A DNA stretch of 64,000 nucleotides, taken from Protaetiibacter sp. SSC-01 (GTDB lineage: Bacteria; Actinomycetota; Actinomycetes; Actinomycetales; Microbacteriaceae). Positions 1 to 64,000 of the stretch are shown here, piece after piece; position 1 is the stretch's first letter, and each line of letters begins with the position of its first letter. The notes under the pieces are model-generated. The model did no database searches and was not told the origin of the DNA. It worked only from the letters and a program-made list of their open reading frames with translations. Location of the stretch: the NCBI RefSeq assembly GCF_014483895.1, contig NZ_CP059987.1, positions 496,001-560,000 of the forward strand, in the 5' to 3' direction. Both the position numbers and the translations under genes were made by a program.

Positions 1-325
1 CCGCCTGACCGGTGGGCCGCATCCGCCCCTCCGCGATCAGGCGCTCGACGTGCTCGCGGTTGATCTGCGACCACGGGCTGCGCGGGCGACGCGGCGTGTA
101 GGCCTGCAGGCTGAAGTTCTCGTCGAACGCGCCCGCCTGTCCGTCGATCCAGCCGAAGCAGAGGGCGACGTCGAGAGCCTCCTGCCGCGTGATACCGGGA
201 AGCGTCGACTTCGCCTTCACGATCTTCACGCGCACGCCGTCGGCGGGCGGGTCGTTCTCGAGGAACGCCTCCCACTCGCGCCAGTCGGTGAACGGCAGGA
301 TCGGCTTCTCGGCGAACGACGACAT
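1..325 (-). CDS. YdeI/OmpD-associated family protein (partial)
   Basis: The reading frame starts at an ATG at 325 and runs off the left window edge after 108 codons, so the C-terminus is missing. The N-terminal region shows the pattern of the YdeI/OmpD-associated family: a PFTDWREWEAFL start, LPGITRQEALDVALCFGWIDG in the middle, then TPRRPRSPWSQIN. The family is small, cytoplasmic and linked to stress or antimicrobial tolerance, but its biochemical role is unclear. No Shine-Dalgarno is visible; a TATCGT hexamer at 332-337 lies exactly 6 nt from the ATG, which fits a leaderless transcript. It is downstream of the hsp20 gene, separated by a palindromic repeat. Confidence 0.8.
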   Translation of the reverse strand, partial: MSSFAEKPILPFTDWREWEAFLENDPPADGVRVKIVKAKSTLPGITRQEALDVALCFGWIDGQAGAFDENFSLQAYTPRRPRSPWSQINREHVERLIAEGRMRPTGQA

Positions 326-369
326 GCCGACACGATACGGGCCCCGGACGACGTGCGTCCGGGGCCCGA

Positions 370-431
370 TTGTTCCCGTTCCGCGTGATTGTTCCCGAAG
401 GAACGGGTGCGAACACGCGGAACGGGAACTA
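370..431. repeat. REPIN-like inverted repeat, family A, copy 1
   Basis: Arms GTTCCCGTTCCGCGTG (372-387) and CACGCGGAACGGGAAC (414-429) are perfect 16-bp inverted repeats. Inside the loop GTTCC-CGAA-GGAAC (391-404) forms a second hairpin. The same element recurs at 27410-27473 and, in the opposite orientation, at 59107-59170. Here it follows the hsp20 stop codon by a few bases, so it may end transcription or protect the 3' end; there is no T-tract. Confidence 0.85.
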
Positions 432-436
432 TGGCG

Positions 437-874
437 TCAGGATTCGACGGCCGCGGCCTCCACCTGCGCGGGCGAGCCGGCGGCCTGCACCGCGATCTTG
501 CGGGGCTTCGCGGCCTCGCTCACGGGGATCACGATGCTCAGCACGCCGTTCTCGTAGCTCGCCGAGATGCCCGCGGTGTCGACGCCCTGGCCGAGGTTGA
601 GCTGGCGCAGGAACGTGCCGCTCGAGCGCTCGCGTGCGATCCACGTGACGCCCTCAGCGCTGCGCGCGGTGCGCTCGGCGCGGATCGTGAGCACCTGGCC
701 GTCCACGTCGATGTCGACGCTGCCCGGGTCGATGCCCGGGAGGTCGGCGTTGAGCACGTAGTGGTCGCCGTCGCGGTAGAGGTCCATCGGCATGAACCGC
801 GGACCCTGGCGGTTGTCGAGGAGCTGGCCGGCGACGCGGTCGAGCTCGCGGAACGGGTCGAAGAACATGGTCAT
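437..874 (-). CDS. hsp20: Small heat-shock protein, Hsp20/alpha-crystallin
   Basis: This 145-residue protein has the short N-terminus MTMFFDPFRELDRVAGQLL and an alpha-crystallin domain from about residue 28 to 130, including the conserved ADLPGIDPGSVDIDVDG strand region and the late ENGVLSIVIPVSE segment (the A-x-x-x-n-GVL hallmark). It is an ATP-independent holdase that keeps unfolding proteins soluble in the cytoplasm. The start is supported by an AGGAGGT ribosome-binding site just before the ATG. The promoter region carries a near-perfect CIRCE and a HAIR-like sequence, so heat induction through HrcA, and possibly HspR, is likely. It is monocistronic apart from possible read-through to the YdeI gene. 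Confidence 0.95.
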   Translation of the reverse strand: MTMFFDPFRELDRVAGQLLDNRQGPRFMPMDLYRDGDHYVLNADLPGIDPGSVDIDVDGQVLTIRAERTARSAEGVTWIARERSSGTFLRQLNLGQGVDTAGISASYENGVLSIVIPVSEAAKPRKIAVQAAGSPAQVEAAAVES

Positions 875-894
875 CGGTACCTCCTGGATACGGA

Positions 895-915
895 TGTGAG
901 TCGTGGTGACTCAAC
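895..915 (-). promoter_or_regulatory. HAIR-like operator (HspR type) upstream of hsp20
   Basis: The sequence has TGAGT (897-901), seven bases, then ACTCAA (909-914), which matches 11 of 14 positions of the HAIR consensus CTTGAGT-N7-ACTCAAG. It lies in the untranslated leader between the CIRCE and the hsp20 start. HspR is the repressor for HAIR sites in actinobacteria. The match is good but imperfect, so the assignment is an inference. Confidence 0.55.
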
Positions 916-927
916 TTCTCTGTATCT

Positions 928-957
928 GTTTTAGCACTCTCGGGGGGAGAGTGCCAA
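928..957 (-). promoter_or_regulatory. CIRCE operator overlapping the hsp20 promoter
   Basis: TTAGCACTC (931-939), nine bases, then GAGTGCCAA (949-957) matches the CIRCE consensus TTAGCACTC-N9-GAGTGCTAA with one mismatch. On the gene's strand TTGGCA (957-952) is a plausible -35 and the AT-rich TAAAAC (933-928) a plausible -10 with 18 bp between, so the operator covers the promoter core. CIRCE is bound by HrcA, so repression at normal temperature is expected. Confidence 0.9.
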
Positions 958-973
958 GAGGGTGCGGGGTGCC

Positions 974-1101
974 CTCCCGCTGGTTGAGTAGCGCCGAGAA
1001 GCGGCGCGTATCGAAACCCCACCGACGTCAGACGTCCGTCCGGTTTCGATACGCCGTGCGTCGCGCCTGAGGCGCGGCGCGCGGCACTCAACCAGCGGGA
1101 G
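974..1101. repeat. GGTTGAGTAG-family intergenic palindromic repeat pair
   Basis: Two inverted copies of a roughly 40-bp unit (GGTTGAGTAG ... TCGAAACC) face each other. The outer 15 bp, CTCCCGCTGGTTGAG at 974-988 and its complement at 1087-1101, are perfect. Other copies are at 11666-11758 and 19527-19692. It lies between the 3' end of the RnfD-reductase gene and the hsp20 promoter. Confidence 0.85.
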
Positions 1102-1107
1102 AGCGAC

Positions 1108-2622
1108 TCAGTAGCCGAGGAACACGTCGGTGCGGATGCGGCGCGCACCCGCGGCGCGGAGGGCGCGACGCAGCCGCGCCACGTCCGCGGGCGCACCCGA
1201 GAGGTACACGTGGCGCTCGGCCGCATCCGGGATCGCCCGCAGCACGGTGTCGGCGTCGAGCGCGCCCGCGCCGAGCCACGTCCAGCCGGCGGGCAGCTCG
1301 CCGGGGTCGTCGGGCGACAGCACGGCGACGCGGCATCCGGTGGCGGCGAGCTCGTCGCGGTAGGCGAGGTCGGATGCCGACCGCACCGCGTAGAGCAGCT
1401 CGGCGTCGCCCGCGCGCCCGGCCGCGGCGAGGGCGCCGAGGTGCGACACGAAGGGCGTCACGCCGATGCCCGCCGCGACGAAGGCGAGCTTCGCATCCGC
1501 GTGGCGCGGCAGCGTGAAGTCGCCCCACACTCCCGTCGCGCGGATGCGGGCCCCCGGCTCGAGCGCGACGAGCGCGCGCTTGAAGCTCGACGCCTGCTCC
1601 CGCACGCGCACCCCGACCGCGACCTCGGGGTCGCCCGGCGCCGACGCGACCGAGAACACGCGACGGATGCCGCCGAGGTCGGGCCGGTGGTGCGGGATCG
1701 TGAGCTCGAGGTACTGGCCGGGGGCGAACCGCACGTGCGCCGTGGGGCGGAAGCGGAACTCCCACGCGGTCGGCGTGAGCTGCCGCTTGGACGCGAGCTC
1801 GAGCGTCACGCCGCGCCGCTGACCGAGCAGGAACGCGAGCACACCGCCGATGACGAGCGCGAGCTCGGTCGTGTTGCGGAACGGCCCGATCGTGAACGGC
1901 ACGCTCGTGAGCAGACCCGTGACGACGGCGTACAGGATGCGCTGCCACGCGCGCGGCGGCATCGTGAGCGGCTCGCTGAGCATGAACCCCGCGGCGAAGA
2001 CGACGGGGGAGGAGAGGAAGGTGAACGCGAGCGCCGTCGGCACGTCGCTGCCGAACAGCAGGAAGCGCACGAGGAGCACGCCGCCCGCGACGGCGATGTA
2101 GACGAGCCCCATGCCGAGCCGGCGCGTGCGCCACAGGATGAGGAGCGCCCCGAGCGCGACGACGGGAAGCAGCGGGGGAGTCGCGACCCACCACGACGAG
2201 AACGCGAGCCCCGTCACGCCGACGACGACGGCCGCGAACGCCGCGGGGTTCACGAGGTGCCGCCCGCGCCACGCGATGACGTACTTCGAGAGCGCGGCGA
2301 TCGCGGCGGCGAGCGCGAGAAAAAGGAGCCCCGCGGGATCGAGCGTCGGCTCGAGCACGAAGAGCAGCAGGAGCGCCGTGATGACCCCCGACTCGACGAG
2401 CGGTCGGCTGCGGAAGGCGAGCCCGAGCACCTGATTCGCGATCCAGGACGCGGCGAGCAGCACGGCGGCCGAGGCGAGGATCGCGAGCGGGTCGATCGAG
2501 ATCGCGTCGGTGAGCGCGAGCACGAGGGCCACGAGCCCGACGACGGCGAGCACGACGACGACGAGCAGGTACATCGTGATGCGGCCGAGCACTCGGTCGA
2601 TCCAGGCGGTCACACGGTTCAT
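1108..2622 (-). CDS. RnfD/NqrB-like membrane protein fused to ferredoxin-NADP reductase-type domain
   Basis: This 504-residue protein has about nine hydrophobic segments in residues 15-265 and a soluble reductase from about residue 271. The membrane part carries an SEPLTMPP motif near 216, like the TDPVTSP motif of RnfD/NqrB proteins. The soluble part has the FAD motif RRVFSVAS near 319 and the NAD(P)-binding motif GIGVTP near 386. It probably moves electrons from NAD(P)H through FAD across the membrane to an outer flavoprotein. Its ATG at 2622 overlaps the ApbE stop (ATGA), so the two are co-translated. I infer the electron acceptor is the FMN-binding lipoprotein two genes upstream. Confidence 0.8.
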   Translation of the reverse strand: MNRVTAWIDRVLGRITMYLLVVVVLAVVGLVALVLALTDAISIDPLAILASAAVLLAASWIANQVLGLAFRSRPLVESGVITALLLLFVLEPTLDPAGLLFLALAAAIAALSKYVIAWRGRHLVNPAAFAAVVVGVTGLAFSSWWVATPPLLPVVALGALLILWRTRRLGMGLVYIAVAGGVLLVRFLLFGSDVPTALAFTFLSSPVVFAAGFMLSEPLTMPPRAWQRILYAVVTGLLTSVPFTIGPFRNTTELALVIGGVLAFLLGQRRGVTLELASKRQLTPTAWEFRFRPTAHVRFAPGQYLELTIPHHRPDLGGIRRVFSVASAPGDPEVAVGVRVREQASSFKRALVALEPGARIRATGVWGDFTLPRHADAKLAFVAAGIGVTPFVSHLGALAAAGRAGDAELLYAVRSASDLAYRDELAATGCRVAVLSPDDPGELPAGWTWLGAGALDADTVLRAIPDAAERHVYLSGAPADVARLRRALRAAGARRIRTDVFLGY

Positions 2623-3479
2623 GCGAAGACCTCTCCGGGGAAGCCGCGGCTCGTCTCGAGCGTGCCGTCGGACAGCATCCTGACCCATTCGACGCCCCGG
2701 CGCTCGAGCCAGCCGGGGTCGACGTCGAAGAACAGCGCGGTCGCGGCACCGTCGGCCGTGAGGTCGTCGGATGCCACGGCCCACGTCGCGAGCACGTCGC
2801 GCGCGGGCAGCCCGGTGACCGCGTCGAGCACGTGGTGCGTGCCGTCGGCGAGGCGGCGGCGGTTGCCGGCGCTCGCGGAGAGTGCGCCGTCGTGCAGCTC
2901 GGCGACGCCCACGGCCTTCGTCGGGTCACCCGGATGCTCGAGCGCGACCCGCATGGGCACGTCGCGGATGCGCAGGTCGCCCGAGCCGTCGACGACCGAT
3001 CGCGCGACGCCCGCCTCGGCGAGCAGCGCGCTCACGAGGTCGACGAGGTAGCCCTTGCCGGCGGCGCCGACGTCGAGGAGCACGGGGGCGACGGTGTCGA
3101 GGTGGGTGCCGTCCCACGCGAGCGCGTCTTCGAAGCGGGGCACGGCATCCGGAACCCCCGCGAGGCGCGGCCCGAAGCCCGCGGCGGCGAGCGCGCCGCC
3201 CACAAGGGGCGAGACCCGGCCGCCCGTCGCGGCGTGCAGCTCGGCGTAGAGGGCGAGGAGCGGGCCGGCGTCGTCGGGCAGCTGGTAGCGACCCGGCTGC
3301 CGGGCGATGCGCGTCACGAGCGAGTCGTCGCGGTAGCGCGACCAGTCGCGGTCGAAGCGCTCCACGCGCTCCCGGGCGGCGGCGCGCACGTCATCCGCCA
3401 GCGGCTCCTCGGTGTCGATCCGCCACGGGGTGCCGAGGGCGTCGAAGCGCCACGCGTGCGGCAGCGGGTCGGCGATCAC
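2619..3479 (-). CDS. apbE: FAD:protein FMN transferase
   Basis: The product is 286 residues, normal for ApbE. Visible family motifs include DVGAAGKGYLVD, VDGSGDLRI and the late metal/flavin region HHVLDAVTGLPARDV. ApbE cuts FAD and links FMN through a phosphoester to a Ser or Thr of a target protein outside the cytoplasm. No lipobox or clear signal peptide is seen, unlike many Gram-negative ApbE proteins. It starts with GTG seven bases after the stop of the FMN-binding lipoprotein and overlaps the downstream membrane reductase, so enzyme, substrate and electron donor form one operon. Confidence 0.9.
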   Translation of the reverse strand: MIADPLPHAWRFDALGTPWRIDTEEPLADDVRAAARERVERFDRDWSRYRDDSLVTRIARQPGRYQLPDDAGPLLALYAELHAATGGRVSPLVGGALAAAGFGPRLAGVPDAVPRFEDALAWDGTHLDTVAPVLLDVGAAGKGYLVDLVSALLAEAGVARSVVDGSGDLRIRDVPMRVALEHPGDPTKAVGVAELHDGALSASAGNRRRLADGTHHVLDAVTGLPARDVLATWAVASDDLTADGAATALFFDVDPGWLERRGVEWVRMLSDGTLETSRGFPGEVFA

Positions 3480-3485
3480 CCGGGC

Positions 3486-3938
3486 CTACGCGCGCGCGTC
3501 GGCCTTGATGGCCACGACGGCCTTGTTGAAGCCGCCGCTCGTGAGCGACGACCCGGCGACCCGCGAGACGTCGAGGTCGTCGATGTCCTTGCCGACGACG
3601 ACGTCGGCGATGCCGCTCGCGAACTTCTCCTGGAAGGAGCGCGCCTGCGGGTCCTCCGCCTCGGGCGTGACGGTCACCGCCGTCACGACGTCGCCCTCGA
3701 GCGTGAGGTCGACCTTGACCGATTCCTCACCCGCGGGGGAGATGTAGCTCGCCTCGGCGCTGTAGTCGCCGTCGGCGTAGCTCGCGTCGGCGCCCGAGCC
3801 GCCCGTGGTGCCGTCGCCGCCCGTGCCGCCGTCCGCGCCGGAGGGGGATGCCGCGCATCCGCTCAGGGCGAGGAGGCCGATTCCGGCCGCGCCGACGAGT
3901 CCGAACAGGGGGCGGATGGAGGGCGCCTGAGTCGTCAT
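3486..3938 (-). CDS. FMN-binding domain lipoprotein (ApbE substrate)
   Basis: This 150-residue protein begins with a lipoprotein signal ending in LALSGCAAS, followed by a Gly/Ser/Thr/Asp-rich linker (about residues 31-52). The rest is a PF04205-type FMN-binding domain, and near the C-terminus it has VAGSSLTSGGF, matching the flavinylation motif (S)GA[ST]xTSxGF, so Ser in GSS is the probable FMN site. It should be an anchored extracytosolic electron carrier. A GATTCT box at 3946-3951 lies 7 nt from the ATG and no ribosome-binding site is seen, suggesting a leaderless operon start. It is the first gene of the apbE operon. Confidence 0.88.
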   Translation of the reverse strand: MTTQAPSIRPLFGLVGAAGIGLLALSGCAASPSGADGGTGGDGTTGGSGADASYADGDYSAEASYISPAGEESVKVDLTLEGDVVTAVTVTPEAEDPQARSFQEKFASGIADVVVGKDIDDLDVSRVAGSSLTSGGFNKAVVAIKADARA

Positions 3939-4060
3939 GCGGATCAGAATCGCAGCGGATGCTTGGGCGACGCTGGCAAAGACGATGAATTCGCATGGAT
4001 TTAACGTCGTACCGCGTTCGTTACGTCTCGGTAAATCTCGCCGCGCGGGATTGCGCACCT

Positions 4061-4086
4061 TTTGTTCGTACGCTTTACTAACAAAC
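4061..4086 (+). promoter_or_regulatory. Candidate autoregulatory operator and leaderless promoter of the ROK regulator
   Basis: TTTGTT (4061-4066) and AACAAA (4080-4085) form an inverted repeat 13 bp apart. A TTTACT hexamer at 4074-4079 lies 7 nt before the ATG at 4087. Operator, -10 box and start codon therefore overlap, which suits negative autoregulation. The binding partner is an inference from position. Confidence 0.45.
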
Positions 4087-5238
4087 ATGTCGGCACCGGA
4101 AGCGCAGCGCAGCGCCAGCCCCCGCGCCCTCCGCCCCTCGGCGAAGGTGCTGCCGGAGCACGCGCGCAGCCACAATCGCTCCCTCGTGCTGCAGCACCTC
4201 TACCGCGGCGGCCTCCAGAGCCGCGCCGACCTCGCGCGCGAGACCGGCCTCACGCGCGTCACCGTCTCCGACCTCGTCGCCGAGCTCATCGCCGACGGCC
4301 TCGTCGTCGAGACCGGCCAGCGCGACGAGGGCCGCCCCGGCAAGCCCGCCATCCTGCTCGACATCAACCGCGACGGCCACCGCATCATCGGCATCGACCT
4401 CTCCGACACGGGCGTCTTCCGCGGGGCGTTGCTCGACATCGACGGCCGCGTCGTCACCCGCATGGAGGCCGCGACCGACGGCGCCGCCGGCGACGACGTC
4501 GCCGCGCTCGCCGTGCAGCTCGTGCGCGACCTCGTCGCCGCGAGCGACCGCCCGCTCCTCGGCATCGGCATCGGCTCGCCCGGCATCGTCGACCTCGGTG
4601 GCCGCGTGCTCTCCGCACCCAACCTCGAGTGGTCCGACCTCGCGCTGCAGAGCATCGTCGAGGACGCCATCGGCCTCCCGGTCATCGTCGCGAACGACGC
4701 CAACGCGGCGGCGCTCGCCGAGCACAGCTTCGGCGGCGCGCTCGGCGACCTCATGCTCATCCGGGTCGGCCGCGGTGTCGGCGCGGGCCTCATCCTCGGC
4801 GGCATGCCCGTCTTCGGCAGCCGCTTCGCCGCGGGCGAGCTCGGCCACGTCGTCGTCGGCACCGACGGCGGCGAGCTGTGCGTCTGCGGCAAGCACGGAT
4901 GCCTCGAGACGTGGCTCTCGGTGCCGCGGCTCCGCGCCGGGCTCGACGCGGCATCCGACGCCGAGGCCCGCGACGACGTGCTGCGTCGTGCCGGCGAGCG
5001 CCTCGGCATCGCCCTCGCGCCGGTCGTCGGCGCCCTCAATCTCGACGAGGTCGTCATCAGCGGCCCCGTCGAACTCCTCGACGGCCCGCTCACCGAGGCG
5101 GCCATCGAGACCTTCCGCGCCCGAACGATGGCCGAGTTCCACGGCGATCTGACGGTGCGGATGTCCGACCTCGGCCAGGACATCGTCATGCGCGGCGCCG
5201 CCGCCATGGTCCTGTCGGGGAGACTCGGGGTCTCCTGA
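4087..5238 (+). CDS. ROK-family transcriptional regulator
   Basis: The 383-residue protein has an N-terminal winged helix (about residues 22-80, including SRADLARETGLTRVTVSDLVAELI without the break) and a C-terminal ROK sugar-kinase-like domain. The ROK zinc motif CVCGKHGCLE starts at residue 265. Proteins of this build (NagC/Mlc/Rok7B7 type) repress sugar genes and respond to a sugar or sugar phosphate. It lies 82 bp upstream of an ABC sugar-binding gene and heads the GlcNAc locus, so it is the likely local regulator, with GlcNAc or its phosphate as likely effector (inference). Start is the ATG at 4087; no ribosome-binding site precedes it. Confidence 0.88.
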   Translation: MSAPEAQRSASPRALRPSAKVLPEHARSHNRSLVLQHLYRGGLQSRADLARETGLTRVTVSDLVAELIADGLVVETGQRDEGRPGKPAILLDINRDGHRIIGIDLSDTGVFRGALLDIDGRVVTRMEAATDGAAGDDVAALAVQLVRDLVAASDRPLLGIGIGSPGIVDLGGRVLSAPNLEWSDLALQSIVEDAIGLPVIVANDANAAALAEHSFGGALGDLMLIRVGRGVGAGLILGGMPVFGSRFAAGELGHVVVGTDGGELCVCGKHGCLETWLSVPRLRAGLDAASDAEARDDVLRRAGERLGIALAPVVGALNLDEVVISGPVELLDGPLTEAAIETFRARTMAEFHGDLTVRMSDLGQDIVMRGAAAMVLSGRLGVS

Positions 5239-5320
5239 GCCCGAACCCATCGCACCACCCTTGCAACCAGCGGTGCCGCCACCCGGCGCATCCGCAATTC
5301 GAAGAAGAAGGAAAGCACGA

Positions 5321-6613
5321 ATGAAGCGAAAGATCGCAAGCGTCGCCGCGGCGACAGCTGCGCTCGTCGTCCTCGCGGGCTGCGCGGCTCCGGCCGACAC
5401 CTCGGACGACTCCCAGGGTCAGGACATCACGTTCTGGGTCATGGGAGGTGACACCCCGGACGCACTCCGCGACTACCTGAAGACCGAGTACAAGAAGGCG
5501 ACCGGGGGCACCCTTACCATCGAGGAGCAGGGTTGGGGTGACGCTCTCGCGAAGCTCACGACGGCCCTGCCCGACGCCGAGAATACCCCGGATGTCACGG
5601 AGATCGGGAACACCTGGTCGCCCACCTTCACGACCGTCGGCGCGTTCAGCGACATCTCCGACCTGTACGACGAGCTCGGCGGCGACAAGCTGCTGAAGTC
5701 GTTCGTCGAGGTCGGCGAGGTCGACGGCAAGAACTACGCCCTGCCGTACTACTTCGGCTCGCGCTACGTGTTCTACCGCAAGGACCTCTACGCCGCCGCC
5801 GGCGTCGAGGTTCCCACGACCCTCCCGCAGCTGACCGAGGTCGCCACGAAGCTCCACAGCGACGGCACCTCGGGCTTCTACCTGGGCGGCGAGGACTGGC
5901 GCAACGGCATCTCGTGGATCTTCGCCTACGGCGGAGACCTCGCGAAGAAGGACGGCGACGCCTGGAAGTCGACGCTGTCCGACCCGAAGAGCATCGAGGG
6001 TCTGACCGCGCTGCAGGAGCTCTACACGAACGCGTCGAACGCGCCCGTGACCGAGGCCGACAGCACCCCGTGGGTGAACATCAACACCCAGCCGGATGCG
6101 GCGGCCCCCGAGGCCGCGACGATCATCGCCCCCGGTTGGGCGCACTGGTCGATCGGCGACCTGACGCCCGACCCCGAGGACGACACCAAGACGGTCGCCA
6201 CGTGGAACGACGACGTGTTCGGCGCGTACGTGCTCCCCGGCGTCGACGGCGGCGTCGCCCCCGTCTTCGCGGGCGGCTCCAACATCGCGATCTCGGCGGC
6301 CTCGAAGAACCAGGCCGGCGCCCGCGAGCTCATGAAGATCATCTTCAGCGCCGAGTACCAGCAGATGCTCGGTGAGAACGGCCTCGGCCCGGCCAACTCG
6401 GACTACGTCTCCTCGCTCGGCGACGACCAGTTCGCGACGGCGCTCATCGAGTCGGCCCTCGGCTCGAAGCTCACCCCCGCGGCGCCCGGCTGGGCCGCCG
6501 TCGAGGGCTCGGGCCTGCTCGAGGAGTTCTTCGGCAAGGTCAACGCGGGCGGCGACGTCGCAGCGCTGGCGGCCGAGTACGACAAGAAGATCGACGAGCT
6601 CATCAACGGCTAG
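5321..6613 (+). CDS. ABC transporter sugar-binding lipoprotein (DasA-like)
   Basis: This 430-residue protein has a lipoprotein signal (MKRKIAS...VVLAGCAAP) and the fold pattern of family 1 solute-binding proteins: ITFWVMGG at the mature start, a central FGSRYVFYRKDL and C-terminal WAAVEGSG. It binds sugar at the outer membrane face and passes it to the two permeases downstream. A GAAGAAGGAAAG stretch just before the ATG serves as ribosome-binding site. Genes for GH3 hexosaminidase, ROK kinase and NagB follow, so the ligand is likely GlcNAc or chitobiose (inference from context). No ATPase gene is nearby; such importers commonly share an MsiK-type ATPase. Confidence 0.88.
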   Translation: MKRKIASVAAATAALVVLAGCAAPADTSDDSQGQDITFWVMGGDTPDALRDYLKTEYKKATGGTLTIEEQGWGDALAKLTTALPDAENTPDVTEIGNTWSPTFTTVGAFSDISDLYDELGGDKLLKSFVEVGEVDGKNYALPYYFGSRYVFYRKDLYAAAGVEVPTTLPQLTEVATKLHSDGTSGFYLGGEDWRNGISWIFAYGGDLAKKDGDAWKSTLSDPKSIEGLTALQELYTNASNAPVTEADSTPWVNINTQPDAAAPEAATIIAPGWAHWSIGDLTPDPEDDTKTVATWNDDVFGAYVLPGVDGGVAPVFAGGSNIAISAASKNQAGARELMKIIFSAEYQQMLGENGLGPANSDYVSSLGDDQFATALIESALGSKLTPAAPGWAAVEGSGLLEEFFGKVNAGGDVAALAAEYDKKIDELING

Positions 6614-6619
6614 TCACCA

Positions 6620-6679
6620 TGCCGGTCGGGCAGCGCACGCTGCGGCTGCCCGACCGGCACCACCCCGGCCATACCGGGG
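6620..6679 (+). terminator. Two hairpins between binding protein and permease genes (attenuator)
   Basis: TGCCGGTCGGGCAG (6620-6633) and its exact complement (6646-6659) make a 14-bp stem directly after the binding-protein stop codon. A second stem, CCCCGG/CCGGGG (6663-6668 and 6674-6679), follows. There is no T-tract. Such structures usually lower transcription into the permease genes or protect the upstream message. Confidence 0.75.
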
Positions 6680-6769
6680 AACGCAGCGTCCTCACTCTTC
6701 GCCCCGCCGCATCCGGCCCGGGCTCGCAGCTCCCATCCCAACCCGAAGCCTTCGAAAGGAGGATCCCGC

Positions 6770-7696
6770 ATGTCCGCACAGGCCCCCGGCGCCCGCATCC
6801 AACCTCGGCGCACCTCAGGCGTCCCGTATGTGCTGATCGTGCCCGCCGTCCTCGCGCTGCTGCTCGGCCTCGGCTACCCGCTCATCTGGCAGGTCGTCAC
6901 GTCGTTCCAGAAGTACGGACTCGCCCAGCAGTTCGGCCAGCCGCCCGAGTGGGTCGGCTTCGACAACTTCGCGAACCTCGCGTGGAACGGCGAGTTCTGG
7001 GGCGTCGTCGGCCGCTCGCTGCTGTTCTGCGTCGTGACCGCCGCCGCGACCGTGATCATCGGCGTCGGCATGGCGCTGCTCATGAACGCGGTCGGACGCG
7101 TCGTGAAGCTCATCCTGCAGGTCTCGATGCTGCTCGCGTGGGCGATGCCCGTCGCCGCCGCCACGACCGTCTTCATCTGGCTCTTCGACCGCCGCCGCGG
7201 CGTCGTCAACTACCTGCTCGACATGATCCCCGGCGTCGACATGAACCGGTACGACTGGCTCGGCAACCCCGTCACCTTCTTCCTCGTGGCGAGCGTGCTC
7301 ATCGTGTGGATGTCGGTGCCCTTCGTCGCCTTCGCGGTCTACGCGGGCCTCACCCAGATCTCCGAGGAGGTCATGGAGGCCGCGCAGATCGACGGCGCCA
7401 GCGCGTGGCAGCGCTTCGGCGGCATCATCCTGCCGATGATCAAGCCCGTGCTGTCGATCGTGCTGCTGCTGCAGCTCATCTGGGACCTGCGGGTCTTCGC
7501 CCAGATCACCCTGCTGAAGGATGCGGGCTCCAAGTCGGGCGAGTTCGACCTGCTCGGCACCTACATCTACAAGCTCGGCGTCGCGTCGAACGACTTCGGG
7601 GTCGCGAGCGCCGTCTCGATCGTCGTGCTCATCATCACCCTCGCGATCAGCTGGGTGTACGTGCGCGAGCTCATCAAGGAGGATGAGGCACAGTGA
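6770..7696 (+). CDS. ABC sugar permease 1 (DasB/MalF type)
   Basis: The 308-residue protein has six hydrophobic segments, starting with VLIVPAVLALLLGLGYPLI. The coupling-loop motif EAAQIDGASAWQRFGGIILP (EAA loop) is near residue 204. It forms half of the membrane channel of a carbohydrate uptake (CUT1) importer. AAAGGAGGATC lies just before the ATG. It follows a strong hairpin after the binding-protein gene and overlaps the next permease by 4 bp (GTGA). Confidence 0.92.
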   Translation: MSAQAPGARIQPRRTSGVPYVLIVPAVLALLLGLGYPLIWQVVTSFQKYGLAQQFGQPPEWVGFDNFANLAWNGEFWGVVGRSLLFCVVTAAATVIIGVGMALLMNAVGRVVKLILQVSMLLAWAMPVAAATTVFIWLFDRRRGVVNYLLDMIPGVDMNRYDWLGNPVTFFLVASVLIVWMSVPFVAFAVYAGLTQISEEVMEAAQIDGASAWQRFGGIILPMIKPVLSIVLLLQLIWDLRVFAQITLLKDAGSKSGEFDLLGTYIYKLGVASNDFGVASAVSIVVLIITLAISWVYVRELIKEDEAQ

Positions 7697-8535
7697 CCGC
7701 CGCCAAGCTCGGGCGCATCGCCCTCAGCGTGCTCGCGATCGTGCTCGCGATCGTGTGGATCTTCCCCGTCTACTGGATGGCCAACTCGGCGTTCATCTCG
7801 ACCGCGGTGCTGCAGCAGTTCACGCCGCACTTCTTCCCCGGCCAGTACTTCACGACCTCGAACTTCACGGGCGCCGTCGCCGACGGCTCGTTCTTCGGCG
7901 CGCTCGGAATGAGCCTCGCGATCACGCTCATCGTGGTCGTCGTGTGCCTCGTGTTCGCGTTCCTCGGCGCCGTCGCGATCAGCCGCTTCAAGTTCCGCGG
8001 TCGCAAGAGCTTCGTGCTCGCGCTCCTGCTCATCCAGATGCTGCCCGCAGAGGGCCTCTTCATCGCGCAGTACAAGATGGTGTCGTCGGTCGGCCTCCTC
8101 AACACCGTGCTCGGCGTGAGCGTCATCTACATCGCCGCCGTCATCCCCTTCACGGTGTGGATGCTGCGCGGCTTCGTCGCGGGCGTGCCGGCCGAGCTCG
8201 AGGAGGCGGCGATGGTCGACGGCCTCAGCCGCTTCCAGGCGTTCATGCGCATCACGTTCCCGCTGCTCGCGCCGGGACTTGTGGCATCCGGCGTCTACGC
8301 CTTCCTGCAGGCGTGGAACGAGATCACGGTCGCCGTCGTGCTGCTGCCCGCCGAGGCGGCGCAGACGCTGCCGCTCTGGCTGCGCGGCTTCGTGCAGGCG
8401 TCCGCGACGCGCGAGACCGACTGGGGCCAGGTGATGGCCGCGTCGACGATCGTCGCGATCCCCGTCATCATCTTCTTCCTCATCGTGCAGGGACGCATGA
8501 CGAGCGGCATCGTGGGAGGTGCGGTCAAGGGATGA
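7693..8535 (+). CDS. ABC sugar permease 2 (DasC/MalG type)
   Basis: This 280-residue protein starts with GTG at 7693, overlapping the first permease by 4 bp. It has six membrane segments and the coupling loop EEAAMVDGLSRFQAFMRIT around residue 175, typical of MalG-type subunits. With the upstream permease it forms the channel for the sugar bound by the lipoprotein. Its stop overlaps the ATG of the GH3 gene (ATGA), so import and hydrolysis are translationally coupled. Confidence 0.92.
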   Translation: MTAAKLGRIALSVLAIVLAIVWIFPVYWMANSAFISTAVLQQFTPHFFPGQYFTTSNFTGAVADGSFFGALGMSLAITLIVVVVCLVFAFLGAVAISRFKFRGRKSFVLALLLIQMLPAEGLFIAQYKMVSSVGLLNTVLGVSVIYIAAVIPFTVWMLRGFVAGVPAELEEAAMVDGLSRFQAFMRITFPLLAPGLVASGVYAFLQAWNEITVAVVLLPAEAAQTLPLWLRGFVQASATRETDWGQVMAASTIVAIPVIIFFLIVQGRMTSGIVGGAVKG

Positions 8536-9947
8536 CGACCTCCACCCGCGGCGCGGCCCTCCCCACCCTGCTCCCCGGCTTCGTCGGCACCGAACTGCCC
8601 GAGTGGCTCGCCGCGCGCCTGCGCGACGGCCTCGGCGGCGTGTGCCTCTTCGCCGAGAACATCGTGTCGGTCGAGCAGCTGCGCGCCCTCACGACCGCGA
8701 TCCGCGAGGCCAACCCCCGCGCGCTCATCGCGATCGACGAGGAGGGCGGCGACGTCTCCCGCCTCCACGCCGCGACGGGATCGCCCTTCCCCGGCAACGC
8801 CGTGCTCGGGCGCGTCGATGACACGGCCCTCACGGCATCCGTCGGCGCGGCCGTCGCGGCCGAGCTGCGCGCCGCGGGCGTCAACCTCAACTTCGCGCCC
8901 GACGTCGACATCAACTCGAACCCCGACAACCCCGTGATCGGCGTGCGGAGCTTCGGCACCGACCCCGACCTCGTCGCGCGCCACGCGGCGGCGTGGGTCG
9001 AGGCGCACGAGGCCGCGGGCGTGGCCGTGAGCGCGAAGCACTTCCCGGGGCACGGCGACACGAACGCCGATTCGCACCTCGCGCTGCCCGTCGTCGACCT
9101 GCCGCTCGAGGTGCTGCGCGAGCGCGAGCTCGTGCCCTTCGTCGCCGCGATCGCGGCCGGCGCGCGCACGATCATGTCGAGCCACATCCTGCTGCCGCAG
9201 CTCGACGCGGCGCAGCCCGCGACGTTCTCGCCGCGCATCCTGCAGCAGCTGCTGCGCGACGAGCTCGGCTTCGACGGCGTCGTCGTCTCCGACGCGCTCG
9301 ACATGGTGGGCGCCTCGGGCGAGATCGGCATCCCCGCCGCCGCCGTGCGCGCGCTCGCGGGCGGCTGCGACCTGCTCTGCATCGGCACCCGCAACACGGA
9401 TGCGCAGCTCACCGAGATCGAGACGGCGATCGAGGCGGCCCTCGCCTCGGGCGAGCTCGACGAGGCGCGCCTCCAGGACGCGGTCGCGCGCGTCACGACG
9501 CTCGCCGAGTCGCTGCCCGCGGAGCTCGAGGAACAGCCCGAGCCGTACGCGCCCGACCCGGCCCGCATCGCATCCGCGTTCGACGTCGCCGACGGTGTGG
9601 CCCTGCCCGCCGAGGCGCGCATCGTGAGCCTCGAGACCACCGCGAACGTCGCCGTCGGCACCGTGCCGTGGGGCCTCGCGAGCGTCGGCCTCGCACCCGA
9701 GCCGCTGCGCGAGGGCGAGCCGCTGCCCGCATCCGAGGTGCCCTACCTCGTGGTCGGCAAAGACAACCACCGCCGCGCCTGGACGCGCGACATCATCGAC
9801 GCCGCGCGGGCCGCCCAGCCCGGCACGGTCGTCATCGACATGGGCTGGCCCGCACCCGACCGGGCCTACGCCGACATCGCCACCTTCGGGGCGTCGCGCA
9901 GCGTCTCCGCCGCGCTCCGCGAGGTGCTGGACGGGAGAGAACTGTGA
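8532..9947 (+). CDS. Glycoside hydrolase family 3, NagZ-like beta-N-acetylglucosaminidase
   Basis: The 471-residue protein has no signal peptide, so it acts in the cytoplasm on imported sugar. The NagZ/Nag3 signature KHFPGHGDTNADSH begins at Lys169 and contains the Asp-His pair; the nucleophile is Asp254 in VVVSDALDM. Enzymes of this branch release GlcNAc from chitobiose or muropeptides, and some are phosphorylases; the sequence alone does not separate these. The C-terminal 130 residues form an extra domain seen in two-domain GH3 enzymes. ATGA and GTGA overlaps tie it to the permease before it and the kinase after it. Confidence 0.88.
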   Translation: MTTSTRGAALPTLLPGFVGTELPEWLAARLRDGLGGVCLFAENIVSVEQLRALTTAIREANPRALIAIDEEGGDVSRLHAATGSPFPGNAVLGRVDDTALTASVGAAVAAELRAAGVNLNFAPDVDINSNPDNPVIGVRSFGTDPDLVARHAAAWVEAHEAAGVAVSAKHFPGHGDTNADSHLALPVVDLPLEVLRERELVPFVAAIAAGARTIMSSHILLPQLDAAQPATFSPRILQQLLRDELGFDGVVVSDALDMVGASGEIGIPAAAVRALAGGCDLLCIGTRNTDAQLTEIETAIEAALASGELDEARLQDAVARVTTLAESLPAELEEQPEPYAPDPARIASAFDVADGVALPAEARIVSLETTANVAVGTVPWGLASVGLAPEPLREGEPLPASEVPYLVVGKDNHRRAWTRDIIDAARAAQPGTVVIDMGWPAPDRAYADIATFGASRSVSAALREVLDGREL

Positions 9948-10867
9948 GGGTCGGGCTCGACATCGGAGGCACCAAGACGGATGCCGTGGCGGTCGCCGAC
10001 GACGGCACCGTCGCGCACACCCTGCGGCTGCCGACGGGCTTCGGACCGGAGGCGGTCGTCGCGACGGCCGTCGAGGCCGTGCAGCGCGTCTCGGATGCGA
10101 CCGGCACGCCCGTCGCGGACTTCGCGTCGATCGGCATCGGCATCCCCGGCGCCGTCGACCCGCGGGGTCGCGTGACGCACGCCGTCAACCTCGGCCTCGA
10201 CGACCTCGGCCTGGGGGAGGAGCTGCACGCGCGGCTCGGACGCCCCGTGCGCATCGAGAACGACGTCAACGCCGCCGCCGTGGGAGCGTTCCATCTGCGC
10301 GGGCTCGGCTCCGGCCAGTCGATGGCCTACCTCAACCTCGGCACGGGGCTCGCCGCGGGCCTCGTGCTCGGCGGCGAGCTGTGGCGCGGCGTGAGCGGCG
10401 TCGCGGGCGAGATCGGGCACATCCCCGTCGACCCCTCGGGCCCGCTGTGCCCATGCGGTCAGCGCGGCTGCCTCGAGCTTTACGCCTCCGGTTCGGCCGT
10501 CGCGCGGCAGTGGCCGAGCGAGGACCCGCTGCCCGTCGCGGCCCTCTTCGCGGCCGCGGCATCCGGCGACCCCGACGCTGCGGCCGTGCGCGACCGTCTG
10601 CTGCAGGGCGTGGCCGAGGCCGCGCGCCTGCTCGTGCTGACGGTCGACGTCGACGACGTCGTGATCGGCGGCGGCATCAGCCGCCTCGGCGAGCCCCTGC
10701 TCGACGGCGTGCGGTCGGTGATCGCGCGCTGGGAGGCCGTATCGCCGTTCGTCGCCTCGCTCGGACTCGCCGGGCGTCTGAGGCTGCTGCCGCCCGACTT
10801 CCCCGCGGCGGCGGTCGGCGCCGCGCTCGTGGGCGACCCCGAGGCCGAGACCCTGGAGGTGGTGTGA
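9944..10867 (+). CDS. ROK-family sugar kinase, probable N-acetylglucosamine kinase
   Basis: This 307-residue protein starts with GTG overlapping the GH3 stop. It has the ATP motif GLDIGGTKT at the N-terminus, ENDVNAAA in the middle, GEIGHIP with the zinc-ligand His, and the zinc motif CPCGQRGCLE from Cys169. It lacks the DNA-binding domain of the ROK regulator upstream. The kinase would make GlcNAc-6-phosphate from the GH3 product, ready for NagA and NagB; substrate is inferred from the operon. The NagB gene overlaps its stop by one base. Confidence 0.87.
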   Translation: MRVGLDIGGTKTDAVAVADDGTVAHTLRLPTGFGPEAVVATAVEAVQRVSDATGTPVADFASIGIGIPGAVDPRGRVTHAVNLGLDDLGLGEELHARLGRPVRIENDVNAAAVGAFHLRGLGSGQSMAYLNLGTGLAAGLVLGGELWRGVSGVAGEIGHIPVDPSGPLCPCGQRGCLELYASGSAVARQWPSEDPLPVAALFAAAASGDPDAAAVRDRLLQGVAEAARLLVLTVDVDDVVIGGGISRLGEPLLDGVRSVIARWEAVSPFVASLGLAGRLRLLPPDFPAAAVGAALVGDPEAETLEVV

Positions 10868-11652
10868 TGGCCGAGATCGTGATCCTCTCCGGCTCGCCCG
10901 AGGAGGCGAAGGCCGCAGCCGGCGAGCTGGCCGCCGATCTCATCGAGCGCGTCGTGCGCGCCAAGGCGGATGCCGTGCTCGGCCTCGCGACCGGCTCGAC
11001 CCCGCTGCCCGTGTGGAGCGCGCTCGCGCAGCGCGAGCTCGACTGGTCTCGTGTGCGGGGCTTCGCCCTCGATGAGTACGTCGGCCTCCCCGCGGGGCAC
11101 CCCGAGAGCTACCGCGCGGTCATCACGCGCGAAGTCGTCGACACCCTCGGCCTCGAGCCGTCGCTCGTCCACGTGCCTGGGGACGACGGCGGCCCGATCG
11201 AGACCGCGGGCGCACGCTACGAGGCCGCGATCGCCGCGGCCGGGGGTGTCGACATCCAGGTGCTCGGCATCGGGCGCACGGGCCACATCGGCTTCAACGA
11301 GCCGGGGTCGAGCTTCGCCTCGCGCACGCGCGTCAAGACCCTCACCGAGGCGACGCGCGTCGACAACGCGCGCTTCTTCGACTCGATCGACGACGTGCCG
11401 CGGCACTGCCTCACGCAGGGGCTCGGCACGATCCTCGACGCGCGCGAGCTCGTGCTGCTCGCCTTCGGCGAGGCGAAGGCGGATGCCGTGGCCGGGGCCG
11501 TCGAGGGGCCCGTGTCGGCGTCGCTGCCGGGCTCGGCGATCCAGCTGCACCCCGAGGTGACGGTCATCGTCGACGAGGCGGCGGCGTCGAAGCTGCGCTT
11601 CGCCGACTACTACCGCTACGCGTGGGACAACCGGCCCGACTGGGCGCGGTGA
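10867..11652 (+). CDS. nagB: Glucosamine-6-phosphate deaminase
   Basis: The 261-residue length is normal for NagB, which converts glucosamine-6-phosphate to fructose-6-phosphate and ammonia. Motifs are LGLATGSTPLPVW, LDEYVGL (Asp69) and GHIGFNEPGS with His140. One point is odd: where E. coli NagB has Asp141 in GNDGHIAF and B. subtilis has Asn, this protein has Thr138 in GRTGHIGF, so the acid/base network may differ. It is the last gene of the operon and converges on nagA across a repeat pair. Confidence 0.9.
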   Translation: MAEIVILSGSPEEAKAAAGELAADLIERVVRAKADAVLGLATGSTPLPVWSALAQRELDWSRVRGFALDEYVGLPAGHPESYRAVITREVVDTLGLEPSLVHVPGDDGGPIETAGARYEAAIAAAGGVDIQVLGIGRTGHIGFNEPGSSFASRTRVKTLTEATRVDNARFFDSIDDVPRHCLTQGLGTILDARELVLLAFGEAKADAVAGAVEGPVSASLPGSAIQLHPEVTVIVDEAAASKLRFADYYRYAWDNRPDWAR

Positions 11653-11665
11653 TCGGTGATCAGCG

Positions 11666-11758
11666 GGCTGGTTTCGACACGGCCGCTTCGCGGCCTACTC
11701 AACCAGCGAGTCACCCGCTGGTTGAGTAGCGAGCGCAGCGAGCGTGTCGAAACCAGCC
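11666..11758. repeat. GGTTGAGTAG-family repeat pair between nagB and nagA
   Basis: Two 43-bp copies in opposite orientation (11666-11708 and 11716-11758) begin and end with GGCTGGTTTCGACACG or its complement and CGCTGGTTGAGTAG. Their centres differ but each centre is itself palindromic. The position between convergent genes fits a bidirectional terminator-like role. Confidence 0.88.
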
Positions 11759-11765
11759 CCCCTGA

Positions 11766-12899
11766 TCAGCTCAGCCGCCCGCCCGCGGCCCACACGCCCG
11801 TCACGCGGCCGTCCGCGTCGAGCGCCACGGCATCCGCCGCGTAGCCGGGCTCGAGGAGGCCGAGGCGGTCGCCGAAGCCGAGCGCGCGGGCGGGCACGGC
11901 GGTGACGGCTCCCACGGCGTCCGGCCAGGGGAGCCCCACGACGTCGACCGCGCGCCGCAGCGCGGCGTCGAGCGTGAGGGTCGAGCCCGCGATCGTCTGC
12001 GTGCCCGAGAGCAGCGCGAGGCCGTCCTGCACGGTCACGTTGAGCGTGCCGAGGCGGTAGTCGCCGTCTGCGCTCGCCGCCGCGGCCATCGAATCGGTGA
12101 TGAGCGCGACGCGGCCCGGGGCCTCGTCGAGCAGCAGCGCGACGACGGCGTCGTGCACGTGGTGACCGTCGAGGATCACCTCGAGCGTCACGCGCTCGTC
12201 CGAGAGCGCCGCGAGCACGGGCCCCGGCTCGCGGTGGTGGATGCCGTTCATGGCGTTGAAGGCATGTGTCAGGATGCTCGCCCCGCGGTCGAAGGCGCGC
12301 GCGGCCGTCTCGAAGTCGGCCTCGGTGTGCCCGACTGCGACGCGCACGCCCGCGGCGACGAGCGCGTCGATCGCGGCATCCGCTCCGGGCAGCTCGGGCG
12401 CCATCGTGATCTGGCGCAGCGTGCCGTGGCCGGCCGCGATGAGCTGCTCGACGTCGACGAGATCGGGCTCGCGCAGGTAGTCCTCGTGGTGGGCGCCGCG
12501 GCGACCGGGCGCGAGGAATGGCCCCTCGAGGTGCGTGCCGAGCACGAGCGGGTCGGATGCGGCGAGCTCGGCCACCTCGGCGAGGTTCGAGCGCAGCGAG
12601 GCGAGCGGGTTCGCGACGAGCGACACGACCGACCGCGTGACGCCGTGCGCGCGGTGCGCCGCGAGAGCGGATGCGAGCTCCTCGCCGCCGTCGTCGTAGG
12701 CGTGGCCGCCGCCGCCGTGCCCGTGGATGTCGACGAAGCCCGGCACGAGACGCGCGCCAGCGAGATCGACGCGCTCAGCGGCATCCGGGGCCTCGCCCGT
12801 GCCGACAGCGGCGATCGCGTCGCCGTCGAACAGCACCCAGCCGCCGGGGGTCTCGCCGCGCTCGTCGGTCAGCAGCGCATCGTGGAGAAGCAGCGTCAC
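11766..12899 (-). CDS. nagA: N-acetylglucosamine-6-phosphate deacetylase
   Basis: This 377-residue amidohydrolase removes acetate from GlcNAc-6-phosphate, feeding NagB. Visible motifs are the metal-binding VDIHGHGGGG, the GTHLEGPFLAPGRRGAHH catalytic-Glu region, VAVGHTEAD, LTHAFNAMNGIHHREPG and ALITDSMAAA with the catalytic Asp. It starts with GTG at 12899; a TAGGCT box (12906-12911) sits 6 nt upstream and there is no ribosome-binding site, so the mRNA is probably leaderless. It is convergent to nagB and has its own promoter, unlike operons where nagA and nagB are joined. Confidence 0.93.
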   Translation of the reverse strand: MTLLLHDALLTDERGETPGGWVLFDGDAIAAVGTGEAPDAAERVDLAGARLVPGFVDIHGHGGGGHAYDDGGEELASALAAHRAHGVTRSVVSLVANPLASLRSNLAEVAELAASDPLVLGTHLEGPFLAPGRRGAHHEDYLREPDLVDVEQLIAAGHGTLRQITMAPELPGADAAIDALVAAGVRVAVGHTEADFETAARAFDRGASILTHAFNAMNGIHHREPGPVLAALSDERVTLEVILDGHHVHDAVVALLLDEAPGRVALITDSMAAAASADGDYRLGTLNVTVQDGLALLSGTQTIAGSTLTLDAALRRAVDVVGLPWPDAVGAVTAVPARALGFGDRLGLLEPGYAADAVALDADGRVTGVWAAGGRLS

Positions 12900-12920
12900 G
12901 AGTCGAGCCTAGCCAGGTCG

Positions 12921-12960
12921 GGTCTCGAGACGCGTCCGCTGCGCGGGCGTTCCTCGACCA
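12921..12960. repeat. GGTCGAGGAG-family repeat, copy 1
   Basis: This 40-bp element reads GGTCTCGAGACGCG ... TTCCTCGACC and is nearly the reverse complement of the element at 26223-26261. It resembles the GGTTGAGTAG family in layout but has its own sequence. It fills the short gap between the nagA promoter and the purU stop codon. Confidence 0.75.
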
Positions 12961-12970
12961 CCTTCGATTG

Positions 12971-13828
12971 CTAGCGGAAGATGATCGTGCGCACGCCGTC
13001 GAGCAACACGCGGTCCTCGGCGAACCACTTGACGGCCTGCGTGAGCGTGCGGCTCTCCTCGTCCTGCCCGATCGCGACGAGCTCGGCGGGCGTGCGCGTG
13101 TGGTCGACGCGCACGACGTTCTGCTCGATGATGGGCCCTTCGTCGAGATCGCTCGTGACGAAGTGGGCCGTCGCGCCGATGAGCTTCACGCCGCGCGAGT
13201 GCGCCTGCTTGTAGGGGTTCGCGCCCTTGAAGCCCGGCAGGAAGGAGTGGTGGATGTTGATGACCCGGCCCGCGAGCGCCTCGCACAGCTCGGGCGACAG
13301 GATCTGCATGTAGCGCGCGAGCACGACGAGCTCGATGTCGTGCTGCTCGACGACCTCGAGCACGCGCTGCTCGAACGCCTTCTTCTCGTCGGGCGAGGTG
13401 ACGGCGTGCGACTCGAATGGCACGTCGTAGAACGCGGCGAGCTCGCCGAGGTCGGGGTGGTTCGACATGACGAGCGGGATGTCGACGCCCAGCTGGCCGG
13501 CGCGCTGGCGGAACAGCAGGTCGTTGAGGCAGTGGCCCGCCTTCGACACGAGCACGAGGGTGCGAAGGGGGCGGCCGACAACGTCGAGCTGCCACGTCAT
13601 CCCGTAGCGTTCCGTGACCGGCGTGAGCGCGGCCTCGAACGCCTCGCGGCTCGCCGCCGACTCCACCTGGAGGCGCATGAAGAAGGTGCCCGTGTCGTCG
13701 CTCGAGAACTGCTGCGACTCGGTGATGTTGCCCTCGGCCTCCACGATCGCGCCGCTGATGGCGTGCACGATGCCGGGTCGGTCCTCGCACACGAGGGTCA
13801 GGATCCAGTGGGTCGTCTCGGGCGTCAC
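12971..13828 (-). CDS. purU: Formyltetrahydrofolate deformylase
   Basis: The 285-residue protein has an N-terminal ACT domain (about residues 5-75, HWILTLVCEDRPGIVHAISG...) and a formyltransferase-type catalytic domain with NIHHSFLPGFKGANPY and the Asp in TSDLDEGPII. PurU hydrolyses 10-formyl-THF to formate and THF, balancing one-carbon units for purines. The chosen start is GTG at 13828, beginning VTPETTHW, which is where family N-termini begin; the open frame continues far upstream but only antisense to the MFS gene. It lies near glyA and folD, which act on the same cofactor pool. Confidence 0.93.
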   Translation of the reverse strand: MTPETTHWILTLVCEDRPGIVHAISGAIVEAEGNITESQQFSSDDTGTFFMRLQVESAASREAFEAALTPVTERYGMTWQLDVVGRPLRTLVLVSKAGHCLNDLLFRQRAGQLGVDIPLVMSNHPDLGELAAFYDVPFESHAVTSPDEKKAFEQRVLEVVEQHDIELVVLARYMQILSPELCEALAGRVINIHHSFLPGFKGANPYKQAHSRGVKLIGATAHFVTSDLDEGPIIEQNVVRVDHTRTPAELVAIGQDEESRTLTQAVKWFAEDRVLLDGVRTIIFR

Positions 13829-13873
13829 GAGACACCAGCGTAGGGCGTCGCCGCAGGGGCCTAGGCTCGTCTG

Positions 13874-15061
13874 GTGAGTTCGAGCACCAACGGTTTCCCC
13901 TTCTTCCGGCTCCTCGTGCTCACGGGGGCGATCTTCGCATCCGTCTCGAGCGAGTTCCTGCCCACGGGCCTGCTGCCCGAGATGGCGGCCGACCTGGGGG
14001 TGTCGGAGTCGCAGATCGGACTGCTCGTCACCGTGTTCGCCGCGACCGTGGTCATCTCGACCGCCCCGCTCACCGTGCTCACGCGCCGCTACTCGCGCAA
14101 GTGGCTCATGGTCATGCTGCTCGGCATCTTCGCGCTCACCAACGTGCTGTGCGCGATCGCGCCCACCTACTGGTTCCTCGTGGGCGCGCGCATCCTCGGC
14201 GGCCTCGCGCACGGCCTCTTCTGGGCCGTCACGGGCCCCTACGCGGCGCTCCTCGTGCCGCGCCACCAGCTCGCGCGCGCCATCTCGATCACGAACGCGG
14301 GCGGCACGATGGCGTTCATCCTCGGTGTGCCGCTCGGCACGTTCCTCGGGCACGCGCTCGGATGGCGTCTCGCGTTCGCCGCGATGGCCGCGGTCGTCGT
14401 CGTGTTCATGGTGTGCGTCATCGTGTACCTGCCGCCCGTGTCGCACCTCGTGCAGCTCTCGACCGGCGAGATCGCCGTGCCGACGCGCAAGGACCGCTCG
14501 CTGCCCGCCGTCGTCATCGTCTGCCTCACGGTCGTGCTCATCATCACGGGGCACAACATCTTCTACACGTACATCGCGCCGTGGGCGATCCAGGTGGGCG
14601 GCGTCGACGAGGCGGGCGTGAGCGGGCTGCTGTTCGCCTACGGTGCGGCGGGCGCCATCGGTCTCGCGCTCGGAGGCGCCTTCGGCGACCGCTTCCCGCG
14701 CGGCTCGGTCAACGTCGCGCTCGCGGGCGTCGCGCTCAGCATCCTGTTCCTCGCGGCGTTCGGCACCTCGGCGGTTCCGATCGTCATCGGCATGGTGATC
14801 TGGAGCGTGTTCTTCGGCGGCGTGCCCGCCCTCATGCACTCGCGCGTGCTGCACTCGGCGTCGGAGCGCATCCGCGACCTCGCCGCCGCGTGGCTCACGA
14901 CGGCGTTCAACCTCGCGATCGGCGGGGGCGCGCTCATCGGCGGCTTCCTGCTCGACGGCCTCGGCATCCGCGTGCTTCCGTGGGTCGCGGCGGCGGTCAT
15001 CGCGGGCGGGCTCGTGTTCGTCATCGTGACCGACCGCGCGCGCATGGCCGCGCACCGCTAG
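13874..15061 (+). CDS. MFS transporter (DHA1-type drug/sugar exporter)
   Basis: This 395-residue protein has 12 hydrophobic segments and the GRxxRR-type loop sequence LTRRYSRKWLM between helices 2 and 3, with GARILGGLAHGLFWAV in helix 4. The pattern SSEFLPTGLLPEMAADLGVSE (without break) is common in DHA1 exporters such as the arabinose/purine efflux group. Substrate cannot be told. The GTG start follows a TAGGCT box (13862-13867) by 6 nt, indicating a leaderless transcript; it is divergent from purU by 45 bp. Confidence 0.85.
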   Translation: MSSSTNGFPFFRLLVLTGAIFASVSSEFLPTGLLPEMAADLGVSESQIGLLVTVFAATVVISTAPLTVLTRRYSRKWLMVMLLGIFALTNVLCAIAPTYWFLVGARILGGLAHGLFWAVTGPYAALLVPRHQLARAISITNAGGTMAFILGVPLGTFLGHALGWRLAFAAMAAVVVVFMVCVIVYLPPVSHLVQLSTGEIAVPTRKDRSLPAVVIVCLTVVLIITGHNIFYTYIAPWAIQVGGVDEAGVSGLLFAYGAAGAIGLALGGAFGDRFPRGSVNVALAGVALSILFLAAFGTSAVPIVIGMVIWSVFFGGVPALMHSRVLHSASERIRDLAAAWLTTAFNLAIGGGALIGGFLLDGLGIRVLPWVAAAVIAGGLVFVIVTDRARMAAHR

Positions 15062-15082
15062 CAGCCGCGCGCCTCGGCGCGC

Positions 15083-16648
15083 TCAGGGCCAGGGGATGCC
15101 CGCGGGGCGCAGGTAGCGCACGCCCTGCGCGTCCCAGCGGGCGGCGAGGCGGATGAGACGGGGCACGAAGTCGTCGTAGTCGCGCGCGGACTGCGCGGTC
15201 CAGGCGACCTCGGCCATGGCCGCGAGCCGCGGCATCGCCATCTCCTCGACCTCGTCCACCGTGCGAAAGGTCTCGGTCCACAAGGGTGCCTCGACGCCCA
15301 GGATGTCGTCCTCGCCGATGCCGGGCAGCACCGTCGCCGGGTCCCACGCGTAGGCGTCCTCGATCGACGTGAAGCCGTTCGCCCACGTGAGCCCGCGCGG
15401 CGTGAGGAAGTCGTATTTCATGTCGAGGTAGGCGACGTCGGCGGGCGAGACGATGAGCCGACCGCCCTGCTCGACGATCGAGCGCGCCTCGGCGAGGTCG
15501 GCCTCCGAGGGCTCCACGTACCCCCAGTACTGGCCGATCGAGCCTGCGGGCAGCGCGCTCGACTGGCCGATCTGGTGCCAGCCGATGACGGTCTTACCGG
15601 TGCCCGCTGCGATGCGGGCCGCGCGCGTCACGAAGTACTCGTAGTCGTCGGCGGAGGTGGCGTGCGACTCGTCGCCGCCGATGTGCAGGTAGGGCCCGGG
15701 CGTGAGCTCGGCGAGCTCCGTTAGCACGTTTTCGACGAAGGCGTAGGTGACCTCAGACCGGGTGTCGAGCGTGGAGAACCCCACCTCGATGCCCGTGTAG
15801 GGCTTCGCGACCGTCCCGTCGGGGTTCAGTTCGGCGAGCGAGGCGAGCGCCGCGTTGGTGTGCCCCGGCATGTCGATCTCGGGCACGACGGTGATGAAGC
15901 GATCGGCCGCCGCCGCGACGATGCGGCGGTAGTCGTCTTTCGTGTAGAAGCCGCCCGGGTCGCTGTCGACCGCGTACCGCCCGCCGATCTCGGTGAGCTC
16001 CGGGTGGGCGTCGATCGCGATGCGCCAGCCCTGATCGTCGGTGAGGTGCAGGTGCAGCACATTGATCTTGAGCGACGCGAGCCGGTCGAGGTATCGCTCG
16101 ACGTCGTCGACCGAGAAGAAGTGGCGCGCGACGTCGAGCATCGCGCTGCGGTACGCGAAGCGCGGGGCGTCGTGGATCGCGACCGCGGGCACCTCGCCGT
16201 CGGCACCCGGCGCGGGCAGTTGCAGAAGCGACTGCACCGCCCAGAACGCGCCCGCCGCATCACCCGCCTCGACGCTGATGCCCGTCGCGCCCACCTCGAT
16301 GCGATGCTCCTCCGGCGCGAGCGCGGTGTCGAGGGCGAAGCGGATGCGCGGCTCGTCGCCGCCCGTCGGCAGCGCGATCCCCGTGCGCTCGGCGACGGCC
16401 TCGGCGTACGCGGCGACCACGGGCTCGAGCGACGGGTCGTCCGCGGCGATGCCCGTGGCATCCGTCAGCACGAAAGGTGGGTCGTCGCGCAGCTCGAGCT
16501 CGAGCGGCGCCGGCACGATCGACGGCACGGTGGGGGCGGATGCGTGCGGCGACAGGGAACCGGATGTCGCGCTCAGCGTCATCACCACCAGACCGGCCGC
16601 CGCGAGCACCGCGATCCCCGCGAGGCCGATCGTGGTCGCGGGGCGCAC
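15083..16648 (-). CDS. Secreted GH20 beta-N-acetylhexosaminidase
   Basis: The 521-residue protein has an N-terminal hydrophobic signal/anchor (about residues 8-26), a GH20b-like region (45-150) and a catalytic GH20 barrel with HLHLTDDQGWRI, PEIDMPGHTNAAL and the catalytic pair Asp326-Glu327 in HIGGDESH. It cleaves terminal GlcNAc or GalNAc from chitin oligomers or glycans outside the cell. The products suit the importer at 5.3-8.5 kb. It starts with GTG; the glyA riboswitch promoter lies divergently only a few bases away. Confidence 0.92.
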   Translation of the reverse strand: MRPATTIGLAGIAVLAAAGLVVMTLSATSGSLSPHASAPTVPSIVPAPLELELRDDPPFVLTDATGIAADDPSLEPVVAAYAEAVAERTGIALPTGGDEPRIRFALDTALAPEEHRIEVGATGISVEAGDAAGAFWAVQSLLQLPAPGADGEVPAVAIHDAPRFAYRSAMLDVARHFFSVDDVERYLDRLASLKINVLHLHLTDDQGWRIAIDAHPELTEIGGRYAVDSDPGGFYTKDDYRRIVAAAADRFITVVPEIDMPGHTNAALASLAELNPDGTVAKPYTGIEVGFSTLDTRSEVTYAFVENVLTELAELTPGPYLHIGGDESHATSADDYEYFVTRAARIAAGTGKTVIGWHQIGQSSALPAGSIGQYWGYVEPSEADLAEARSIVEQGGRLIVSPADVAYLDMKYDFLTPRGLTWANGFTSIEDAYAWDPATVLPGIGEDDILGVEAPLWTETFRTVDEVEEMAMPRLAAMAEVAWTAQSARDYDDFVPRLIRLAARWDAQGVRYLRPAGIPWP

Positions 16649-16654
16649 ATCCGG

Positions 16655-16748
16655 TAGTCTGGCACCTGTCGCGACTGGCGTTCGGATGGGTCACCATCGG
16701 GGAGCGACGAACACGTGAACGGCGGCCGTACGCCTGGGCCGCCCCCAG
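16655..16748 (+). promoter_or_regulatory. Promoter and ZTP riboswitch (pfl motif) upstream of glyA
   Basis: TAGTCT (16655-16660) is a -10 box that puts the transcript start near 16667. The RNA then shows the pfl/ZTP hallmarks in order: GCGACTGGCG (16671-16680), GGGTCACCATCGGGGAGCGA (16688-16707) and the 3' CGCCTGGGC (16731-16739). These are the conserved cores of the ZTP/ZMP-sensing riboswitch. ZTP signals shortage of 10-formyl-THF and switches on one-carbon genes such as glyA. The rest of the leader (16749-16777) would hold the expression platform. Confidence 0.92.
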
Positions 16749-16787
16749 CAATGACCGGGTAGTTTTCTCGTGACGTTAGGAGCGCCA

Positions 16788-18080
16788 GTGTCCGCCGAAT
16801 CCACCTTCCTCCAGCCCCTCGCCGAGGTCGACCCCGAGGTCGCCGCCGCACTCGAGGCCGAGCTCGGCCGCCAGCGGTCGACGCTCGAGATGATCGCCTC
16901 CGAGAACTTCGTGCCGCGCGCCGTGCTCGAGGCGCAGGGCTCGGTGCTCACCAACAAGTACGCCGAGGGCTACCCCGGCCGCCGCTACTACGGCGGCTGC
17001 GAGTTCGTCGACGTCGTCGAGACGCTCGCGATCGAGCGCGCCAAGGAGCTCTTCGGCGCGAAGTTCGCCAACGTGCAGCCCCACTCGGGCGCCTCCGCGA
17101 ACGCCGCCGTGCTCTCCGCGATCGCGCAGCCCGGCGACCGCATCCTGGGCCTCGAGCTCGCCCACGGCGGGCACCTCACGCACGGCATGAAGCTCAACTT
17201 CTCGGGCAAGCTCTACGAGGCCCACTCGTACAAGGTCGACCCCGAGACCTACCGCGTCGACATGGACGAGGTGCGCCGCGCCGCCCTCGAGGTGAAGCCG
17301 CAGGTCATCATCGCGGGCTGGTCGGCCTACCCCCGTCAGCTGGACTTCGCCGCCTTCCGTGCGATCGCCGACGAGGTCGGCGCGAAGCTGTGGGTCGACA
17401 TGGCGCACTTCGCGGGCCTCGTCGCCGCGGGACTCCACCCCTCGCCCGTGCCGCACGCGCACGTCGTGAGCTCGACCGTGCACAAGACGATCGGCGGCCC
17501 CCGCTCCGGCTTCATCCTCACGAACGACGAGGAGATCGCGAAGAAGATCAACTCGAACGTCTTCCCCGGCCAGCAGGGCGGCCCGCTCATGCACGTCATT
17601 GCCGCCAAGGCGACCGCGTTCAAGCTCGCCGGCACCCCCGAGTTCCGCGACCGCCAGGAGCGCACGCTGGGCGGCGCCGCCATCCTCGCCGAGCGCCTCA
17701 CGCAGCCCGACGCGACCGCCGCGGGCGTCGACGTGCTCACGGGCGGCACCGACGTGCACCTCGTGCTCGTCGACCTGCGCACCTCTGAGTTCAGCGGCAA
17801 GGAGGCGGAGGACCGCCTGCACGAGGTCGGCATCACCGTCAACAAGAACTCGGTGCCGAACGACCCGCGCCCCCCGATGGTGACCTCGGGTGTGCGCATC
17901 GGCACCCCGGCGCTCGCGACGCGCGGCTTCGGCGACGCCGAGTTCCGCGAGGTGGCCGACGTCATCGCGCTCGCCCTGCAGCCGGATGCCGACATCCCGG
18001 CCCTGCGCGCGCGCGTCGCGACGCTCGCCGACGCGTTCCCGCTCTACGAGGGCCTCACCTCGCCCGCCCGCTGGGCCTGA
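16788..18080 (+). CDS. glyA: Serine hydroxymethyltransferase
   Basis: This 430-residue PLP enzyme makes glycine and 5,10-methylene-THF from serine. Motifs include [10 protein letters not shown] near the start, [14 protein letters not shown], the PLP lysine Lys233 in [13 protein letters not shown], and [16 protein letters not shown]. The GTG at 16788 is preferred over an in-frame GTG at 16770 because AGGAG (16778-16782) is spaced 5 nt before it and SHMT N-termini align there. It is controlled by the upstream ZTP riboswitch and is probably co-transcribed with folD. Confidence 0.96.
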
Positions 18081-18091
18081 CCGCGCCTCGT

Positions 18092-18152
18092 CCCCGAAAG
18101 TACGTACTTTTCGGGGATCGGGGGGCTCCCAGCGCGAAAAGTACGTACTTTC
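18092..18152. repeat. Paired palindromes around AAAGTACGTACTTT between glyA and folD
   Basis: The 18-base core GAAAGTACGTACTTTTCG (18096-18113) recurs inverted at 18135-18152. The first copy is extended to a near-perfect 25-bp palindrome with flanking CCCC/GGGG (18092-18116). Each copy is itself a palindrome, and together they form a larger inverted pair. It could be an attenuator inside the operon, a REPIN, or a binding site. Confidence 0.8.
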
Positions 18153-18163
18153 ACGGAGATGAC

Positions 18164-19048
18164 ATGACCGCACAGGTTCTCGACGGGATCGCGACCGCGA
18201 GCGCGATCAAGAACGAGCTCAAGGAGCGGGTCGCGGCGCTCGCCGAGCGGGGGATCGTGCCGGGGCTCGGCACGCTCCTCGTGGGCGCCGACCCGGGCTC
18301 GGTGAGCTACGTCACGGGCAAGCACCGCGACTCGGCCGAGGTCGGCATCCGCTCCATCCGCGAGGAGCTGCCCGCCGACGCGACGGATGCCGACATCCGC
18401 GCCGCGATCGGCCGGCTCAACGCGAACCCCGAGGTCACGGGCTACATCGTGCAGCTGCCGCTGCCGAAGGGCATCGACGAGAACGCGATGCTCGAGCTCA
18501 TCAACCCCGACAAGGACGCCGACGGCCTGCACCCGACCAACCTCGGCCGCCTCGTGCTCGGCGTCGACGGCGAGTTGCACTCGCCGCTGCCGTGCACGCC
18601 CGCGGGCGTCGTCGAGCTGCTGCGCCGCCACGACGTGCCCATCGCGGGCAAGCACGTGACGATCATCGGCCGCGGCCTCACCGTCGGCCGCCCGCTCGGG
18701 CTCGTGTTCACGCGCAAGGGCGTCGACGCGACCGTCACCCTCACCCACTCACGCACCGCCGACATCGCCGCCGAGGTGGCGAAGGCGGACATCGTGGTCG
18801 CCGCCGTCGGCGTTCCCCACTTCGTGAAGCCCGAGTGGGTGAAGCCCGGCGCCGCGGTGCTCGACGTCGGCGTCACGCGCGTCGGAACGACCGAGTCGGG
18901 CCGTGCCAAGCTTTCCGGCGACGTCGACCCAGCGGTCGCCGAGGTCGCCGGCTGGCTCTCGCCCAACCCCGGCGGCGTGGGGCCGATGACGCGTGCGATG
19001 CTCATCGCGAACGTCGTCGACGCCGCGGAGCGCGCAGCGCGCTCGTAG
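18164..19048 (+). CDS. folD: Methylenetetrahydrofolate dehydrogenase/cyclohydrolase
   Basis: The 294-residue bifunctional enzyme converts 5,10-methylene-THF to 10-formyl-THF. It shows [20 protein letters not shown] with the catalytic Tyr-x3-Lys, [10 protein letters not shown], and the NADP-binding [19 protein letters not shown] precedes the ATG at 18164 by a few bases. It follows glyA by 83 bp, a gap filled with paired palindromes, so both are likely under the ZTP riboswitch. Confidence 0.95.
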
Positions 19049-19097
19049 CCGCTTCGCACCCCCGCTTCGCTCGCGCGGGGTGCGACGCGTTAACGAC

Positions 19098-19126
19098 GAC
19101 GACGCCCGCTCGGGGCGGGCGTCGTC
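19098..19126. terminator. Bidirectional terminator hairpin, folD / HesB-like
   Basis: GACGACGCCCGC (19098-19109) and GCGGGCGTCGTC (19115-19126) form a perfect 12-bp stem with a TCGGG loop. It lies between two convergent genes. No T-tract is present, as is common in actinobacteria. Confidence 0.85.
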
Positions 19127-19135
19127 GGGGCGGCT

Positions 19136-19411
19136 CTACAGCTGCGGCGCGAGGGCGAAGCGGATGTCGCCCTCCGGGGTGATGACGGCGTCGAGCGTCA
19201 TCTCGTCGAGCACCTGCGCGACCGGCGCATCCATGAAGACACGGGCGCCCTCGCGCTCGACCACGACCTCGCTCGGCCCGGGGGCCTCCGCGATCGCGAT
19301 GTCGAAGCGGTTGTCGCCCTGCTGGATGCGCAGGCCCGCCGTGTCGGTCTCGCTCGCGCGCGACACCAGGTCGGAGACCACGGTTCCGGCGTTCTCGGTG
19401 AGGGTGAGCAT
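19136..19411 (-). CDS. HesB/IscA-like small protein lacking cysteines
   Basis: The 91-residue protein resembles the HesB/IscA fold family: MLTLTENAGTVVSDLVSR at the start, then a beta-rich core with GLRIQQGDNRFDIAIAE and VFMDAPVAQVLDEMTLDA. It has no cysteine at all, so the usual three iron-sulfur ligands are absent and it cannot work like IscA. Relatives of this kind are annotated as Fe-S assembly proteins in actinobacteria, but the role is unknown. GAAAGGGGAACCGCA upstream gives a ribosome-binding site. It has no functional neighbours. Confidence 0.65.
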   Translation of the reverse strand: MLTLTENAGTVVSDLVSRASETDTAGLRIQQGDNRFDIAIAEAPGPSEVVVEREGARVFMDAPVAQVLDEMTLDAVITPEGDIRFALAPQL

Positions 19412-19526
19412 TGCGGTTCCCCTTTCCTCGGTTTCGGAGTCGGCCACGATTCCGAGAATCCGCGGATGCCGCAACCCCGTCCCGCGGCGGGTCGCGGCAT
19501 GTGGAGGGGATTGCCAGGAACGCCCC

Positions 19527-19692
19527 CGCTGGTTGAGTAGCCCGCGCAGCGGGCGTGTCGAAACCAGCCCGAGGTCACGCGTCGGTCGGTTTCGATACGC
19601 GCCTTCGGCGCTACTCAACCAACGGGTGGGCGTGCCTTCGGCGCTACTCAACCAACGGGTGGGCGTGCCTGCGGCGCTACTCAACCAACGGG
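19527..19692. repeat. GGTTGAGTAG-family pair plus a tandem 33-bp repeat
   Basis: An inverted pair (GCTGGTTGAGTAG ... GTGTCGAAACC, then GGTTTCGATACG ... CTACTCAACC) is followed by tandem copies of a 33-bp unit containing GGCGCTACTCAACCAACGGG at 19602-19634, 19635-19667 and a partial 19668-19692. The tandem unit looks like one half of the repeat duplicated twice. The cluster sits after the galK stop codon. Confidence 0.85.
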
Positions 19693-19703
19693 GAGGTACC
19701 GCC

Positions 19704-20866
<1,163 letters not shown>

Positions 20867-20870
<4 letters not shown>

Positions 20871-21952
20871 ACCGAAGCCACCGCCTCCCGCAGCCGCTCG
20901 GCCGCATCCTCCGGAACGATATCCGCGATCCACGCGCCCATCGCCGACTCCGAGCCCGCGAGGAACTTGAGCCGCTCGGCGCCGCGTCGCGGCGAGGTGA
21001 TCTGCAGCATGAGCCGCACGTCGTCGCGGCCCTCCCGCACGGGCGCCTGGTGCCACGCCGCGATGTAGGGCGTCGGGGTGTCGTAGAGGGCGTCGAGGCC
21101 GAGCAGCAGGCGCTTGAAGAGCACGGCGAGCTCGGCGCGCTCGGCCTCGTCGAGCGCGTCGATGTCGGGCACGTGCCGGTGGGGCAGCATGTGCACCTCG
21201 ATGGGCCAGCGCGCCGCGAAGGGCACGAACGCCGTCCAGTGCTCGCCCGCGAGCACGACGCGCGGTCCCGCCTGCTCGCGCTCGAGGATCTGCTGGAAGA
21301 GGTCGGGCCCGAGCTCGGCGATCGCCTGCAGGGTCGAGCGCGTGCGCGGCGTCACGTAGGGGTACGCGTAGATCTGCCCGTGCGGGTGTCCGAGCGTGAC
21401 GCCGATGGCCTCGCCGCGGTTCTCGAACGGGAACACCTGCGCGACGCCCGGCAGCGCCGAGAGCTCGCGCGTGCGATCCGCCCACGCCTCGATGACGGTG
21501 CGGATGCGCGTGACGCTCTGGGTGCCGAGCGAGCCGGTCGACTCGGGGCTGAAGCACACGACCTCGCAGCGGCCCACCGACGGGGCACTGCGGTCGAAGC
21601 CGCGGCCGGCGGGCGGAAGCGGGCCGTCGGAGTCGGGGCCGAACGACGGCGACTTGTTCTCGAAGACGACGACGTCGTAGAGGTCGGGGATCTCGGAGGG
21701 GTTGTCGGGCGTCTGCGGCGCGAGCGGGTCGAGGTGCGCGGGCGGCAGGAAGACGCGGTTGTTGCGGTTCGACGCGACCGAGATCCAGTCGCCCGTGAGC
21801 ACGTCCTGACGCATGGTCGCGGTCGCGGGGCGCGGGTCGAGCTGCCGCTCGTCGAGGCGGCGCTCGGCGGGGAGCGTCGTGTCGGGGTCGTCGAAGTAGA
21901 TGAGCTCTCGGCCGTCGGCCATGCGGGCCGTGCGGCGGGTGACACCGGACAT
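20867..21952 (-). CDS. galT: Galactose-1-phosphate uridylyltransferase
   Basis: The 361-residue enzyme swaps UMP between UDP-glucose and galactose-1-phosphate. The active-site motif GHPHGQIYAYP is present, along with FENRGEAIGVTLG and WPIEVHMLPHRHVPD. The ATG at 21952 starts MSGVTRRTARMADGRELIYF. TATCGT lies 6 nt upstream and no ribosome-binding site is seen, so the mRNA is probably leaderless. The -10 box overlaps a perfect palindrome between galT and the divergent DeoR gene. Confidence 0.95.
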
Positions 21953-21955
21953 GCA

Positions 21956-22002
21956 CTTACGATAACGTAAGGCGATCTTGCCGAAACGAAAGGTTCCGTA
22001 AG
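21956..22002. promoter_or_regulatory. Operator region between galT and the DeoR-family regulator
   Basis: CTTACG-ATAA-CGTAAG (21956-21971) is a perfect palindrome with 6-bp arms and overlaps the galT -10 region. The half-site CGTAAG returns at 21997-22002, at the start codon of the divergent regulator. Two sites covering both promoters suit one repressor that controls galTK and itself. Binding by the DeoR protein is inferred from position. Confidence 0.7.
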
Positions 22003-22814
22003 TGACGGATGCCGCCCTCCCCGCCGAGGTCCGTCGCGCCCGCATCGCCGATCGCGTGCGCGAGGACGGCATCCTGCGCGTCGCCGACGCCGCCGCCGAG
22101 TTCCGGGTGAGTGAGGTCACCATCCGCTCCGACCTCGGCGTGCTCGAGGCCGCCGGGCTCGTGCGGCGCGTGCACGGCTCGGCGCTGCCCGCGGCGGGCG
22201 GGCCGCGCGAGGAGCCCGTCGAGCGCGTCTCGGCGCGCGACGCCGCGGCGAAGCGCGCCATCGGCCGCCGCGCGGCCGCGCTCGTCGACAATGGCACGAG
22301 CGTGCTGCTCGACGTCGGCTCGACGACCCTCGCGGTCGCCCACGCCCTCGTCGACCGCGTCGAGCGCGGCGACCTCGACGAGCTCGTCGTCGTCACGAAC
22401 GGGCTCTCGATCGCGCTCGCCCTCGAGCCCGCGGTTCCGCGCGTCACGGTCGTGCTCACGGGCGGCACCCTGCGGCCGCTCCAGCACTCGCTCGTCGACC
22501 CCGGCGCATCCGAGTCGCTCGCGGGCCTGCACGTCGACCTCGCGATCCTCGGCTGCAACGGCGTCGACGACGACGGTCGCGTGACGAACCTCAACCTCGC
22601 CGAGGCGGGGGTCAAGCGCGCGATGGTCGCCGCATCCGCCGCGCAGCTCGTCGTCGCCGAGGCCGCGAAGCTCGGGGTGCGCCACCTCGGCACGATCGGG
22701 GTCGCCGACGAGCGCACGACCCTCGTCACGGCGGGCGCGTGGACGGATGCCGCAGCATCCACCGCACGCGCCCTCACGGCTCGCGGCGCCCGCGTGCTGC
22801 GCGCCGACGCCTGA
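22002..22814 (+). CDS. DeoR-family transcriptional repressor (gal locus)
   Basis: The 270-residue protein has an N-terminal DeoR-type HTH (about 12-67: ARIADRVREDGILRV, then FRVSEVTIRSDLGVLEAAGL without break) and a C-terminal sugar-phosphate sensor domain with LDVGSTTLAVAHAL and TNGLSIALAL. DeoR regulators release DNA when a sugar phosphate binds, here plausibly galactose-1-phosphate (inference). The GTG start is placed by AAAGG eight bases upstream. It is divergent from galTK and followed by a sugar porter and two mutarotases. Confidence 0.9.
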   Translation: MTDAALPAEVRRARIADRVREDGILRVADAAAEFRVSEVTIRSDLGVLEAAGLVRRVHGSALPAAGGPREEPVERVSARDAAAKRAIGRRAAALVDNGTSVLLDVGSTTLAVAHALVDRVERGDLDELVVVTNGLSIALALEPAVPRVTVVLTGGTLRPLQHSLVDPGASESLAGLHVDLAILGCNGVDDDGRVTNLNLAEAGVKRAMVAASAAQLVVAEAAKLGVRHLGTIGVADERTTLVTAGAWTDAAASTARALTARGARVLRADA

Positions 22815-22896
22815 CGCTCCCGTCGGGCCGCTACATCCCCCCGGGGCAGATTTCAAGCTCCTACCGCGCCCCCGCGCGCCTCCCTAGCGTCGTACC

Positions 22897-24363
22897 GTGA
22901 CGCAGAACACGGCCTCCATCCCCGCCGACGCCTTCTCCCTCCGCAGCCCCTTCGGGCGACGCGCGATCGGCCTCTCGGTCGCCGCGGCGGTCGGCGGCTT
23001 CCTCTTCGGGTTCGACTCCTCCGTCATCAACGGCGCCGTCGACTCCATCCAGGGCGACTTCGAGCTCGGCGCGTTCGTCACGGGCTTCGTCGTCGCGATC
23101 GCCCTGCTCGGATGCGCGGTCGGCGCCGTGCTCGCGGGTCGCCTCTCCGATCGCTGGGGTCGCCTCCGCGTCATGTTCATCGGCGCCATCATGTTCTTCG
23201 CGAGCTCGGTCGGGACCGGGTTCGCGTTCTCCGTGTGGGACCTCGGCGTGTGGCGCGTCGTCGGCGGACTCGGCATCGGCATCGCCTCCGTCGTCGCGCC
23301 GGCGTACATCGCGGAGGTCGCGCCGCGCCAGATCCGCGGCAGCCTCGCATCCCTGCAGCAGCTCGCGATCACGATCGGCATCTTCGCCGCTCTGCTGAGC
23401 GACGCGCTCCTCGCGGGCGGCGCGGGCGGAGCCGGCGAGAGCTTCTGGTTCGGGCTCGAGGCGTGGCGCTGGATGTTCCTCGTCGGCATCATCCCCGCCG
23501 CCGTCTACGGCATCCTCTCGTTCACGCTGCCCGAGTCGCCGCGCTACCTCATCGCGAACGGACGCTCCGACGAGGCGCGCGAGATCTTCGCGCGGCTCGT
23601 GCCGAAGGCCGACCTCGACCACACCGTGCGCGACCTGCAGAAGGCCATCGAGGAGGACCGCAAGAACGCCGGCGTCTCGCTCCGCGGCCCCGTGCTCGGG
23701 CTTCAGCGCATCGTGTGGGTGGGCATCATCCTGTCGGTGTTCCAGCAGTTCGTCGGCATCAACGTGATCTTCTACTACTCGACGAGCCTGTGGGCCTCGG
23801 TCGGCTTCGAGGAGTCGGCGTCGTTCACGATCAGCGTCATCACGTCGATCGTCAACGTGCTCGTCACCCTCGTGGCGATCTTCCTCGTCGACCGCGTCGG
23901 CCGGAAGCCGATCCTGCTCACGGGCTCCGTGCTCATGACGCTCTCACTCGCGACCATGGCGATCGCGTTCCTCTTCGCCGAGGGCTCGGGCGACGACGTC
24001 TCGCTGCCGGCACCGTGGGGTCCCATCGCGCTCGTCGCGGCGAACGTCTTCGTGATCGGCTTCGGCGCATCCTGGGGTCCGCTCGTGTGGGTGCTGCTCG
24101 GCGAGATCTTCCCGAGCCGCATCCGCGGGAAGGCGCTCGGTGTCGCTGCGGGTGCGCAGTGGATCGCGAACTTCCTCATCACGGTCTCGTTCCCCGCGAT
24201 GAGCGGATGGTCGCTGCCGCTCACCTACGGCATGTACGCCCTGTTCGCGGCACTCTCGTTCGCGTACGTCGCGTGGCGCGTGCCCGAGACGAAGGGCATG
24301 GAGCTCGAGCAGACCGAGACGCTCTTCCACCGGAAGGAGTCCGAGAGGTCGCGCGCGTCCTAG
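22897..24363 (+). CDS. Sugar porter (MFS, galactose/glucose symporter type)
   Basis: This 488-residue protein has 12 membrane segments and the sugar-porter signatures GGFLFGFDSSVINGA, RLSDRWGRLRVM, PESPRYLI, QQFVGINVIFYY, DRVGRKPILL and PETKG. It is most likely a proton-coupled sugar importer; galactose is the likely substrate given galT, galK and galM. A TAGCGT box at 22885-22890 is 6 nt from the GTG start, so the transcript is probably leaderless. Two aldose 1-epimerase genes follow within 10 bp. Confidence 0.92.
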   Translation: MTQNTASIPADAFSLRSPFGRRAIGLSVAAAVGGFLFGFDSSVINGAVDSIQGDFELGAFVTGFVVAIALLGCAVGAVLAGRLSDRWGRLRVMFIGAIMFFASSVGTGFAFSVWDLGVWRVVGGLGIGIASVVAPAYIAEVAPRQIRGSLASLQQLAITIGIFAALLSDALLAGGAGGAGESFWFGLEAWRWMFLVGIIPAAVYGILSFTLPESPRYLIANGRSDEAREIFARLVPKADLDHTVRDLQKAIEEDRKNAGVSLRGPVLGLQRIVWVGIILSVFQQFVGINVIFYYSTSLWASVGFEESASFTISVITSIVNVLVTLVAIFLVDRVGRKPILLTGSVLMTLSLATMAIAFLFAEGSGDDVSLPAPWGPIALVAANVFVIGFGASWGPLVWVLLGEIFPSRIRGKALGVAAGAQWIANFLITVSFPAMSGWSLPLTYGMYALFAALSFAYVAWRVPETKGMELEQTETLFHRKESERSRAS

Positions 24364-24373
24364 GCTGGCGGTC

Positions 24374-25306
24374 GTGCTGACCCCCATCGGAGACGTCATC
24401 GAGCTGCGCACGGCGCGCTCCTCCGCGACCGTCGCGACGCTCGCCGCGGCCCTCACGAGCCTCGAGGTCGACGGGCGCGAACTCACCGAGCGCACCCCGT
24501 CGACGCGCCTGCCCGGCCACGGCAACGGAATCGTGCTCGCCCCGTGGCCCAACCGCGTGCGCGACGCCCGCTGGACCCACCGCGGCGAGGTGCAGCAGCT
24601 CGACATCACCGACCCGAGCCGCGGCAACGCCATCCACGGCCTGCTGCGCAACACCGCCTACCGCGTGCTCGAGCGAGCGGATGACGCGGTCGCCCTCGGC
24701 GCGCGCATCCACCCCCAGCACGGCTGGCCCTTCCTGCTCGAGACGTGGGTGCGTTACGCGCTCGCGGAGGACGGCCTCACGGTGACGCACGGGGTGCGGA
24801 ACCTGGGAGCCGAGCCCGCGCCGTGGGCCGTGGGGGCGCATCCGTACTTCCGCGTCGGCGAGGTGCCCGTCGAGCAGCTGACGCTCGAGGTGCGCGCCGA
24901 GGGCTACCTCGAGCTCGACGAGCGGCTCGTGCCCGTCGCCGTGCGCGAGGTCGAGCCGGGCGGCGAGTTCGACCTGTCGGCACCGCGCGAACTCGGCGGC
25001 CTCGACCTCAACGTCGGCTACCAGGACGTCGTGACGGGCCCCGAGGGAGCCGCCGTTCTCACCGCTCCCGACGGCGCGCGCGTCGTGGTGTGGCAGGACG
25101 AGCCGTTCCGCTGGCTGCAGGTCTTCACGCCGCGCGACTTCCCGCACGTCGACGCCGAGGGTGCCGAGGCGCCCGCGCTCGCCGTGGCGCTCGAGCCGAT
25201 GACGGCCGCGCCCGACGCGCTCAACTCCGGCGAGGGCCTCGTGTGGCTCGAGCCGGATCAGGACTGGGAGGCGTCGTGGGGCGTCCGCTACGAGGAGGGC
25301 GAATGA
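24374..25306 (+). CDS. Aldose 1-epimerase (mutarotase), copy 1
   Basis: The 310-residue protein has family motifs APWPNRVRDARW, GNAIHGLLRN with the active-site His, HPQHGWPFLLETWVRY, VGAHPYFRVG with the second His, and a late Glu in ALEPMTAAPDALNSGEGL. It interconverts alpha and beta anomers of a hexose so that GalK can use it. It starts with GTG 10 nt after the porter stop, 7 nt after a TAGGCT sequence that includes that stop codon. A near-identical layout gene follows, overlapping by 4 bp. Confidence 0.9.
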   Translation: MLTPIGDVIELRTARSSATVATLAAALTSLEVDGRELTERTPSTRLPGHGNGIVLAPWPNRVRDARWTHRGEVQQLDITDPSRGNAIHGLLRNTAYRVLERADDAVALGARIHPQHGWPFLLETWVRYALAEDGLTVTHGVRNLGAEPAPWAVGAHPYFRVGEVPVEQLTLEVRAEGYLELDERLVPVAVREVEPGGEFDLSAPRELGGLDLNVGYQDVVTGPEGAAVLTAPDGARVVVWQDEPFRWLQVFTPRDFPHVDAEGAEAPALAVALEPMTAAPDALNSGEGLVWLEPDQDWEASWGVRYEEGE

Positions 25307-26220
25307 GCACGCGAACCGGAGTCGGCGAGCGCTTCGAGCTGCGCAACGGCGACGCGTACGCCGAGATCGGCACGGTCGCCGCGGTGCTGTGCGCGCTGCG
25401 TGTGGGCGACGTCGACGTGACGGAACCGCTGCCCGTCGAGACCGCGCCGCCCCCGTTCTGCTCGGGCATCGCCCTCGCGCCGTGGCCCAACCGTGTGCGC
25501 GCGGGACGCTGGGAGCTCGACGGCGTGCCGCAGCAGCTCGACATCACCGAGCCGAAGCGCGGCGGCGCCCTGCACGGGCTGCTCGAGTTCGCCGAGTACG
25601 AGGTGCGCGAGCGCAGCGACGACGCGATCACGCTCGGCGCCGTCATCCACCCGCAGCACGGCTGGCCGTTCCTGCTCGACACCTGGGTGCGGTTCGAGCT
25701 GCAGCCCGACGGTCTCACCGTGACGCACGGTGCCCGCAATCTCTCGGGCGTGCGCGCCCCGTACGCGACGGGGACGCATCCGTACCCCCGCATCGGCGCG
25801 CACGACGTCGCCGACCTGCTGCTCACCGTGCCCGCCGACGAGTACCTCGAGGTCGACGAGCGGCTCGACCCCATCGCGTGGCACGAGGTGTCGGGCGGCA
25901 CCGACCTGCGCGACGGTGTGCGCGTGGGCGACCTCGAGCTCGACACGGCGTTCCGGGGGCTACGTCCCGTCGGCGGGGTGACCGCCGTGCTGAGCGCGCC
26001 CGACGGCTCGCGCCTCGAGATGTGGCAGGACGATGACTGGCGCTACCTGCAGGTCTTCACGACCCCGATCTTCCCGAGGGCCGACGGCCTCGGCACCGCG
26101 GTCGCCATCGAGCCCATGACGGCGCCGCCCGACGCCCTCAACTCGGGCGAGGGTCTCATCTGGCTCGACCCCGAGGAGTCGTACGAGGGCCGCTGGGGGC
26201 TGCGCCACATCGCGGCGTAG
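25303..26220 (+). CDS. Aldose 1-epimerase (mutarotase), copy 2
   Basis: This 305-residue protein is a paralogue of the gene before it. Shared motifs are ALAPWPNRVR, QQLDIT, HPQHGWPFLLDTWVRF, LTVTHGARNL and IEPMTAPPDALNSGEGL. The equivalent of the second His motif reads TGTHPYPRIG, where copy 1 has GAHPYFRVG. The ATG overlaps the previous stop (ATGA). Two divergent copies in tandem suggest different sugar preferences, but this is not shown by the sequence. Confidence 0.88.
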   Translation: MSTRTGVGERFELRNGDAYAEIGTVAAVLCALRVGDVDVTEPLPVETAPPPFCSGIALAPWPNRVRAGRWELDGVPQQLDITEPKRGGALHGLLEFAEYEVRERSDDAITLGAVIHPQHGWPFLLDTWVRFELQPDGLTVTHGARNLSGVRAPYATGTHPYPRIGAHDVADLLLTVPADEYLEVDERLDPIAWHEVSGGTDLRDGVRVGDLELDTAFRGLRPVGGVTAVLSAPDGSRLEMWQDDDWRYLQVFTTPIFPRADGLGTAVAIEPMTAPPDALNSGEGLIWLDPEESYEGRWGLRHIAA

Positions 26221-26222
26221 GC

Positions 26223-26261
26223 GGTCGAGGAGCGCCCGTGCAGCGGACGCGTCTCGAGACC
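26223..26261. repeat. GGTCGAGGAG-family repeat, copy 2
   Basis: This 39-bp element starts GGTCGAGGAGCGCCC and ends CGTCTCGAGACC. Its reverse complement nearly equals the element at 12921-12960. It lies directly after the second mutarotase stop codon. Confidence 0.75.
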
Positions 26262-26321
26262 CTCACCCGGGACCCGGGATTCGGCCGCCCGCAACTCGTA
26301 TGCGCTCGGCAGAATGAATCG

Positions 26322-27410
26322 GTGCCGACCTCGAACACCGACCACATCCCCACGCCGACGCCCGCGCAGATCCGTCGTTGGCGGCGCTACCTCGCGGCCG
26401 AGCGCGCCGAGGCGGCGATCTACCGCGAGCTGGGGCAGCGGCGCGAGGGGCCGGAGCGTGAGATCCTGCTCGCCCTCGCCGACGCCGAGGCGCGCCACGA
26501 GAGCCACTGGCTGAAGCTGCTGGGGCCGAGGTCGGAACCCGCCCCGCACCCCGACCTGCGCACCCGGCTCCTCGGCTTCCTGGCCAAGCGGCTGGGCTTC
26601 CTCTTCGTGCTCGCGCTCGCCCAGCGCGCCGAGGGCCGCTCGCCCTACGACGACGACCCCAACGCGACCGTGCGGATGGCGGCCGACGAGCGCATCCACG
26701 GCGAGGTGCTGCGCGGGCTCGCCGCACGCGGTCGCACGCGGCTCTCGGGCACCTTCCGTGCCGCCGTCTTCGGGGCGAACGACGGTCTCGTGTCGAACCT
26801 CGCGCTCGTGCTCGGCATCGGCGCGACCGGCGCGCCGCCGAGCGTCGTGCTCTTCACGGGCATCGCGGGCCTCCTCGCGGGCGCCCTGTCGATGGGCGCG
26901 GGGGAGTACGTGTCGGTCAAGTCGCAGCGCGAGCTGCTCGCGGCATCCCGTCCCGACCCCGCGTCGCAGTCGGCGCTCGCGCACCTCGACGTCGACGCGA
27001 ACGAGCTCGCGCTCGTCTACCGGGCGCGCGGCATGGCCCCCGAGGACGCCGAGGCGCACGCGCAGGACGTGCTCGCCACCCTGCATCTCGAGGCAGACGT
27101 CCCGCCCGAGGAGCTCGACCCGCACGAGGCCGTCGGCTCGCCCTGGCACGCCGCCGGCTCGAGCTTCCTGTTCTTCGCGTCGGGGGCGCTCATCCCGGTG
27201 CTGCCGTACCTGCTCGGCATGGCGGGGTTGCCCGCGGTCGTCGTCGCCTCGGTGCTCGTCGGCATCGCGCTGCTCGGCACGGGCGCGGTCGTCGGCATCC
27301 TCTCGGGCGCCCCGCCGCTCTACCGCGCCCTGCGCCAGCTCGCGATCGGCTACGGCGCCGCCGCCGCCACCTACCTGCTGGGCTTGCTCTTCGGCGCCAC
27401 CCTCGCCTGA
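26322..27410 (+). CDS. Ferritin-like/VIT1-CCC1 fusion (MbfA-type iron/manganese exporter)
   Basis: The 362-residue protein joins an N-terminal ferritin-like (rubrerythrin/Erp) domain (about 10-135) to a C-terminal VIT1/CCC1 membrane domain. Iron ligands are suggested by AAERAEAAIYREL, ADAEARHESHW and ADERIHGEVL. The membrane part has the VIT signature VFGANDGLVSNLALVLGI and about five hydrophobic helices, with GAGEYVSVKSQREL. MbfA-type proteins oxidise iron and export it. The GTG start at 26322 lies 6 nt after a CAGAAT box, suggesting leaderless translation. Confidence 0.9.
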   Translation: MPTSNTDHIPTPTPAQIRRWRRYLAAERAEAAIYRELGQRREGPEREILLALADAEARHESHWLKLLGPRSEPAPHPDLRTRLLGFLAKRLGFLFVLALAQRAEGRSPYDDDPNATVRMAADERIHGEVLRGLAARGRTRLSGTFRAAVFGANDGLVSNLALVLGIGATGAPPSVVLFTGIAGLLAGALSMGAGEYVSVKSQRELLAASRPDPASQSALAHLDVDANELALVYRARGMAPEDAEAHAQDVLATLHLEADVPPEELDPHEAVGSPWHAAGSSFLFFASGALIPVLPYLLGMAGLPAVVVASVLVGIALLGTGAVVGILSGAPPLYRALRQLAIGYGAAAATYLLGLLFGATLA

Positions 27411-27473
27411 TAGTTCCCGTTCCGCGTGTTAGTTCCCGAAGGAACGGGTGCAAACACGCGGAACGGGAACTAT
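27410..27473. repeat. REPIN-like inverted repeat, family A, copy 2
   Basis: ATAGTTCCCGTTCCGCGTG (27410-27428) and its exact complement (27455-27473) form a 19-bp inverted repeat. The loop holds the same GTTCC-CGAA-GGAAC hairpin as copy 1. The first base overlaps the last base of the ferritin-VIT stop codon. Confidence 0.9.
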
Positions 27474-27500
27474 GGCGGGGAGAAGAGGCAGACTGGGCAC

Positions 27501-27923
27501 ATGGAGCGCGACGACCTCGTACGGCTGCGCAAGGCGCGCGACCGCATCGACCGCGAGTACGCCCAGCCGCTCGACGTGGAGGCGCTCGCCCGCACGGCCC
27601 TCATGTCATCCGGCCACTTCGCGCGCAGCTTCCGCGCCGCGTACGGCGAGACGCCCTACGGCTACCTCATGACGCGACGCATCGAGCGCGCGAAGGCGCT
27701 CCTGCGCCGCGGCGACCTCTCCGTGACCGAGGTGTGCGTCGAGGTGGGCTGCACCTCGCTCGGCTCGTTCAGCTCGAGCTTCACGAAGCTCGTCGGCATG
27801 TCGCCCTCCGCGTACCGCGCGGCCGCGCATCCGGATGCCGCCGAGTCAGCACTCGACGACCTCCCGTGCGTCGCGAAGAACGTCACGCGACCGGTCAGGA
27901 TTCGAGAAGCGTCGGGAGCGTAG
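27501..27923 (+). CDS. AraC-family helix-turn-helix regulator (stand-alone DNA-binding domain)
   Basis: The 140-residue protein consists almost only of the AraC double HTH: PLDVEALARTALMSSGHFAR for the first helix pair and LSVTEVCVEVGCTSLGSFSS for the second, followed by GMSPSAYR. No sensor domain is present, so it may be controlled by its level or another factor. A CAGACT box (27489-27494) is 6 nt before the ATG. It is 19 bp upstream of the VOC gene, a pairing that is frequent for VOC resistance or detoxification genes. Confidence 0.88.
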   Translation: MERDDLVRLRKARDRIDREYAQPLDVEALARTALMSSGHFARSFRAAYGETPYGYLMTRRIERAKALLRRGDLSVTEVCVEVGCTSLGSFSSSFTKLVGMSPSAYRAAAHPDAAESALDDLPCVAKNVTRPVRIREASGA

Positions 27924-27942
27924 GCGGCCGTAGCGTGACGGC

Positions 27943-28344
27943 ATGACGATCAAACTCCGCAACAGCTTCCTCTACGTCGACGACCCGGCCGCCGCGCTCG
28001 AGTTCTACCGCGACGTGCTCGGCTTCGAGGTGCTCATGGACGTCGACCAGGGCGGCGGCATGCGCTGGATCACGGTCGCGCACCCCGGCGCCGACGCCTC
28101 CATCGTGCTCACCCCCGTCACCGCGGGCGTCTCGGAGGAGGACGGCGCGACGCTCGCCGACCTGCTCGCGAAGGGCGTGCTCGCGGGCGTCGTGCTGCAG
28201 ACCGACGACCTCGACGCCGACTTCGAGCGCATCGCGGCATCCGGCGCCGACATCATCCAGGAGCCCATGGACCAGCCGTGGGGCGCGCGCGACGCCGCAT
28301 TCCGCGACCCTGCCGGCAACCAGCTCCGGATCAGCCAGGCCTGA
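27943..28344 (+). CDS. VOC (glyoxalase/bleomycin-resistance) superfamily protein
   Basis: The 133-residue protein has the two beta-alpha-beta-beta-beta modules of VOC proteins: LRNSFLYVDDPAAALEFYRD at the start and DDLDADFERIAASGADIIQ, then RDAAFRDPAGNQLRISQA at the end, which carries the usual metal-ligand region. Substrate is unknown. A TAGCGT box (27931-27936) lies 6 nt upstream of the ATG. The 3' end overlaps the convergent PrmC-like gene by 14 bp. Confidence 0.88.
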   Translation: MTIKLRNSFLYVDDPAAALEFYRDVLGFEVLMDVDQGGGMRWITVAHPGADASIVLTPVTAGVSEEDGATLADLLAKGVLAGVVLQTDDLDADFERIAASGADIIQEPMDQPWGARDAAFRDPAGNQLRISQA

Positions 28345-29188
28345 CGTGTGCGGTGTGTGCCTCCCCGGCGGGGGCTGGGCGCCACGTCCCGACGACGGCC
28401 GTGCCGTCCCGGTGCTCGTCTCGCACGACGCGCACGGCGAGGCCCTGCTCGTCGAGCAGTGACGCCGTGAGCGGCGCCTGGCGCTCGCTCGTCTCGATGA
28501 CGACGCGGGCGCCGGGCGCGAGCCACTCACGGCATCCGGATGCGACGCGCGCCTGGACCGCGGTGCCGTCGGGTCCGCCGTCGAGGGCGATGCGGTGCTC
28601 GTGGTCGCGCGCCTCGGAGGGCATGAACGCGATCTCGTCGCTCGGCACGTAGGGCGCGTTGGCGACGACGAGGTCGACGCGGCCGCGCAGCTCGGGCGGC
28701 AGCGCGTCGTAGAGGTCGCCCGCGACCACGCGCTCGGGCGGGAGGTTCCTGCGGGCGACGGCCACGGCATCCGGGTCGATGTCGATGGCCCACACCTCGG
28801 CGTCGGGGCGTGCGGCGCGGATCGCGGCCGCGATCGCACCGACACCGCAGCACAGCTCGACCACGACCGCGTCGTCGGGCAGCCCGTCGAGTGCGAGGTC
28901 GACGAGCAGCTCGCTGCGCACGCGCGGCACGAAGACGCCCGGCGCGACGGCGATCCGCAGGCCCGCGAACTCGGCCCAGCCGAGCAGAGGCTCGAGCGGC
29001 TCGCCCGCGACGCGGCGCGCGACGAGCGCCTCGAGCTCGGCACCGGATGCGGCCTCCCGCAGCAGCGCGGCCTCGTCCTCCGCGAACACGCAGCCCGCGG
29101 CGCGCAGCCGCGCGACGAGCTCGGCGGTGCCGTGGGGGCCGGGGCCGACCGGGTCGAGGCCGAACGGGTAGGAGCCGGGCGCGATCAC
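28331..29188 (-). CDS. PrmC/HemK-like N5-glutamine methyltransferase homologue
   Basis: The 285-residue protein has the HemK-type N-terminal domain and a SAM-binding domain with VVELCCGVGAIAAAI (motif I) and EVWAIDIDPDAV. Where PrmC has NPPY for the target Gln, this protein has VANAPYVPSDEI, so the first Pro is Ala. It may methylate a Gln of another substrate. The start is a GTG at 29188, 6 nt after TACGGT (29195-29200). A standard prmC normally sits with prfA, which is not seen here. Confidence 0.75.
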   Translation of the reverse strand: MIAPGSYPFGLDPVGPGPHGTAELVARLRAAGCVFAEDEAALLREAASGAELEALVARRVAGEPLEPLLGWAEFAGLRIAVAPGVFVPRVRSELLVDLALDGLPDDAVVVELCCGVGAIAAAIRAARPDAEVWAIDIDPDAVAVARRNLPPERVVAGDLYDALPPELRGRVDLVVANAPYVPSDEIAFMPSEARDHEHRIALDGGPDGTAVQARVASGCREWLAPGARVVIETSERQAPLTASLLDEQGLAVRVVRDEHRDGTAVVGTWRPAPAGEAHTAHVRPG

Positions 29189-29232
29189 CGGGCAACCGTA
29201 CCGCTGGCGGTGCGGCGGGTCAGCCCGCCCGG

Positions 29233-29607
29233 TCAGCCCGCCTGAGCCTCGCCCGCATCCGCATCCGCACCCACCGTCCGCCGCGCGGGCCGCGACGGCA
29301 CGAGCTTCAGCCCGATCGCCGCGGCCACGATGACCCCGATGAACACCACCCTGAGCGCGGTCGCCGGCTCGTCGCCGACGAGCATCGCGTAGCCGACCGT
29401 GAGCGCCGCGCCGACGCCCGTCCACACCGCGTAGGCGGTGCCGATCGGGATGCGGCGGGCCGCCCAGCCGAGCCCCGCCATGCTCCCGACGAGGGCCACG
29501 GCGAACACGACGGTCGGGAGCGGCCGCGACAGCCCGTCGGAGTACCCGAGCGCTGTCGCCCACACGGCCTCGAGCACGGCGCTCGCGAGCAGCACGATCC
29601 ACGGCAT
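29233..29607 (-). CDS. SMR-family efflux protein, subunit 2
   Basis: This 124-residue protein has four membrane helices, the SMR proton/substrate residue Glu13 and the GTAYAVWTGVGAALTV motif. Its C-terminal tail is longer than that of its partner. It starts 3 bp after the end of the upstream SMR gene. Such pairs work as heterodimers or as Gdx-type guanidinium/proton antiporters; the guanidine-III riboswitch upstream supports guanidinium export. Confidence 0.9.
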   Translation of the reverse strand: MPWIVLLASAVLEAVWATALGYSDGLSRPLPTVVFAVALVGSMAGLGWAARRIPIGTAYAVWTGVGAALTVGYAMLVGDEPATALRVVFIGVIVAAAIGLKLVPSRPARRTVGADADAGEAQAG

Positions 29608-29609
29608 CC

Positions 29610-29924
29610 TCAGCTCACCGCCTTGAGGCCGACCACGGCGCCCACGAGAGCCGCGATGAGCAGCAGGCGCACGACATCCGCGCGCTCGGCGCCCGACACG
29701 ATCGACCACAGCACCGTGAGGCTCGCCCCGATGCCCACCCACACGGCGTAGGCGGTGCCGGTCGGGATCTCGGCCATCGCGATCGCGAGGCCCACCATGC
29801 TGAGCGTCATCGCGACGACGAACACGATCGTCGGCAGCGGTTTCCGGAAACCCTTCGATGCCCCGAGCGCCGTCGCCCAGACGGCCTCGAGCATCCCGGA
29901 TGCGATGAGCACGATCCACGACAT
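29610..29924 (-). CDS. SMR-family efflux protein, subunit 1 (guanidinium exporter type)
   Basis: The 104-residue protein has four helices, Glu13 in ASGMLEAVWATALGAS and GTAYAVWVGIGASLTV. Trp at position 16 matches Gdx-type exporters. It is the first gene after the guanidine-III riboswitch (29937-29978), and its ribosome-binding site GGGAAG follows the aptamer. Guanidinium efflux is therefore the best-supported role, above general quaternary-ammonium resistance. Confidence 0.92.
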   Translation of the reverse strand: MSWIVLIASGMLEAVWATALGASKGFRKPLPTIVFVVAMTLSMVGLAIAMAEIPTGTAYAVWVGIGASLTVLWSIVSGAERADVVRLLLIAALVGAVVGLKAVS

Positions 29925-29936
29925 GACGGTCTTCCC

Positions 29937-29978
29937 GAGTCAGTCTTGTCGTGGTGCGGGTACTGCTCCCTCGTCCGC
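29937..29978 (-). promoter_or_regulatory. Guanidine-III riboswitch (ykkC-III) upstream of the SMR pair
   Basis: Read on the gene's strand the RNA contains CGGACGAGG, GUACCCG and GACAAGAC in the order and spacing of the ykkC-III motif. The stems are conserved by covariation: GCGG pairs with CCGC, and GAG-CAGU with ACUGACUC around one extra base. The start of the ribosome-binding site GGGAAG follows directly, so guanidinium probably frees translation. A TACCCT hexamer (30005-30010) is a likely -10. Confidence 0.92.
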
Positions 29979-30084
29979 GAGGCCGGATGCGGGCCTCCGA
30001 CACCAGGGTAGCGAGCGTCGCCGGGCAGCGGCTGTGCACGCGTCGTCGTCGGCGCAGGTCGCCCGCTCCTGAGAGGATCGGGGG

Positions 30085-30630
30085 GTGAGCACCCCCGACC
30101 GCTACATCGTCGCCACCGACGGAGCCTGCAAGGGCAACCCCGGCCCGGCCGGGTGGGCCTGGGTCGGCGAGGACGGCGAGTGGGCCGCGGGGTCGCTGCC
30201 GAGCGGCACCAACAACATCGGCGAGCTGCTCGCGCTGCTGTATGCCATCCGCGACCACATCGACGTGCCCGAGCTCATCGTGCAGGCCGACTCGAAGTAC
30301 GCGATCGACACCTACTCGTCGTGGATGGACGGACACAAGCGCCGCGGCTGGGTCACGAGCGCGAAGAAGCCCGTCGCCAACCGCGAGATCCTCGAGGACC
30401 TCATCGCCGTGCGCGACGCCCGCCGCGCCAAGGGGCTCCCGGATGTCGTGCTCGAGCACGTGCGCGGCCACGCCGGCCACCGGCTCAACTCGTGGGCCGA
30501 CGAGCGCGCGGTGCGCGCATCCCGTCACGCCGCGAAGGGCACCGCGTCGGAGTGGTCGTCGCTCGGCGGCAAGCACGAGAAGCTCGACGTCTCGGTCGAC
30601 CCGCCGCGCGGGTCTGGCGACCGGGTCTAG
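30085..30630 (+). CDS. Ribonuclease H family protein
   Basis: The 181-residue protein has the RNase HI core: YIVATDGACKGNPGPAGWAW with the first Asp, NNIGELLALLYAI with the Glu, IVQADSKYAID with the second Asp and HAGHRLNSWADERA with the last Asp. It should cut RNA in RNA-DNA hybrids. The extra C-terminal 30 residues are low complexity. The GTG start lies 6 nt after GAGGAT (30073-30078), suggesting a leaderless message. Confidence 0.93.
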   Translation: MSTPDRYIVATDGACKGNPGPAGWAWVGEDGEWAAGSLPSGTNNIGELLALLYAIRDHIDVPELIVQADSKYAIDTYSSWMDGHKRRGWVTSAKKPVANREILEDLIAVRDARRAKGLPDVVLEHVRGHAGHRLNSWADERAVRASRHAAKGTASEWSSLGGKHEKLDVSVDPPRGSGDRV

Positions 30631-30721
30631 CGCCCAGCGCCGCATCCGCGCGCGTGACAGGGTGGTGAGCAGCCGCCCGGCGCTCTCGCCCGGCAGTGCT
30701 CGCTAGAGGAAGGTGTGCACG

Positions 30722-31135
30722 ATGGACGACCGGATCGAGCGGGCTTTGGCCATCACGCCGGAGTCGTCGGCGTCGGCGCGAACGATCGACATCACGACGA
30801 CGGGCGCGAAGAGCGGCCGCCCGCGGCGGATCGAGATCTGGTTCTACCGCGTCGACGGCGAGATCTACCTCACGACGACACCGGCTTCACGCGACTGGTA
30901 CGCCAACTTGCGAGCGACCCCCGACTTCACCTTCCACCTCAAGAACGGCGTCAGGGCCGACCTCGCGGCGCGCGCTGAGCCCGTCCTCGAGCCCGAGGAG
31001 CGTCGCCGTGTCTTCGCCGCGATCATCGACGACCTGAACCAGCCGCGCCACAGCGACTACCTCGCCCAGCCCGTCGAGCCCCTCGACGCGTGGATGAGCG
31101 GCTCGCCGCTCGTGCGTGTGCACTTCGACGACTGA
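30722..31135 (+). CDS. Deazaflavin (F420)-dependent nitroreductase family protein (DUF385)
   Basis: This 137-residue protein has the family signature ITTTGAKSGRPRRIEIWFY and the split-barrel layout of Ddn-type F420 proteins. It may reduce nitro or other substrates with F420H2. The ATG at 30722 was chosen because GAGGAAGG (30706-30713) is well spaced before it, while a GTG at 30713 touches that sequence. The gene stands alone between RNase H and tRNA-Lys. Confidence 0.82.
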   Translation: MDDRIERALAITPESSASARTIDITTTGAKSGRPRRIEIWFYRVDGEIYLTTTPASRDWYANLRATPDFTFHLKNGVRADLAARAEPVLEPEERRRVFAAIIDDLNQPRHSDYLAQPVEPLDAWMSGSPLVRVHFDD

Positions 31136-31162
31136 GCGCGCGTTCGAGGAATCCGGATGCGG

Positions 31163-31235
31163 TGGGCCCCGTGGGGCTCGAACCCACGACCTACGGATTA
31201 AAAGTCCGCTGCTCTACCGACTGAGCTAGAGGCCC
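31163..31235 (-). tRNA. tRNA-Lys (UUU)
   Basis: The 73-nt sequence folds as a cloverleaf: acceptor GGGCCTC pairs with GGGGCCC, the D arm is GCTC...GAGC, the anticodon loop is CTTTTAA with anticodon UUU, and the T loop is TTCGAGC. The discriminator base is A and CCA is not encoded. Confidence 0.97.
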
Positions 31236-31291
31236 GCGGCCCCCAGCGTAGCCGCCGAGCGCGCGGCTGCGCGCCGAGGGAGAATGGGGCG

Positions 31292-31924
31292 ATGGCCGAC
31301 GACTTCCACAAGCCGACGCTCTTCGGGGGGCGCGAGTTCGAGGCGTACGAGGGCGCAGCCCCCGACCCGGCCGTCAGCCGCCGCATCGCACACGACACGG
31401 CGCGAGCGCTCGTCGCGCGCGTACGAGACAGCGACGACCCCGAGGTGCTCGACCGCGTCGTGCGGCTCACCGACGAGCACGGGCTCGACGCGATCGCCGA
31501 GCTGTGGGCGCTGTCCGGCCCGCACACCCTGCCGGGAGCGCTGTGGCGCATCTACCTGCTGCGGGCGATGATCTCGAGCGACCCCGACGGCGTCGCCCTG
31601 CTGTTCCAGCGCGGCACCGAGGTGCTGCGCACGATCGACCCGGTCGTCGCCGGCGCCCCGACCCCCGCCGGGCCGGACGAGGTGCTGGAGCTGTCGAACC
31701 GCATCCTCCGCGGCGTCTTCGAGGGAGACCTCGCTCACGCGCTCGAGCGCGCGGCGGCGTTCTGCCGCGTCGAGGCGGCGGGAGCCGCATCCGTCGCCGA
31801 CGACCAGGAGACACCCGCGCCCGAGCGCTCGACGACGCTCACGACGCGGGCCTCGCGGCTCACGACGATCGCCGACGACCTCGCGATCTGCGCCCGGATG
31901 GCGCACGACGGCTCGCTCGACTGA
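31292..31924 (+). CDS. Conserved actinobacterial hypothetical protein (often mislabelled RNA polymerase beta)
   Basis: The 210-residue protein starts MADDFHKPTLFGGREFEAY and contains LPGALWRIYLLRAMISSDP and ILRGVFEGDLAHALERAAAFC. It looks helical and soluble and resembles actinobacterial proteins that databases sometimes name RNA polymerase beta subunit; nothing here resembles polymerase. Function is unknown. GAGAAT (31280-31285) lies 6 nt before the ATG, so it is probably leaderless. No neighbour explains it. Confidence 0.7.
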   Translation: MADDFHKPTLFGGREFEAYEGAAPDPAVSRRIAHDTARALVARVRDSDDPEVLDRVVRLTDEHGLDAIAELWALSGPHTLPGALWRIYLLRAMISSDPDGVALLFQRGTEVLRTIDPVVAGAPTPAGPDEVLELSNRILRGVFEGDLAHALERAAAFCRVEAAGAASVADDQETPAPERSTTLTTRASRLTTIADDLAICARMAHDGSLD

Positions 31925-32060
31925 CGCGGCCGGGCACGCCGCATCCGTTTCGCCGCATCCGTCCCGCTGCATCCGTTCCGCCGCTCGGCGGCCAGTCACC
32001 GTACCGTCCCCCGTATCCGCCTCACCGCGCCCGCACCCCGCATCCGCTGCAGGCTCCCCA

Positions 32061-32148
32061 CCTCAGAAATGCAGGAGATCCGCGTCCGGATGCCGGTAGC
32101 TGCGGATGCCGTCGGTGTTCGCTGGGAGCATCTCCTGCATTTCTGAGG
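32061..32148. repeat. Large inverted repeat, 19-bp perfect arms
   Basis: CCTCAGAAATGCAGGAGAT (32061-32079) and its exact complement (32130-32148) flank 50 bp. The loop holds GGATGCCG twice. It resembles a REPIN, and the arm shares GCAGGAG with the repeat at 32298-32422. The gene-free stretch 31925-32439 holds this, the RNA candidate and that second repeat. Confidence 0.9.
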
Positions 32149-32175
32149 TCGCCGGGACGCATCCCGCACCTCGCG

Positions 32176-32265
32176 TAAACTGTAGGAGCCGGGCCGCAGT
32201 AACCCCGGGCTCCACTCTTAGCCGCTTCGAGCGGCCTCGCGCCGAGAGGCGTTCTGCGGCCCGGC
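32176..32265 (+). ncRNA. Candidate small structured RNA with its own promoter
   Basis: TAAACT (32176-32181) is a -10 box of the type found before leaderless genes here, which predicts a start at 32188. That base is also the first of a perfect 12-bp stem: GCCGGGCCGCAG (32188-32199) pairs with CTGCGGCCCGGC (32254-32265). Inside are two hairpins, GCCGCT-TCG-AGCGGC (32221-32235) and GCGCC-GAGA-GGCGT (32239-32252), and a 21-nt unpaired segment rich in C (32200-32220). The 78-nt RNA matches no family I recognise; tRNA, SRP RNA and 6S features are absent. A repeat-derived palindrome is an alternative. Confidence 0.5.
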
Positions 32266-32297
32266 ACTCACATGTCCGGGCTCTGCGCGCCGCGGAA

Positions 32298-32422
32298 GCT
32301 GTTGTGCAGGAGTTCGGGTTCGCCGAATCGCCCCCACGGGCGCAAATCAACCTCGGGTGCTAGATATCAGCCGCCGAGCGGCGCTCGGATCCTGCACAAC
32401 AGCAGAACTCCTGCACAACAGC
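32298..32422. repeat. Inverted repeat (18-bp perfect arms) with a tandem half-copy
   Basis: GCTGTTGTGCAGGAGTTC (32298-32315) is exactly complementary to 32405-32422. The 14-base CCTGCACAACAGCA occurs at 32391-32404 and again at 32410-32423, a 19-bp step. It ends shortly before the pstB stop codon and may terminate the pst transcript. Confidence 0.88.
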
Positions 32423-32439
32423 ATCCCTCCCTGCGCGGC

Positions 32440-33219
32440 TCACCCGAACTTGCCCGAGACGTAGTCCTCGGTGGCCTTCACCGACGGCATCGAGAAGATC
32501 TTCGTCGTGTCGTCGTACTCGATGAGCTTGCCCGGCTTGCCCGTGCCCTCGATGTTGAAGAACGCCGTGCGATCGGAGACGCGCGAGGCCTGCTGCATGT
32601 TGTGGGTCACGATGACGATCGTGTACTCCTTCTTGAGCTCCTCGATGAGGTCCTCGATCGCGAGCGTCGAGATGGGGTCGAGGGCCGAGCACGGCTCGTC
32701 CATGAGGATGATCTCGGGCGAGACGGCGATCGTGCGCGCGATGCACAGACGCTGCTGCTGACCTCCGGAGAGGCCCGAGCCGGGGCGGTCGAGGCGGTCC
32801 TTCACCTCGTTCCACAGGTTCGCGCCCCGCAGTGAGCGCTCGACGAGGTCGTCGGCATCCGTCTTCGAGATCTTGCGGTTGTTGAGCCGCACGCCCGCGA
32901 GCACGTTCTCGCGGATCGACATCGTCGGGAACGGGTTCGGCCGCTGGAACACCATGCCCACCTGCCGCCGCACGAGCACGGGGTCGACGCCCGGGCCGTA
33001 GAGGTTGTTGCCGTCGATGAGCACCTCGCCGTCGACGCGCGCGCCCGGGATGACCTCGTGCATGCGGTTGAGGGTGCGGATGAAGGTCGACTTTCCGCAG
33101 CCGGACGGGCCGATGAAGGCGGTCACCGTGCGCGGCTCGATCGTGAGCGTCACACCCTCTACGGCGCGGAAGGCGCCGTAGTAGACGTCGAGGTCGCGGA
33201 CTTCGATGCGCTTGGACAT
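32440..33219 (-). CDS. pstB: Phosphate ABC transporter ATPase
   Basis: This 259-residue ATPase has the Walker [10 protein letters not shown], the signature [15 protein letters not shown], the Walker [13 protein letters not shown] and the PstB-specific [15 protein letters not shown]. It drives phosphate uptake through PstA and PstC. It is the last gene of the pstSCAB operon and lies 45 bp after pstA. Confidence 0.97.
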
Positions 33220-33231
33220 GGGTTCCTTCGG

Positions 33232-33258
33232 GTGGGTCAGGTGGGTCAGGTGGGTCAG
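33232..33258. repeat. Three tandem 9-bp repeats in the pstA-pstB gap
   Basis: GTGGGTCAG occurs three times in a row in the short gap between pstA and pstB. On the coding strand it reads CTGACCCAC. It is probably a slippage expansion near the ribosome-binding region of pstB; no function is evident. Confidence 0.7.
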
Positions 33259-33264
33259 CGGGTA

Positions 33265-34359
33265 TCAGCGCCCGAGCTTGGGCGAGAAGAAGTGGGAGAC
33301 GAGGCGGGCGATCGCGTTGAGCAGCGCGACGATGAGGATGAGGGTGAGCGCCCCCGCCCACGCGCGCTCGATGTAGAACTGCGCGTCGGTGCCGGGGCTC
33401 ACGTACTGCGTGTACACGAACACCGGCAGCGACATCATCCGCTCCGAGAACGGGTTGTAGTTCATGGATGCGGTGAAGCCGGCCACGATGAGCAGCGGCG
33501 CCGTCTCGCCGATGACGCGCGAGACCGAGAGCATGACGCCCGTCGTGATGCCCGCGAGCGAGGTCGGCAGCACGACCTTCACGATCGTGCGCCACTTGGG
33601 CACGCCGAGCGCGTAGGAGGCCTCCCGCAGCTCGTTCGGCACGAGGCGGATGATCTCCTCGCTCGAGCGCACGACGACCGGGATCATGAGGATCGACAGG
33701 GCGATCGACCCCGCGACACCCGACCGCACGCCGTCGCCGAACACGAGGGCGAAGAGCGCGTAGGTGGCGAGGCCCGCGACGATCGAGGGGATGCCGGTCA
33801 TGACGTCGACGAAGAAGGTGACGCCGCGCGCGAGGCGGCCCGTGCCGTACTCGACGAGGTAGATGGCCGTCATGAGACCGACGGGGATCGAGATGACGGC
33901 CGCGAGCCCCGTGATGAGCAGAGTGCCGACGATCGCGTGCAGCGCACCGCCGCCTTCGCCGACGACGTTGCGCATCGACTGGGTGAGGAACGTGCCGTTG
34001 AACAGGGTCGGCAGCCCGTTCGTGACGACCGTGATGGTGAGCCACACGAGCGGGATGAGGGCCAGCACGAAGGCGCCCGTCACGAGCGAGGTCACGAGGC
34101 GGTCGGCGGCCTGCCGCGCACCCTCGACGAGCAGCGCGATCACCCAGTTGACGGCGACGAAGAGGGCGACGCCCACGACGATCGCGCCGATCCAGTTGAG
34201 CTCGCCGTCGGATGCCGCGGCCATGAGCAAGAACGCCCCGAGCGACACCGCGAGGGCCGCCGCGAGGATCGGCCACGGCATCCAGCGCGGCAGCTTGCCC
34301 GTCGTGTAGGCGTTCGCCAGCGCCCGGGGAGCGGCCGGGGTGCGGGTGTCGATCGCCAT
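33265..34359 (-). CDS. pstA: Phosphate ABC transporter permease
   Basis: The 364-residue protein has several hydrophobic helices and an N-terminal extension (about 110 residues) with helices before the usual PstA core. The core has TGIPSIVAGLATYALF and the coupling loop NELREASYALGVPKWRTIVKVVLP. The ATG at 34359 overlaps the pstC stop by one base (TGATG). It forms the phosphate channel with PstC. Confidence 0.95.
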   Translation of the reverse strand: MAIDTRTPAAPRALANAYTTGKLPRWMPWPILAAALAVSLGAFLLMAAASDGELNWIGAIVVGVALFVAVNWVIALLVEGARQAADRLVTSLVTGAFVLALIPLVWLTITVVTNGLPTLFNGTFLTQSMRNVVGEGGGALHAIVGTLLITGLAAVISIPVGLMTAIYLVEYGTGRLARGVTFFVDVMTGIPSIVAGLATYALFALVFGDGVRSGVAGSIALSILMIPVVVRSSEEIIRLVPNELREASYALGVPKWRTIVKVVLPTSLAGITTGVMLSVSRVIGETAPLLIVAGFTASMNYNPFSERMMSLPVFVYTQYVSPGTDAQFYIERAWAGALTLILIVALLNAIARLVSHFFSPKLGR

Positions 34360-35297
34360 CAGTTCGCCCCCGAGAAGTCCTTGCGGCGCGCGACCGCCCA
34401 GCGTGCGACCGAATTCACCGCGAACGTGATGACGAACAGGATGAGGCCCGTCGCGATGAGCACGTTGACGTAGCCGCCGTGCGCCTCGGGGTAGTTGAGG
34501 GCGATGTTGGCGGGGATCGTGGTCGGGTTCTGCGGGCCGGTGAGCACGAAGCTGATGACGGCCGCGGGCGAGAGCACCATCGCGACGGCCATGGTCTCGC
34601 CGAGCGCGCGCCCGAGGCCCAGCATGACGGCCGAGATGATGCCGGGGCGGCCGAACGGCAGCACGGCTATCCGGATCATCTCCCAGCGCGTCGCACCGAG
34701 CGCGAGCGCCGCCTCCTCGTGGAGCTTCGGCGTCTGCAGGAACACCTCGCGGCAGAGCGCCGTGATGATCGGCAGGATCATGACCGCGAGCACGATCGCG
34801 ACCGTCAGGATGGTGCGGCCGGTTCCCGAGACGGGCGGCGCGAAGAGGGGGAACCACCCCAGGTTGTCGACGAGCCACGCGTAGAAGGGCTGGATCGAGG
34901 GCGCGAGCACCCGGGCGCCCCACAGCCCGAAGACGACCGACGGCACGGCGGCGAGCAGGTCGATCGTGTAGCCGAGGCCCTGCGCGAGGCGGCGCGGCGC
35001 GTAGTGCGAGATGAAGAGCGAGATGCCGAGGGCGATGGGCACGGCGATGAGCAGCGCGAGGGCGGCTGCCCACACCGTTCCGAAGACGAGCGGCCCCACG
35101 TAGTGCCAGAAGCTGTCGGGGGAGCCCTTGATGTCGGCCGGGTCCATGACGAACGCCGGCAGCGACTGCGCCACGAGGAAGATCGCGACGCCGGCGAGCA
35201 CGACCAGGATGAGGGCCCCCGCCGTGAGCGCACCGCCCGAGAACAGGCGGTCGCCGAGACGCTGCTTGGCGGTGATCCGTGCCGGTGCGGCGGTCAT
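34359..35297 (-). CDS. pstC: Phosphate ABC transporter permease
   Basis: This 312-residue protein has six helices in the core, with AAVPSVVFGLWGARVL and the coupling loop LHEEAALALGATRWEMIRIAVLP. It pairs with PstA. The ATG at 35297 follows the hairpin after pstS, so its expression depends on read-through from pstS. It overlaps pstA by one base. Confidence 0.95.
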   Translation of the reverse strand: MTAAPARITAKQRLGDRLFSGGALTAGALILVVLAGVAIFLVAQSLPAFVMDPADIKGSPDSFWHYVGPLVFGTVWAAALALLIAVPIALGISLFISHYAPRRLAQGLGYTIDLLAAVPSVVFGLWGARVLAPSIQPFYAWLVDNLGWFPLFAPPVSGTGRTILTVAIVLAVMILPIITALCREVFLQTPKLHEEAALALGATRWEMIRIAVLPFGRPGIISAVMLGLGRALGETMAVAMVLSPAAVISFVLTGPQNPTTIPANIALNYPEAHGGYVNVLIATGLILFVITFAVNSVARWAVARRKDFSGAN

Positions 35298-35330
35298 GCG
35301 GTCCTCGCGGGTCGGTTTCGGTTTCAGTGT

Positions 35331-35376
35331 GTCGGGCTGCGACGCCCCGTGCAATGCGCGGGGGTCGCAGCCCGAC
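35331..35376 (-). terminator. Attenuator hairpin between pstS and pstC
   Basis: GTCGGGCTGCGAC (35331-35343) and its exact complement (35364-35376) make a 13-bp stem with an inner GCCCCG/CGGGG pairing. It follows the pstS stop by 15 bp. It probably lowers transcription of pstCAB relative to pstS, in line with the need for more binding protein. Confidence 0.85.
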
Positions 35377-35391
35377 AGGGGGTGCTGATGC

Positions 35392-36483
35392 TTACTTGAT
35401 GGAGGCGATCGCCTCGGCCACCTTCGCCGAGAGGTCGTCCGAGAGCGGAGCGGCGCCCGCCGACTCGGCGGCGACCTGCTGGCCCTCGGGGCTCGTGATG
35501 TAGCCGAGGTAGGCCTTCACGAACTCGCCCTTCGCGGCATCCGCGTACTCGGTGCACGCGATGCTGTACGAGACGAGCACGAGCGGGTAGTGGCTCGGGT
35601 CGGTCGTCTTGCGGTCGAGCGTGAACGCGAGGTCGTTCGCCTCGCGGCCCTCGACGAGCGGCGAGCCGGCGACGACCGCCGCGGCGGCCTCAGGGGTGTA
35701 GGCGACGAACTCGTCGCCGACCTTGATGCGGGCGGTCGACAGCTCGCCGGCACGGGATGCGTCGGCGTAGCCGATCGTGCCGCGGCCGTTCGCGACGGCG
35801 TCGACGACGCCCGAGGTGCCCTGCGCGCCCTCACCGCTCTGGAACGGGAAGGCGTCGGCCGGCTTCTCGGTCCACACCTCGGGGGCGACCTGGTTCAGGT
35901 AGTCCGCGAAGTTCTTCGTGGTGCCCGAGTCGTCGGAGCGGTGCACCGCGGTGATGGCGAGGTCGGGGAGCGTCGTGCCCTCGTTGAGCGCGGCGATCGC
36001 CGGGTCGTTCCAGTTCGTGATGTCGCCCGTGAAGATCTTCGCGAGCGTGGCGGCGTCGAGGTTGAGCTCGTCGACCCCCTCGACGTTGAAGATGACCGCG
36101 ATGGGGGAGATGTAGGTCGGGATGTCGATGGCCGTCGCGTCGGCGGCGCACGCCGCGAAGGTCTCGGCGAGCTCGTCGTCCGAGAGCGCCGAGTCGGAGC
36201 CGGCCCAGTCGGAGCCGCCCGCGATGAACGTCTCACGGCCCGCACCAGAGCCGCTCGGCTCGTAGTTGATCGTGACGTCGGGGTTGGCGGTCTGGAAGGC
36301 CGCGATCCAGGCGTCCTGGGCCGAGGCCTGCGACGACGCACCGGCGCCGTTGAAGGTGCCGGAGAGCGTGCTGCCGTCGCCCTCGTCGCCGGATGCCGGG
36401 GCCTCGTTGGCGGCGCAGGAGCTGAGCGCGAGGGCGCCCACGAGCGCGAGAGCGGCGATGCCGCCGGTACGCGTGATCTTCAC
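35392..36483 (-). CDS. pstS: Phosphate-binding lipoprotein
   Basis: The 363-residue protein has a lipoprotein signal (VKITRTGGIAALALVGALALSSCAAN split by Cys) and PstS motifs GAGASSQASAQDAW near the mature start, EPSGSGAGRETF and SDDSGTTKNFADYL. It binds phosphate outside the membrane. The GTG at 36483 follows GAAGGGAAC. Direct repeats 95 bp upstream look like PHO boxes, so it should be induced on phosphate starvation. Confidence 0.95.
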   Translation of the reverse strand: MKITRTGGIAALALVGALALSSCAANEAPASGDEGDGSTLSGTFNGAGASSQASAQDAWIAAFQTANPDVTINYEPSGSGAGRETFIAGGSDWAGSDSALSDDELAETFAACAADATAIDIPTYISPIAVIFNVEGVDELNLDAATLAKIFTGDITNWNDPAIAALNEGTTLPDLAITAVHRSDDSGTTKNFADYLNQVAPEVWTEKPADAFPFQSGEGAQGTSGVVDAVANGRGTIGYADASRAGELSTARIKVGDEFVAYTPEAAAAVVAGSPLVEGREANDLAFTLDRKTTDPSHYPLVLVSYSIACTEYADAAKGEFVKAYLGYITSPEGQQVAAESAGAAPLSDDLSAKVAEAIASIK

Positions 36484-36539
36484 TGTGTTCCCTTCGGGAA
36501 TGTCGGTCAGGTGCGAGGCTCTTGGCGGCCTCGCTGCCG

Positions 36540-36594
36540 ACGCTAGGAAGCGACGGTGACCACGTTCCCCGGGCACGGTGAACGGAAGGTGAAC
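36540..36594 (-). promoter_or_regulatory. PHO-box promoter region of pstS
   Basis: On the gene's strand GTTCAC occurs at 36594-36589 and 36583-36578, exactly 11 bp apart, and a weaker GTCAC follows at 36570-36566. This matches the direct-repeat layout of PhoP/RegX3-type sites. TAGCGT (36545-36540) is the likely -10. Confidence 0.8.
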
Positions 36595-36604
36595 TGCAAC
36601 CGAA

Positions 36605-37546
36605 CTACGCGGTGGGGCTGTGCACCTCGACGGCGACGATGCCCGACTCGGGGTGGTCGATGGGTACGTGCAGCACGGCGTACTCGCCCGTGGCGAGGGC
36701 GGCGGCGCGCTGCAGCTTCGATGTGCCGTCCGTGCGCGTCTCCTCCATCACGGCGGAGATGATCTGCGGCAGCACGGGCCCGTGGCTGCACAGCACGACA
36801 GTGTCGCCCTTCGCGAGCAGCTCCGCGACCGCCTTGCGCACGGCCTTGCCGTCCGAGCGGTAGGCGTCCTGGCTGATCGTGTGGTCCTCCTCGACCGCGA
36901 GACCCGTCACGCGCGCCGTCGGCGCGATCGTGCGCAGGCAGCGCTCGGCGGTCGAGCTCACGAGCGAGCGCGGGCGGTACGCCGCGATGCCGTGCGAGAC
37001 GCTCAGCGACTGGTTGATGCCGCGCTGCATGAGCGGGCGCGTCGCATCCGGGCCATCCCAGTCCTCGCCCGGCACGGCCTTGCCGTGGCGCAGCGCGATG
37101 ATCGCGAAGGTGCGCGCACGGCCCTGCGCGTAGAGCTCGGCGAAGCGGTCGACGATGTCGACGTCGTGCGGATAGCTGAGCACCTTGCGGGCCTTCTTCA
37201 GCCCCACCCAGCGCAGCTGCTCGATCTCGTCGTTCGACACGAAGGTCGAGTTGGCGCGCGCCTCATCGCTCACCTCGCCGGCCCAGTAGTACACCTGCTT
37301 GTCGCGCCCGCCGGGCAGCTGGTACTCGACGACGCCGAGCGGCGCGCCGAGCGCGATGATGAGGCCGGTCTCCTCGGCGATCTCGCGCACGGCCGTCTCG
37401 GGCAGCGTCTCGCCCGGGTCGACCTTGCCCTTGGGGAGCGACACGTCCTTGTGCTGCGTGCGGTGCACGAGCAGGATCTTCGGCTTGCCTTTCTTCGAGA
37501 CGCGCCAGCAGACGGCCCCGGCGGCGAGCACGGGCGACGGGCTCAT
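36605..37546 (-). CDS. mutT1: MutT1-type Nudix hydrolase with C-terminal histidine phosphatase domain
   Basis: This 313-residue protein has a Nudix domain (about 5-140) with the box [20 protein letters not shown] and a histidine phosphatase domain (about 150-300) starting [10 protein letters not shown]. The same two-domain build is known from mycobacterial MutT1, which removes 8-oxo-GTP and diadenosine polyphosphates. The ATG at 37546 overlaps the ppk1 stop (ATGA), a synteny also seen in mycobacteria. Confidence 0.92.
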
Positions 37547-39717
37547 CGGGTCCCTTTCGATCGGCGGCGGCTCGAGATGCGGCGCCACGTCTCGTCCTGC
37601 AGGTCGACGAGCGGGCGGCCGTCGGCGTCGCGGTTGTGCCGCTCCCACACGCCGTCGGGCTGCAGGTGCCACGCCGAGGTGCCCTCGTCGAGCGCGAGGT
37701 CGAACAGCGCGCTCGTCTCGGCGATGTGCGCGGGGTCGTCGAGCCGCACGAGAGCCTCGACGCGGCGGTCGAGGTTGCGGTGCATCATGTCGGCGCTGCC
37801 GATGTAGACCTGCGGGTCGCCGTCGTTCTCGAAGCAGAAGATGCGCGAGTGCTCGAGGTAGCGCCCGAGCACCGAGCGCACCCGGATGTTCTCCGACAGC
37901 CCCGGCACGCCGGGCCGCAGCGAGCAGATGCCCCGCACCCACACATCCACGGGCACGCCCGCCTGGCTCGCGCGGTAGAGGCCGTCGATGATGGCCTCGT
38001 CGACCATCGAGTTGACCTTGATGCGGATGCCGGACGGCTTGCCCTCGAGCGCGTTGTGCGCCTCGTGCTCGATGTGCTTGAGCAGCCCCTTGCGCAGATA
38101 CCGCGGCGCGACGAGCAGCCGCTTGAACTTCTTCTCGATCGCGTAACCCGAGAGCTCGTTGAAGAGGCGCGTGAGGTCCTTGCCGATCGTGTCGTCATCC
38201 GTCAGCAGGCCGAGGTCCTCGTAGACGCGGCTCGTCTTGGGGTTGTAGTTGCCCGTGCCGATGTGGCTGTAGTGCTTGAGCGTGCCGCCCTCCTGGCGCA
38301 CCACGAGCGCGAGCTTGCAGTGCGTCTTGAGGCCCACGAGCCCGTAGACGACGTGCACGCCCGCGCGCTCGAGCTTGCGCGCCCACGAGATGTTCGCCTG
38401 CTCGTCGAAGCGCGCCTTGATCTCGACGAGCGCGAGCACCGCCTTGCCCGCCTCGGCCGCGTCGATGAGCGCCTCGACGATGGGGCTGTCACCGCTCGTG
38501 CGGTAGAGGGTCTGCTTGATGGCGAGCACGTTCGGGTCGGCCGCCGCCTGCTCGAGGAACGCCTGCACGCTCGTCGCGAACGACTCGTAGGGGTGGTGCA
38601 GCAGGATGTCGCCCTTGCTGATCGACGCGAAGATGTCGGGCTTGTCGGTCGGCTCGGCGGGCTGCAGCGAGACGGATGTCGTGGGCACCCGCCGCGGGAA
38701 CCGCAGGTCGGGCCGGTCGATGCCCGAGAGCCCGAAGAGGCCGCCGAGGTCGAGCGGCGACGGCAGGCGGTAGACCTCGCGGTCGGTGATGCGCAGCTCC
38801 TGCATGAGCAGGTCGAGCGTGACCTCGTCCATGTCGTCGGAGATCTCGAGGCGGATGGGCGAGCCGAAGCGGCGACGCAGCAGCTCCTTCTCGAGCGCCT
38901 GCAGGAGGTTCTCGGTCTCGTCCTCCTCGATCACGACATCCTCGTTGCGCGTCACGCGGAACTCGTGGTGCTCGAGCACCTCCATGCCCGGGAAGAGCTC
39001 GTCGAGGTGGTTCGCGATGAGGTCCTCGAGGGCCAGGTAGCGGTGGGTGCCGCTCTGCTCGGGGAGCTTCACGAAGCGCGGCAGGTTCGTCGGCACCTTG
39101 AGGCGCGCGAACTCGACGCGGTCGGTCTTCGGGTTGCGCACGCGGATCGCGAGGTTGAGCGAGAGGCCTGAGATGTAGGGGAACGGATGCGCGGGGTCGA
39201 CGGCGAGCGGCATGAGCACGGGGAAGATCTGGTTCTGGAAGATCTCGTGCACGCGCTCGCGGTCGGTCTCGTCGAGGTCGCCCCACTTCTCGATGTGGAT
39301 ACCGGCCTCGTCGAGGGAGGGCTTCACGAGGTCGTGGAAGGCGCGCGCGTGACGCTCCTGCAGCTCGTGGGCGCGCTCGGAGATGTCGGAGAGCACGTCG
39401 AGCGGGGCGCGGCCGACGTTGGTCGGCACGGCGAGCCCGGTGTCGATGCGGCGCTTGAGGCCCGCGACGCGCACCATGAAGAACTCGTCGAGGTTCGAGG
39501 CGAAGATCGCGAGGAAGTTCGAACGCTCGAGCAGCGGCAGCGTCGGGTCCTCGGCGAGCTCGAGCACGCGCTGGTTGAACGCGAGCCAGCTCAGCTCGCG
39601 GTCGAGGAAGCGGTCGGGGGGAAGGGTGCCGTCGTCGTCGGGCGCCGGATCCGCGTCGTAGTCGTCGAGCAGATCCGCGGCCAGCGTGGCGTCGCCCAGC
39701 GGGCTGTTCGTCTCCAT
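37543..39717 (-). CDS. ppk: Polyphosphate kinase 1
   Basis: The 724-residue enzyme polymerises the gamma phosphate of ATP into polyphosphate. It has [20 protein letters not shown] near the N-terminus, the [20 protein letters not shown] region, catalytic-His [20 protein letters not shown] and the later [11 protein letters not shown] and [17 protein letters not shown] (39724-39729) sits 6 nt before the ATG, which indicates a leaderless start. Its location between pst genes and the GlnR-like regulator ties polyphosphate to phosphate and nitrogen control. Confidence 0.96.
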
Positions 39718-39760
39718 CGCCCCATCCTGCCAGGAACGCGGTGAACGGCGGATGCCGCAA

Positions 39761-39831
39761 CATCCGCTGACCGGTCGGTTTCTGGCCTCAAACGCGCGGG
39801 ATGAGGCCGAGAACCGACCACTCAGCGGATG
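39761..39831. repeat. Imperfect 30-bp inverted repeat at the end of the GlnR-like gene
   Basis: The arms 39761-39790 and 39802-39831 match at 26 of 30 positions (CATCCGCTGA and GGTCGGTT in each). The right arm contains the stop codon and last residues of the GlnR-like gene. It lies between two genes on the same strand and looks like a single-copy REPIN within this window. Confidence 0.8.
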
Positions 39832-40523
39832 CTGGGCTCGCTCGAGGAGGGGGCGGGCACCTGGTCGTCCTCGTACACGTTGAAGCGGTAGCCGACGTTG
39901 CGCACCGTGCCGATGAGCGAGTCGAGCTCGCCGAGCTTCGCGCGCAGGCGCCGCACGTGCACGTCGACCGTGCGGGTGCCGCCGAAGTAGTCGTAGCCCC
40001 ACACCTCGGAGAGCAACTGCTCGCGCGTGAAGACGCGCGAGGGGTGGGTCGCGAGGAAGCGCAGCAGCTCGAACTCCTTGAAGGTCAGGTCGAGCGGACG
40101 CCCGTGCACCTTCGCCGAGTAGCTCGCCTCGTCGATGACGACGCCCGAGGCCTGGATCTTCGAGACCGAGTTGTCCTTGGCGAGACGGTCGATGACGAGA
40201 CGGATGCGCGCATCCACCTCCGCGGGACCGGCGGTGGACAGGATGACCTCGTCGACCCCCCAGTCGGCCGAGACGGCGGTGAGACCGCCCTCCGTGAGGG
40301 CGAGCACGAGCGGCACGCCGAGGCCCGTCGTGCGCAGGATCTTGCAGAGCGACTTCGCGCTCGCGAGGTCCTGCCGGGCGTCGACGAAGATGAGGTCTGC
40401 TGTGGGCGCGTTGACGAGCGCGGCCGGCTCCGCGGGGATGACGCGCACGCGGTGGCTGAGCAGTCCCAGCGCCGGCAGCACATCCGTGTCGGCGGCGGAG
40501 CTCAGGATCAGCAGCTGCGCCAC
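39822..40523 (-). CDS. glnR: GlnR-like orphan OmpR-family regulator
   Basis: The 233-residue protein has a receiver-like N-terminal domain ([19 protein letters not shown], then [17 protein letters not shown]) and an OmpR-type winged helix ([20 protein letters not shown], then [16 protein letters not shown]). It aligns along its length with mycobacterial GlnR, including [18 protein letters not shown]. GlnR has no cognate kinase and controls nitrogen and, in some species, phosphate genes. The GTG start is preceded by GAAAGGAA. Confidence 0.85.
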
Positions 40524-40592
40524 GCAGTTCCTTTCGGGGCGGTCTCGGGTCTCGTCGCTAGGCGACAGTGTACGCAGCCCTAGGCTGGGTGG

Positions 40593-40865
40593 GTGGCCCT
40601 CTCGTTGCGCAGCGTCATACCGGTGTGGGTCGCCGCGGCTCTCGGCGCCGCGGCGGTGCTCCTCATCGCGCCCTCGTCGGCACTCGTGTGGGTGCCTGTC
40701 GTCATGGCGGCCCTCGTGCTGCTGACCTTCGCGATCCAGCTCTCGCTCGCCCGCAAGGAGGGTCTCGTCGAGCGGATGGTCGCGAGCCTGAGCGGTGCGC
40801 TCGGCATCCTCGTCGTCGCGACGCTCATCGCGTGGCTCGTGGGCGGCGCGACCGTCGGCGGCTGA
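40593..40865 (+). CDS. Small membrane protein, hypothetical
   Basis: The 90-residue protein has three hydrophobic segments ([38 protein letters not shown] and [17 protein letters not shown]) with a short cytoplasmic loop [12 protein letters not shown] cannot name a family. TAGGCT (40581-40586) sits 6 nt before the GTG, so the gene is supported by a leaderless promoter. It is divergent from the GlnR-like gene. Confidence 0.7.
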
Positions 40866-40891
40866 GCCGCGACACCACTAGACTCGTCAGC

Positions 40892-41002
40892 ATGATGCTG
40901 GCGCTCGAGCTCTTCTTCATCGGTCTGCTCGGCCTCGCGACGCTGTCCATCGGCGCCGTCTCCGTCGTGGTGCTCTACAACCTCTTCCGCGGCCAGCGCT
41001 GA
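40892..41002 (+). CDS. Very small membrane protein, 36 residues
   Basis: The frame from ATG at 40892 encodes MMLALELFFIGLLGLATLSI and then GAVSVVVLYNLFRGQR, a single long hydrophobic helix with a basic end. TAGACT (40879-40884) is 7 nt upstream, which supports expression. It ends 4 bp before the nitrobindin GTG, so it may serve as a leader peptide for that gene or be a membrane microprotein. No known family is evident. Confidence 0.5.
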   Translation: MMLALELFFIGLLGLATLSIGAVSVVVLYNLFRGQR

Positions 41003-41006
41003 GGCT

Positions 41007-41639
41007 GTGTTCGAGCTCGACGTCGACCTTCCGGCCGAACTCGTCCCCCTCTCCTGGCTGATCGGAGTCTGGGAGGGCAGCGGGGTCATGGCCTACAAGG
41101 TGGGCGACGAGGTGCGCGAGCACGAGTTCGGCCAGCGCATCGCCTTCAGCCACGACGGCACGCCCCACCTGCAGTACTCGGCCACCGCGTGGCTGCTGCC
41201 GGATGAGGACGGCGATGCGTCCGACGACGACGAGGCGCCGCATCCGCGTCAGCTCTTCTCCGAGATCGGCTACTGGCGCCTCTCGCGTCCGCTCGGCTCG
41301 GGCGACGACGGCCCCGGCATGCTGCCGCGCACCGGCGAGCCCGTCTTCCAGACCGCCGACGCCGTCGAGACGCTGCGCAATGCGCGCGGCGCGTTCGACA
41401 TCGAGGTGCTGCTCGTGCAGCCGGGCGGCGTGAGCGAGCTCTACCTCGGCGAGATCAACGGCCCCCGCATCGACCTCGCGACGGATGCCGTGCTCCGCTC
41501 CGCCACGGCGAAGGAGTACTCGGCGGCGACGCGCCTCTACGGCCTCGTCGAGGAGCACCTGCTGTGGGCGTGGGACATCGCGGCGCTCGGTCAGGACCTC
41601 CGCACCCACGCATCCGGACGTCTGGCGCGCGTCGAATGA
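41007..41639 (+). CDS. Nitrobindin / FABP-family heme-binding protein
   Basis: The 210-residue protein has the nitrobindin barrel motif LIGVWEGSGVMAY at the start and GFxE-type strands (FSEIGYWRLSRPLG), and it resembles the mycobacterial nitrobindin-like protein Rv2717c. These bind heme and isomerise peroxynitrite. An acidic insert (about 62-75) and a C-terminal RTHASGRLARVE with a possible proximal His are present. It starts with GTG and overlaps the ygfZ ATG by 4 bp. Confidence 0.85.
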   Translation: MFELDVDLPAELVPLSWLIGVWEGSGVMAYKVGDEVREHEFGQRIAFSHDGTPHLQYSATAWLLPDEDGDASDDDEAPHPRQLFSEIGYWRLSRPLGSGDDGPGMLPRTGEPVFQTADAVETLRNARGAFDIEVLLVQPGGVSELYLGEINGPRIDLATDAVLRSATAKEYSAATRLYGLVEEHLLWAWDIAALGQDLRTHASGRLARVE

Positions 41640-42718
41640 CCTCCCCATTCGCCTCGCGACCCGGCGCCGTCGGCGACCCGCCGGAGCACTACGGCGACCC
41701 GATCGGCGAGCAGCGCCCGCTCGCGGCGGGGCGCGCGATCGTCGACCTCTCCGACCGCGAGGTCGTCTCCCTCGACGGCCCCGACCGGCTCAAGCTCCTC
41801 GACTCGCTCACCTCGCAGTCGCTCCTGGGCCTCGCGCCCGGCGGCTCGGCCGAGACGCTCCTGCTCGACCCGAGCGGCCGCATCGAGTACGCCGCGCGCG
41901 TGCTCGACGACGGCGAGACGACGTGGCTGCTCATGGACGCAGGCACGGGCGCGGGCTTCGCGACCTTCCTCGACCGGATGCGGTTCATGCTGCAGGTGAA
42001 GGTCGCGGATCGCACGGCCGAGTTCGCGACGATCGGCACCTTCGGCGCGGCCCCCGCCGCCACGGCCGCGCCGAACGGCGTGCCGCTCGTGTGGGTCGAC
42101 CCGTGGGCGTCGGTGCAGGCCGGCGGGTTCCAGTACGCCACGGGCGCGCACCCGTCGGAGGGCTGGACGTATCGCGAGGCGCTCGTGGAGCGTGCGCGTC
42201 TCGGGGAGCTCGCCGAGCTGCCCGCCGCGGGCACGCTCGCCCTCGAGGCCCTGCGCATCGCCGCGTGGCGCCCGCGCGCCGCGACCGAGCTCGACGCCAC
42301 CTCGATCCCGCACGAGCTCGACTGGCTGCGGTCGGCCGTGCACCTCGCGAAGGGCTGCTACCGCGGGCAGGAGACGGTCGCCAAGGTGCACAACCTCGGC
42401 CACCCGCCGCGCCGTCTCGTCATGCTGCACCTCGACGGAACCGACGCGGTGCTGCCGCCCGCGGGCTCCGAGGTGCGGATCGGGCGTCCGGATGCCGAGG
42501 GCGCCGTCGTGGGACGCGTCACGGCATCCGCGTGGCACCACGAGCTCGGCCCCGTCGCGCTCGCGATCGTCAAGCGCTCGGCCGACCCGGCATCCGAGCT
42601 CACGGTCGTCGCGGACGAGGTGCTCGTGCCCGCCGCGCAGCAGCTCATCGTGCCGCCCGACGCGGGCGCCACGGCCGACGTGCCCCGCATCCCGCGTCTC
42701 GGCGCGGTCCGGCGCTGA
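41636..42718 (+). CDS. ygfZ: YgfZ/GcvT-domain folate-dependent Fe-S maintenance protein
   Basis: This 360-residue protein has the GcvT fold and the YgfZ signature KGCYRGQETVAKVHNLG near residue 240, which carries the conserved Cys. It uses THF to support repair or assembly of iron-sulfur proteins. The ATG at 41636 overlaps the nitrobindin stop (ATGA). The pairing of nitrobindin with ygfZ suggests protection of Fe-S proteins from nitrosative stress (inference). Confidence 0.9.
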   Translation: MTSPFASRPGAVGDPPEHYGDPIGEQRPLAAGRAIVDLSDREVVSLDGPDRLKLLDSLTSQSLLGLAPGGSAETLLLDPSGRIEYAARVLDDGETTWLLMDAGTGAGFATFLDRMRFMLQVKVADRTAEFATIGTFGAAPAATAAPNGVPLVWVDPWASVQAGGFQYATGAHPSEGWTYREALVERARLGELAELPAAGTLALEALRIAAWRPRAATELDATSIPHELDWLRSAVHLAKGCYRGQETVAKVHNLGHPPRRLVMLHLDGTDAVLPPAGSEVRIGRPDAEGAVVGRVTASAWHHELGPVALAIVKRSADPASELTVVADEVLVPAAQQLIVPPDAGATADVPRIPRLGAVRR

Positions 42719-43843
42719 GTGGCCGCGCCGGGGGAGGATGTGAGCGCTGAGCTCCGCCGCCTCGAGCGCCGAGTGCGCCGGCAGGCCGACCTGCGGATGG
42801 CGTGGCGACGCGTGTGGGAGTCGCTGCCCGCGATCGTGCAGATCCTCGCGGCCGTCGCCGCCGCGTACGCGATCGCGCACTGGGGGCTCGGGCACGCGGT
42901 GCCGCTGCTCGCCATCACGGTGACGATCAACTCGCTCGGATTCGCGCGCGACGCCCGGCCCGTGCGGGTCGCCGAGACGGTGCTCGGCATCCTGCTCGGC
43001 ATCGCGCTCGGCGACGCGCTCGCGCTGCTCGTCGGCCGGGGGCTAGGGCAGCTCGTGCTCGTGCTCGCCGTCGTGTTCGTCGTGGGGCGCGCGGTGGCGG
43101 CGAACCCGGCGTTCGCGGTCGCGGCGGCGGTTCCGTCGGCGCTCGTCGTGATGCTGCCGGATGCCGCGGCCGGGCCGTTCTCGCGCTCGCTCGACGGGCT
43201 CGTGGGCGGCGTCGTGGCGCTGCTCGCGACGGCGCTCATCCCGCGGAACCCGCGGGGTGCGGCGGCGCGCGACGGACGCACCCTCCACTCCGTGCTCGAG
43301 GAGTCGATCGGCTCGATCTCCGACGCCTTCGCGCACGCTGACCCCGCCGCGGCCGACCTCGCCCTCACGCGCCTGCGCCGCACGCAGCCGCTCATCGACG
43401 CGTGGGGCGCATCCCTCGACTCGGCGATCTCGATCGCGCGCATCTCGCCGTGGGTGCGCCGTCATCTGCCCGAGCTGCGCCGCGACACGCGTCGGCTCCG
43501 GGGAGCCGACCTCGCCGCCCGCCACCTGCGCACGATCGCGCGGCGCACCGACTTCCTCGTGCGCGACGGGCGTGCGCGCCCCGAGCTCGCGGGGCTCGTC
43601 GCGCAGCTCGCCGCCGGCATCCGGCTGCTCGGCGCCGTGCAGGATTCCCCCGAGCGGGCGCCCGAGGCCCGGGCCGAGTTCGCGGCCCTCGCGGCCCGTC
43701 TCGACCCCGCCGAGGTCACGCCGGGCGCACCCATCACGGATGCCGCGATCGTGCTCCTGCTGCGCCCGCTCGTCGTCGACCTGCTCGACGCGTCCGGGCT
43801 CGACCCCGACGAGGCGCGCACTCTGCTGCCGCCCGTGGCGTGA
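42719..43843 (+). CDS. FUSC-family (aromatic acid exporter-like) membrane protein
   Basis: The 374-residue protein has two blocks of hydrophobic helices in residues 38-175 (IVQILAAVAAAYAIAHWGL, LLAITVTINSL) followed by a soluble helical C-terminal half. This matches single-module FUSC proteins. Substrate is unknown. The start is uncertain: GTG at 42719 abuts the ygfZ stop, while GTG at 42740 has GGGGAGG only 2 nt before it. Here the first is used. Confidence 0.75.
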   Translation: MAAPGEDVSAELRRLERRVRRQADLRMAWRRVWESLPAIVQILAAVAAAYAIAHWGLGHAVPLLAITVTINSLGFARDARPVRVAETVLGILLGIALGDALALLVGRGLGQLVLVLAVVFVVGRAVAANPAFAVAAAVPSALVVMLPDAAAGPFSRSLDGLVGGVVALLATALIPRNPRGAAARDGRTLHSVLEESIGSISDAFAHADPAAADLALTRLRRTQPLIDAWGASLDSAISIARISPWVRRHLPELRRDTRRLRGADLAARHLRTIARRTDFLVRDGRARPELAGLVAQLAAGIRLLGAVQDSPERAPEARAEFAALAARLDPAEVTPGAPITDAAIVLLLRPLVVDLLDASGLDPDEARTLLPPVA

Positions 43844-43844
43844 G

Positions 43845-44648
43845 CTACGCGGGGGCGACGGCGGACCAGGGGAGCGACAGCTCGCCCAGGCGCCAGCGGC
43901 CGCGGCCGCCGAGGGGCGGGGTGTCGAGCACGGGCCAGCCGCCGTCGCGCACGGATGCCACGGTCGCCTGCCAGCGCTGCACCGGCCCGTAGACCCCGAG
44001 CGGCGCGTGCACGGCCCACGCGCGATCGAGGTCGACGAGCAGCTCGTGGATGCGCTCGCCCTCGACGTTCCGGTGGATGAGCGCCTTCGGCAGCCGCTCG
44101 GCCACGATCGACGGCTCCTCGAGCTCGGCGACGCGCAGCGAGATCGTGAAGGTGTGCGGGCCGTCGGCGTCGAGCGTCACCCAGCTGCCGATCCGCCCCA
44201 CCTCGTTGCAGGTGCCCTCGACGAGCTGCCCGCCGGGGGCGAGCCGCGCCGTCATGCGGGCCCACGCATCCGCCACCTCGGCCTCGTCGTACTGCCGCAG
44301 CACGTTCATGGCGCGGATGATCGCGGGGCGGCGCCCGGCATCCGTCGGCACCTCGAAGCCGCCGAGCCGGAAGCTCACGCCCGGCCGCGCGGCTGCGGAT
44401 GCGATGCGCACCCGCTCGGGGTCGATCTCGATGCCCAGCACCTCGACGTCGGGGCGCACGGCCGAGAGGCGCTCGTGCAGCTCGTTGCTCGTGGTCGCGG
44501 ACGCGCCGTAGCCGAGGTCGACGACGAGCGGGTCGTCGGCGGTGCGCAGGGCGGGCAGCGCCGCGATCCACCGGTCGACCCGCCGCAGCCGGTTCACCCC
44601 GGTCGTGCCCCGCGTGATCCGCCCCTCGGGCCTCGTGCTCCTCGCCAT
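43845..44648 (-). CDS. Class I SAM-dependent methyltransferase
   Basis: The 267-residue protein has motif I VVDLGYGASATTSNEL and motif II VLGIEIDPERVRIA, followed by RAMNVLRQYDEAEV and LAPGGQLVEGTC. The target is not known. It converges on the FUSC gene, ending 1 bp from its stop. TATAGC about 15 nt upstream may be its -10 box, overlapping the CGCTATAGCG palindrome. Confidence 0.8.
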   Translation of the reverse strand: MARSTRPEGRITRGTTGVNRLRRVDRWIAALPALRTADDPLVVDLGYGASATTSNELHERLSAVRPDVEVLGIEIDPERVRIASAAARPGVSFRLGGFEVPTDAGRRPAIIRAMNVLRQYDEAEVADAWARMTARLAPGGQLVEGTCNEVGRIGSWVTLDADGPHTFTISLRVAELEEPSIVAERLPKALIHRNVEGERIHELLVDLDRAWAVHAPLGVYGPVQRWQATVASVRDGGWPVLDTPPLGGRGRWRLGELSLPWSAVAPA

Positions 44649-44662
44649 GTCTCTCGCACAAA

Positions 44663-44724
44663 CGCTATAGCGCTGTGCGGCGCGCGGCAGTCATCTCTGC
44701 AGCCCTCCGGCAACCGCTGCAGCG
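44663..44724. promoter_or_regulatory. Two decamer palindromes 52 bp apart upstream of gpmA
   Basis: CGCTATAGCG (44663-44672) and CGCTGCAGCG (44715-44724) share CGCTnnAGCG and start 52 bp apart, close to five helical turns. They lie between the divergent methyltransferase and phosphoglycerate mutase genes. They could be a pair of operator sites; no regulator is known. Confidence 0.35.
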
Positions 44725-44758
44725 TTTGGCGAACAAGCCACCTCGCTAGGGTGGAGGC

Positions 44759-45505
44759 ATGACCTCGACGCTCATCCTGCTCCGCCACGGCAACTCCGAA
44801 TGGAACCAGAAGAACCTCTTCACGGGGTGGGTCGACGTGCGGCTCTCGGAGCAGGGCGTCGCCGAGGCCAAGCGCGCGGGCGAGCTGCTCGCCGAGTCGG
44901 GCCTCGCGCCCGACATCCTCTACACGAGCGTGCTGACGCGCGCGATCCAGACCGCCAACCTCGCGCTCGACGTCGCCGACCGCGCGTGGATCCCGGTCAA
45001 GCGCAGCTGGCGCCTCAACGAGCGCCACTACGGCGCGCTGCAGGGCCTCGACAAGGCCGAGACGCTCGAGAAGTTCGGCCAGGAGCAGTTCATGCTGTGG
45101 CGTCGCTCGTTCGACGTGCCGCCGCCGCCCCTCGCCGACGACGCCGAGTGGTCGCAGTTCGGCGACCCCCGCTACGCCGACGTGCCCGACGCCGAGTTCC
45201 CGCGCACCGAGAGCCTCAAGCTCGTGATCGACCGGATGCTGCCCTACTGGGAGTCGGACATCACGAAGGACCTCGCGGCCGGCAAGACCGTGCTCGTCAC
45301 CGCCCACGGCAACTCGCTCCGCGCGCTCGTGAAGCACCTCGACGGCATCAGCGACGCCGACATCGCCGAGCTCAACATCCCGACCGGCATCCCGCTCGTC
45401 TACGAGCTCGACGACGACTTCCGCCCCACGGGCCCGAGCCGCTACCTCGACCCGGATGCCGCGGCAGCGGGCGCCGCCGCGGTCGCCGCGCAGGGCAAGA
45501 AGTAA
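44759..45505 (+). CDS. gpmA: 2,3-bisphosphoglycerate-dependent phosphoglycerate mutase
   Basis: The 248-residue enzyme interconverts 3- and 2-phosphoglycerate. It has [20 protein letters not shown] (the RHG motif with the catalytic His), [20 protein letters not shown] and [19 protein letters not shown] with the second His. TAGGGT (44747-44752) is 6 nt before the ATG, so the message is probably leaderless. It is followed by a small thiamine-binding protein gene. Confidence 0.96.
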
Positions 45506-45509
45506 GGCG

Positions 45510-45824
45510 ATGGCCGTGCTCGTCGCCTTCTCGGTCGCTCCGACGACGAGCGACGTGAACGGCTCGGTGCACGACGCCGTCGCCGCGGCCGTCACGATCG
45601 TGCGCGAGTCGGGCCTTCCGAACCGCACGACCTCGATGTTCACTGAGATCGAGGGGGAGTGGGACGAGGTCTTCGACGTGGTGAAGCGCGCGACGGAGGC
45701 CGTGGCCGCCTACGGCTCGCGCGTCTCGCTCGTGCTCAAGGCCGACATCCGTCCCGGCTACACGGGCGAGCTCGACGCCAAGGTCGAGCGCCTCGAGCGC
45801 GCGATCGAGGGCCAGGGGTCTTAG
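45510..45824 (+). CDS. MTH1187/YkoF-family thiamine-binding protein
   Basis: The 104-residue protein has the family pattern VLVAFSVAPTTSDVNGSVHD near the start, the central FTEIEGEWDEVFDVVKRATE and SLVLKADIRPGYTGELDAKV. Members bind thiamine or its derivatives and may act as a store or carrier. It lies 4 bp after gpmA and is likely co-transcribed. A GTAAGG precedes the ATG. Confidence 0.82.
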   Translation: MAVLVAFSVAPTTSDVNGSVHDAVAAAVTIVRESGLPNRTTSMFTEIEGEWDEVFDVVKRATEAVAAYGSRVSLVLKADIRPGYTGELDAKVERLERAIEGQGS

Positions 45825-45864
45825 GTCCTCCCCCGGCTCACGCGCCCGGGGCTAGGGTGACGGC

Positions 45865-46116
45865 ATGCTGCCGGCCATCTCCGCGGGCGACGCCCTCCTG
45901 GCGTTCTTCTTGGCGCTCGGCGACTTCTGGCAGATCATCGCGACGCTCCTGCTGTTGGTGCTCGCCTACGTCGTGCTCTCGGTGGCGCTCGGCGCGGGGG
46001 TGAAGGCCGGCACGGACGCGTTCCGGCGGCGCCGCGCGGCCAAGCGTGCACCGAATCAGCCCGCCGCGCAGATCGACGACGCGGCTGAGCACACGATCGA
46101 GACGCAGGGCCCTTAG
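45865..46116 (+). CDS. Small membrane protein with basic C-terminus
   Basis: The 83-residue protein has one long hydrophobic helix (LLAFFLALGDFWQIIATLLL and onward to about residue 48) and then a basic stretch with FRRRRAAKRAP. No family is recognised. TAGGGT (45853-45858) is 6 nt before the ATG. It lies alone between the thiamine-binding gene and the MarR gene. Confidence 0.6.
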   Translation: MLPAISAGDALLAFFLALGDFWQIIATLLLLVLAYVVLSVALGAGVKAGTDAFRRRRAAKRAPNQPAAQIDDAAEHTIETQGP

Positions 46117-46151
46117 CCGGATGCTGCCCAGGCGTCGCTGCGTCGCGAGAT

Positions 46152-46168
46152 ACTTCCAATCTGGAAGT
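46152..46168. promoter_or_regulatory. Palindromic operator upstream of the MarR gene
   Basis: ACTTCCA-ATC-TGGAAGT is a perfect palindrome with 7-bp arms, 11 bp before the MarR start. It overlaps the GATACT hexamer (46149-46154), a possible -10. This is the expected layout for an autoregulated MarR repressor. Confidence 0.75.
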
Positions 46169-46178
46169 AGGTGGACGG

Positions 46179-46694
46179 ATGGCACGCAAGCTCGACAGCG
46201 CGGAGCCCGCGGGTGAGACCCCGCGCATCCCGGAGTACCGCCACGACGTGACGCGATCGCTCGTGCGGGTCACCGCGACGTGGATGTCGACCGACTACCA
46301 GAGCCGCTTCGCCGAAGCCGCGGGCGTGCCCGACGAGCCCCACGCGATGACGACGATGTACCTGCTCATCCAGAGCGGTCCGCTGCGGCCGACCGCGCTC
46401 TCCGGCATCCTCGGTATCTCCGCCGCCGCCACGAGCCGTCTCGTCGAGACCCTCGCATCCGCCGGCCTCGTCACGCGCACCCCCGATCCGGATGACGCCC
46501 GGGCCACGCGCATCGCCCTCACCGAGCAGGGGGTCGCCTCCGCGACCGTGCTGCACGAGGAGGGCGACCGGCTCTCCCAGCGCCTCCTCGACGGCTGGAC
46601 CGACGAGGAGCGCACGATCTTCACCCGTCTGATGCACCGTTACGCGGACGCCGTCGAAGACGACGCCCGCACCACCCGAGAGGAAACACCATGA
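46179..46694 (+). CDS. MarR-family transcriptional regulator
   Basis: This 171-residue winged-helix protein has LSGILGISAAATSRLVETLA for the recognition helices and RTPDPDDARATRIALTEQG for the wing. The N-terminal 25 residues are extra. GTGGAC precedes the ATG, and a perfect palindrome lies in the promoter. Its stop overlaps the SDR gene start (ATGA), so it probably controls that enzyme in response to its substrate. Confidence 0.9.
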   Translation: MARKLDSAEPAGETPRIPEYRHDVTRSLVRVTATWMSTDYQSRFAEAAGVPDEPHAMTTMYLLIQSGPLRPTALSGILGISAAATSRLVETLASAGLVTRTPDPDDARATRIALTEQGVASATVLHEEGDRLSQRLLDGWTDEERTIFTRLMHRYADAVEDDARTTREETP

Positions 46695-47557
46695 GCACCT
46701 ACGCCGTCACCGGATCCGCGTCCGGCATGGGCAAGGCGTCCGCCGAGCGCCTGCGCGCGGCGGGCCACACCGTCATCGGCATCGACCTCAAGGACGCCGA
46801 CGTCGTCGCCGACCTGTCGACCGCCGAGGGCCGCGCTACGGCCGTCGCCGAGGTGCTCGAGCGCGCGGGTGGCACCCTCGACGGCGCCGTGCTCGCCGCA
46901 GGCCTCGGACCCCATCCGGGCCGCGAGACGCTCATCGCCCAGGTGAACTACTTCGGCGTCGTCGACCTGCTGACCGGTTGGCACGATGCCCTCGCGAAGG
47001 CGGGCGAGGCGCGCGTGGTCGTGTTCTCGTCGAACTCGACCACGACCGTGCCGATGGTGCCCGAGAAGACGATCCGCGCCTTCCTCGCGGGCGACGCCGA
47101 CAAGGCGATCGCCGCCACGAAGCGCTTCAAGGACAACGCCTCCGCGATGGTCTACGCGGGCTCCAAGATCGCCGTCAGCCGCTGGGTGCGCCGCACCGCC
47201 GTGCTGCCCGAGTGGGCCGAGGCCGGCATCCGCCTCAACGCCGTCGCGCCCGGCGCGATCCTCACCCCCATGGTCGAGGCGCAGCTCGCCGACCCGCACC
47301 AGCGCGGGGCGATCGAGGCGTTCCCGATCCCGGTCGGCCGCCACGGCCAGGCCGAGGAGGTGGCCGAGGCCGTCATGTTCCTGCTCGGACCGGCCTCGGC
47401 GTTCATGGCCGGCACCGTGCTGTTCGTCGACGGCGGCACCGACGCCTACTTCCGCAGCGACGACTGGCCGAAGCAGGTGCCGCTCTCGGGGCTGCGCCGC
47501 TACATCCGCCTCGGCCGCGAGTACGCCGCGAAGAAGGGCGTGAAGCCCAACTTCTGA
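46691..47557 (+). CDS. Short-chain dehydrogenase/reductase
   Basis: The 288-residue protein has the Rossmann motif VTGSASGMGKASAERL at the N-terminus, the active-site Ser in VVFSSNSTTT and YAGSKIAVSRW for Tyr-x3-Lys. An insert (about 118-148) separates the Ser and Tyr, and a C-terminal extension follows residue 245. Substrate is unknown; steroid or secondary alcohol types are common. It forms an operon with the MarR gene. Confidence 0.88.
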   Translation: MSTYAVTGSASGMGKASAERLRAAGHTVIGIDLKDADVVADLSTAEGRATAVAEVLERAGGTLDGAVLAAGLGPHPGRETLIAQVNYFGVVDLLTGWHDALAKAGEARVVVFSSNSTTTVPMVPEKTIRAFLAGDADKAIAATKRFKDNASAMVYAGSKIAVSRWVRRTAVLPEWAEAGIRLNAVAPGAILTPMVEAQLADPHQRGAIEAFPIPVGRHGQAEEVAEAVMFLLGPASAFMAGTVLFVDGGTDAYFRSDDWPKQVPLSGLRRYIRLGREYAAKKGVKPNF

Positions 47558-47574
47558 TCGAGCGAGCCGGGCCG

Positions 47575-48501
47575 CTACGGCCGCGCGTCGAGGAACGCCC
47601 GCACCGCCTGCTCCGACGGGCCCGGGCTGTTGAGCCACGGCGCGTGGCCGCCTGGCACCGCGGTGAAGGTGAGGTCGGCGACGGATGCGAGCCCCGCACG
47701 CCCCGCGGGCGGCTTGAGGAACACGTCGTCGTCGCCCCACAGCGCGTGCACGGGCAGGTCGACGGATGCGAGCTCCTCGCTCGTGAGGGTCAGCTCGCGC
47801 CGCCCGAGGGCTCGGTAGTAGCGCGGCGCGGTCTCCCGGAACTCGGGACGCAGCGACGCGTACCAGCCGACGTCGACGAGCTCGCGCGGCCAGCCGGCGA
47901 CGGTCCCCGTGCCGAGCGTCATGGCGCTGTTGGCCTCGTAGCGCTCGCGGCTCACGGGCGCCGTGAACAGCTGTGCGAGGCCCGGGAACGCCATGAGCCG
48001 CATCGAGAACGGCGCGTGCGTGCCGGGCAGCGCGACGCCCGGCGCCCCGAGGATCGTGAGGCTCGCGACCCGCTCCGGGCGGGCGAGCGCGTAGTACAGC
48101 GCGAACTGGGCGCCCATCGAGTGGCCCACGAGGTGCGCCCGCTCGACCCCGGCATCCGCGAGCACGGCGTCGAGCAGGGGGAGGGGCACGTCGCGCAAGC
48201 CGTCCGGGGGGAGCTCGGCGGCATCCGAGAGCCCGTGGCCCGGCCAGTCGGGCGCGATGACGCGGCGCCCGCCGAACGCGGGGATGAGCGGGATCGCGGC
48301 CGCGGTCACGGCGGCCATGCCGTGCAGCAGCACGACGGGCAGGCGGTCGTCGCCCGCGAGCTCGATCACGTGCAGGCGCGTGCGGGCATCCGGCATTTCG
48401 ACCATGCGGTCGTCGGCGCGCGCGAGACCGTACTCGGCGAGCAGGCGCGCCTCGGCGTCACGGTAGGCGGATGCGACGTCGGTCGGGGCGGCGGTGGTCA
48501 C
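47575..48501 (-). CDS. Alpha/beta hydrolase
   Basis: The 308-residue protein has VVLLHGMAAV for the oxyanion hole, the nucleophile elbow VGHSMGAQFA with Ser and GGHAPWLNSPG with the late catalytic His. The substrate is unknown. TAGCCT (48508-48513) is 6 nt before the GTG start. It converges on the SDR gene. Confidence 0.88.
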   Translation of the reverse strand: MTTAAPTDVASAYRDAEARLLAEYGLARADDRMVEMPDARTRLHVIELAGDDRLPVVLLHGMAAVTAAAIPLIPAFGGRRVIAPDWPGHGLSDAAELPPDGLRDVPLPLLDAVLADAGVERAHLVGHSMGAQFALYYALARPERVASLTILGAPGVALPGTHAPFSMRLMAFPGLAQLFTAPVSRERYEANSAMTLGTGTVAGWPRELVDVGWYASLRPEFRETAPRYYRALGRRELTLTSEELASVDLPVHALWGDDDVFLKPPAGRAGLASVADLTFTAVPGGHAPWLNSPGPSEQAVRAFLDARP

Positions 48502-48547
48502 CCTCCCAGGCTAGGGCCGCCCGCTACCTCGCAGGCGCGAGCGCCAG

Positions 48548-49189
48548 TCAGCCCCAGTCGCCCGTCGCGAGGTACTGCACCTTCTTCGCGATCGACACCG
48601 CGTGGTCGGCGAAGCGCTCGAGGTAGCGGGATGCGAGGGTCGCGTCGACCGTGTCGGCCGTCTCGCCCTTCCACTTCTCGCCGAGCACCTTGTCGAACAC
48701 CTTGAGGTGCAGCGCGTCGACCTTGTCGTCCTCGTCGCGGATGTGCTCGGCGAGCGCGGGCTCCTGGGAGCGCAGCAGCTCGACGAGGTCGCGCGCGATC
48801 TGCACGTCGAGCTCGCCCATCTCGCGGAAGGTCTTGCCGAGCCCCTTCGGCACGACCTTCTCGGGGAAGCGGTAGCGCGCGAGCTGGGCGATGTGCTCGG
48901 CCATGTCGCCCATCCGCTCGAGCGACGCCGAGACGCGCAGGGCGCTCACGACGATGCGGAGGTCGCGGGCGACCGGCTGCTGGCGGGCGAGGATCGTGAT
49001 GGCGAGCTCGTCGAGCTCCGCGGCGAGCACGTCGATGCGGCGGTCGTCCTCGATGACCTCCTCGGCGAGCGCGACATCCGACTCGTTGAACGAGCGCGTG
49101 GCCTTGTCGATCGAGTCGGCGACGAGCTCGGCGATCTCGACGAGTCGGTCCTGCACCTCGCGCAGCTCCTGCTGGAACACCTCGCGCAT
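48548..49189 (-). CDS. phoU: Phosphate transport system regulator PhoU
   Basis: The 213-residue helical protein has two PhoU repeats, with MGDMAEHIAQLARYRFPE and RYLERFADHAVSIAKKVQY as the metal-binding helices. PhoU links phosphate status sensed through PstSCAB to the kinase SenX3. AAAGGGGAACC precedes the ATG. It is divergent from senX3, sharing a region with three PHO-box repeats. Confidence 0.95.
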   Translation of the reverse strand: MREVFQQELREVQDRLVEIAELVADSIDKATRSFNESDVALAEEVIEDDRRIDVLAAELDELAITILARQQPVARDLRIVVSALRVSASLERMGDMAEHIAQLARYRFPEKVVPKGLGKTFREMGELDVQIARDLVELLRSQEPALAEHIRDEDDKVDALHLKVFDKVLGEKWKGETADTVDATLASRYLERFADHAVSIAKKVQYLATGDWG

Positions 49190-49224
49190 GGTTCCCCTTT
49201 CCGACGCAACCGTCCCCCGGGAAG

Positions 49225-49252
49225 GTTAACGGCCGGTGACCTGGCCGTGAAC
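49225..49252. promoter_or_regulatory. Three 11-bp-spaced PHO-box repeats between phoU and senX3
   Basis: GTTAAC (49225-49230), GTGACC (49236-49241) and GTGAAC (49247-49252) start exactly 11 bp apart and share the form GT(t/g)A(A/C)C. This is the direct-repeat layout of PhoP/RegX3 sites, and the pstS region has the same. It should bring senX3-regX3 and phoU under phosphate control. Confidence 0.78.
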
Positions 49253-49323
49253 GTCCACGGAAGGAATGTCGGGAGGGCCCCGAACCCGGGCGCGGCCCGT
49301 TCCGGCCACCCTAATCTGGACGC

Positions 49324-50508
49324 ATGGACGCCGCCTGGCTCGTGCCCGCCGCCTTGGGCTTCGGGCTCGCCGTCGGCATCGGCGGCACCGCCGCGGTCGT
49401 CGCGGCCCACGCCCGCGGGCAGCGCGCCGCGGCGGTCGTGACACCGAGCGTGCCGGACGGCGTGGAGGACGTCATCGACGCTCTCGACTCGGCGGGCATC
49501 GTGCTCGACTCCTCCAACAACGTGCTCACGTTCTCGGCGGCGGCGCTCTCCCTCGGCCTCGTGTGGAATCACGCCCTCATGCACCCCGAGCTCGTCGAGC
49601 TCGTCGACCGCGTGCGCTCGGAGGGCACCGCGGAGGGGGCGGAGCTCGAGCTGCCCCGCGGCCCGTTCGGCGAGGCCACCGTCCACCTGCTTGTGCGCGC
49701 GGCGCCGCTCGGCAGCCGCTTCGTGCTGCTGCTCGCCGACGACCGCACCGAGGCGCATCGCCTCGAAGACGTGCGCCGCGACTTCGTGGCCAACATCTCG
49801 CACGAGCTCAAGACCCCCATCGGCGCCGTGGGCCTGCTCGCCGAGGCGCTCGAGTCGGCGGCCGACGAGCCGGATGAGGTGCGCCGGTTCGCGGGACGCC
49901 TCACGATCGAGGCCGCGCGCCTCCGCAGCCTCACGAACGAGATCATCGAGCTCAGCCGCCTGCAGGCCGCCGACGCGCTCGAGAACGCGGGGCCCGTGAG
50001 CGTCGACTCGGTCGTCGCGCAGGCGATCGACGCGAGCCGGGTCGCCGCCGACTCGCACCGCATCGCGATCGTCGCGCAGAGCGACCCCGAGACGATCGTG
50101 TGGGGCGACGAGGCAATGCTCGTCACGGCCGTGCACAACCTCATCGCGAACGCCATCCAGTACTCGCCCGACGGCACGCGCGTCGGCCTCGGCATCACGC
50201 GGCGCGGCGGCGCGATCGAGATCGCGGTGACCGATCAGGGCGTCGGCATCCCCGAGGCGGAGCGCGAGCGCGTGTTCGAGCGCTTCTTCCGCGTCGACTC
50301 CGCCCGCAGTCGCGACACGGGGGGCTCGGGCCTCGGGCTCTCGATCGTCAAGCACATCGTGCAGAACCACGGCGGCCGGGTACGTGTCTGGTCGCAGCAG
50401 GGGCGCGGCTCGACGTTCACCATCCGCCTGCCCGAGGCCGACCCCGCAGCGGTGGCCGCCGCATCCGAATCCGCCTCCTCCCGCCCGACCCGTGGAGCCC
50501 GCTCGTGA
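49324..50508 (+). CDS. senX3: Sensor histidine kinase SenX3
   Basis: The 394-residue protein has one N-terminal helix (LVPAALGFGLAVGIGGTAAV), a PAS-like region, the H-box FVANISHELKTPIGAVG with His160 and a kinase domain with N-box VHNLIANAIQYSPDG, DQGVGIPEAE and GGSGLGLSIV. It phosphorylates RegX3 when phosphate is low. TAATCT (49312-49317) is 6 nt before the ATG. Its stop overlaps the regX3 GTG. Confidence 0.94.
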   Translation: MDAAWLVPAALGFGLAVGIGGTAAVVAAHARGQRAAAVVTPSVPDGVEDVIDALDSAGIVLDSSNNVLTFSAAALSLGLVWNHALMHPELVELVDRVRSEGTAEGAELELPRGPFGEATVHLLVRAAPLGSRFVLLLADDRTEAHRLEDVRRDFVANISHELKTPIGAVGLLAEALESAADEPDEVRRFAGRLTIEAARLRSLTNEIIELSRLQAADALENAGPVSVDSVVAQAIDASRVAADSHRIAIVAQSDPETIVWGDEAMLVTAVHNLIANAIQYSPDGTRVGLGITRRGGAIEIAVTDQGVGIPEAERERVFERFFRVDSARSRDTGGSGLGLSIVKHIVQNHGGRVRVWSQQGRGSTFTIRLPEADPAAVAAASESASSRPTRGARS

Positions 50509-51188
50509 CCCGCATCCTCATCGTCGAAGACGAGCCGTCGCTCGCCGAGCCGCTCGCGTTCCTGCTCGGCCGCGAGGGCTACGACACCGCGATCGCGGCC
50601 GACGGACGTGCGGCGCTCGCCGAGTTCGACCGCCACGGCGCCGACCTCGTGCTGCTCGACCTCATGCTGCCCGGGATGCCGGGCACCGAGGTGTGCCGCG
50701 AGCTGCGCGCACGATCGAGCGTGCCCATCATCATGCTCACGGCGAAGGACTCGGAGGTCGACATCGTCGTGGGCCTCGAGCTCGGCGCCGACGACTACGT
50801 CACGAAGCCGTACTCGAGCCGCGAGCTGCTCGCCCGCATCCGCGCCGTGCTGCGTCGACATGTGGAGGAGACGGATGCCGCCCCCGAGCCCGTGCTCGAG
50901 GCCGGCCCCGTGCGCATGGACGTCGACCGCCACACCGTGACCGTGGACGGACGCGACGTGGCCATGCCGCTCAAGGAATTCGAGCTGCTGGAGTTCCTCA
51001 TGCGGAACGCGGGGCGCGTGCTCACACGCGGTCAGCTCATCGACCGCGTGTGGGGAGCCGACTACTTCGGCGACACGAAGACGCTCGACGTGCACATCAA
51101 GCGCATCCGCTCGAAGATCGAGCCCGATCCGAGCGAGCCGCGGCTGCTCGTGACCGTGCGCGGCCTCGGCTACCGCCTCGAGGGCTGA
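50505..51188 (+). CDS. regX3: Response regulator RegX3
   Basis: This 227-residue OmpR-family regulator has a receiver domain with the phosphoacceptor Asp52 (VLLDLMLPGMPG) and Lys in YVTKPYSSREL, and a winged helix ending TKTLDVHIKRIRSKIE. It should activate pst, phoU-senX3 and other phosphate genes through PHO boxes. It begins with GTG overlapping senX3 by 4 bp. Confidence 0.95.
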   Translation: MTRILIVEDEPSLAEPLAFLLGREGYDTAIAADGRAALAEFDRHGADLVLLDLMLPGMPGTEVCRELRARSSVPIIMLTAKDSEVDIVVGLELGADDYVTKPYSSRELLARIRAVLRRHVEETDAAPEPVLEAGPVRMDVDRHTVTVDGRDVAMPLKEFELLEFLMRNAGRVLTRGQLIDRVWGADYFGDTKTLDVHIKRIRSKIEPDPSEPRLLVTVRGLGYRLEG

Positions 51189-51228
51189 GCGCGGGGGACG
51201 TTCGACTAGCGGCAGGCGACCGAGCGCG

Positions 51229-51750
51229 TCAGGCCGCGGGGGTCTCCGTTGGCGTCGGCGTCTCGGTCGGCGTCGGGGTGGGCGTAGGCGTCGGCACGGC
51301 CGGGCCGTACTCGGGCAGCGTCGCGTCGAGCACCGGGATGCGGAACTGCTTCTGGTCGTTGCTCACGTGCACGACGGCGTCGAGCAGCGAGCCGGCGATC
51401 GTGCCGAGCGGCTCGAGGGCGACCTGCGAGCCGCCGAAGCCGAAGTCGGTGCGGCCGTTCGCCTCGGCCGTGAGCCCCACCTCGTGGAACTCGCCGTCGA
51501 CCTCCCACTGCACGGTGAAGTCGATGTCGGAGCCCGTCGAGTTGACCGCGGTGCCCACGAGGCTGCCGAGCTCGCCGTCTTCGGTGACGACGAGCACGTT
51601 GCGCAGCTCGAGGTCGCCGAGGTCGAGGCTCACGCCGTCGCTCGCGTCGTACTCGCGGCCGGTCTCGGCCTCCTGCCAGAACGTGCAGCCGCTCAGGCCG
51701 ACGGCGAGCGCTGCGCTCAGGGCGATGGCGGCCAGGGCACGTGCTCTCAC
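51229..51750 (-). CDS. Lipoprotein with Pro-Thr repeat tail
   Basis: The 173-residue protein has a lipobox (AVGLSGCTFW), an immunoglobulin-like mid part (SDIDFTVQWEVDGEFHEVGL) and a tail of PTPTPTPTETPTPTETPAA. Secreted or cell-wall-linked proteins of this kind have no known activity. The GTG start is preceded by GGAGGATCC. It lies between regX3 and carD on the other strand, so no partner is suggested. Confidence 0.8.
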   Translation of the reverse strand: MRARALAAIALSAALAVGLSGCTFWQEAETGREYDASDGVSLDLGDLELRNVLVVTEDGELGSLVGTAVNSTGSDIDFTVQWEVDGEFHEVGLTAEANGRTDFGFGGSQVALEPLGTIAGSLLDAVVHVSNDQKQFRIPVLDATLPEYGPAVPTPTPTPTPTETPTPTETPAA

Positions 51751-51845
51751 GGGATCCTCCAGGCAAAGTCGACGAGCCCACCCAGCCTACCGGTAGCCCG
51801 GGGGTGCGGATGCCGCCGCCCCCGGCCGGGGGACGTTCCCTGTGA

Positions 51846-51851
51846 TAAAAT
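51846..51851 (+). promoter_or_regulatory. -10 box of carD
   Basis: TAAAAT (51846-51851), preceded by TGTGA, forms an extended -10 element 27 bp before the carD ATG. The leader carries AAGGAATAA for ribosome binding. Confidence 0.6.
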
Positions 51852-51877
51852 GAGAGGTCTGCGGAAGGAATAACTCC

Positions 51878-52360
51878 ATGCTCTTCGAGGTCGGCGAAAC
51901 CGTCGTTTACCCCCATCACGGTGCGGCAACCATCATCGAGGTGAAGGACAGGGTCATCAAGGGTGAGACCAAGAAGTACCTGAAGCTCAACGTCACCCAG
52001 GGCGACCTGGTCATCGAGGTCCCCGCTGAGAACGTCGACCTCGTCGGCGTCCGCGACGTCATCGGCAAGGAGGGCCTCGACAAGGTCTTCGAGGTGCTGC
52101 GCGCCCCCTTCACCGAGGAGCCCACGAACTGGAGCCGCCGCTACAAGGCGAACCTCGAGAAGCTCGCCTCGGGCGATGTCATCAAGGTCTCCGAGGTCGT
52201 CCGCGACCTGTGGCGTCGCGACCAGGACCGCGGCCTCTCGGCCGGCGAGAAGCGCATGCTCGCGAAGGCACGTCAGATCCTCATCTCCGAGCTCGCGCTC
52301 GCCGAGAAGACCGACGAGGAGAAGGCGTCGAGCGTGCTCGACGAGGTTCTCGCGTCCTGA
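51878..52360 (+). CDS. carD: CarD-type RNA polymerase-binding regulator
   Basis: This 160-residue protein has an N-terminal Tudor-like RNA polymerase interaction domain ([20 protein letters not shown]) and a helical C-terminal DNA-binding domain with [20 protein letters not shown] and [19 protein letters not shown]. CarD stabilises open complexes at many promoters, including rRNA. It precedes ispDF, as in many actinobacteria. AAGGAATAAC is the ribosome-binding region. Confidence 0.95.
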
Positions 52361-52404
52361 TCTCCGACGGTCGCGACGGGCTCGTCGCGCCGTAGGCTCG
52401 AGGC

Positions 52405-53574
52405 ATGAGCCTCGCCCCGGATGCCGCGCGCCTCGCGATCATCGTCGTCGCCGCCGGGAGCGGCACGCGCCTCGGCGAGGACGTCCCCAAGGCGTTCGTC
52501 GAGCTCGGCGGTCGCACAATCCTCGAGCACGCCCTCCACGGCGTCTTCGGCGCCACGCATCCCGCCCAGGTGATCGTCGTCGCGCCCGCGTCGCTCGTGT
52601 CGCGCGCTCGAACGCTGGGGGAGCGCGTCGCGGGGGCGGCATCCGGTTATCTCACGGTCGTCGCCGGCGGTGACAGCCGCCAGGCCTCGGTCGCAGCGGG
52701 GCTCGCCGCGCTGCAGCCGAGCGTCGGGGCCGTGCTCGTGCACGACGCCGCACGCGCGCTCGCGCCGAGCGCCCTCATCGACCGCGTCGCAACGGCCGTG
52801 CTCGCCGGCGGAGCGAGGGGTGTCGTGCCCGCACTGCCCGTCGTCGACACCGTCAAGCGGGTCGAGGGCGAGCGCGTGCTCGAGACCGTCGACCGCAGCG
52901 ACCTCGTGCACGTGCAGACGCCGCAGGGGTTCCCGCGCGCCGAGCTCGTCGCCGCCTACGCCGCCGCGCACGACGAGCACACCGACGACGCGGCGCTCTA
53001 CGCCGGGGCCGGCCACGAGGTCGTCACTGTGCCCGGCGAGCCGCGCGCGTTCAAGATCACGACCCCGTGGGACCTGCGCCGGGCCGAGCTGCTGCTGTCG
53101 GCCGGCACGCGCATCCGCACGGGCGTCGGCATCGACGTGCACGGCTACGACGAGAACCAGCCCATGTGGCTCGGCGGCGTCTACTTCCCCGACGAGCCGG
53201 GCCTCGCGGGCCACTCCGACGGCGACGCCGTCATCCATGCGATGTGCGACGCACTGCTCTCGGCCGCCGGGCTCGGCGACATCGGGTCGCGCTTCGGCAC
53301 CTCCGCCGAGGAGTACGCGGGCGCGGCGAGCGAGGTCTTCCTGCGCGAGACGCTCGCGCTCGTGCGCGGCGCCGGCTACCGCGTCGGCAACGTCGCCGTG
53401 CAGGTCATCGCCCAGCGGCCCCGGATCGCCGCCCGCCGCATGGAGCTCGAGCGTCACCTCGGCGAGCTCGTCGACGCGCCCGTGAGCGTCGCGGCCACGA
53501 CATCCGACGGCCTCGGTTTCACGGGACGCGGCGACGGCCTCATGGCGGTCGCGACCGCGCTCGTCACGCGCTGA
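52405..53574 (+). CDS. ispDF: Bifunctional IspD/IspF (MEP pathway)
   Basis: The 389-residue protein joins IspD (about 1-230; VVAAGSGTRLGEDVPKAF and VHDAARALAP) to IspF (about 231-389; GVGIDVHGYDE, LAGHSDGDAVIHAMCDALL and the late TTSDGLGFTGRGDG). IspD makes CDP-methylerythritol and IspF the cyclic diphosphate. In many actinobacteria these are two genes; here they are fused. TAGGCT (52393-52398) sits 6 nt before the ATG. Confidence 0.95.
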   Translation: MSLAPDAARLAIIVVAAGSGTRLGEDVPKAFVELGGRTILEHALHGVFGATHPAQVIVVAPASLVSRARTLGERVAGAASGYLTVVAGGDSRQASVAAGLAALQPSVGAVLVHDAARALAPSALIDRVATAVLAGGARGVVPALPVVDTVKRVEGERVLETVDRSDLVHVQTPQGFPRAELVAAYAAAHDEHTDDAALYAGAGHEVVTVPGEPRAFKITTPWDLRRAELLLSAGTRIRTGVGIDVHGYDENQPMWLGGVYFPDEPGLAGHSDGDAVIHAMCDALLSAAGLGDIGSRFGTSAEEYAGAASEVFLRETLALVRGAGYRVGNVAVQVIAQRPRIAARRMELERHLGELVDAPVSVAATTSDGLGFTGRGDGLMAVATALVTR

Positions 53575-53587
53575 CCCGGAAACGGGA

Positions 53588-53629
53588 CCGCCCGCCCGAT
53601 CCCGGGTGCGCCGGGGATCGAGCGGGCGG
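53588..53629. terminator. Strong hairpin between ispDF and the HtaA gene
   Basis: CCGCCCGCCCGATCCCGG (53588-53605) pairs with CCGGGGATCGAGCGGGCGG (53611-53629), giving a stem of about 17 bp with single-base irregularities. The two flanking genes converge, so it can stop both transcripts. Confidence 0.85.
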
Positions 53630-53643
53630 AACCGTGCAGTGCG

Positions 53644-56511
53644 TCAGGCCTTGCGGCGGCGCACCAGGATCACGACGAGCAGCACGAGGATCGCCGCGAG
53701 GAGCGCGATCAGCACGGTCGCCCAGACGGGCCAGCCGGCATCCGAGGCGGGATCGGCCTTATCCGACTCGCTCGGCGTGGCCTCGGGCGTCTCGAGGGGC
53801 TCGCCGCACCCGGAGTCGACCGTCGCGACGATCGTGAGCGGGTCGAGCGCCTCCCCGGCGGGGTAGGTGCCGAACGCGGCCGAGCCCGACTCGGTGAGCG
53901 TCGCCGGCACCGCGGTCCACGTGAGGGTGTCGCCGTCGCGCGTCACCGTGGCATCCGCGAGGTCGAGCTCGCCGAACTCGACGTCGGCCTGGTCGACCGC
54001 CTCGCCCGTCTGGGTCGTGCCGTGGATGTCGACGATGAGCAGGGCGCTGTCGCCGTCGATCACGATGCGCGGGTTCTCGACCGTCGTGTCGAGGATGCCG
54101 CCGTGGCCCGTGAAGCGGATGCCGCCCGCGAACGCGAGGTCGAGCGCCTTCTCGCCGTCGGTCGAGCCCGTGCCGCCGACCCACGTGAAGTCGGGCGTCG
54201 CGTAGCTCACGTCGTCGCCGACGGTCGTCCACTCGCCGTTCGCGATCGAGCCGTCGATGTAGGCGCGGAAGCTCTCCTTGAAGCCCCACACGAGGGTCGC
54301 GTCGTCGACCGTGCACTGCAGGGCGGCGAGGGCGCGCACGGCGTCGAGCTCGAGCACGGCGCCGCGGGCGACCGAGCCCTGGAAGGTGAGCGTGTGCGTG
54401 CCGGTGAGGCCCTGCGGAAGCTTGCCGGTCCAGGTGGCGACGCCGTTCGCATCCGCAGTCACGTTCTGCGCCAGCACGGTCGGCGTCGAGTAGATGACGA
54501 CCTGGATGCCCGACTCGTTCGGCTGGAAGCCGCTCGCGGTCGCGCTCACGCTGCCGCCGGGCTGCACGTCGCCCGAGACGTCGAGGCCCTCGGTGGCCGG
54601 CGGGGTCGCCGGGATGGGGTTCCGCACGGCGGCGGAGGCGACCGTCACGGTCCCGCCCGTGACCGCGCCCTTCGCGCCGATCGTGAACGACACCGGGTCG
54701 AGCGCCTCGCCCGCGCCGTAGAAGCCGCGGAACGCGACCGCGCCGGCGGCCGTGAGAGTCGCGGGCACGTTGCCGTAGCGCACCGAGCCGTCGGTGCCGA
54801 CCGTGCGCGACGCCGAGCCGAGCGCGAGGTTCGCGAAGGCGACCGTCGAGCCGTTGACTGTCACGAAGAGCGTGCCGCTCGTGGCCGAGTCGATGCGCAC
54901 CTGCGGGTCCGAGAAGCGCAGGTCGAGCTCGCCGTGGTGGCCGGTGAAACGCACCGTGCCGCCGTACGAGACCGTTCCGACGCCGTTCGCGAGCGCCGCA
55001 TCCGAGGTCTGCGGGAACACGAACGCGTTGCCGAACGTCGACGCCCCGGTCGTGATGATGGATCCGGATGCGATGGGTCCCGTCACGTAGGCGCGCCACG
55101 CGCCCTTGACGCCCCAGCTGAGCGATCCCGTGGTGACGGGGGTGACCGTGCCGGGCTCCTCGGGCTGCTGCGGCGGCGTCGACGAGCCGACGACGGCATC
55201 CCACTGGGCGGGTGAGACGGTGACGTCGGCGCGCGCGTAGATGGTGTCGGCGCCGGGCATCGTCTCCTTCTGCCACACGATGACCTCGTACTGCTTCGTG
55301 CGGTCGAGCTTGTCGGCGGCGGCCGTGAGGCTCTGGTCGAACGCGCCGTTCACGAAGACGCCCGGCGTGGCCCAGTAGCCGAAGGCCGCGTAGCCGCCGT
55401 CGCGGCCGACGTTCGCCTCGGTGCCCTTCTCGATGAGCGCGGCGTAGGCGCCCGTCACGTCGCCGAAGTTCGTGCCCTGAACGCGGACGGTGAGTCCGCT
55501 CGCGGCCGTCGCCGAGGTGACCGAGGTGGCGATCGCCGGGGTCGCGGCCGGGCTGGGGAAGGCGAGGGGCACGAACTGGTCGTAGGTGTAGGTGGCGTTG
55601 GCGCCGGAGCCGGAGTTGTGGTCGGGGCGCACGAAGATGCCGCACGTGACGCCGCCGTCGCCGGCGGGGGTCGCGTCGACGCACGCGTTGGTGCTCCAGG
55701 CGGCGACGGGGGTGAACTGCAGGCTGAAGGTCCAGACGCCGTCGGTGACGGTGCCGGCGTTGGTCGAGCCGGGGACGCCGGCGACGCCGGGCTGGATGAC
55801 CCACTTCTGGGCGGAGCTGAGGCACGCGGTGCCCGTGGGGCGGCCGGTGGAGCCGGTGCCGGGGGTCCCGGCGGGCTCGACGCAGTTCATGAGGTAGAGA
55901 CCCATGGTCTGCGTGGAGCCGTTGGTCGCGGTGTAGGTGGCCGGGAAGGTGCCGTTCACCGTCACGTAGCCGTCGGTCGCGAGGGTGGACTGGTCGACCG
56001 TGATGCCGTAGTCGGGCTCGGGGGCGGGCTCGGGCTCCGGCTCCGGGGCGGGCGGGAAGACGGCATCCCACTGACCCGAGGTCACGGCGACGTCGGTGCG
56101 CGCGATGATCGTGTCGGCGTTCGGGTTGGTCTGGTGCTGCCAGAGGATGACCTCGTAGAGCTTCGCGCGGTCGAGCTTGTCGGCGCTGATGTCGATGATC
56201 GACTCGATGCCGCCATTCTGGATGCCCGCCCAGTAGGCGAAACCGACGTAACCCGAGCGGCCCGTGACCCCGGCCTCCGTGCCCTTCTCGATGATCGCGA
56301 CGTAGCCGCCCTCGGGCGCGATGCCCGAGCCGACGACGCGCACGCTGAGGCCGGTGGCCTGCGAGGCCGCGGTCACCTCCGCGCTGAGCGAGGGGCCCGC
56401 CTCGGCGGATGCCGGGGTCGCGGTGAAGACGCTCGCGAGAGCGAGCAGCGGGACGAGCAGCAGGGCGATCCAGGGCGCGCGTGAGCGCGCGCGGGCAGGC
56501 GCGTACGACAA
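53644..56511 (-). CDS. Surface protein with two HtaA heme-binding domains
   Basis: The 955-residue protein has a signal peptide ending TPASA, a repeated module A (about 38-150 and 325-440: VRVVGSG, EKGTEA, then DKLDRAK or DKLDRTK), a PEPEPEPAPEP linker, HtaA domains at about 460-630 and 735-900 (both with WG.K and FTGHHG or FTGHGG), a C-terminal helix and RRRKA. HtaA domains bind heme at the cell surface for iron uptake. TTG at 56511 is used as start because GGAG is 7 nt upstream and the signal peptide begins here. No ABC importer is adjacent. Confidence 0.88.
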   Translation of the reverse strand: MSYAPARARSRAPWIALLLVPLLALASVFTATPASAEAGPSLSAEVTAASQATGLSVRVVGSGIAPEGGYVAIIEKGTEAGVTGRSGYVGFAYWAGIQNGGIESIIDISADKLDRAKLYEVILWQHQTNPNADTIIARTDVAVTSGQWDAVFPPAPEPEPEPAPEPDYGITVDQSTLATDGYVTVNGTFPATYTATNGSTQTMGLYLMNCVEPAGTPGTGSTGRPTGTACLSSAQKWVIQPGVAGVPGSTNAGTVTDGVWTFSLQFTPVAAWSTNACVDATPAGDGGVTCGIFVRPDHNSGSGANATYTYDQFVPLAFPSPAATPAIATSVTSATAASGLTVRVQGTNFGDVTGAYAALIEKGTEANVGRDGGYAAFGYWATPGVFVNGAFDQSLTAAADKLDRTKQYEVIVWQKETMPGADTIYARADVTVSPAQWDAVVGSSTPPQQPEEPGTVTPVTTGSLSWGVKGAWRAYVTGPIASGSIITTGASTFGNAFVFPQTSDAALANGVGTVSYGGTVRFTGHHGELDLRFSDPQVRIDSATSGTLFVTVNGSTVAFANLALGSASRTVGTDGSVRYGNVPATLTAAGAVAFRGFYGAGEALDPVSFTIGAKGAVTGGTVTVASAAVRNPIPATPPATEGLDVSGDVQPGGSVSATASGFQPNESGIQVVIYSTPTVLAQNVTADANGVATWTGKLPQGLTGTHTLTFQGSVARGAVLELDAVRALAALQCTVDDATLVWGFKESFRAYIDGSIANGEWTTVGDDVSYATPDFTWVGGTGSTDGEKALDLAFAGGIRFTGHGGILDTTVENPRIVIDGDSALLIVDIHGTTQTGEAVDQADVEFGELDLADATVTRDGDTLTWTAVPATLTESGSAAFGTYPAGEALDPLTIVATVDSGCGEPLETPEATPSESDKADPASDAGWPVWATVLIALLAAILVLLVVILVRRRKA

Positions 56512-56572
56512 GGAGTGACTCCGTGGGTTTGGGTGTTGTTCGGGTCCGCGACGCGCACCATCGCGAAGACTC

Positions 56573-56587
56573 AGGTAAGCCTTACCT
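56573..56587. promoter_or_regulatory. DtxR/IdeR-type iron box before the HtaA gene
   Basis: AGGTAAG-C-CTTACCT is a perfect palindrome of 7-bp arms with one central base. It matches the core of the DtxR/IdeR consensus (TTAGGTTAGSCTAACCTAA) well. It overlaps the likely promoter on the gene's strand, so iron-replete cells should repress the heme-binding protein. Confidence 0.85.
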
Positions 56588-56666
56588 TACTCATTTCTGT
56601 TGACATTGTCGAACCCGCCCTCGACGGGCCGGGGTCTCGCGCGCGTCCCGCCGGTAAACTCGCCGA

Positions 56667-58079
56667 GTGACGATCCGCCTCTACGACAGCCGCACCCAGG
56701 GGCTCCGCGACTTCGAGCCGCTCGAGCCCGGCAAGGTCGGCATGTACGTGTGCGGACCCACCGTGCAGTCCTCGCCCCACGTGGGGCACCTTCGCTCGGC
56801 CCTCGCCTACGACCTGTGGCGCCGCTGGTTCGCGTACCGCGGCTACGACGTCACCTTCGTGCGCAACGTCACCGACATCGACGACAAGGTGCTCGCGAAC
56901 GCCTCCGAGCACGAGCCGTGGTGGGCCGTCGCCTACCGCGTCGAGCTCGAGTTCGCCGCGGGCTACCGGGCCATCGGCATCCTGCCCCCCACGTACGAGC
57001 CGCGCGCGACCGCGAGCATCCCGCAGATGCAGGAGCTCATCGACACGCTCATCGATCGCGGTCACGCCTACGTCGCCGACGACGGCACGGGCGACGTCTA
57101 CTTCGACGTGCGCACGTGGCCCGAGTACGGCGCGCTCACGCGGCAGAGGCTCGACGACATGGCCGACTCGCCGGATGCGCCCACGCGCGGCAAGCGCGAC
57201 CCGCGCGACTTCGCGCTCTGGAAGGGCTCGAAGCCCGAGGAGCCCGCCGACGCATCCTGGAACTCGCCGTGGGGAGCTGGCCGACCCGGCTGGCACGTCG
57301 AGTGCTCGGCGATGTCGAAGCGCTACCTCGGCGCGGAGTTCGACATCCACGGCGGCGGCCTCGACCTACGCTTCCCGCACCACGAGAACGAGCTCGCCCA
57401 GTCGAGCGCCGCGGGCGACGGCTTCGCGCGCTACTGGGTGCACAACGGCATCGTCATGGTCGAGGGCCAGAAGATGTCGAAGTCGCTCGGCAACTCCATC
57501 TACGCGGCCGAGTTCCTCGCGCTCGCCCCGCATGTCGTCGTGCGCTACTACCTCGCGAGCGCCCACTACCGCTCGACGATCGACTACCACCCCGGCGCCC
57601 TCGAGGAGGCCGAGGCGGCTCTCGACCGCATCCGCGGCTTCCTCGAGCGGGCCGAGCGCGCGCTCGAGTCCGCCCAGGTCGCGGGCCCCGGCGACGGCCG
57701 CGTGCCCGACGCCTTCGCGGATGCGATGGACGACGACCTCGGGGTGCCTCAGGCGATCGGCGTGCTGCACGAGACCGTGCGCGCCGGCAACGTCGCCCTC
57801 GACGCGGGCGACTTCGAGCAGGTCGCCGTCGCGCGCGAGCGCGTGAAGGCGATGGCGGGCGTGCTGGGGGTCGACCCGACCTCGCCCGAGTGGGCCGCGC
57901 CCGCATCCGGAGCCGCCGAGGCCGCGCTCGGGGCGCTCGTCGAGAAGCTGCTCGCCGACCGGGCCGCAGCCCGAGCCGCGAAGGACTTCGCGCAGGCCGA
58001 CCGCATCCGCGAGGAGCTCGCCACGGCGGGCATCGCGATCGACGACACCCCCGACGGGGCGCGCTGGAGCCTCGCATGA
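56667..58079 (+). CDS. cysS: Cysteinyl-tRNA synthetase
   Basis: The 470-residue class I synthetase has the HIGH-like motif [13 protein letters not shown], a zinc site starting at [25 protein letters not shown] and KMSKS at 269-273. The C-terminus carries the usual helical anticodon-binding domain. TAAACT (56655-56660) is 6 nt before the GTG. It is followed 37 bp later by rlmB. Confidence 0.97.
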
Positions 58080-58116
58080 TTTCCACCGACCACATGACGA
58101 CGCAGGGGAGCTGCTG

Positions 58117-59100
58117 ATGGCCAAGCCGGGACGCCCGGGGGCGCGCAAGACCAAGAAGGGCGCGACCGCCGGAACGGGAGGCCACGGGCGCAAGGCGCTC
58201 GAGGGCAAGGGGCCCACGCCGAAGGCGGAGGACCGCAGCTGGCACGTGGCCGGCAAGCGCAAGGCGGCGAAGGAGCGCCTAGACGCCGCACGCGCCCGCG
58301 CCGGGAAGACGGATGCGCCCGCCAAGCGCGCGCCGCGCCCCAAGAAGGCGGACGAGGGCGAGCTCGTCACGGGCCGCAACTCGGTCGTCGAGGCGCTGCG
58401 GGCGAAGATCCCCGCGACGACGCTCTACGTCGCCGCACGCGTCGAGATGGACGACCGCGTCAAGGAGGCGCTGTCGATCGCGACGAAGCGCGGCATCCCC
58501 GTGCTCGAGGTCATGCGCCCCGAGCTCGACCGCATGAGCGGCCACGACGCCGTGCACCAGGGCCTCGCGCTCAAGGTGCCGCCGTACGAGTACGCCCACC
58601 CCTTCGACCTCGTCGAGCGCGCGCACGAGACGGGCCGCCCGCCGCTCATCGTCGCCCTCGACGGCGTGACCGACCCCCGCAACCTGGGCGCGATCATCCG
58701 CTCGGCGGGCGCGTTCGGCGCCCACGGCGTGATCGTGCCGCAGCGTCGCTCGGTCGGCATGACGGCGTCGGCGTGGAAGACCTCGGCGGGTGCCGCGGTG
58801 CGCGTGCCCGTGGCGATGGCCGCGAACCTCACGCAGACGCTGCAGGCGCTCAAGAAGGAGGGCCTCTTCGTGCTCGGCCTCGACGGCGGGGGCGACACCT
58901 CGCTGCCGGGCATCACCTTCGCCGATCGGCCGATCGTGATCGTCGTCGGCTCGGAGGGCAAGGGCCTTTCGCGCCTCGTCACGGAGAACTGCGACGCGAT
59001 CGTCTCGATCCCGATCTCGTCCGATACGGAGTCGCTCAACGCGGGCATCGCCGTGTCCGTCGCCCTCTACGAGGTCGCGAAGCTCCGCGCCGAGTCCTGA
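58117..59100 (+). CDS. rlmB: 23S rRNA (guanosine-2'-O-)-methyltransferase RlmB
   Basis: This 327-residue SPOUT methyltransferase has a basic N-terminal tail (about 1-85, rich in Lys and Arg), an L30e-like domain and a SPOUT fold with TDPRNLGAIIRSAGAFGAHG, IVVGSEGKGLSRLV and ISSDTESLNAGIAVSVALYE. It methylates the ribose of G2251 (E. coli numbering). GGGGAGCTGCTG precedes the ATG. The cysS-rlmB order is conserved. Confidence 0.95.
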   Translation: MAKPGRPGARKTKKGATAGTGGHGRKALEGKGPTPKAEDRSWHVAGKRKAAKERLDAARARAGKTDAPAKRAPRPKKADEGELVTGRNSVVEALRAKIPATTLYVAARVEMDDRVKEALSIATKRGIPVLEVMRPELDRMSGHDAVHQGLALKVPPYEYAHPFDLVERAHETGRPPLIVALDGVTDPRNLGAIIRSAGAFGAHGVIVPQRRSVGMTASAWKTSAGAAVRVPVAMAANLTQTLQALKKEGLFVLGLDGGGDTSLPGITFADRPIVIVVGSEGKGLSRLVTENCDAIVSIPISSDTESLNAGIAVSVALYEVAKLRAES

Positions 59101-59106
59101 CCCGCC

Positions 59107-59170
59107 ATAGTTCCCGTTCCGCGTGTTCGCACCCGTTCGTTCGGCGACTAACTCGCGGAACGGGAACTAT
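59107..59170. repeat. REPIN-like inverted repeat, family A, copy 3 (inverted)
   Basis: ATAGTTCCCGTTCCGCG (59107-59123) and its exact complement (59154-59170) flank a loop that is the reverse complement of the loop of copies 1 and 2, with a few changes. The right arm supplies the TAG stop codon (59167-59169) of the DUF336 gene. Confidence 0.9.
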
Positions 59171-59637
59171 CGGGAGGAGAGGTAGCGCCGCACCGCCTCG
59201 GCGGTCGTCGCATGGTCGACGACGTCGGGCTCGCCCGAGGTCGTGATGGTGCCGACGACCTCGCCGGCCACGCGGATGGGGATCGAGCCGCCGTGCGCGC
59301 GCAGGAGCTCGTGGTCGACATCCGTCCGCTCCTCGAACGGCGTGCCCGCCTCCGCATGACGCAGCTTCACGAGGAGCGACGGCTCGCCGAAGCGCTCCGC
59401 GACGGCCGCCTTGCCGGCGAGCCAGGGGTCGTTGCCGGGGCCCGTCGTGCCGAGCTTCGCCTGGAACACCACGTCGCCGCGCAGCACGATGCGCACGGCG
59501 AGGTTGAGCCCGCGCTCGTCGATCACCTCGAGGGCCGCGAGGCCCAGGTCGACGGCGTCGTCGTTGTCGAACGACTCGACGTCGACCGCGTCCTCGCGCT
59601 CGAGGTCGGCGACGGTGTACTCGGGGAGCTCGGCCAT
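59167..59637 (-). CDS. DUF336/UPF0303 family protein (heme-degrading domain)
   Basis: The 156-residue protein has the pattern EVIDERGLNLAVRIVLRGDV, NDPWLAGKAAVAERFGEPSL and HGGSIPIRVAGEVVGTITTSG of the UPF0303/YBR137W group, sometimes called heme-degrading domain proteins. True activity is unclear. TAGTCT (59644-59649) is 6 nt before the ATG. Its stop codon lies inside the arm of the repeat, so the repeat insertion may have reset the end of the protein. Confidence 0.8.
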   Translation of the reverse strand: MAELPEYTVADLEREDAVDVESFDNDDAVDLGLAALEVIDERGLNLAVRIVLRGDVVFQAKLGTTGPGNDPWLAGKAAVAERFGEPSLLVKLRHAEAGTPFEERTDVDHELLRAHGGSIPIRVAGEVVGTITTSGEPDVVDHATTAEAVRRYLSSR

Positions 59638-59672
59638 GTCGGCAGACTATCGCCGCGCGCGGGTCGCGACCG

Positions 59673-61847
59673 TCAGTCGCGCAGCGCGAACCGCGCGTGC
59701 AGTCGCTTGAGCGGCGCGGGCGCCCACCACATGATCCGCCGCTGCCACGTCATGAACGCCGGCACGAGCAGGCAGCGCACGAGCGTCGCATCGAGCAGCA
59801 CCGCCACCGCGAGCGCTGTGCCGAGCTGCTTGATGACCATGAGGTCGCCCGTCGCGAAGCCCGCGAACACGACGATGATGATGAGGGCGGCGGATGTGAT
59901 GATGCGGCCCGAGCGCTGGATGCCGCGCGCGATCGCCTCGGCGTCGTCGACCCCGCGTTCCACGAGCTCGGTGATGCGCGACAGGATGAACATCTCGTAG
60001 TCCATCGCGAGACCGAAGCCGAACACGAGCGTCAGCAGCAGCACGAGCACGTCCACGCCGAGCACATCATCCGGGTCGACGCCCATGAACCCGGCGAAGT
60101 TGCCCTCCTGGAACCCCCAGACCAGCACGCCGAGCGACGCCCCGAGCGACAGCACGCTCGCGAGCAGTGCCTTGATCGGCACGACGAGCGAACCGGTCAT
60201 GAGGAACAGCAGCACGACCGTGCCGAGCGCGATCACGAGCACCGCCCACGGCACGCCGTGAGCGAGGGTGTCGGTGAAGTCGGCCGTGCGGGCGTCCGCA
60301 CCCGTCACCCACGCCGGCGCGTCGGGCCGCTCGGCGCGCACCTCGCGCACGACCTCGACGCCCGTCTTCGGCTCGACCACGACGTTGGTCCGCCACACCT
60401 CGTTCACCTGCTCGGGCTCGCCCACCTCGACGACGTGCTCGAGACCGGATGCGGCATCCGCCCACCCCGCGAGCACCGCCTCCGACTCCGCGACGAGCAC
60501 GACGCGCGGTGGCGCCGCATCCGGGAAGTGGTCCTCGAGCGCCGACATGAACGGGTACTGCGTCGACGACTCGGGCAGCGTGTCGACGCTCGTGTTGGCG
60601 ATGCGCAGCTGCAGCACGGGGCTGCCGAGCAGCACGAGCACGGCGGCGGATGCGAGGGCCACGAGCGCGGGATGCCGCTGCACCCGGCGCGTGAGCCGGG
60701 AGAAGAACCCCTCGTCGGGGGCGATGTCGCCGAAGCGGCGCAGCACGCGGCCGGCACCCGGAATGCGCGTGAGGAGGCCGGGCTTGAGGAGCGAGCCGCC
60801 GAGCAGCGCGAGAAGCGCGGGCAGCAGGGTGAGCGCCGACAGGATCGAGATCGCCGTGACCGAGAGCGCCCCGAGGCCGATCGCGCGCACGACCGCGGCG
60901 TCGAAGCACAGCATCCCGAGCGCCGCGATGCCGAAGACGGTGCCCGAGTAGAGCACCGTGCGGCCCGCGGTGTCGGCCGTGCGCGCGATCACCTCGAGGC
61001 GGGTGCGGCCGTCGGCGTGCCGTGATTCCTCGCGGAAGCGGCTCACGATGAGCAGGCCGTAGTCGATCGAGAGGCCGAGTCCGACGGCGGTCACGACGTT
61101 CATGACGGTCGTGTTGATCTCGAGCAGGTAGGTGAACGCGAAAAGGGCACCGAGGCCGCCGACGCTCGACACGAGCGCACCCACGAGCGGCGTGCCCGCG
61201 GCGAGGAAGCCGCCGAACACGACGAGCATCACGAGCAGCGCGATCGGCAGGGCGATCGCCTCGCCGCGTGCGAGATCCGACTGCGAGAGCTGCATGATCG
61301 AGTCGACGAGCAGGGCCGTGCTGCCCACCTCGGCGGTCGCATCGGGGTCGAGGGAGCGGATGTCGGATGCCGCCTCCGCGAGGCGCTCGTCGACCCGCTC
61401 GACGAGGTCGTCGTCGACCGTGCCGTCGTGCGCCCGCACGGTCGCCGTCAGCAGGAAGCCCTCACCGTCATCCGAGAACAGGCCCGCGGCCTGCGGGGGG
61501 ATGCTGCCGTCCGGCATCCGGGGGATCGCGAGCGGGTCGACGACCTCGACGTCGTCGCCATCGAGGTCGGATGCGACCGCGGCCGTGATCCGCGCGAGCT
61601 CGGCATCGTCGAGGTCGACGCCGTGCACGAGCAGGGTCGAGGTCTCGTCGGCGCCGCCGGAGAGCAGGTCGTCCGCATCCGCCGACTCGACGTCGCCCCA
61701 CGCCCAGGACGAGCCGAGTCGGTCGAACAGGCTCTCACCGAGCACGCCGCCGATCGCGACGGCGACGACCGCCGTGAGGCCCGCGGCCCACGCGACGACG
61801 GTGACGATCGGGTGGCGCGCGGCGGATCGGGCCAGCCGCCCCGGCAC
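59673..61847 (-). CDS. MMPL/RND-family transporter
   Basis: This about 724-residue protein has 12 hydrophobic segments in the RND pattern with two large extracytoplasmic loops. The paired motifs GLGLSIDYGLLIVSRFREE and FGLAMDYEMFILSRITELVE carry the Asp-Tyr pairs that drive proton coupling. Such proteins export lipids or drugs; the substrate is not shown. GTG at 61847 (VPGRLARSAARHP) is used as start, since the frame upstream overlaps the DUF4032 gene; the start is uncertain. Confidence 0.85.
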   Translation of the reverse strand: MPGRLARSAARHPIVTVVAWAAGLTAVVAVAIGGVLGESLFDRLGSSWAWGDVESADADDLLSGGADETSTLLVHGVDLDDAELARITAAVASDLDGDDVEVVDPLAIPRMPDGSIPPQAAGLFSDDGEGFLLTATVRAHDGTVDDDLVERVDERLAEAASDIRSLDPDATAEVGSTALLVDSIMQLSQSDLARGEAIALPIALLVMLVVFGGFLAAGTPLVGALVSSVGGLGALFAFTYLLEINTTVMNVVTAVGLGLSIDYGLLIVSRFREESRHADGRTRLEVIARTADTAGRTVLYSGTVFGIAALGMLCFDAAVVRAIGLGALSVTAISILSALTLLPALLALLGGSLLKPGLLTRIPGAGRVLRRFGDIAPDEGFFSRLTRRVQRHPALVALASAAVLVLLGSPVLQLRIANTSVDTLPESSTQYPFMSALEDHFPDAAPPRVVLVAESEAVLAGWADAASGLEHVVEVGEPEQVNEVWRTNVVVEPKTGVEVVREVRAERPDAPAWVTGADARTADFTDTLAHGVPWAVLVIALGTVVLLFLMTGSLVVPIKALLASVLSLGASLGVLVWGFQEGNFAGFMGVDPDDVLGVDVLVLLLTLVFGFGLAMDYEMFILSRITELVERGVDDAEAIARGIQRSGRIITSAALIIIVVFAGFATGDLMVIKQLGTALAVAVLLDATLVRCLLVPAFMTWQRRIMWWAPAPLKRLHARFALRD

Positions 61848-61861
61848 GCCCGGTTGCGCGC

Positions 61862-63145
61862 TCAGACCTTCGCCATCCAATCCTCTTCGCCGTCGTCGAC
61901 GACCGCGATGGGGAGCGTGATGGCGGCCGTCGGCGGGCCGACCACGGTCACCTCGTCGCGGCGGTGGCGCAGCACGGTGTCGATGTAGGAGGTGAGCGCC
62001 TCGGCGAGCGGCACGTTGCGCTTCTGCTCCTGCGAGAGGTACCAGCGGTGGTCGAGCAGCTGGTGGAACACCTCGGCCGGCTCGAGCTTGCCGCGCAGGT
62101 CTTTCGGGATCGAGCGCACGACCGGTTCGAACACCGACACGAGCCACTCGTGGGCCACCATCTCCTCGTCGTCGGCGGCCTTGCCGCGCGTCGCCCGGTA
62201 GGAGTCGAGATCGTTGAGCAGACGCCGCGCCTGGTTCTCGCCCGCGTCGAGCCCCGTGAGGCGCAGCAGGCGCCGGGAGTGGTGGCCGGCATCCACGACC
62301 TTCGGCTGGATGCGCACGCTCGTGCCGTCGCCGTCCTTGCGGATCGAGAGCTCCTCGATGTCGAAGCCGAGGTCGTTGAGGCGCTCGACGCGCTCGCGGA
62401 TGCGCCAGCGCTCCGCCTCGGGGAAGGTCTCGGATGCGGTCAGCTCGCGCCACAGCGACCGGTACGCCGCGACGATGCCGTCGGCGATCCCGACGGGGTC
62501 GACGGCCTCATCGAGGCGACCGCCCGACTGCAGGTCGAGGAGCTCGCCCGCGATGTTGACGCGTGCGACCTCGAGGTCGTTCTCGCGCTGCCCGTTCGAG
62601 AGGCCGCCGTCGTAGAGCTTGCCGGTCTCCGCATCCACGAGGTAGGCGGCGAAGGCGCCCGCGTCGCGGCGGAAGAGGGTGTTCGAGAGCGAGACGTCGC
62701 CCCAGTAGAAGCCGATGAGGTGCAGGCGCGCGAGGAGGAGCGCGAGGGCATCGACGAGTCGCGTGGCGGTGTCGGGGCGAAGCGCCTGCGAGTAGAGCGC
62801 GCGGTAGGGGAGCGAGAACTTGAGGTGGCGCGTGACGAGCGCGGGGGAGAGCTCCTCGCCGTCGTCGCCGATGCGGCCCGTGACGACCGCGACCGGCTCG
62901 ACGCACGGCACGTCGAGGCGCTGCAGGGTGCGGAGCATGTCGTACTCGCGCCGTGCGAGCTCGACCGTCGTCTCCTTGATCGCGACGACGAAGCCCTCGA
63001 GGTGAACGAATCGTACGAGGTGGCGCGAGATGCCCTTCGGGAGCGCCGCGATCGTCTCCTCGGGCCACACCTCGAGCGGCAGGTTCCACGGCAGGTCGAG
63101 CAGCGCCGGGTCCGGCATGGCGGAGGTGATCGACAGCGAGCTCAC
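61862..63145 (-). CDS. DUF4032 family protein (kinase-like)
   Basis: The 427-residue protein has a kinase-like N-terminal half: VVAIKETTVELARREYDML resembles a Lys-containing lobe, IGFYWGDVSLSNTLFR the catalytic loop and YLVDAETGKLYDG the metal motif. The C-terminal half (about 270-420) is family specific. TAGGCT (63152-63157) sits 6 nt before the GTG. Its end lies 14 bp before the MMPL start, so they may be co-transcribed. Confidence 0.85.
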   Translation of the reverse strand: MSSLSITSAMPDPALLDLPWNLPLEVWPEETIAALPKGISRHLVRFVHLEGFVVAIKETTVELARREYDMLRTLQRLDVPCVEPVAVVTGRIGDDGEELSPALVTRHLKFSLPYRALYSQALRPDTATRLVDALALLLARLHLIGFYWGDVSLSNTLFRRDAGAFAAYLVDAETGKLYDGGLSNGQRENDLEVARVNIAGELLDLQSGGRLDEAVDPVGIADGIVAAYRSLWRELTASETFPEAERWRIRERVERLNDLGFDIEELSIRKDGDGTSVRIQPKVVDAGHHSRRLLRLTGLDAGENQARRLLNDLDSYRATRGKAADDEEMVAHEWLVSVFEPVVRSIPKDLRGKLEPAEVFHQLLDHRWYLSQEQKRNVPLAEALTSYIDTVLRHRRDEVTVVGPPTAAITLPIAVVDDGEEDWMAKV

Positions 63146-63215
63146 GGGTCGAGCCTATTGCTTGGGGCAGGGCGTGGGCCGTGGGGGTGGGCCGGTGCGG
63201 GGCGGGACGGTGCCA

Positions 63216-63272
63216 CTCCTCCACAAAGGGTGTTCGACGAGTTCTCCACCGGTTCTCCACATCTGTGGAATA
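63216..63272. promoter_or_regulatory. Cluster of DnaA-box-like sequences upstream of the DUF222 gene
   Basis: TTCTCCACC (63242-63250), TTCTCCACA (63253-63261) and inverted TGTGGAATA (63264-63272) each resemble the DnaA box TTATCCACA with one or two changes; CCTCCACA near 63217 is another. They lie within 90 bp before the ATG. They may be true boxes or simply part of the promoter region of this repeat-family gene. Confidence 0.35.
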
Positions 63273-63300
63273 CACGTTCGAGTCTCGGTAGAATCGCTCC

Positions 63301-64000
63301 ATGGCCACTTCCGCATCCGCATTCGAGGCGTCCGCCGCGGCGTCCTACGCGGATGCTGTGCGCGCGGATGCGGATGACGCTCGGTTCGTCACGACGGTGA
63401 TCGCACCAGACGGCAGTGTTGCGTGCCCGGCCGCCACCCGCGAGTTCGTCGACGAGTCCGATTTCGCCGCGTGGGATCGGGAGCTCGGGATTCCGCCTGT
63501 ACCCGAGCCCGTCGTCGAGCAGGCGAGCGCGTTGGGCGCCATCATGATCGCCGCGTGCGACGCCGATCGGCTGGGCGAGGTCACCGACCGTGCCCTCCTG
63601 GAGCTCGCCGAGCTCGTCGCCGCGCAGGAGAGACTCGTGCGCGCGCAGTCCGCCCTCATCGCGGGCGAGGTCGCGCGCCGCTCGCGTCCAGAGCTCGGAC
63701 TCTCGGGGCTCGCGCAGTCGCTCGGGCATCGCACGGCCGCTGAACTCATGCGCGTCGCGACGGGATCGTCGCTGTCAGACGCCAAGCGCAGCGTCGCGGT
63801 CGGCACGATGCTCGTCGAGGCGGCGGAAGCCGCACGGGCAGCGCAGGCTGCGGGAACAGCTGGCGGCGCCGGTGGCGGCCCCGGTGGCGAGGGTGGCGAC
63901 GGCGACGCCGCGTCGGTGGGAACGGGGCGCGACGGGCTCGGGCCCAGCGGCGACGAGCTCACCGGCGACGAACCCAGCGGCGACGAGCCCAGCGGTGATG
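63301..64000 (+). CDS. DUF222 (13E12-type) HNH endonuclease family protein, partial
   Basis: The open frame runs from ATG at 63301 to the right window edge. The N-terminal half has the DUF222 helical pattern (DRALLELAELVAAQERLVRA, RRSRPELGLSGLAQSLG, TGSSLSDAKRSVAVGTML). After about residue 180 it becomes Gly/Ala-rich and then repeats SGDEPSGDE. DUF222 proteins usually end with an HNH nuclease domain, which would lie beyond the window. TAGAAT (63289-63294) is 6 nt before the ATG. Confidence 0.82.
   Translation, partial: MATSASAFEASAAASYADAVRADADDARFVTTVIAPDGSVACPAATREFVDESDFAAWDRELGIPPVPEPVVEQASALGAIMIAACDADRLGEVTDRALLELAELVAAQERLVRAQSALIAGEVARRSRPELGLSGLAQSLGHRTAAELMRVATGSSLSDAKRSVAVGTMLVEAAEAARAAQAAGTAGGAGGGPGGEGGDGDAASVGTGRDGLGPSGDELTGDEPSGDEPSGD

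Follow-up and report, generated by a model that had tools for sequence, protein, structure and literature searches.

A conserved structured RNA of Actinomycetes as a candidate stress-regulatory small RNA

The locus and the fold of the RNA

The window analysed here is a 64,000-nt stretch of DNA from Protaetiibacter sp. SSC-01 (contig NZ_CP059987.1, positions 496,001 to 560,000). Between a gene for a conserved protein of unknown function and a convergent pstB it carries a 78-nt structured element made of three helices, P1, P2 and P3, and a C-rich strand. The features of the locus, in window coordinates, are the following:

31292..31921, + strand: neighbouring gene for a conserved 210-aa protein of unknown function, adjoining the RNA in most Micrococcales loci
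32176..32181, + strand: -10 box TAAACT, sigma-A-type by its sequence, with a TANNNT counterpart at the same position in 173/219 loci
32188..32265, + strand: whole gene of the 78-nt structured small RNA, predicted 5′ end at 32188; covariance-model match with orthologues order- and class-wide
32188..32199, + strand: 5′ strand of helix P1, GCCGGGCCGCAG, the perfect complement of the 3′ strand
32200..32202, + strand: bulged U followed by AA, the 5′ side of a 2-bp extension of P1, assigned from comparative pair combinations
32203..32214, + strand: invariant single-stranded core CCCCGGGCUCCA, defined on 48 class-wide sequences
32215..32220, + strand: A/U-rich variable spacer, differing in length and sequence across the class-wide alignment A6
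32221..32235, + strand: P2 hairpin GCCGC(UUCGA)GCGGC, kept in A6
32240..32251, + strand: P3 hairpin CGCC(GAGA)GGCG with a GNRA-type loop, the loop type being kept in A6
32252..32253, + strand: UU, the 3′ side of the 2-bp P1 extension, assigned from comparative pair combinations
32254..32265, + strand: 3′ strand of P1, CTGCGGCCCGGC, placed by fold and covariation
32440..33219, − strand: pstB (TIGR00972, 363.9 bits), convergent with the RNA and so not a cis target

An earlier note on this DNA had pointed to the TAAACT box, which is present in the sequence, and to a perfect 12-bp stem enclosing two hairpins. This stem is likewise seen (32188-32199 with 32254-32265), and the fold lies well below that of shuffled sequences: the energy of 32188-32265 is -45.9 kcal/mol, where shuffles average -34.5 (z -3.65; 0/200 as low). 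The same note described a 21-nt C-rich single strand, which corresponds to 32200-32220. The stretch is indeed C-rich but not fully single-stranded, for it starts with the bulged U at 32200 and continues with two base pairs (32201-32202 with 32252-32253). Within the window the covariance model scores 108.8 bits on the plus strand and 33.6 on the minus strand, which assigns the RNA to the plus strand. The 2.96-Mb host genome holds one copy, ruling out a dispersed repeat.

Repeats of other kinds lie in the flanking intergenic DNA. Short 14-nt-spaced repeats of CGCCGCATCCGT(T/C) occupy 31937-32028, after the 210-aa gene. At 32060-32149 the two arms of a 20-bp perfect inverted repeat, ACCTCAGAAATGCAGGAGAT, are separated by 50 nt; its 16-nt core occurs three times in the genome, and several congeners (loci L007 and L009 among them) have similar sequence in the corresponding intergenic region. 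The ‘pst-side repeat’ at 32294-32427, in the gap that separates the RNA from pstB, comprises three copies (one inverted) of TCCTGCACAACAGC, with 22-nt arms that are 95 % complementary.

Conservation and covariation across the class

All nine genomes of the host's genus carry the RNA. It was found by BLAST in 266 of the 269 good genomes of the family and by a covariance model (R1) in 279 of the 281 good genomes of the order, where it is nearly always single. With a broader covariance model (R2), a sample of the class Actinomycetes gave the RNA in at least 145 of 222 good genomes, a lower bound owing to strict filters. The phylum-wide sample yielded no convincing match in other classes of the phylum, the lone match having an E value of 0.048. 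A pattern scan of named genomes recovered the RNA in Streptomyces, Kitasatospora, Cellulomonas, Brevibacterium, Bifidobacterium, Actinomyces, Arcanobacterium, Rothia, Kocuria, Microbacterium, Leifsonia, Agromyces and a Mycobacterium. Several genome-reduced lineages are without it, so the RNA is dispensable in some cells, and a few genomes of other families have two to four copies. At one locus (L112) a tandem pair lies about 180 nt apart, each RNA with its own SigR-type promoter upstream.

Among records of mobile type, the RNA is carried by an unannotated faecal ‘phage’ scaffold, by two megaplasmids of Arthrobacter and by a single contig from a viral collection. An origin as a phage gene was ruled out, as the copies examined sit in the same chromosomal-type neighbourhood.

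To score covariation, 48 diverse class-wide sequences were aligned (A6) and 23 base pairs were evaluated. Changes on both sides of a pair with pairing kept occur at 17 of these pairs, in 115 cells of the alignment, whereas shuffled alignments average 27 and none of 500 reaches the observed value. Cells are paired in 93.9 % of cases in A6 versus 33-44 % when the partner is slid, and RNAalifold independently returned the same three helices. Compensatory changes in the stem across relatives, proposed by the earlier note as a check on its reading, were therefore found, and the random decay of the stem that it set against this reading was not seen, pairing being maintained through all of these double changes.

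The outer part of P1 shows both-side changes at all 9 of its pairs in A6 and is 99.8 % paired. Across relatives these 9 bp are usually followed by 3 bp, a bulged base and a 2-bp extension, the last occurring as AA/UU, AG/CU, GG/CC, GA/UC, UG/CA or UA/UA. P2 has the consensus GYCGC-UNCGA-GCGRC with a loop that is mostly UNCGA, and its second pair alternates between C-G and U-A in 12 sequences of A6. P3 follows GCC-GNRA-GGC, the loop being GAGA, GUGA or GCGA in 46 of the 48 rows and GACA in the other 2. In A6 the core CCCCGG..C.A varies little or not at all, with C17-C19, G21, G22, C26 and A27 identical in all 48 sequences. The loops of the RNA are conserved more strongly than its stem, and the conservation of P2 and P3 with their loops exceeds what base-pairing alone requires. 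Two related class members (L116 and L117) have an enlarged P2 region, giving an RNA of 106-111 nt, and possibly represent a subfamily.

Promoters, terminators and gene neighbourhood

Upstream of the RNA, a TANNNT box starts 9-16 nt 5′ of P1 in 173 of 219 loci versus 1.0 % of 14,750 control windows. The commonest distance from TANNNT to stem, 12 nt, is also that of the window. The agreement of -10 box and stem start on a single base, from which the earlier note drew its confidence, is thus a pattern that holds class-wide. In this genome the RNA would be transcribed from a sigma-A promoter.

A motif of the form GGAA[T/C]-N17-19-GTT lies upstream in 89 of 224 loci versus 13 of 4,445 control windows (0.3 %), a ratio that is not to be read as a probability because the loci share kinship and are not phylogenetically independent, many of them being from Streptomyces. 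The spacer is 18 in 60 loci; the GTT stands mostly 11-14 nt 5′ of P1 and overlaps the TANNNT box in 63/90 cases. The SigR promoter consensus is GGAAT-N18-19-GTT (PMC9205884). The stronger argument comes from the spread of this promoter type over many families, Streptomyces, Mycobacterium, Cellulomonas, Georgenia and Microbacterium among them, and it points to SigR/SigH control of the RNA in many genera. The GGAAT -35 element is absent from the window's own upstream sequence and from the eight genus members examined, which have the TANNNT -10 box only; stress control may therefore have been lost in this genus.

Terminator-like hairpins were found within 90 nt downstream of the RNA in 30/219 loci versus 18/1,671 controls, the Streptomyces locus L099 being an example. 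As two convergent genes flank the strong GC-rich stem, the element could be taken for a bidirectional terminator or for a structured 3′ UTR lying between the 210-aa gene and pstB, in either case functionless as an RNA. We hold this to be very improbable: in the window no U-run follows the element, conservation is higher in the loops than in the stem, a dedicated promoter is kept across the class and the structure persists in unrelated gene contexts.

Genus-wide (nine genomes) the RNA lies between the 210-aa gene upstream and the convergent pstB downstream. The 210-aa protein, which has no match in Pfam or NCBIfam, is encoded upstream of the RNA on the same strand in 109 of 224 loci (Micrococcales and related). 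Further genes come and go around the RNA. In 31-32 loci, as in Arthrobacter (L120), DUF47 and PiT phosphate transporter genes follow directly 3′ on the same strand; pstB is near the RNA in 49 loci; and the Streptomyces copy (L099) is flanked by a UvrD-type (HelD-like) helicase and malic enzyme, HU lying farther out. In 19 loci of related genera (Microbacterium-like, Curtobacterium) the RNA is inverted between the same neighbours, so that the upstream gene is now 3′ and in opposite sense.

The DUF47-PiT context in Arthrobacter first prompted the idea that the RNA acts in cis on a phosphate-uptake operon (DUF47-PiT or pst), as a leader or riboswitch that would terminate transcription or expose the downstream gene according to phosphate, and the pstB that adjoins the RNA in the window fits the same idea. 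However, no same-strand gene follows the RNA in the window, and phosphate genes were not found near the RNA in the Streptomyces and Mycobacterium loci. A separate terminator often follows the RNA, even in Rothia, although DUF47-PiT comes next there. Given the change of neighbours, the inversion and the separate terminators, we rejected this explanation, which appears improbable. The suggestion of a leader ending before the pst-side repeat, also made in the earlier note, is likewise unsupported: pstB, which comes next, is encoded on the other strand, and among related genera the RNA occurs in either orientation relative to its neighbours. Varying neighbours and inversion in some groups mean that the RNA is not the leader of one gene and argue that it acts in trans or as an RNP.

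Proposed function and relation to known RNAs

At the gathering threshold no Rfam 15 family matches the window RNA or 12 homologous loci, and permissive Rfam scans of the window, Streptomyces and Mycobacterium copies gave chance-level matches only. This agrees with the initial impression that the element resembles no known class. The reading of it as a small structured RNA, so far unrecognised and equipped with its own promoter, is now backed by covariation, class-wide conservation, the conserved promoter position and the lack of an Rfam match. The accessible literature yielded no description of the class-wide family, its structure or a SigR/SigH link.

One member of the family has probably been seen before. 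In Streptomyces, SCO2952 is HelD (PMC8655204) and SCO2951 is malic enzyme (PMC7494193), and the sRNA scr2952 lies between these two genes, as the Streptomyces family copy does between their orthologues. The Streptomyces member is thus probably scr2952, an identity by locus position rather than by sequence or strand. PMC8388888, citing Vockenhuber et al. 2011, reports that expression of scr2952 is confirmed and that over half of the Streptomyces tested conserve it; the paper also places scr2952 in Rfam, yet the Streptomyces locus here matches no Rfam 15 family. In the literature searched scr2952 is uncharacterised, with nothing on a class-wide family, a structure or a link to SigR.

We propose that 32188-32265 encodes a free-standing, trans-acting structured sRNA, driven by sigma-A here and by a SigR/SigH-type promoter in many genera, with an ancestral role in thiol-oxidative stress; we give this reading a probability of roughly 0.6. 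Probably, then, it is an overlooked stress-regulatory RNA. In this RNA P1 locks the two ends together, and P2 with its UNCGA loop, P3 with its GNRA loop and the three-way junction present the C-rich strand CCCCGGGCUCCA. Transcription in many genera would proceed also, or only, from the SigR/SigH-type promoter, and on account of this promoter the ancestral role would most likely lie in the thiol-oxidative (disulfide) stress response. The C-rich strand would do the work, through brief base pairing with G-rich translation-start regions of mRNAs or as the binding site of a conserved protein or RNP. We favour a stress sRNA that would offer the invariant core to mRNA or protein.

If the core pairs with mRNAs, these would be complementary to CCCCGGGC[U/C]C. 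The 12-nt core has no perfect complement in the genome except the RNA gene itself, and in 12 genomes perfect core complements are no commoner than those of a reversed control. Long antisense targeting by the core is thus unsupported, which leaves short-seed pairing or protein binding. Within the role of a regulatory sRNA, short-seed pairing with G-rich start regions has even to slightly better than even odds.

Protein binding could also be the whole of the function. The junction, the GNRA loop, the UNCGA loop and the C-rich strand would then form an RNP or a decoy, a stress-time site for, e.g., RNA polymerase, Rho, a ribonuclease or a ribosome factor. Across the class the core and both hairpins hardly vary, which speaks for this, as do the closed ends of the RNA and the lack of a long complementary target. 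The protein partner is hypothetical, however, and the main text of an RNA polymerase RIP-seq paper on S. coelicolor highlights scr3559 and scr0792, with scr2952 absent from that text. We regard this reading as rather unlikely. A bolder and still more doubtful form of it would make the RNA a core, class-defining RNA of Actinomycetes: a new thiol-stress RNP whose rigid junction offers CCCCGGGCUCCA to a universally conserved protein from the machinery of transcription, decay or the ribosome. It would be the equivalent, in function, of 6S RNA for disulfide stress, so far missed by annotation.

Like OxyS and other proteobacterial sRNAs under stress-sigma control, the present RNA is a small RNA apparently controlled by a regulator of oxidative stress; it has no sequence or structural kinship with these sRNAs and is without an Hfq-type U-rich tail. 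Ms1 and 6S-type RNAs are, like the present RNA, conserved actinobacterial non-coding RNAs, but Ms1 is several times longer and imitates an open promoter, and the present RNA gave no Rfam match to any Ms1/6S-type family.

An RNA kept by 99 % of the order and shared by Streptomyces, Bifidobacterium, Mycobacterium, Cellulomonas and Microbacterium is yet absent from Rfam and is therefore omitted by Rfam-dependent annotation. The SigR/SigH-type promoter that recurs in the family offers a physiological setting that can be tested, thiol-oxidative stress, and makes the RNA a candidate stress sRNA of wide conservation within a group that has few sRNAs of known function; in mycobacteria no Hfq homologue is known (PMC4109619).

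6C RNA (RF01066) is also small and actinobacterial with C-rich single-stranded segments. It carries these in two C-rich hairpin loops, whereas the present RNA combines a three-way junction with one C-rich strand, and RF01066 does not match it. The genome's only match to the 6C model lies elsewhere, at 2485325-2485400 (42.1 bits, below the cut-off of 47). The window itself holds matches to known riboswitch classes: a ZMP/ZTP riboswitch at 16661-16746 on the plus strand (55.3 bits), and a guanidine-III riboswitch at 29934-30000 on the minus strand (42.8 bits), just upstream of two short minus-strand ORFs for putative SMR-type transporters.
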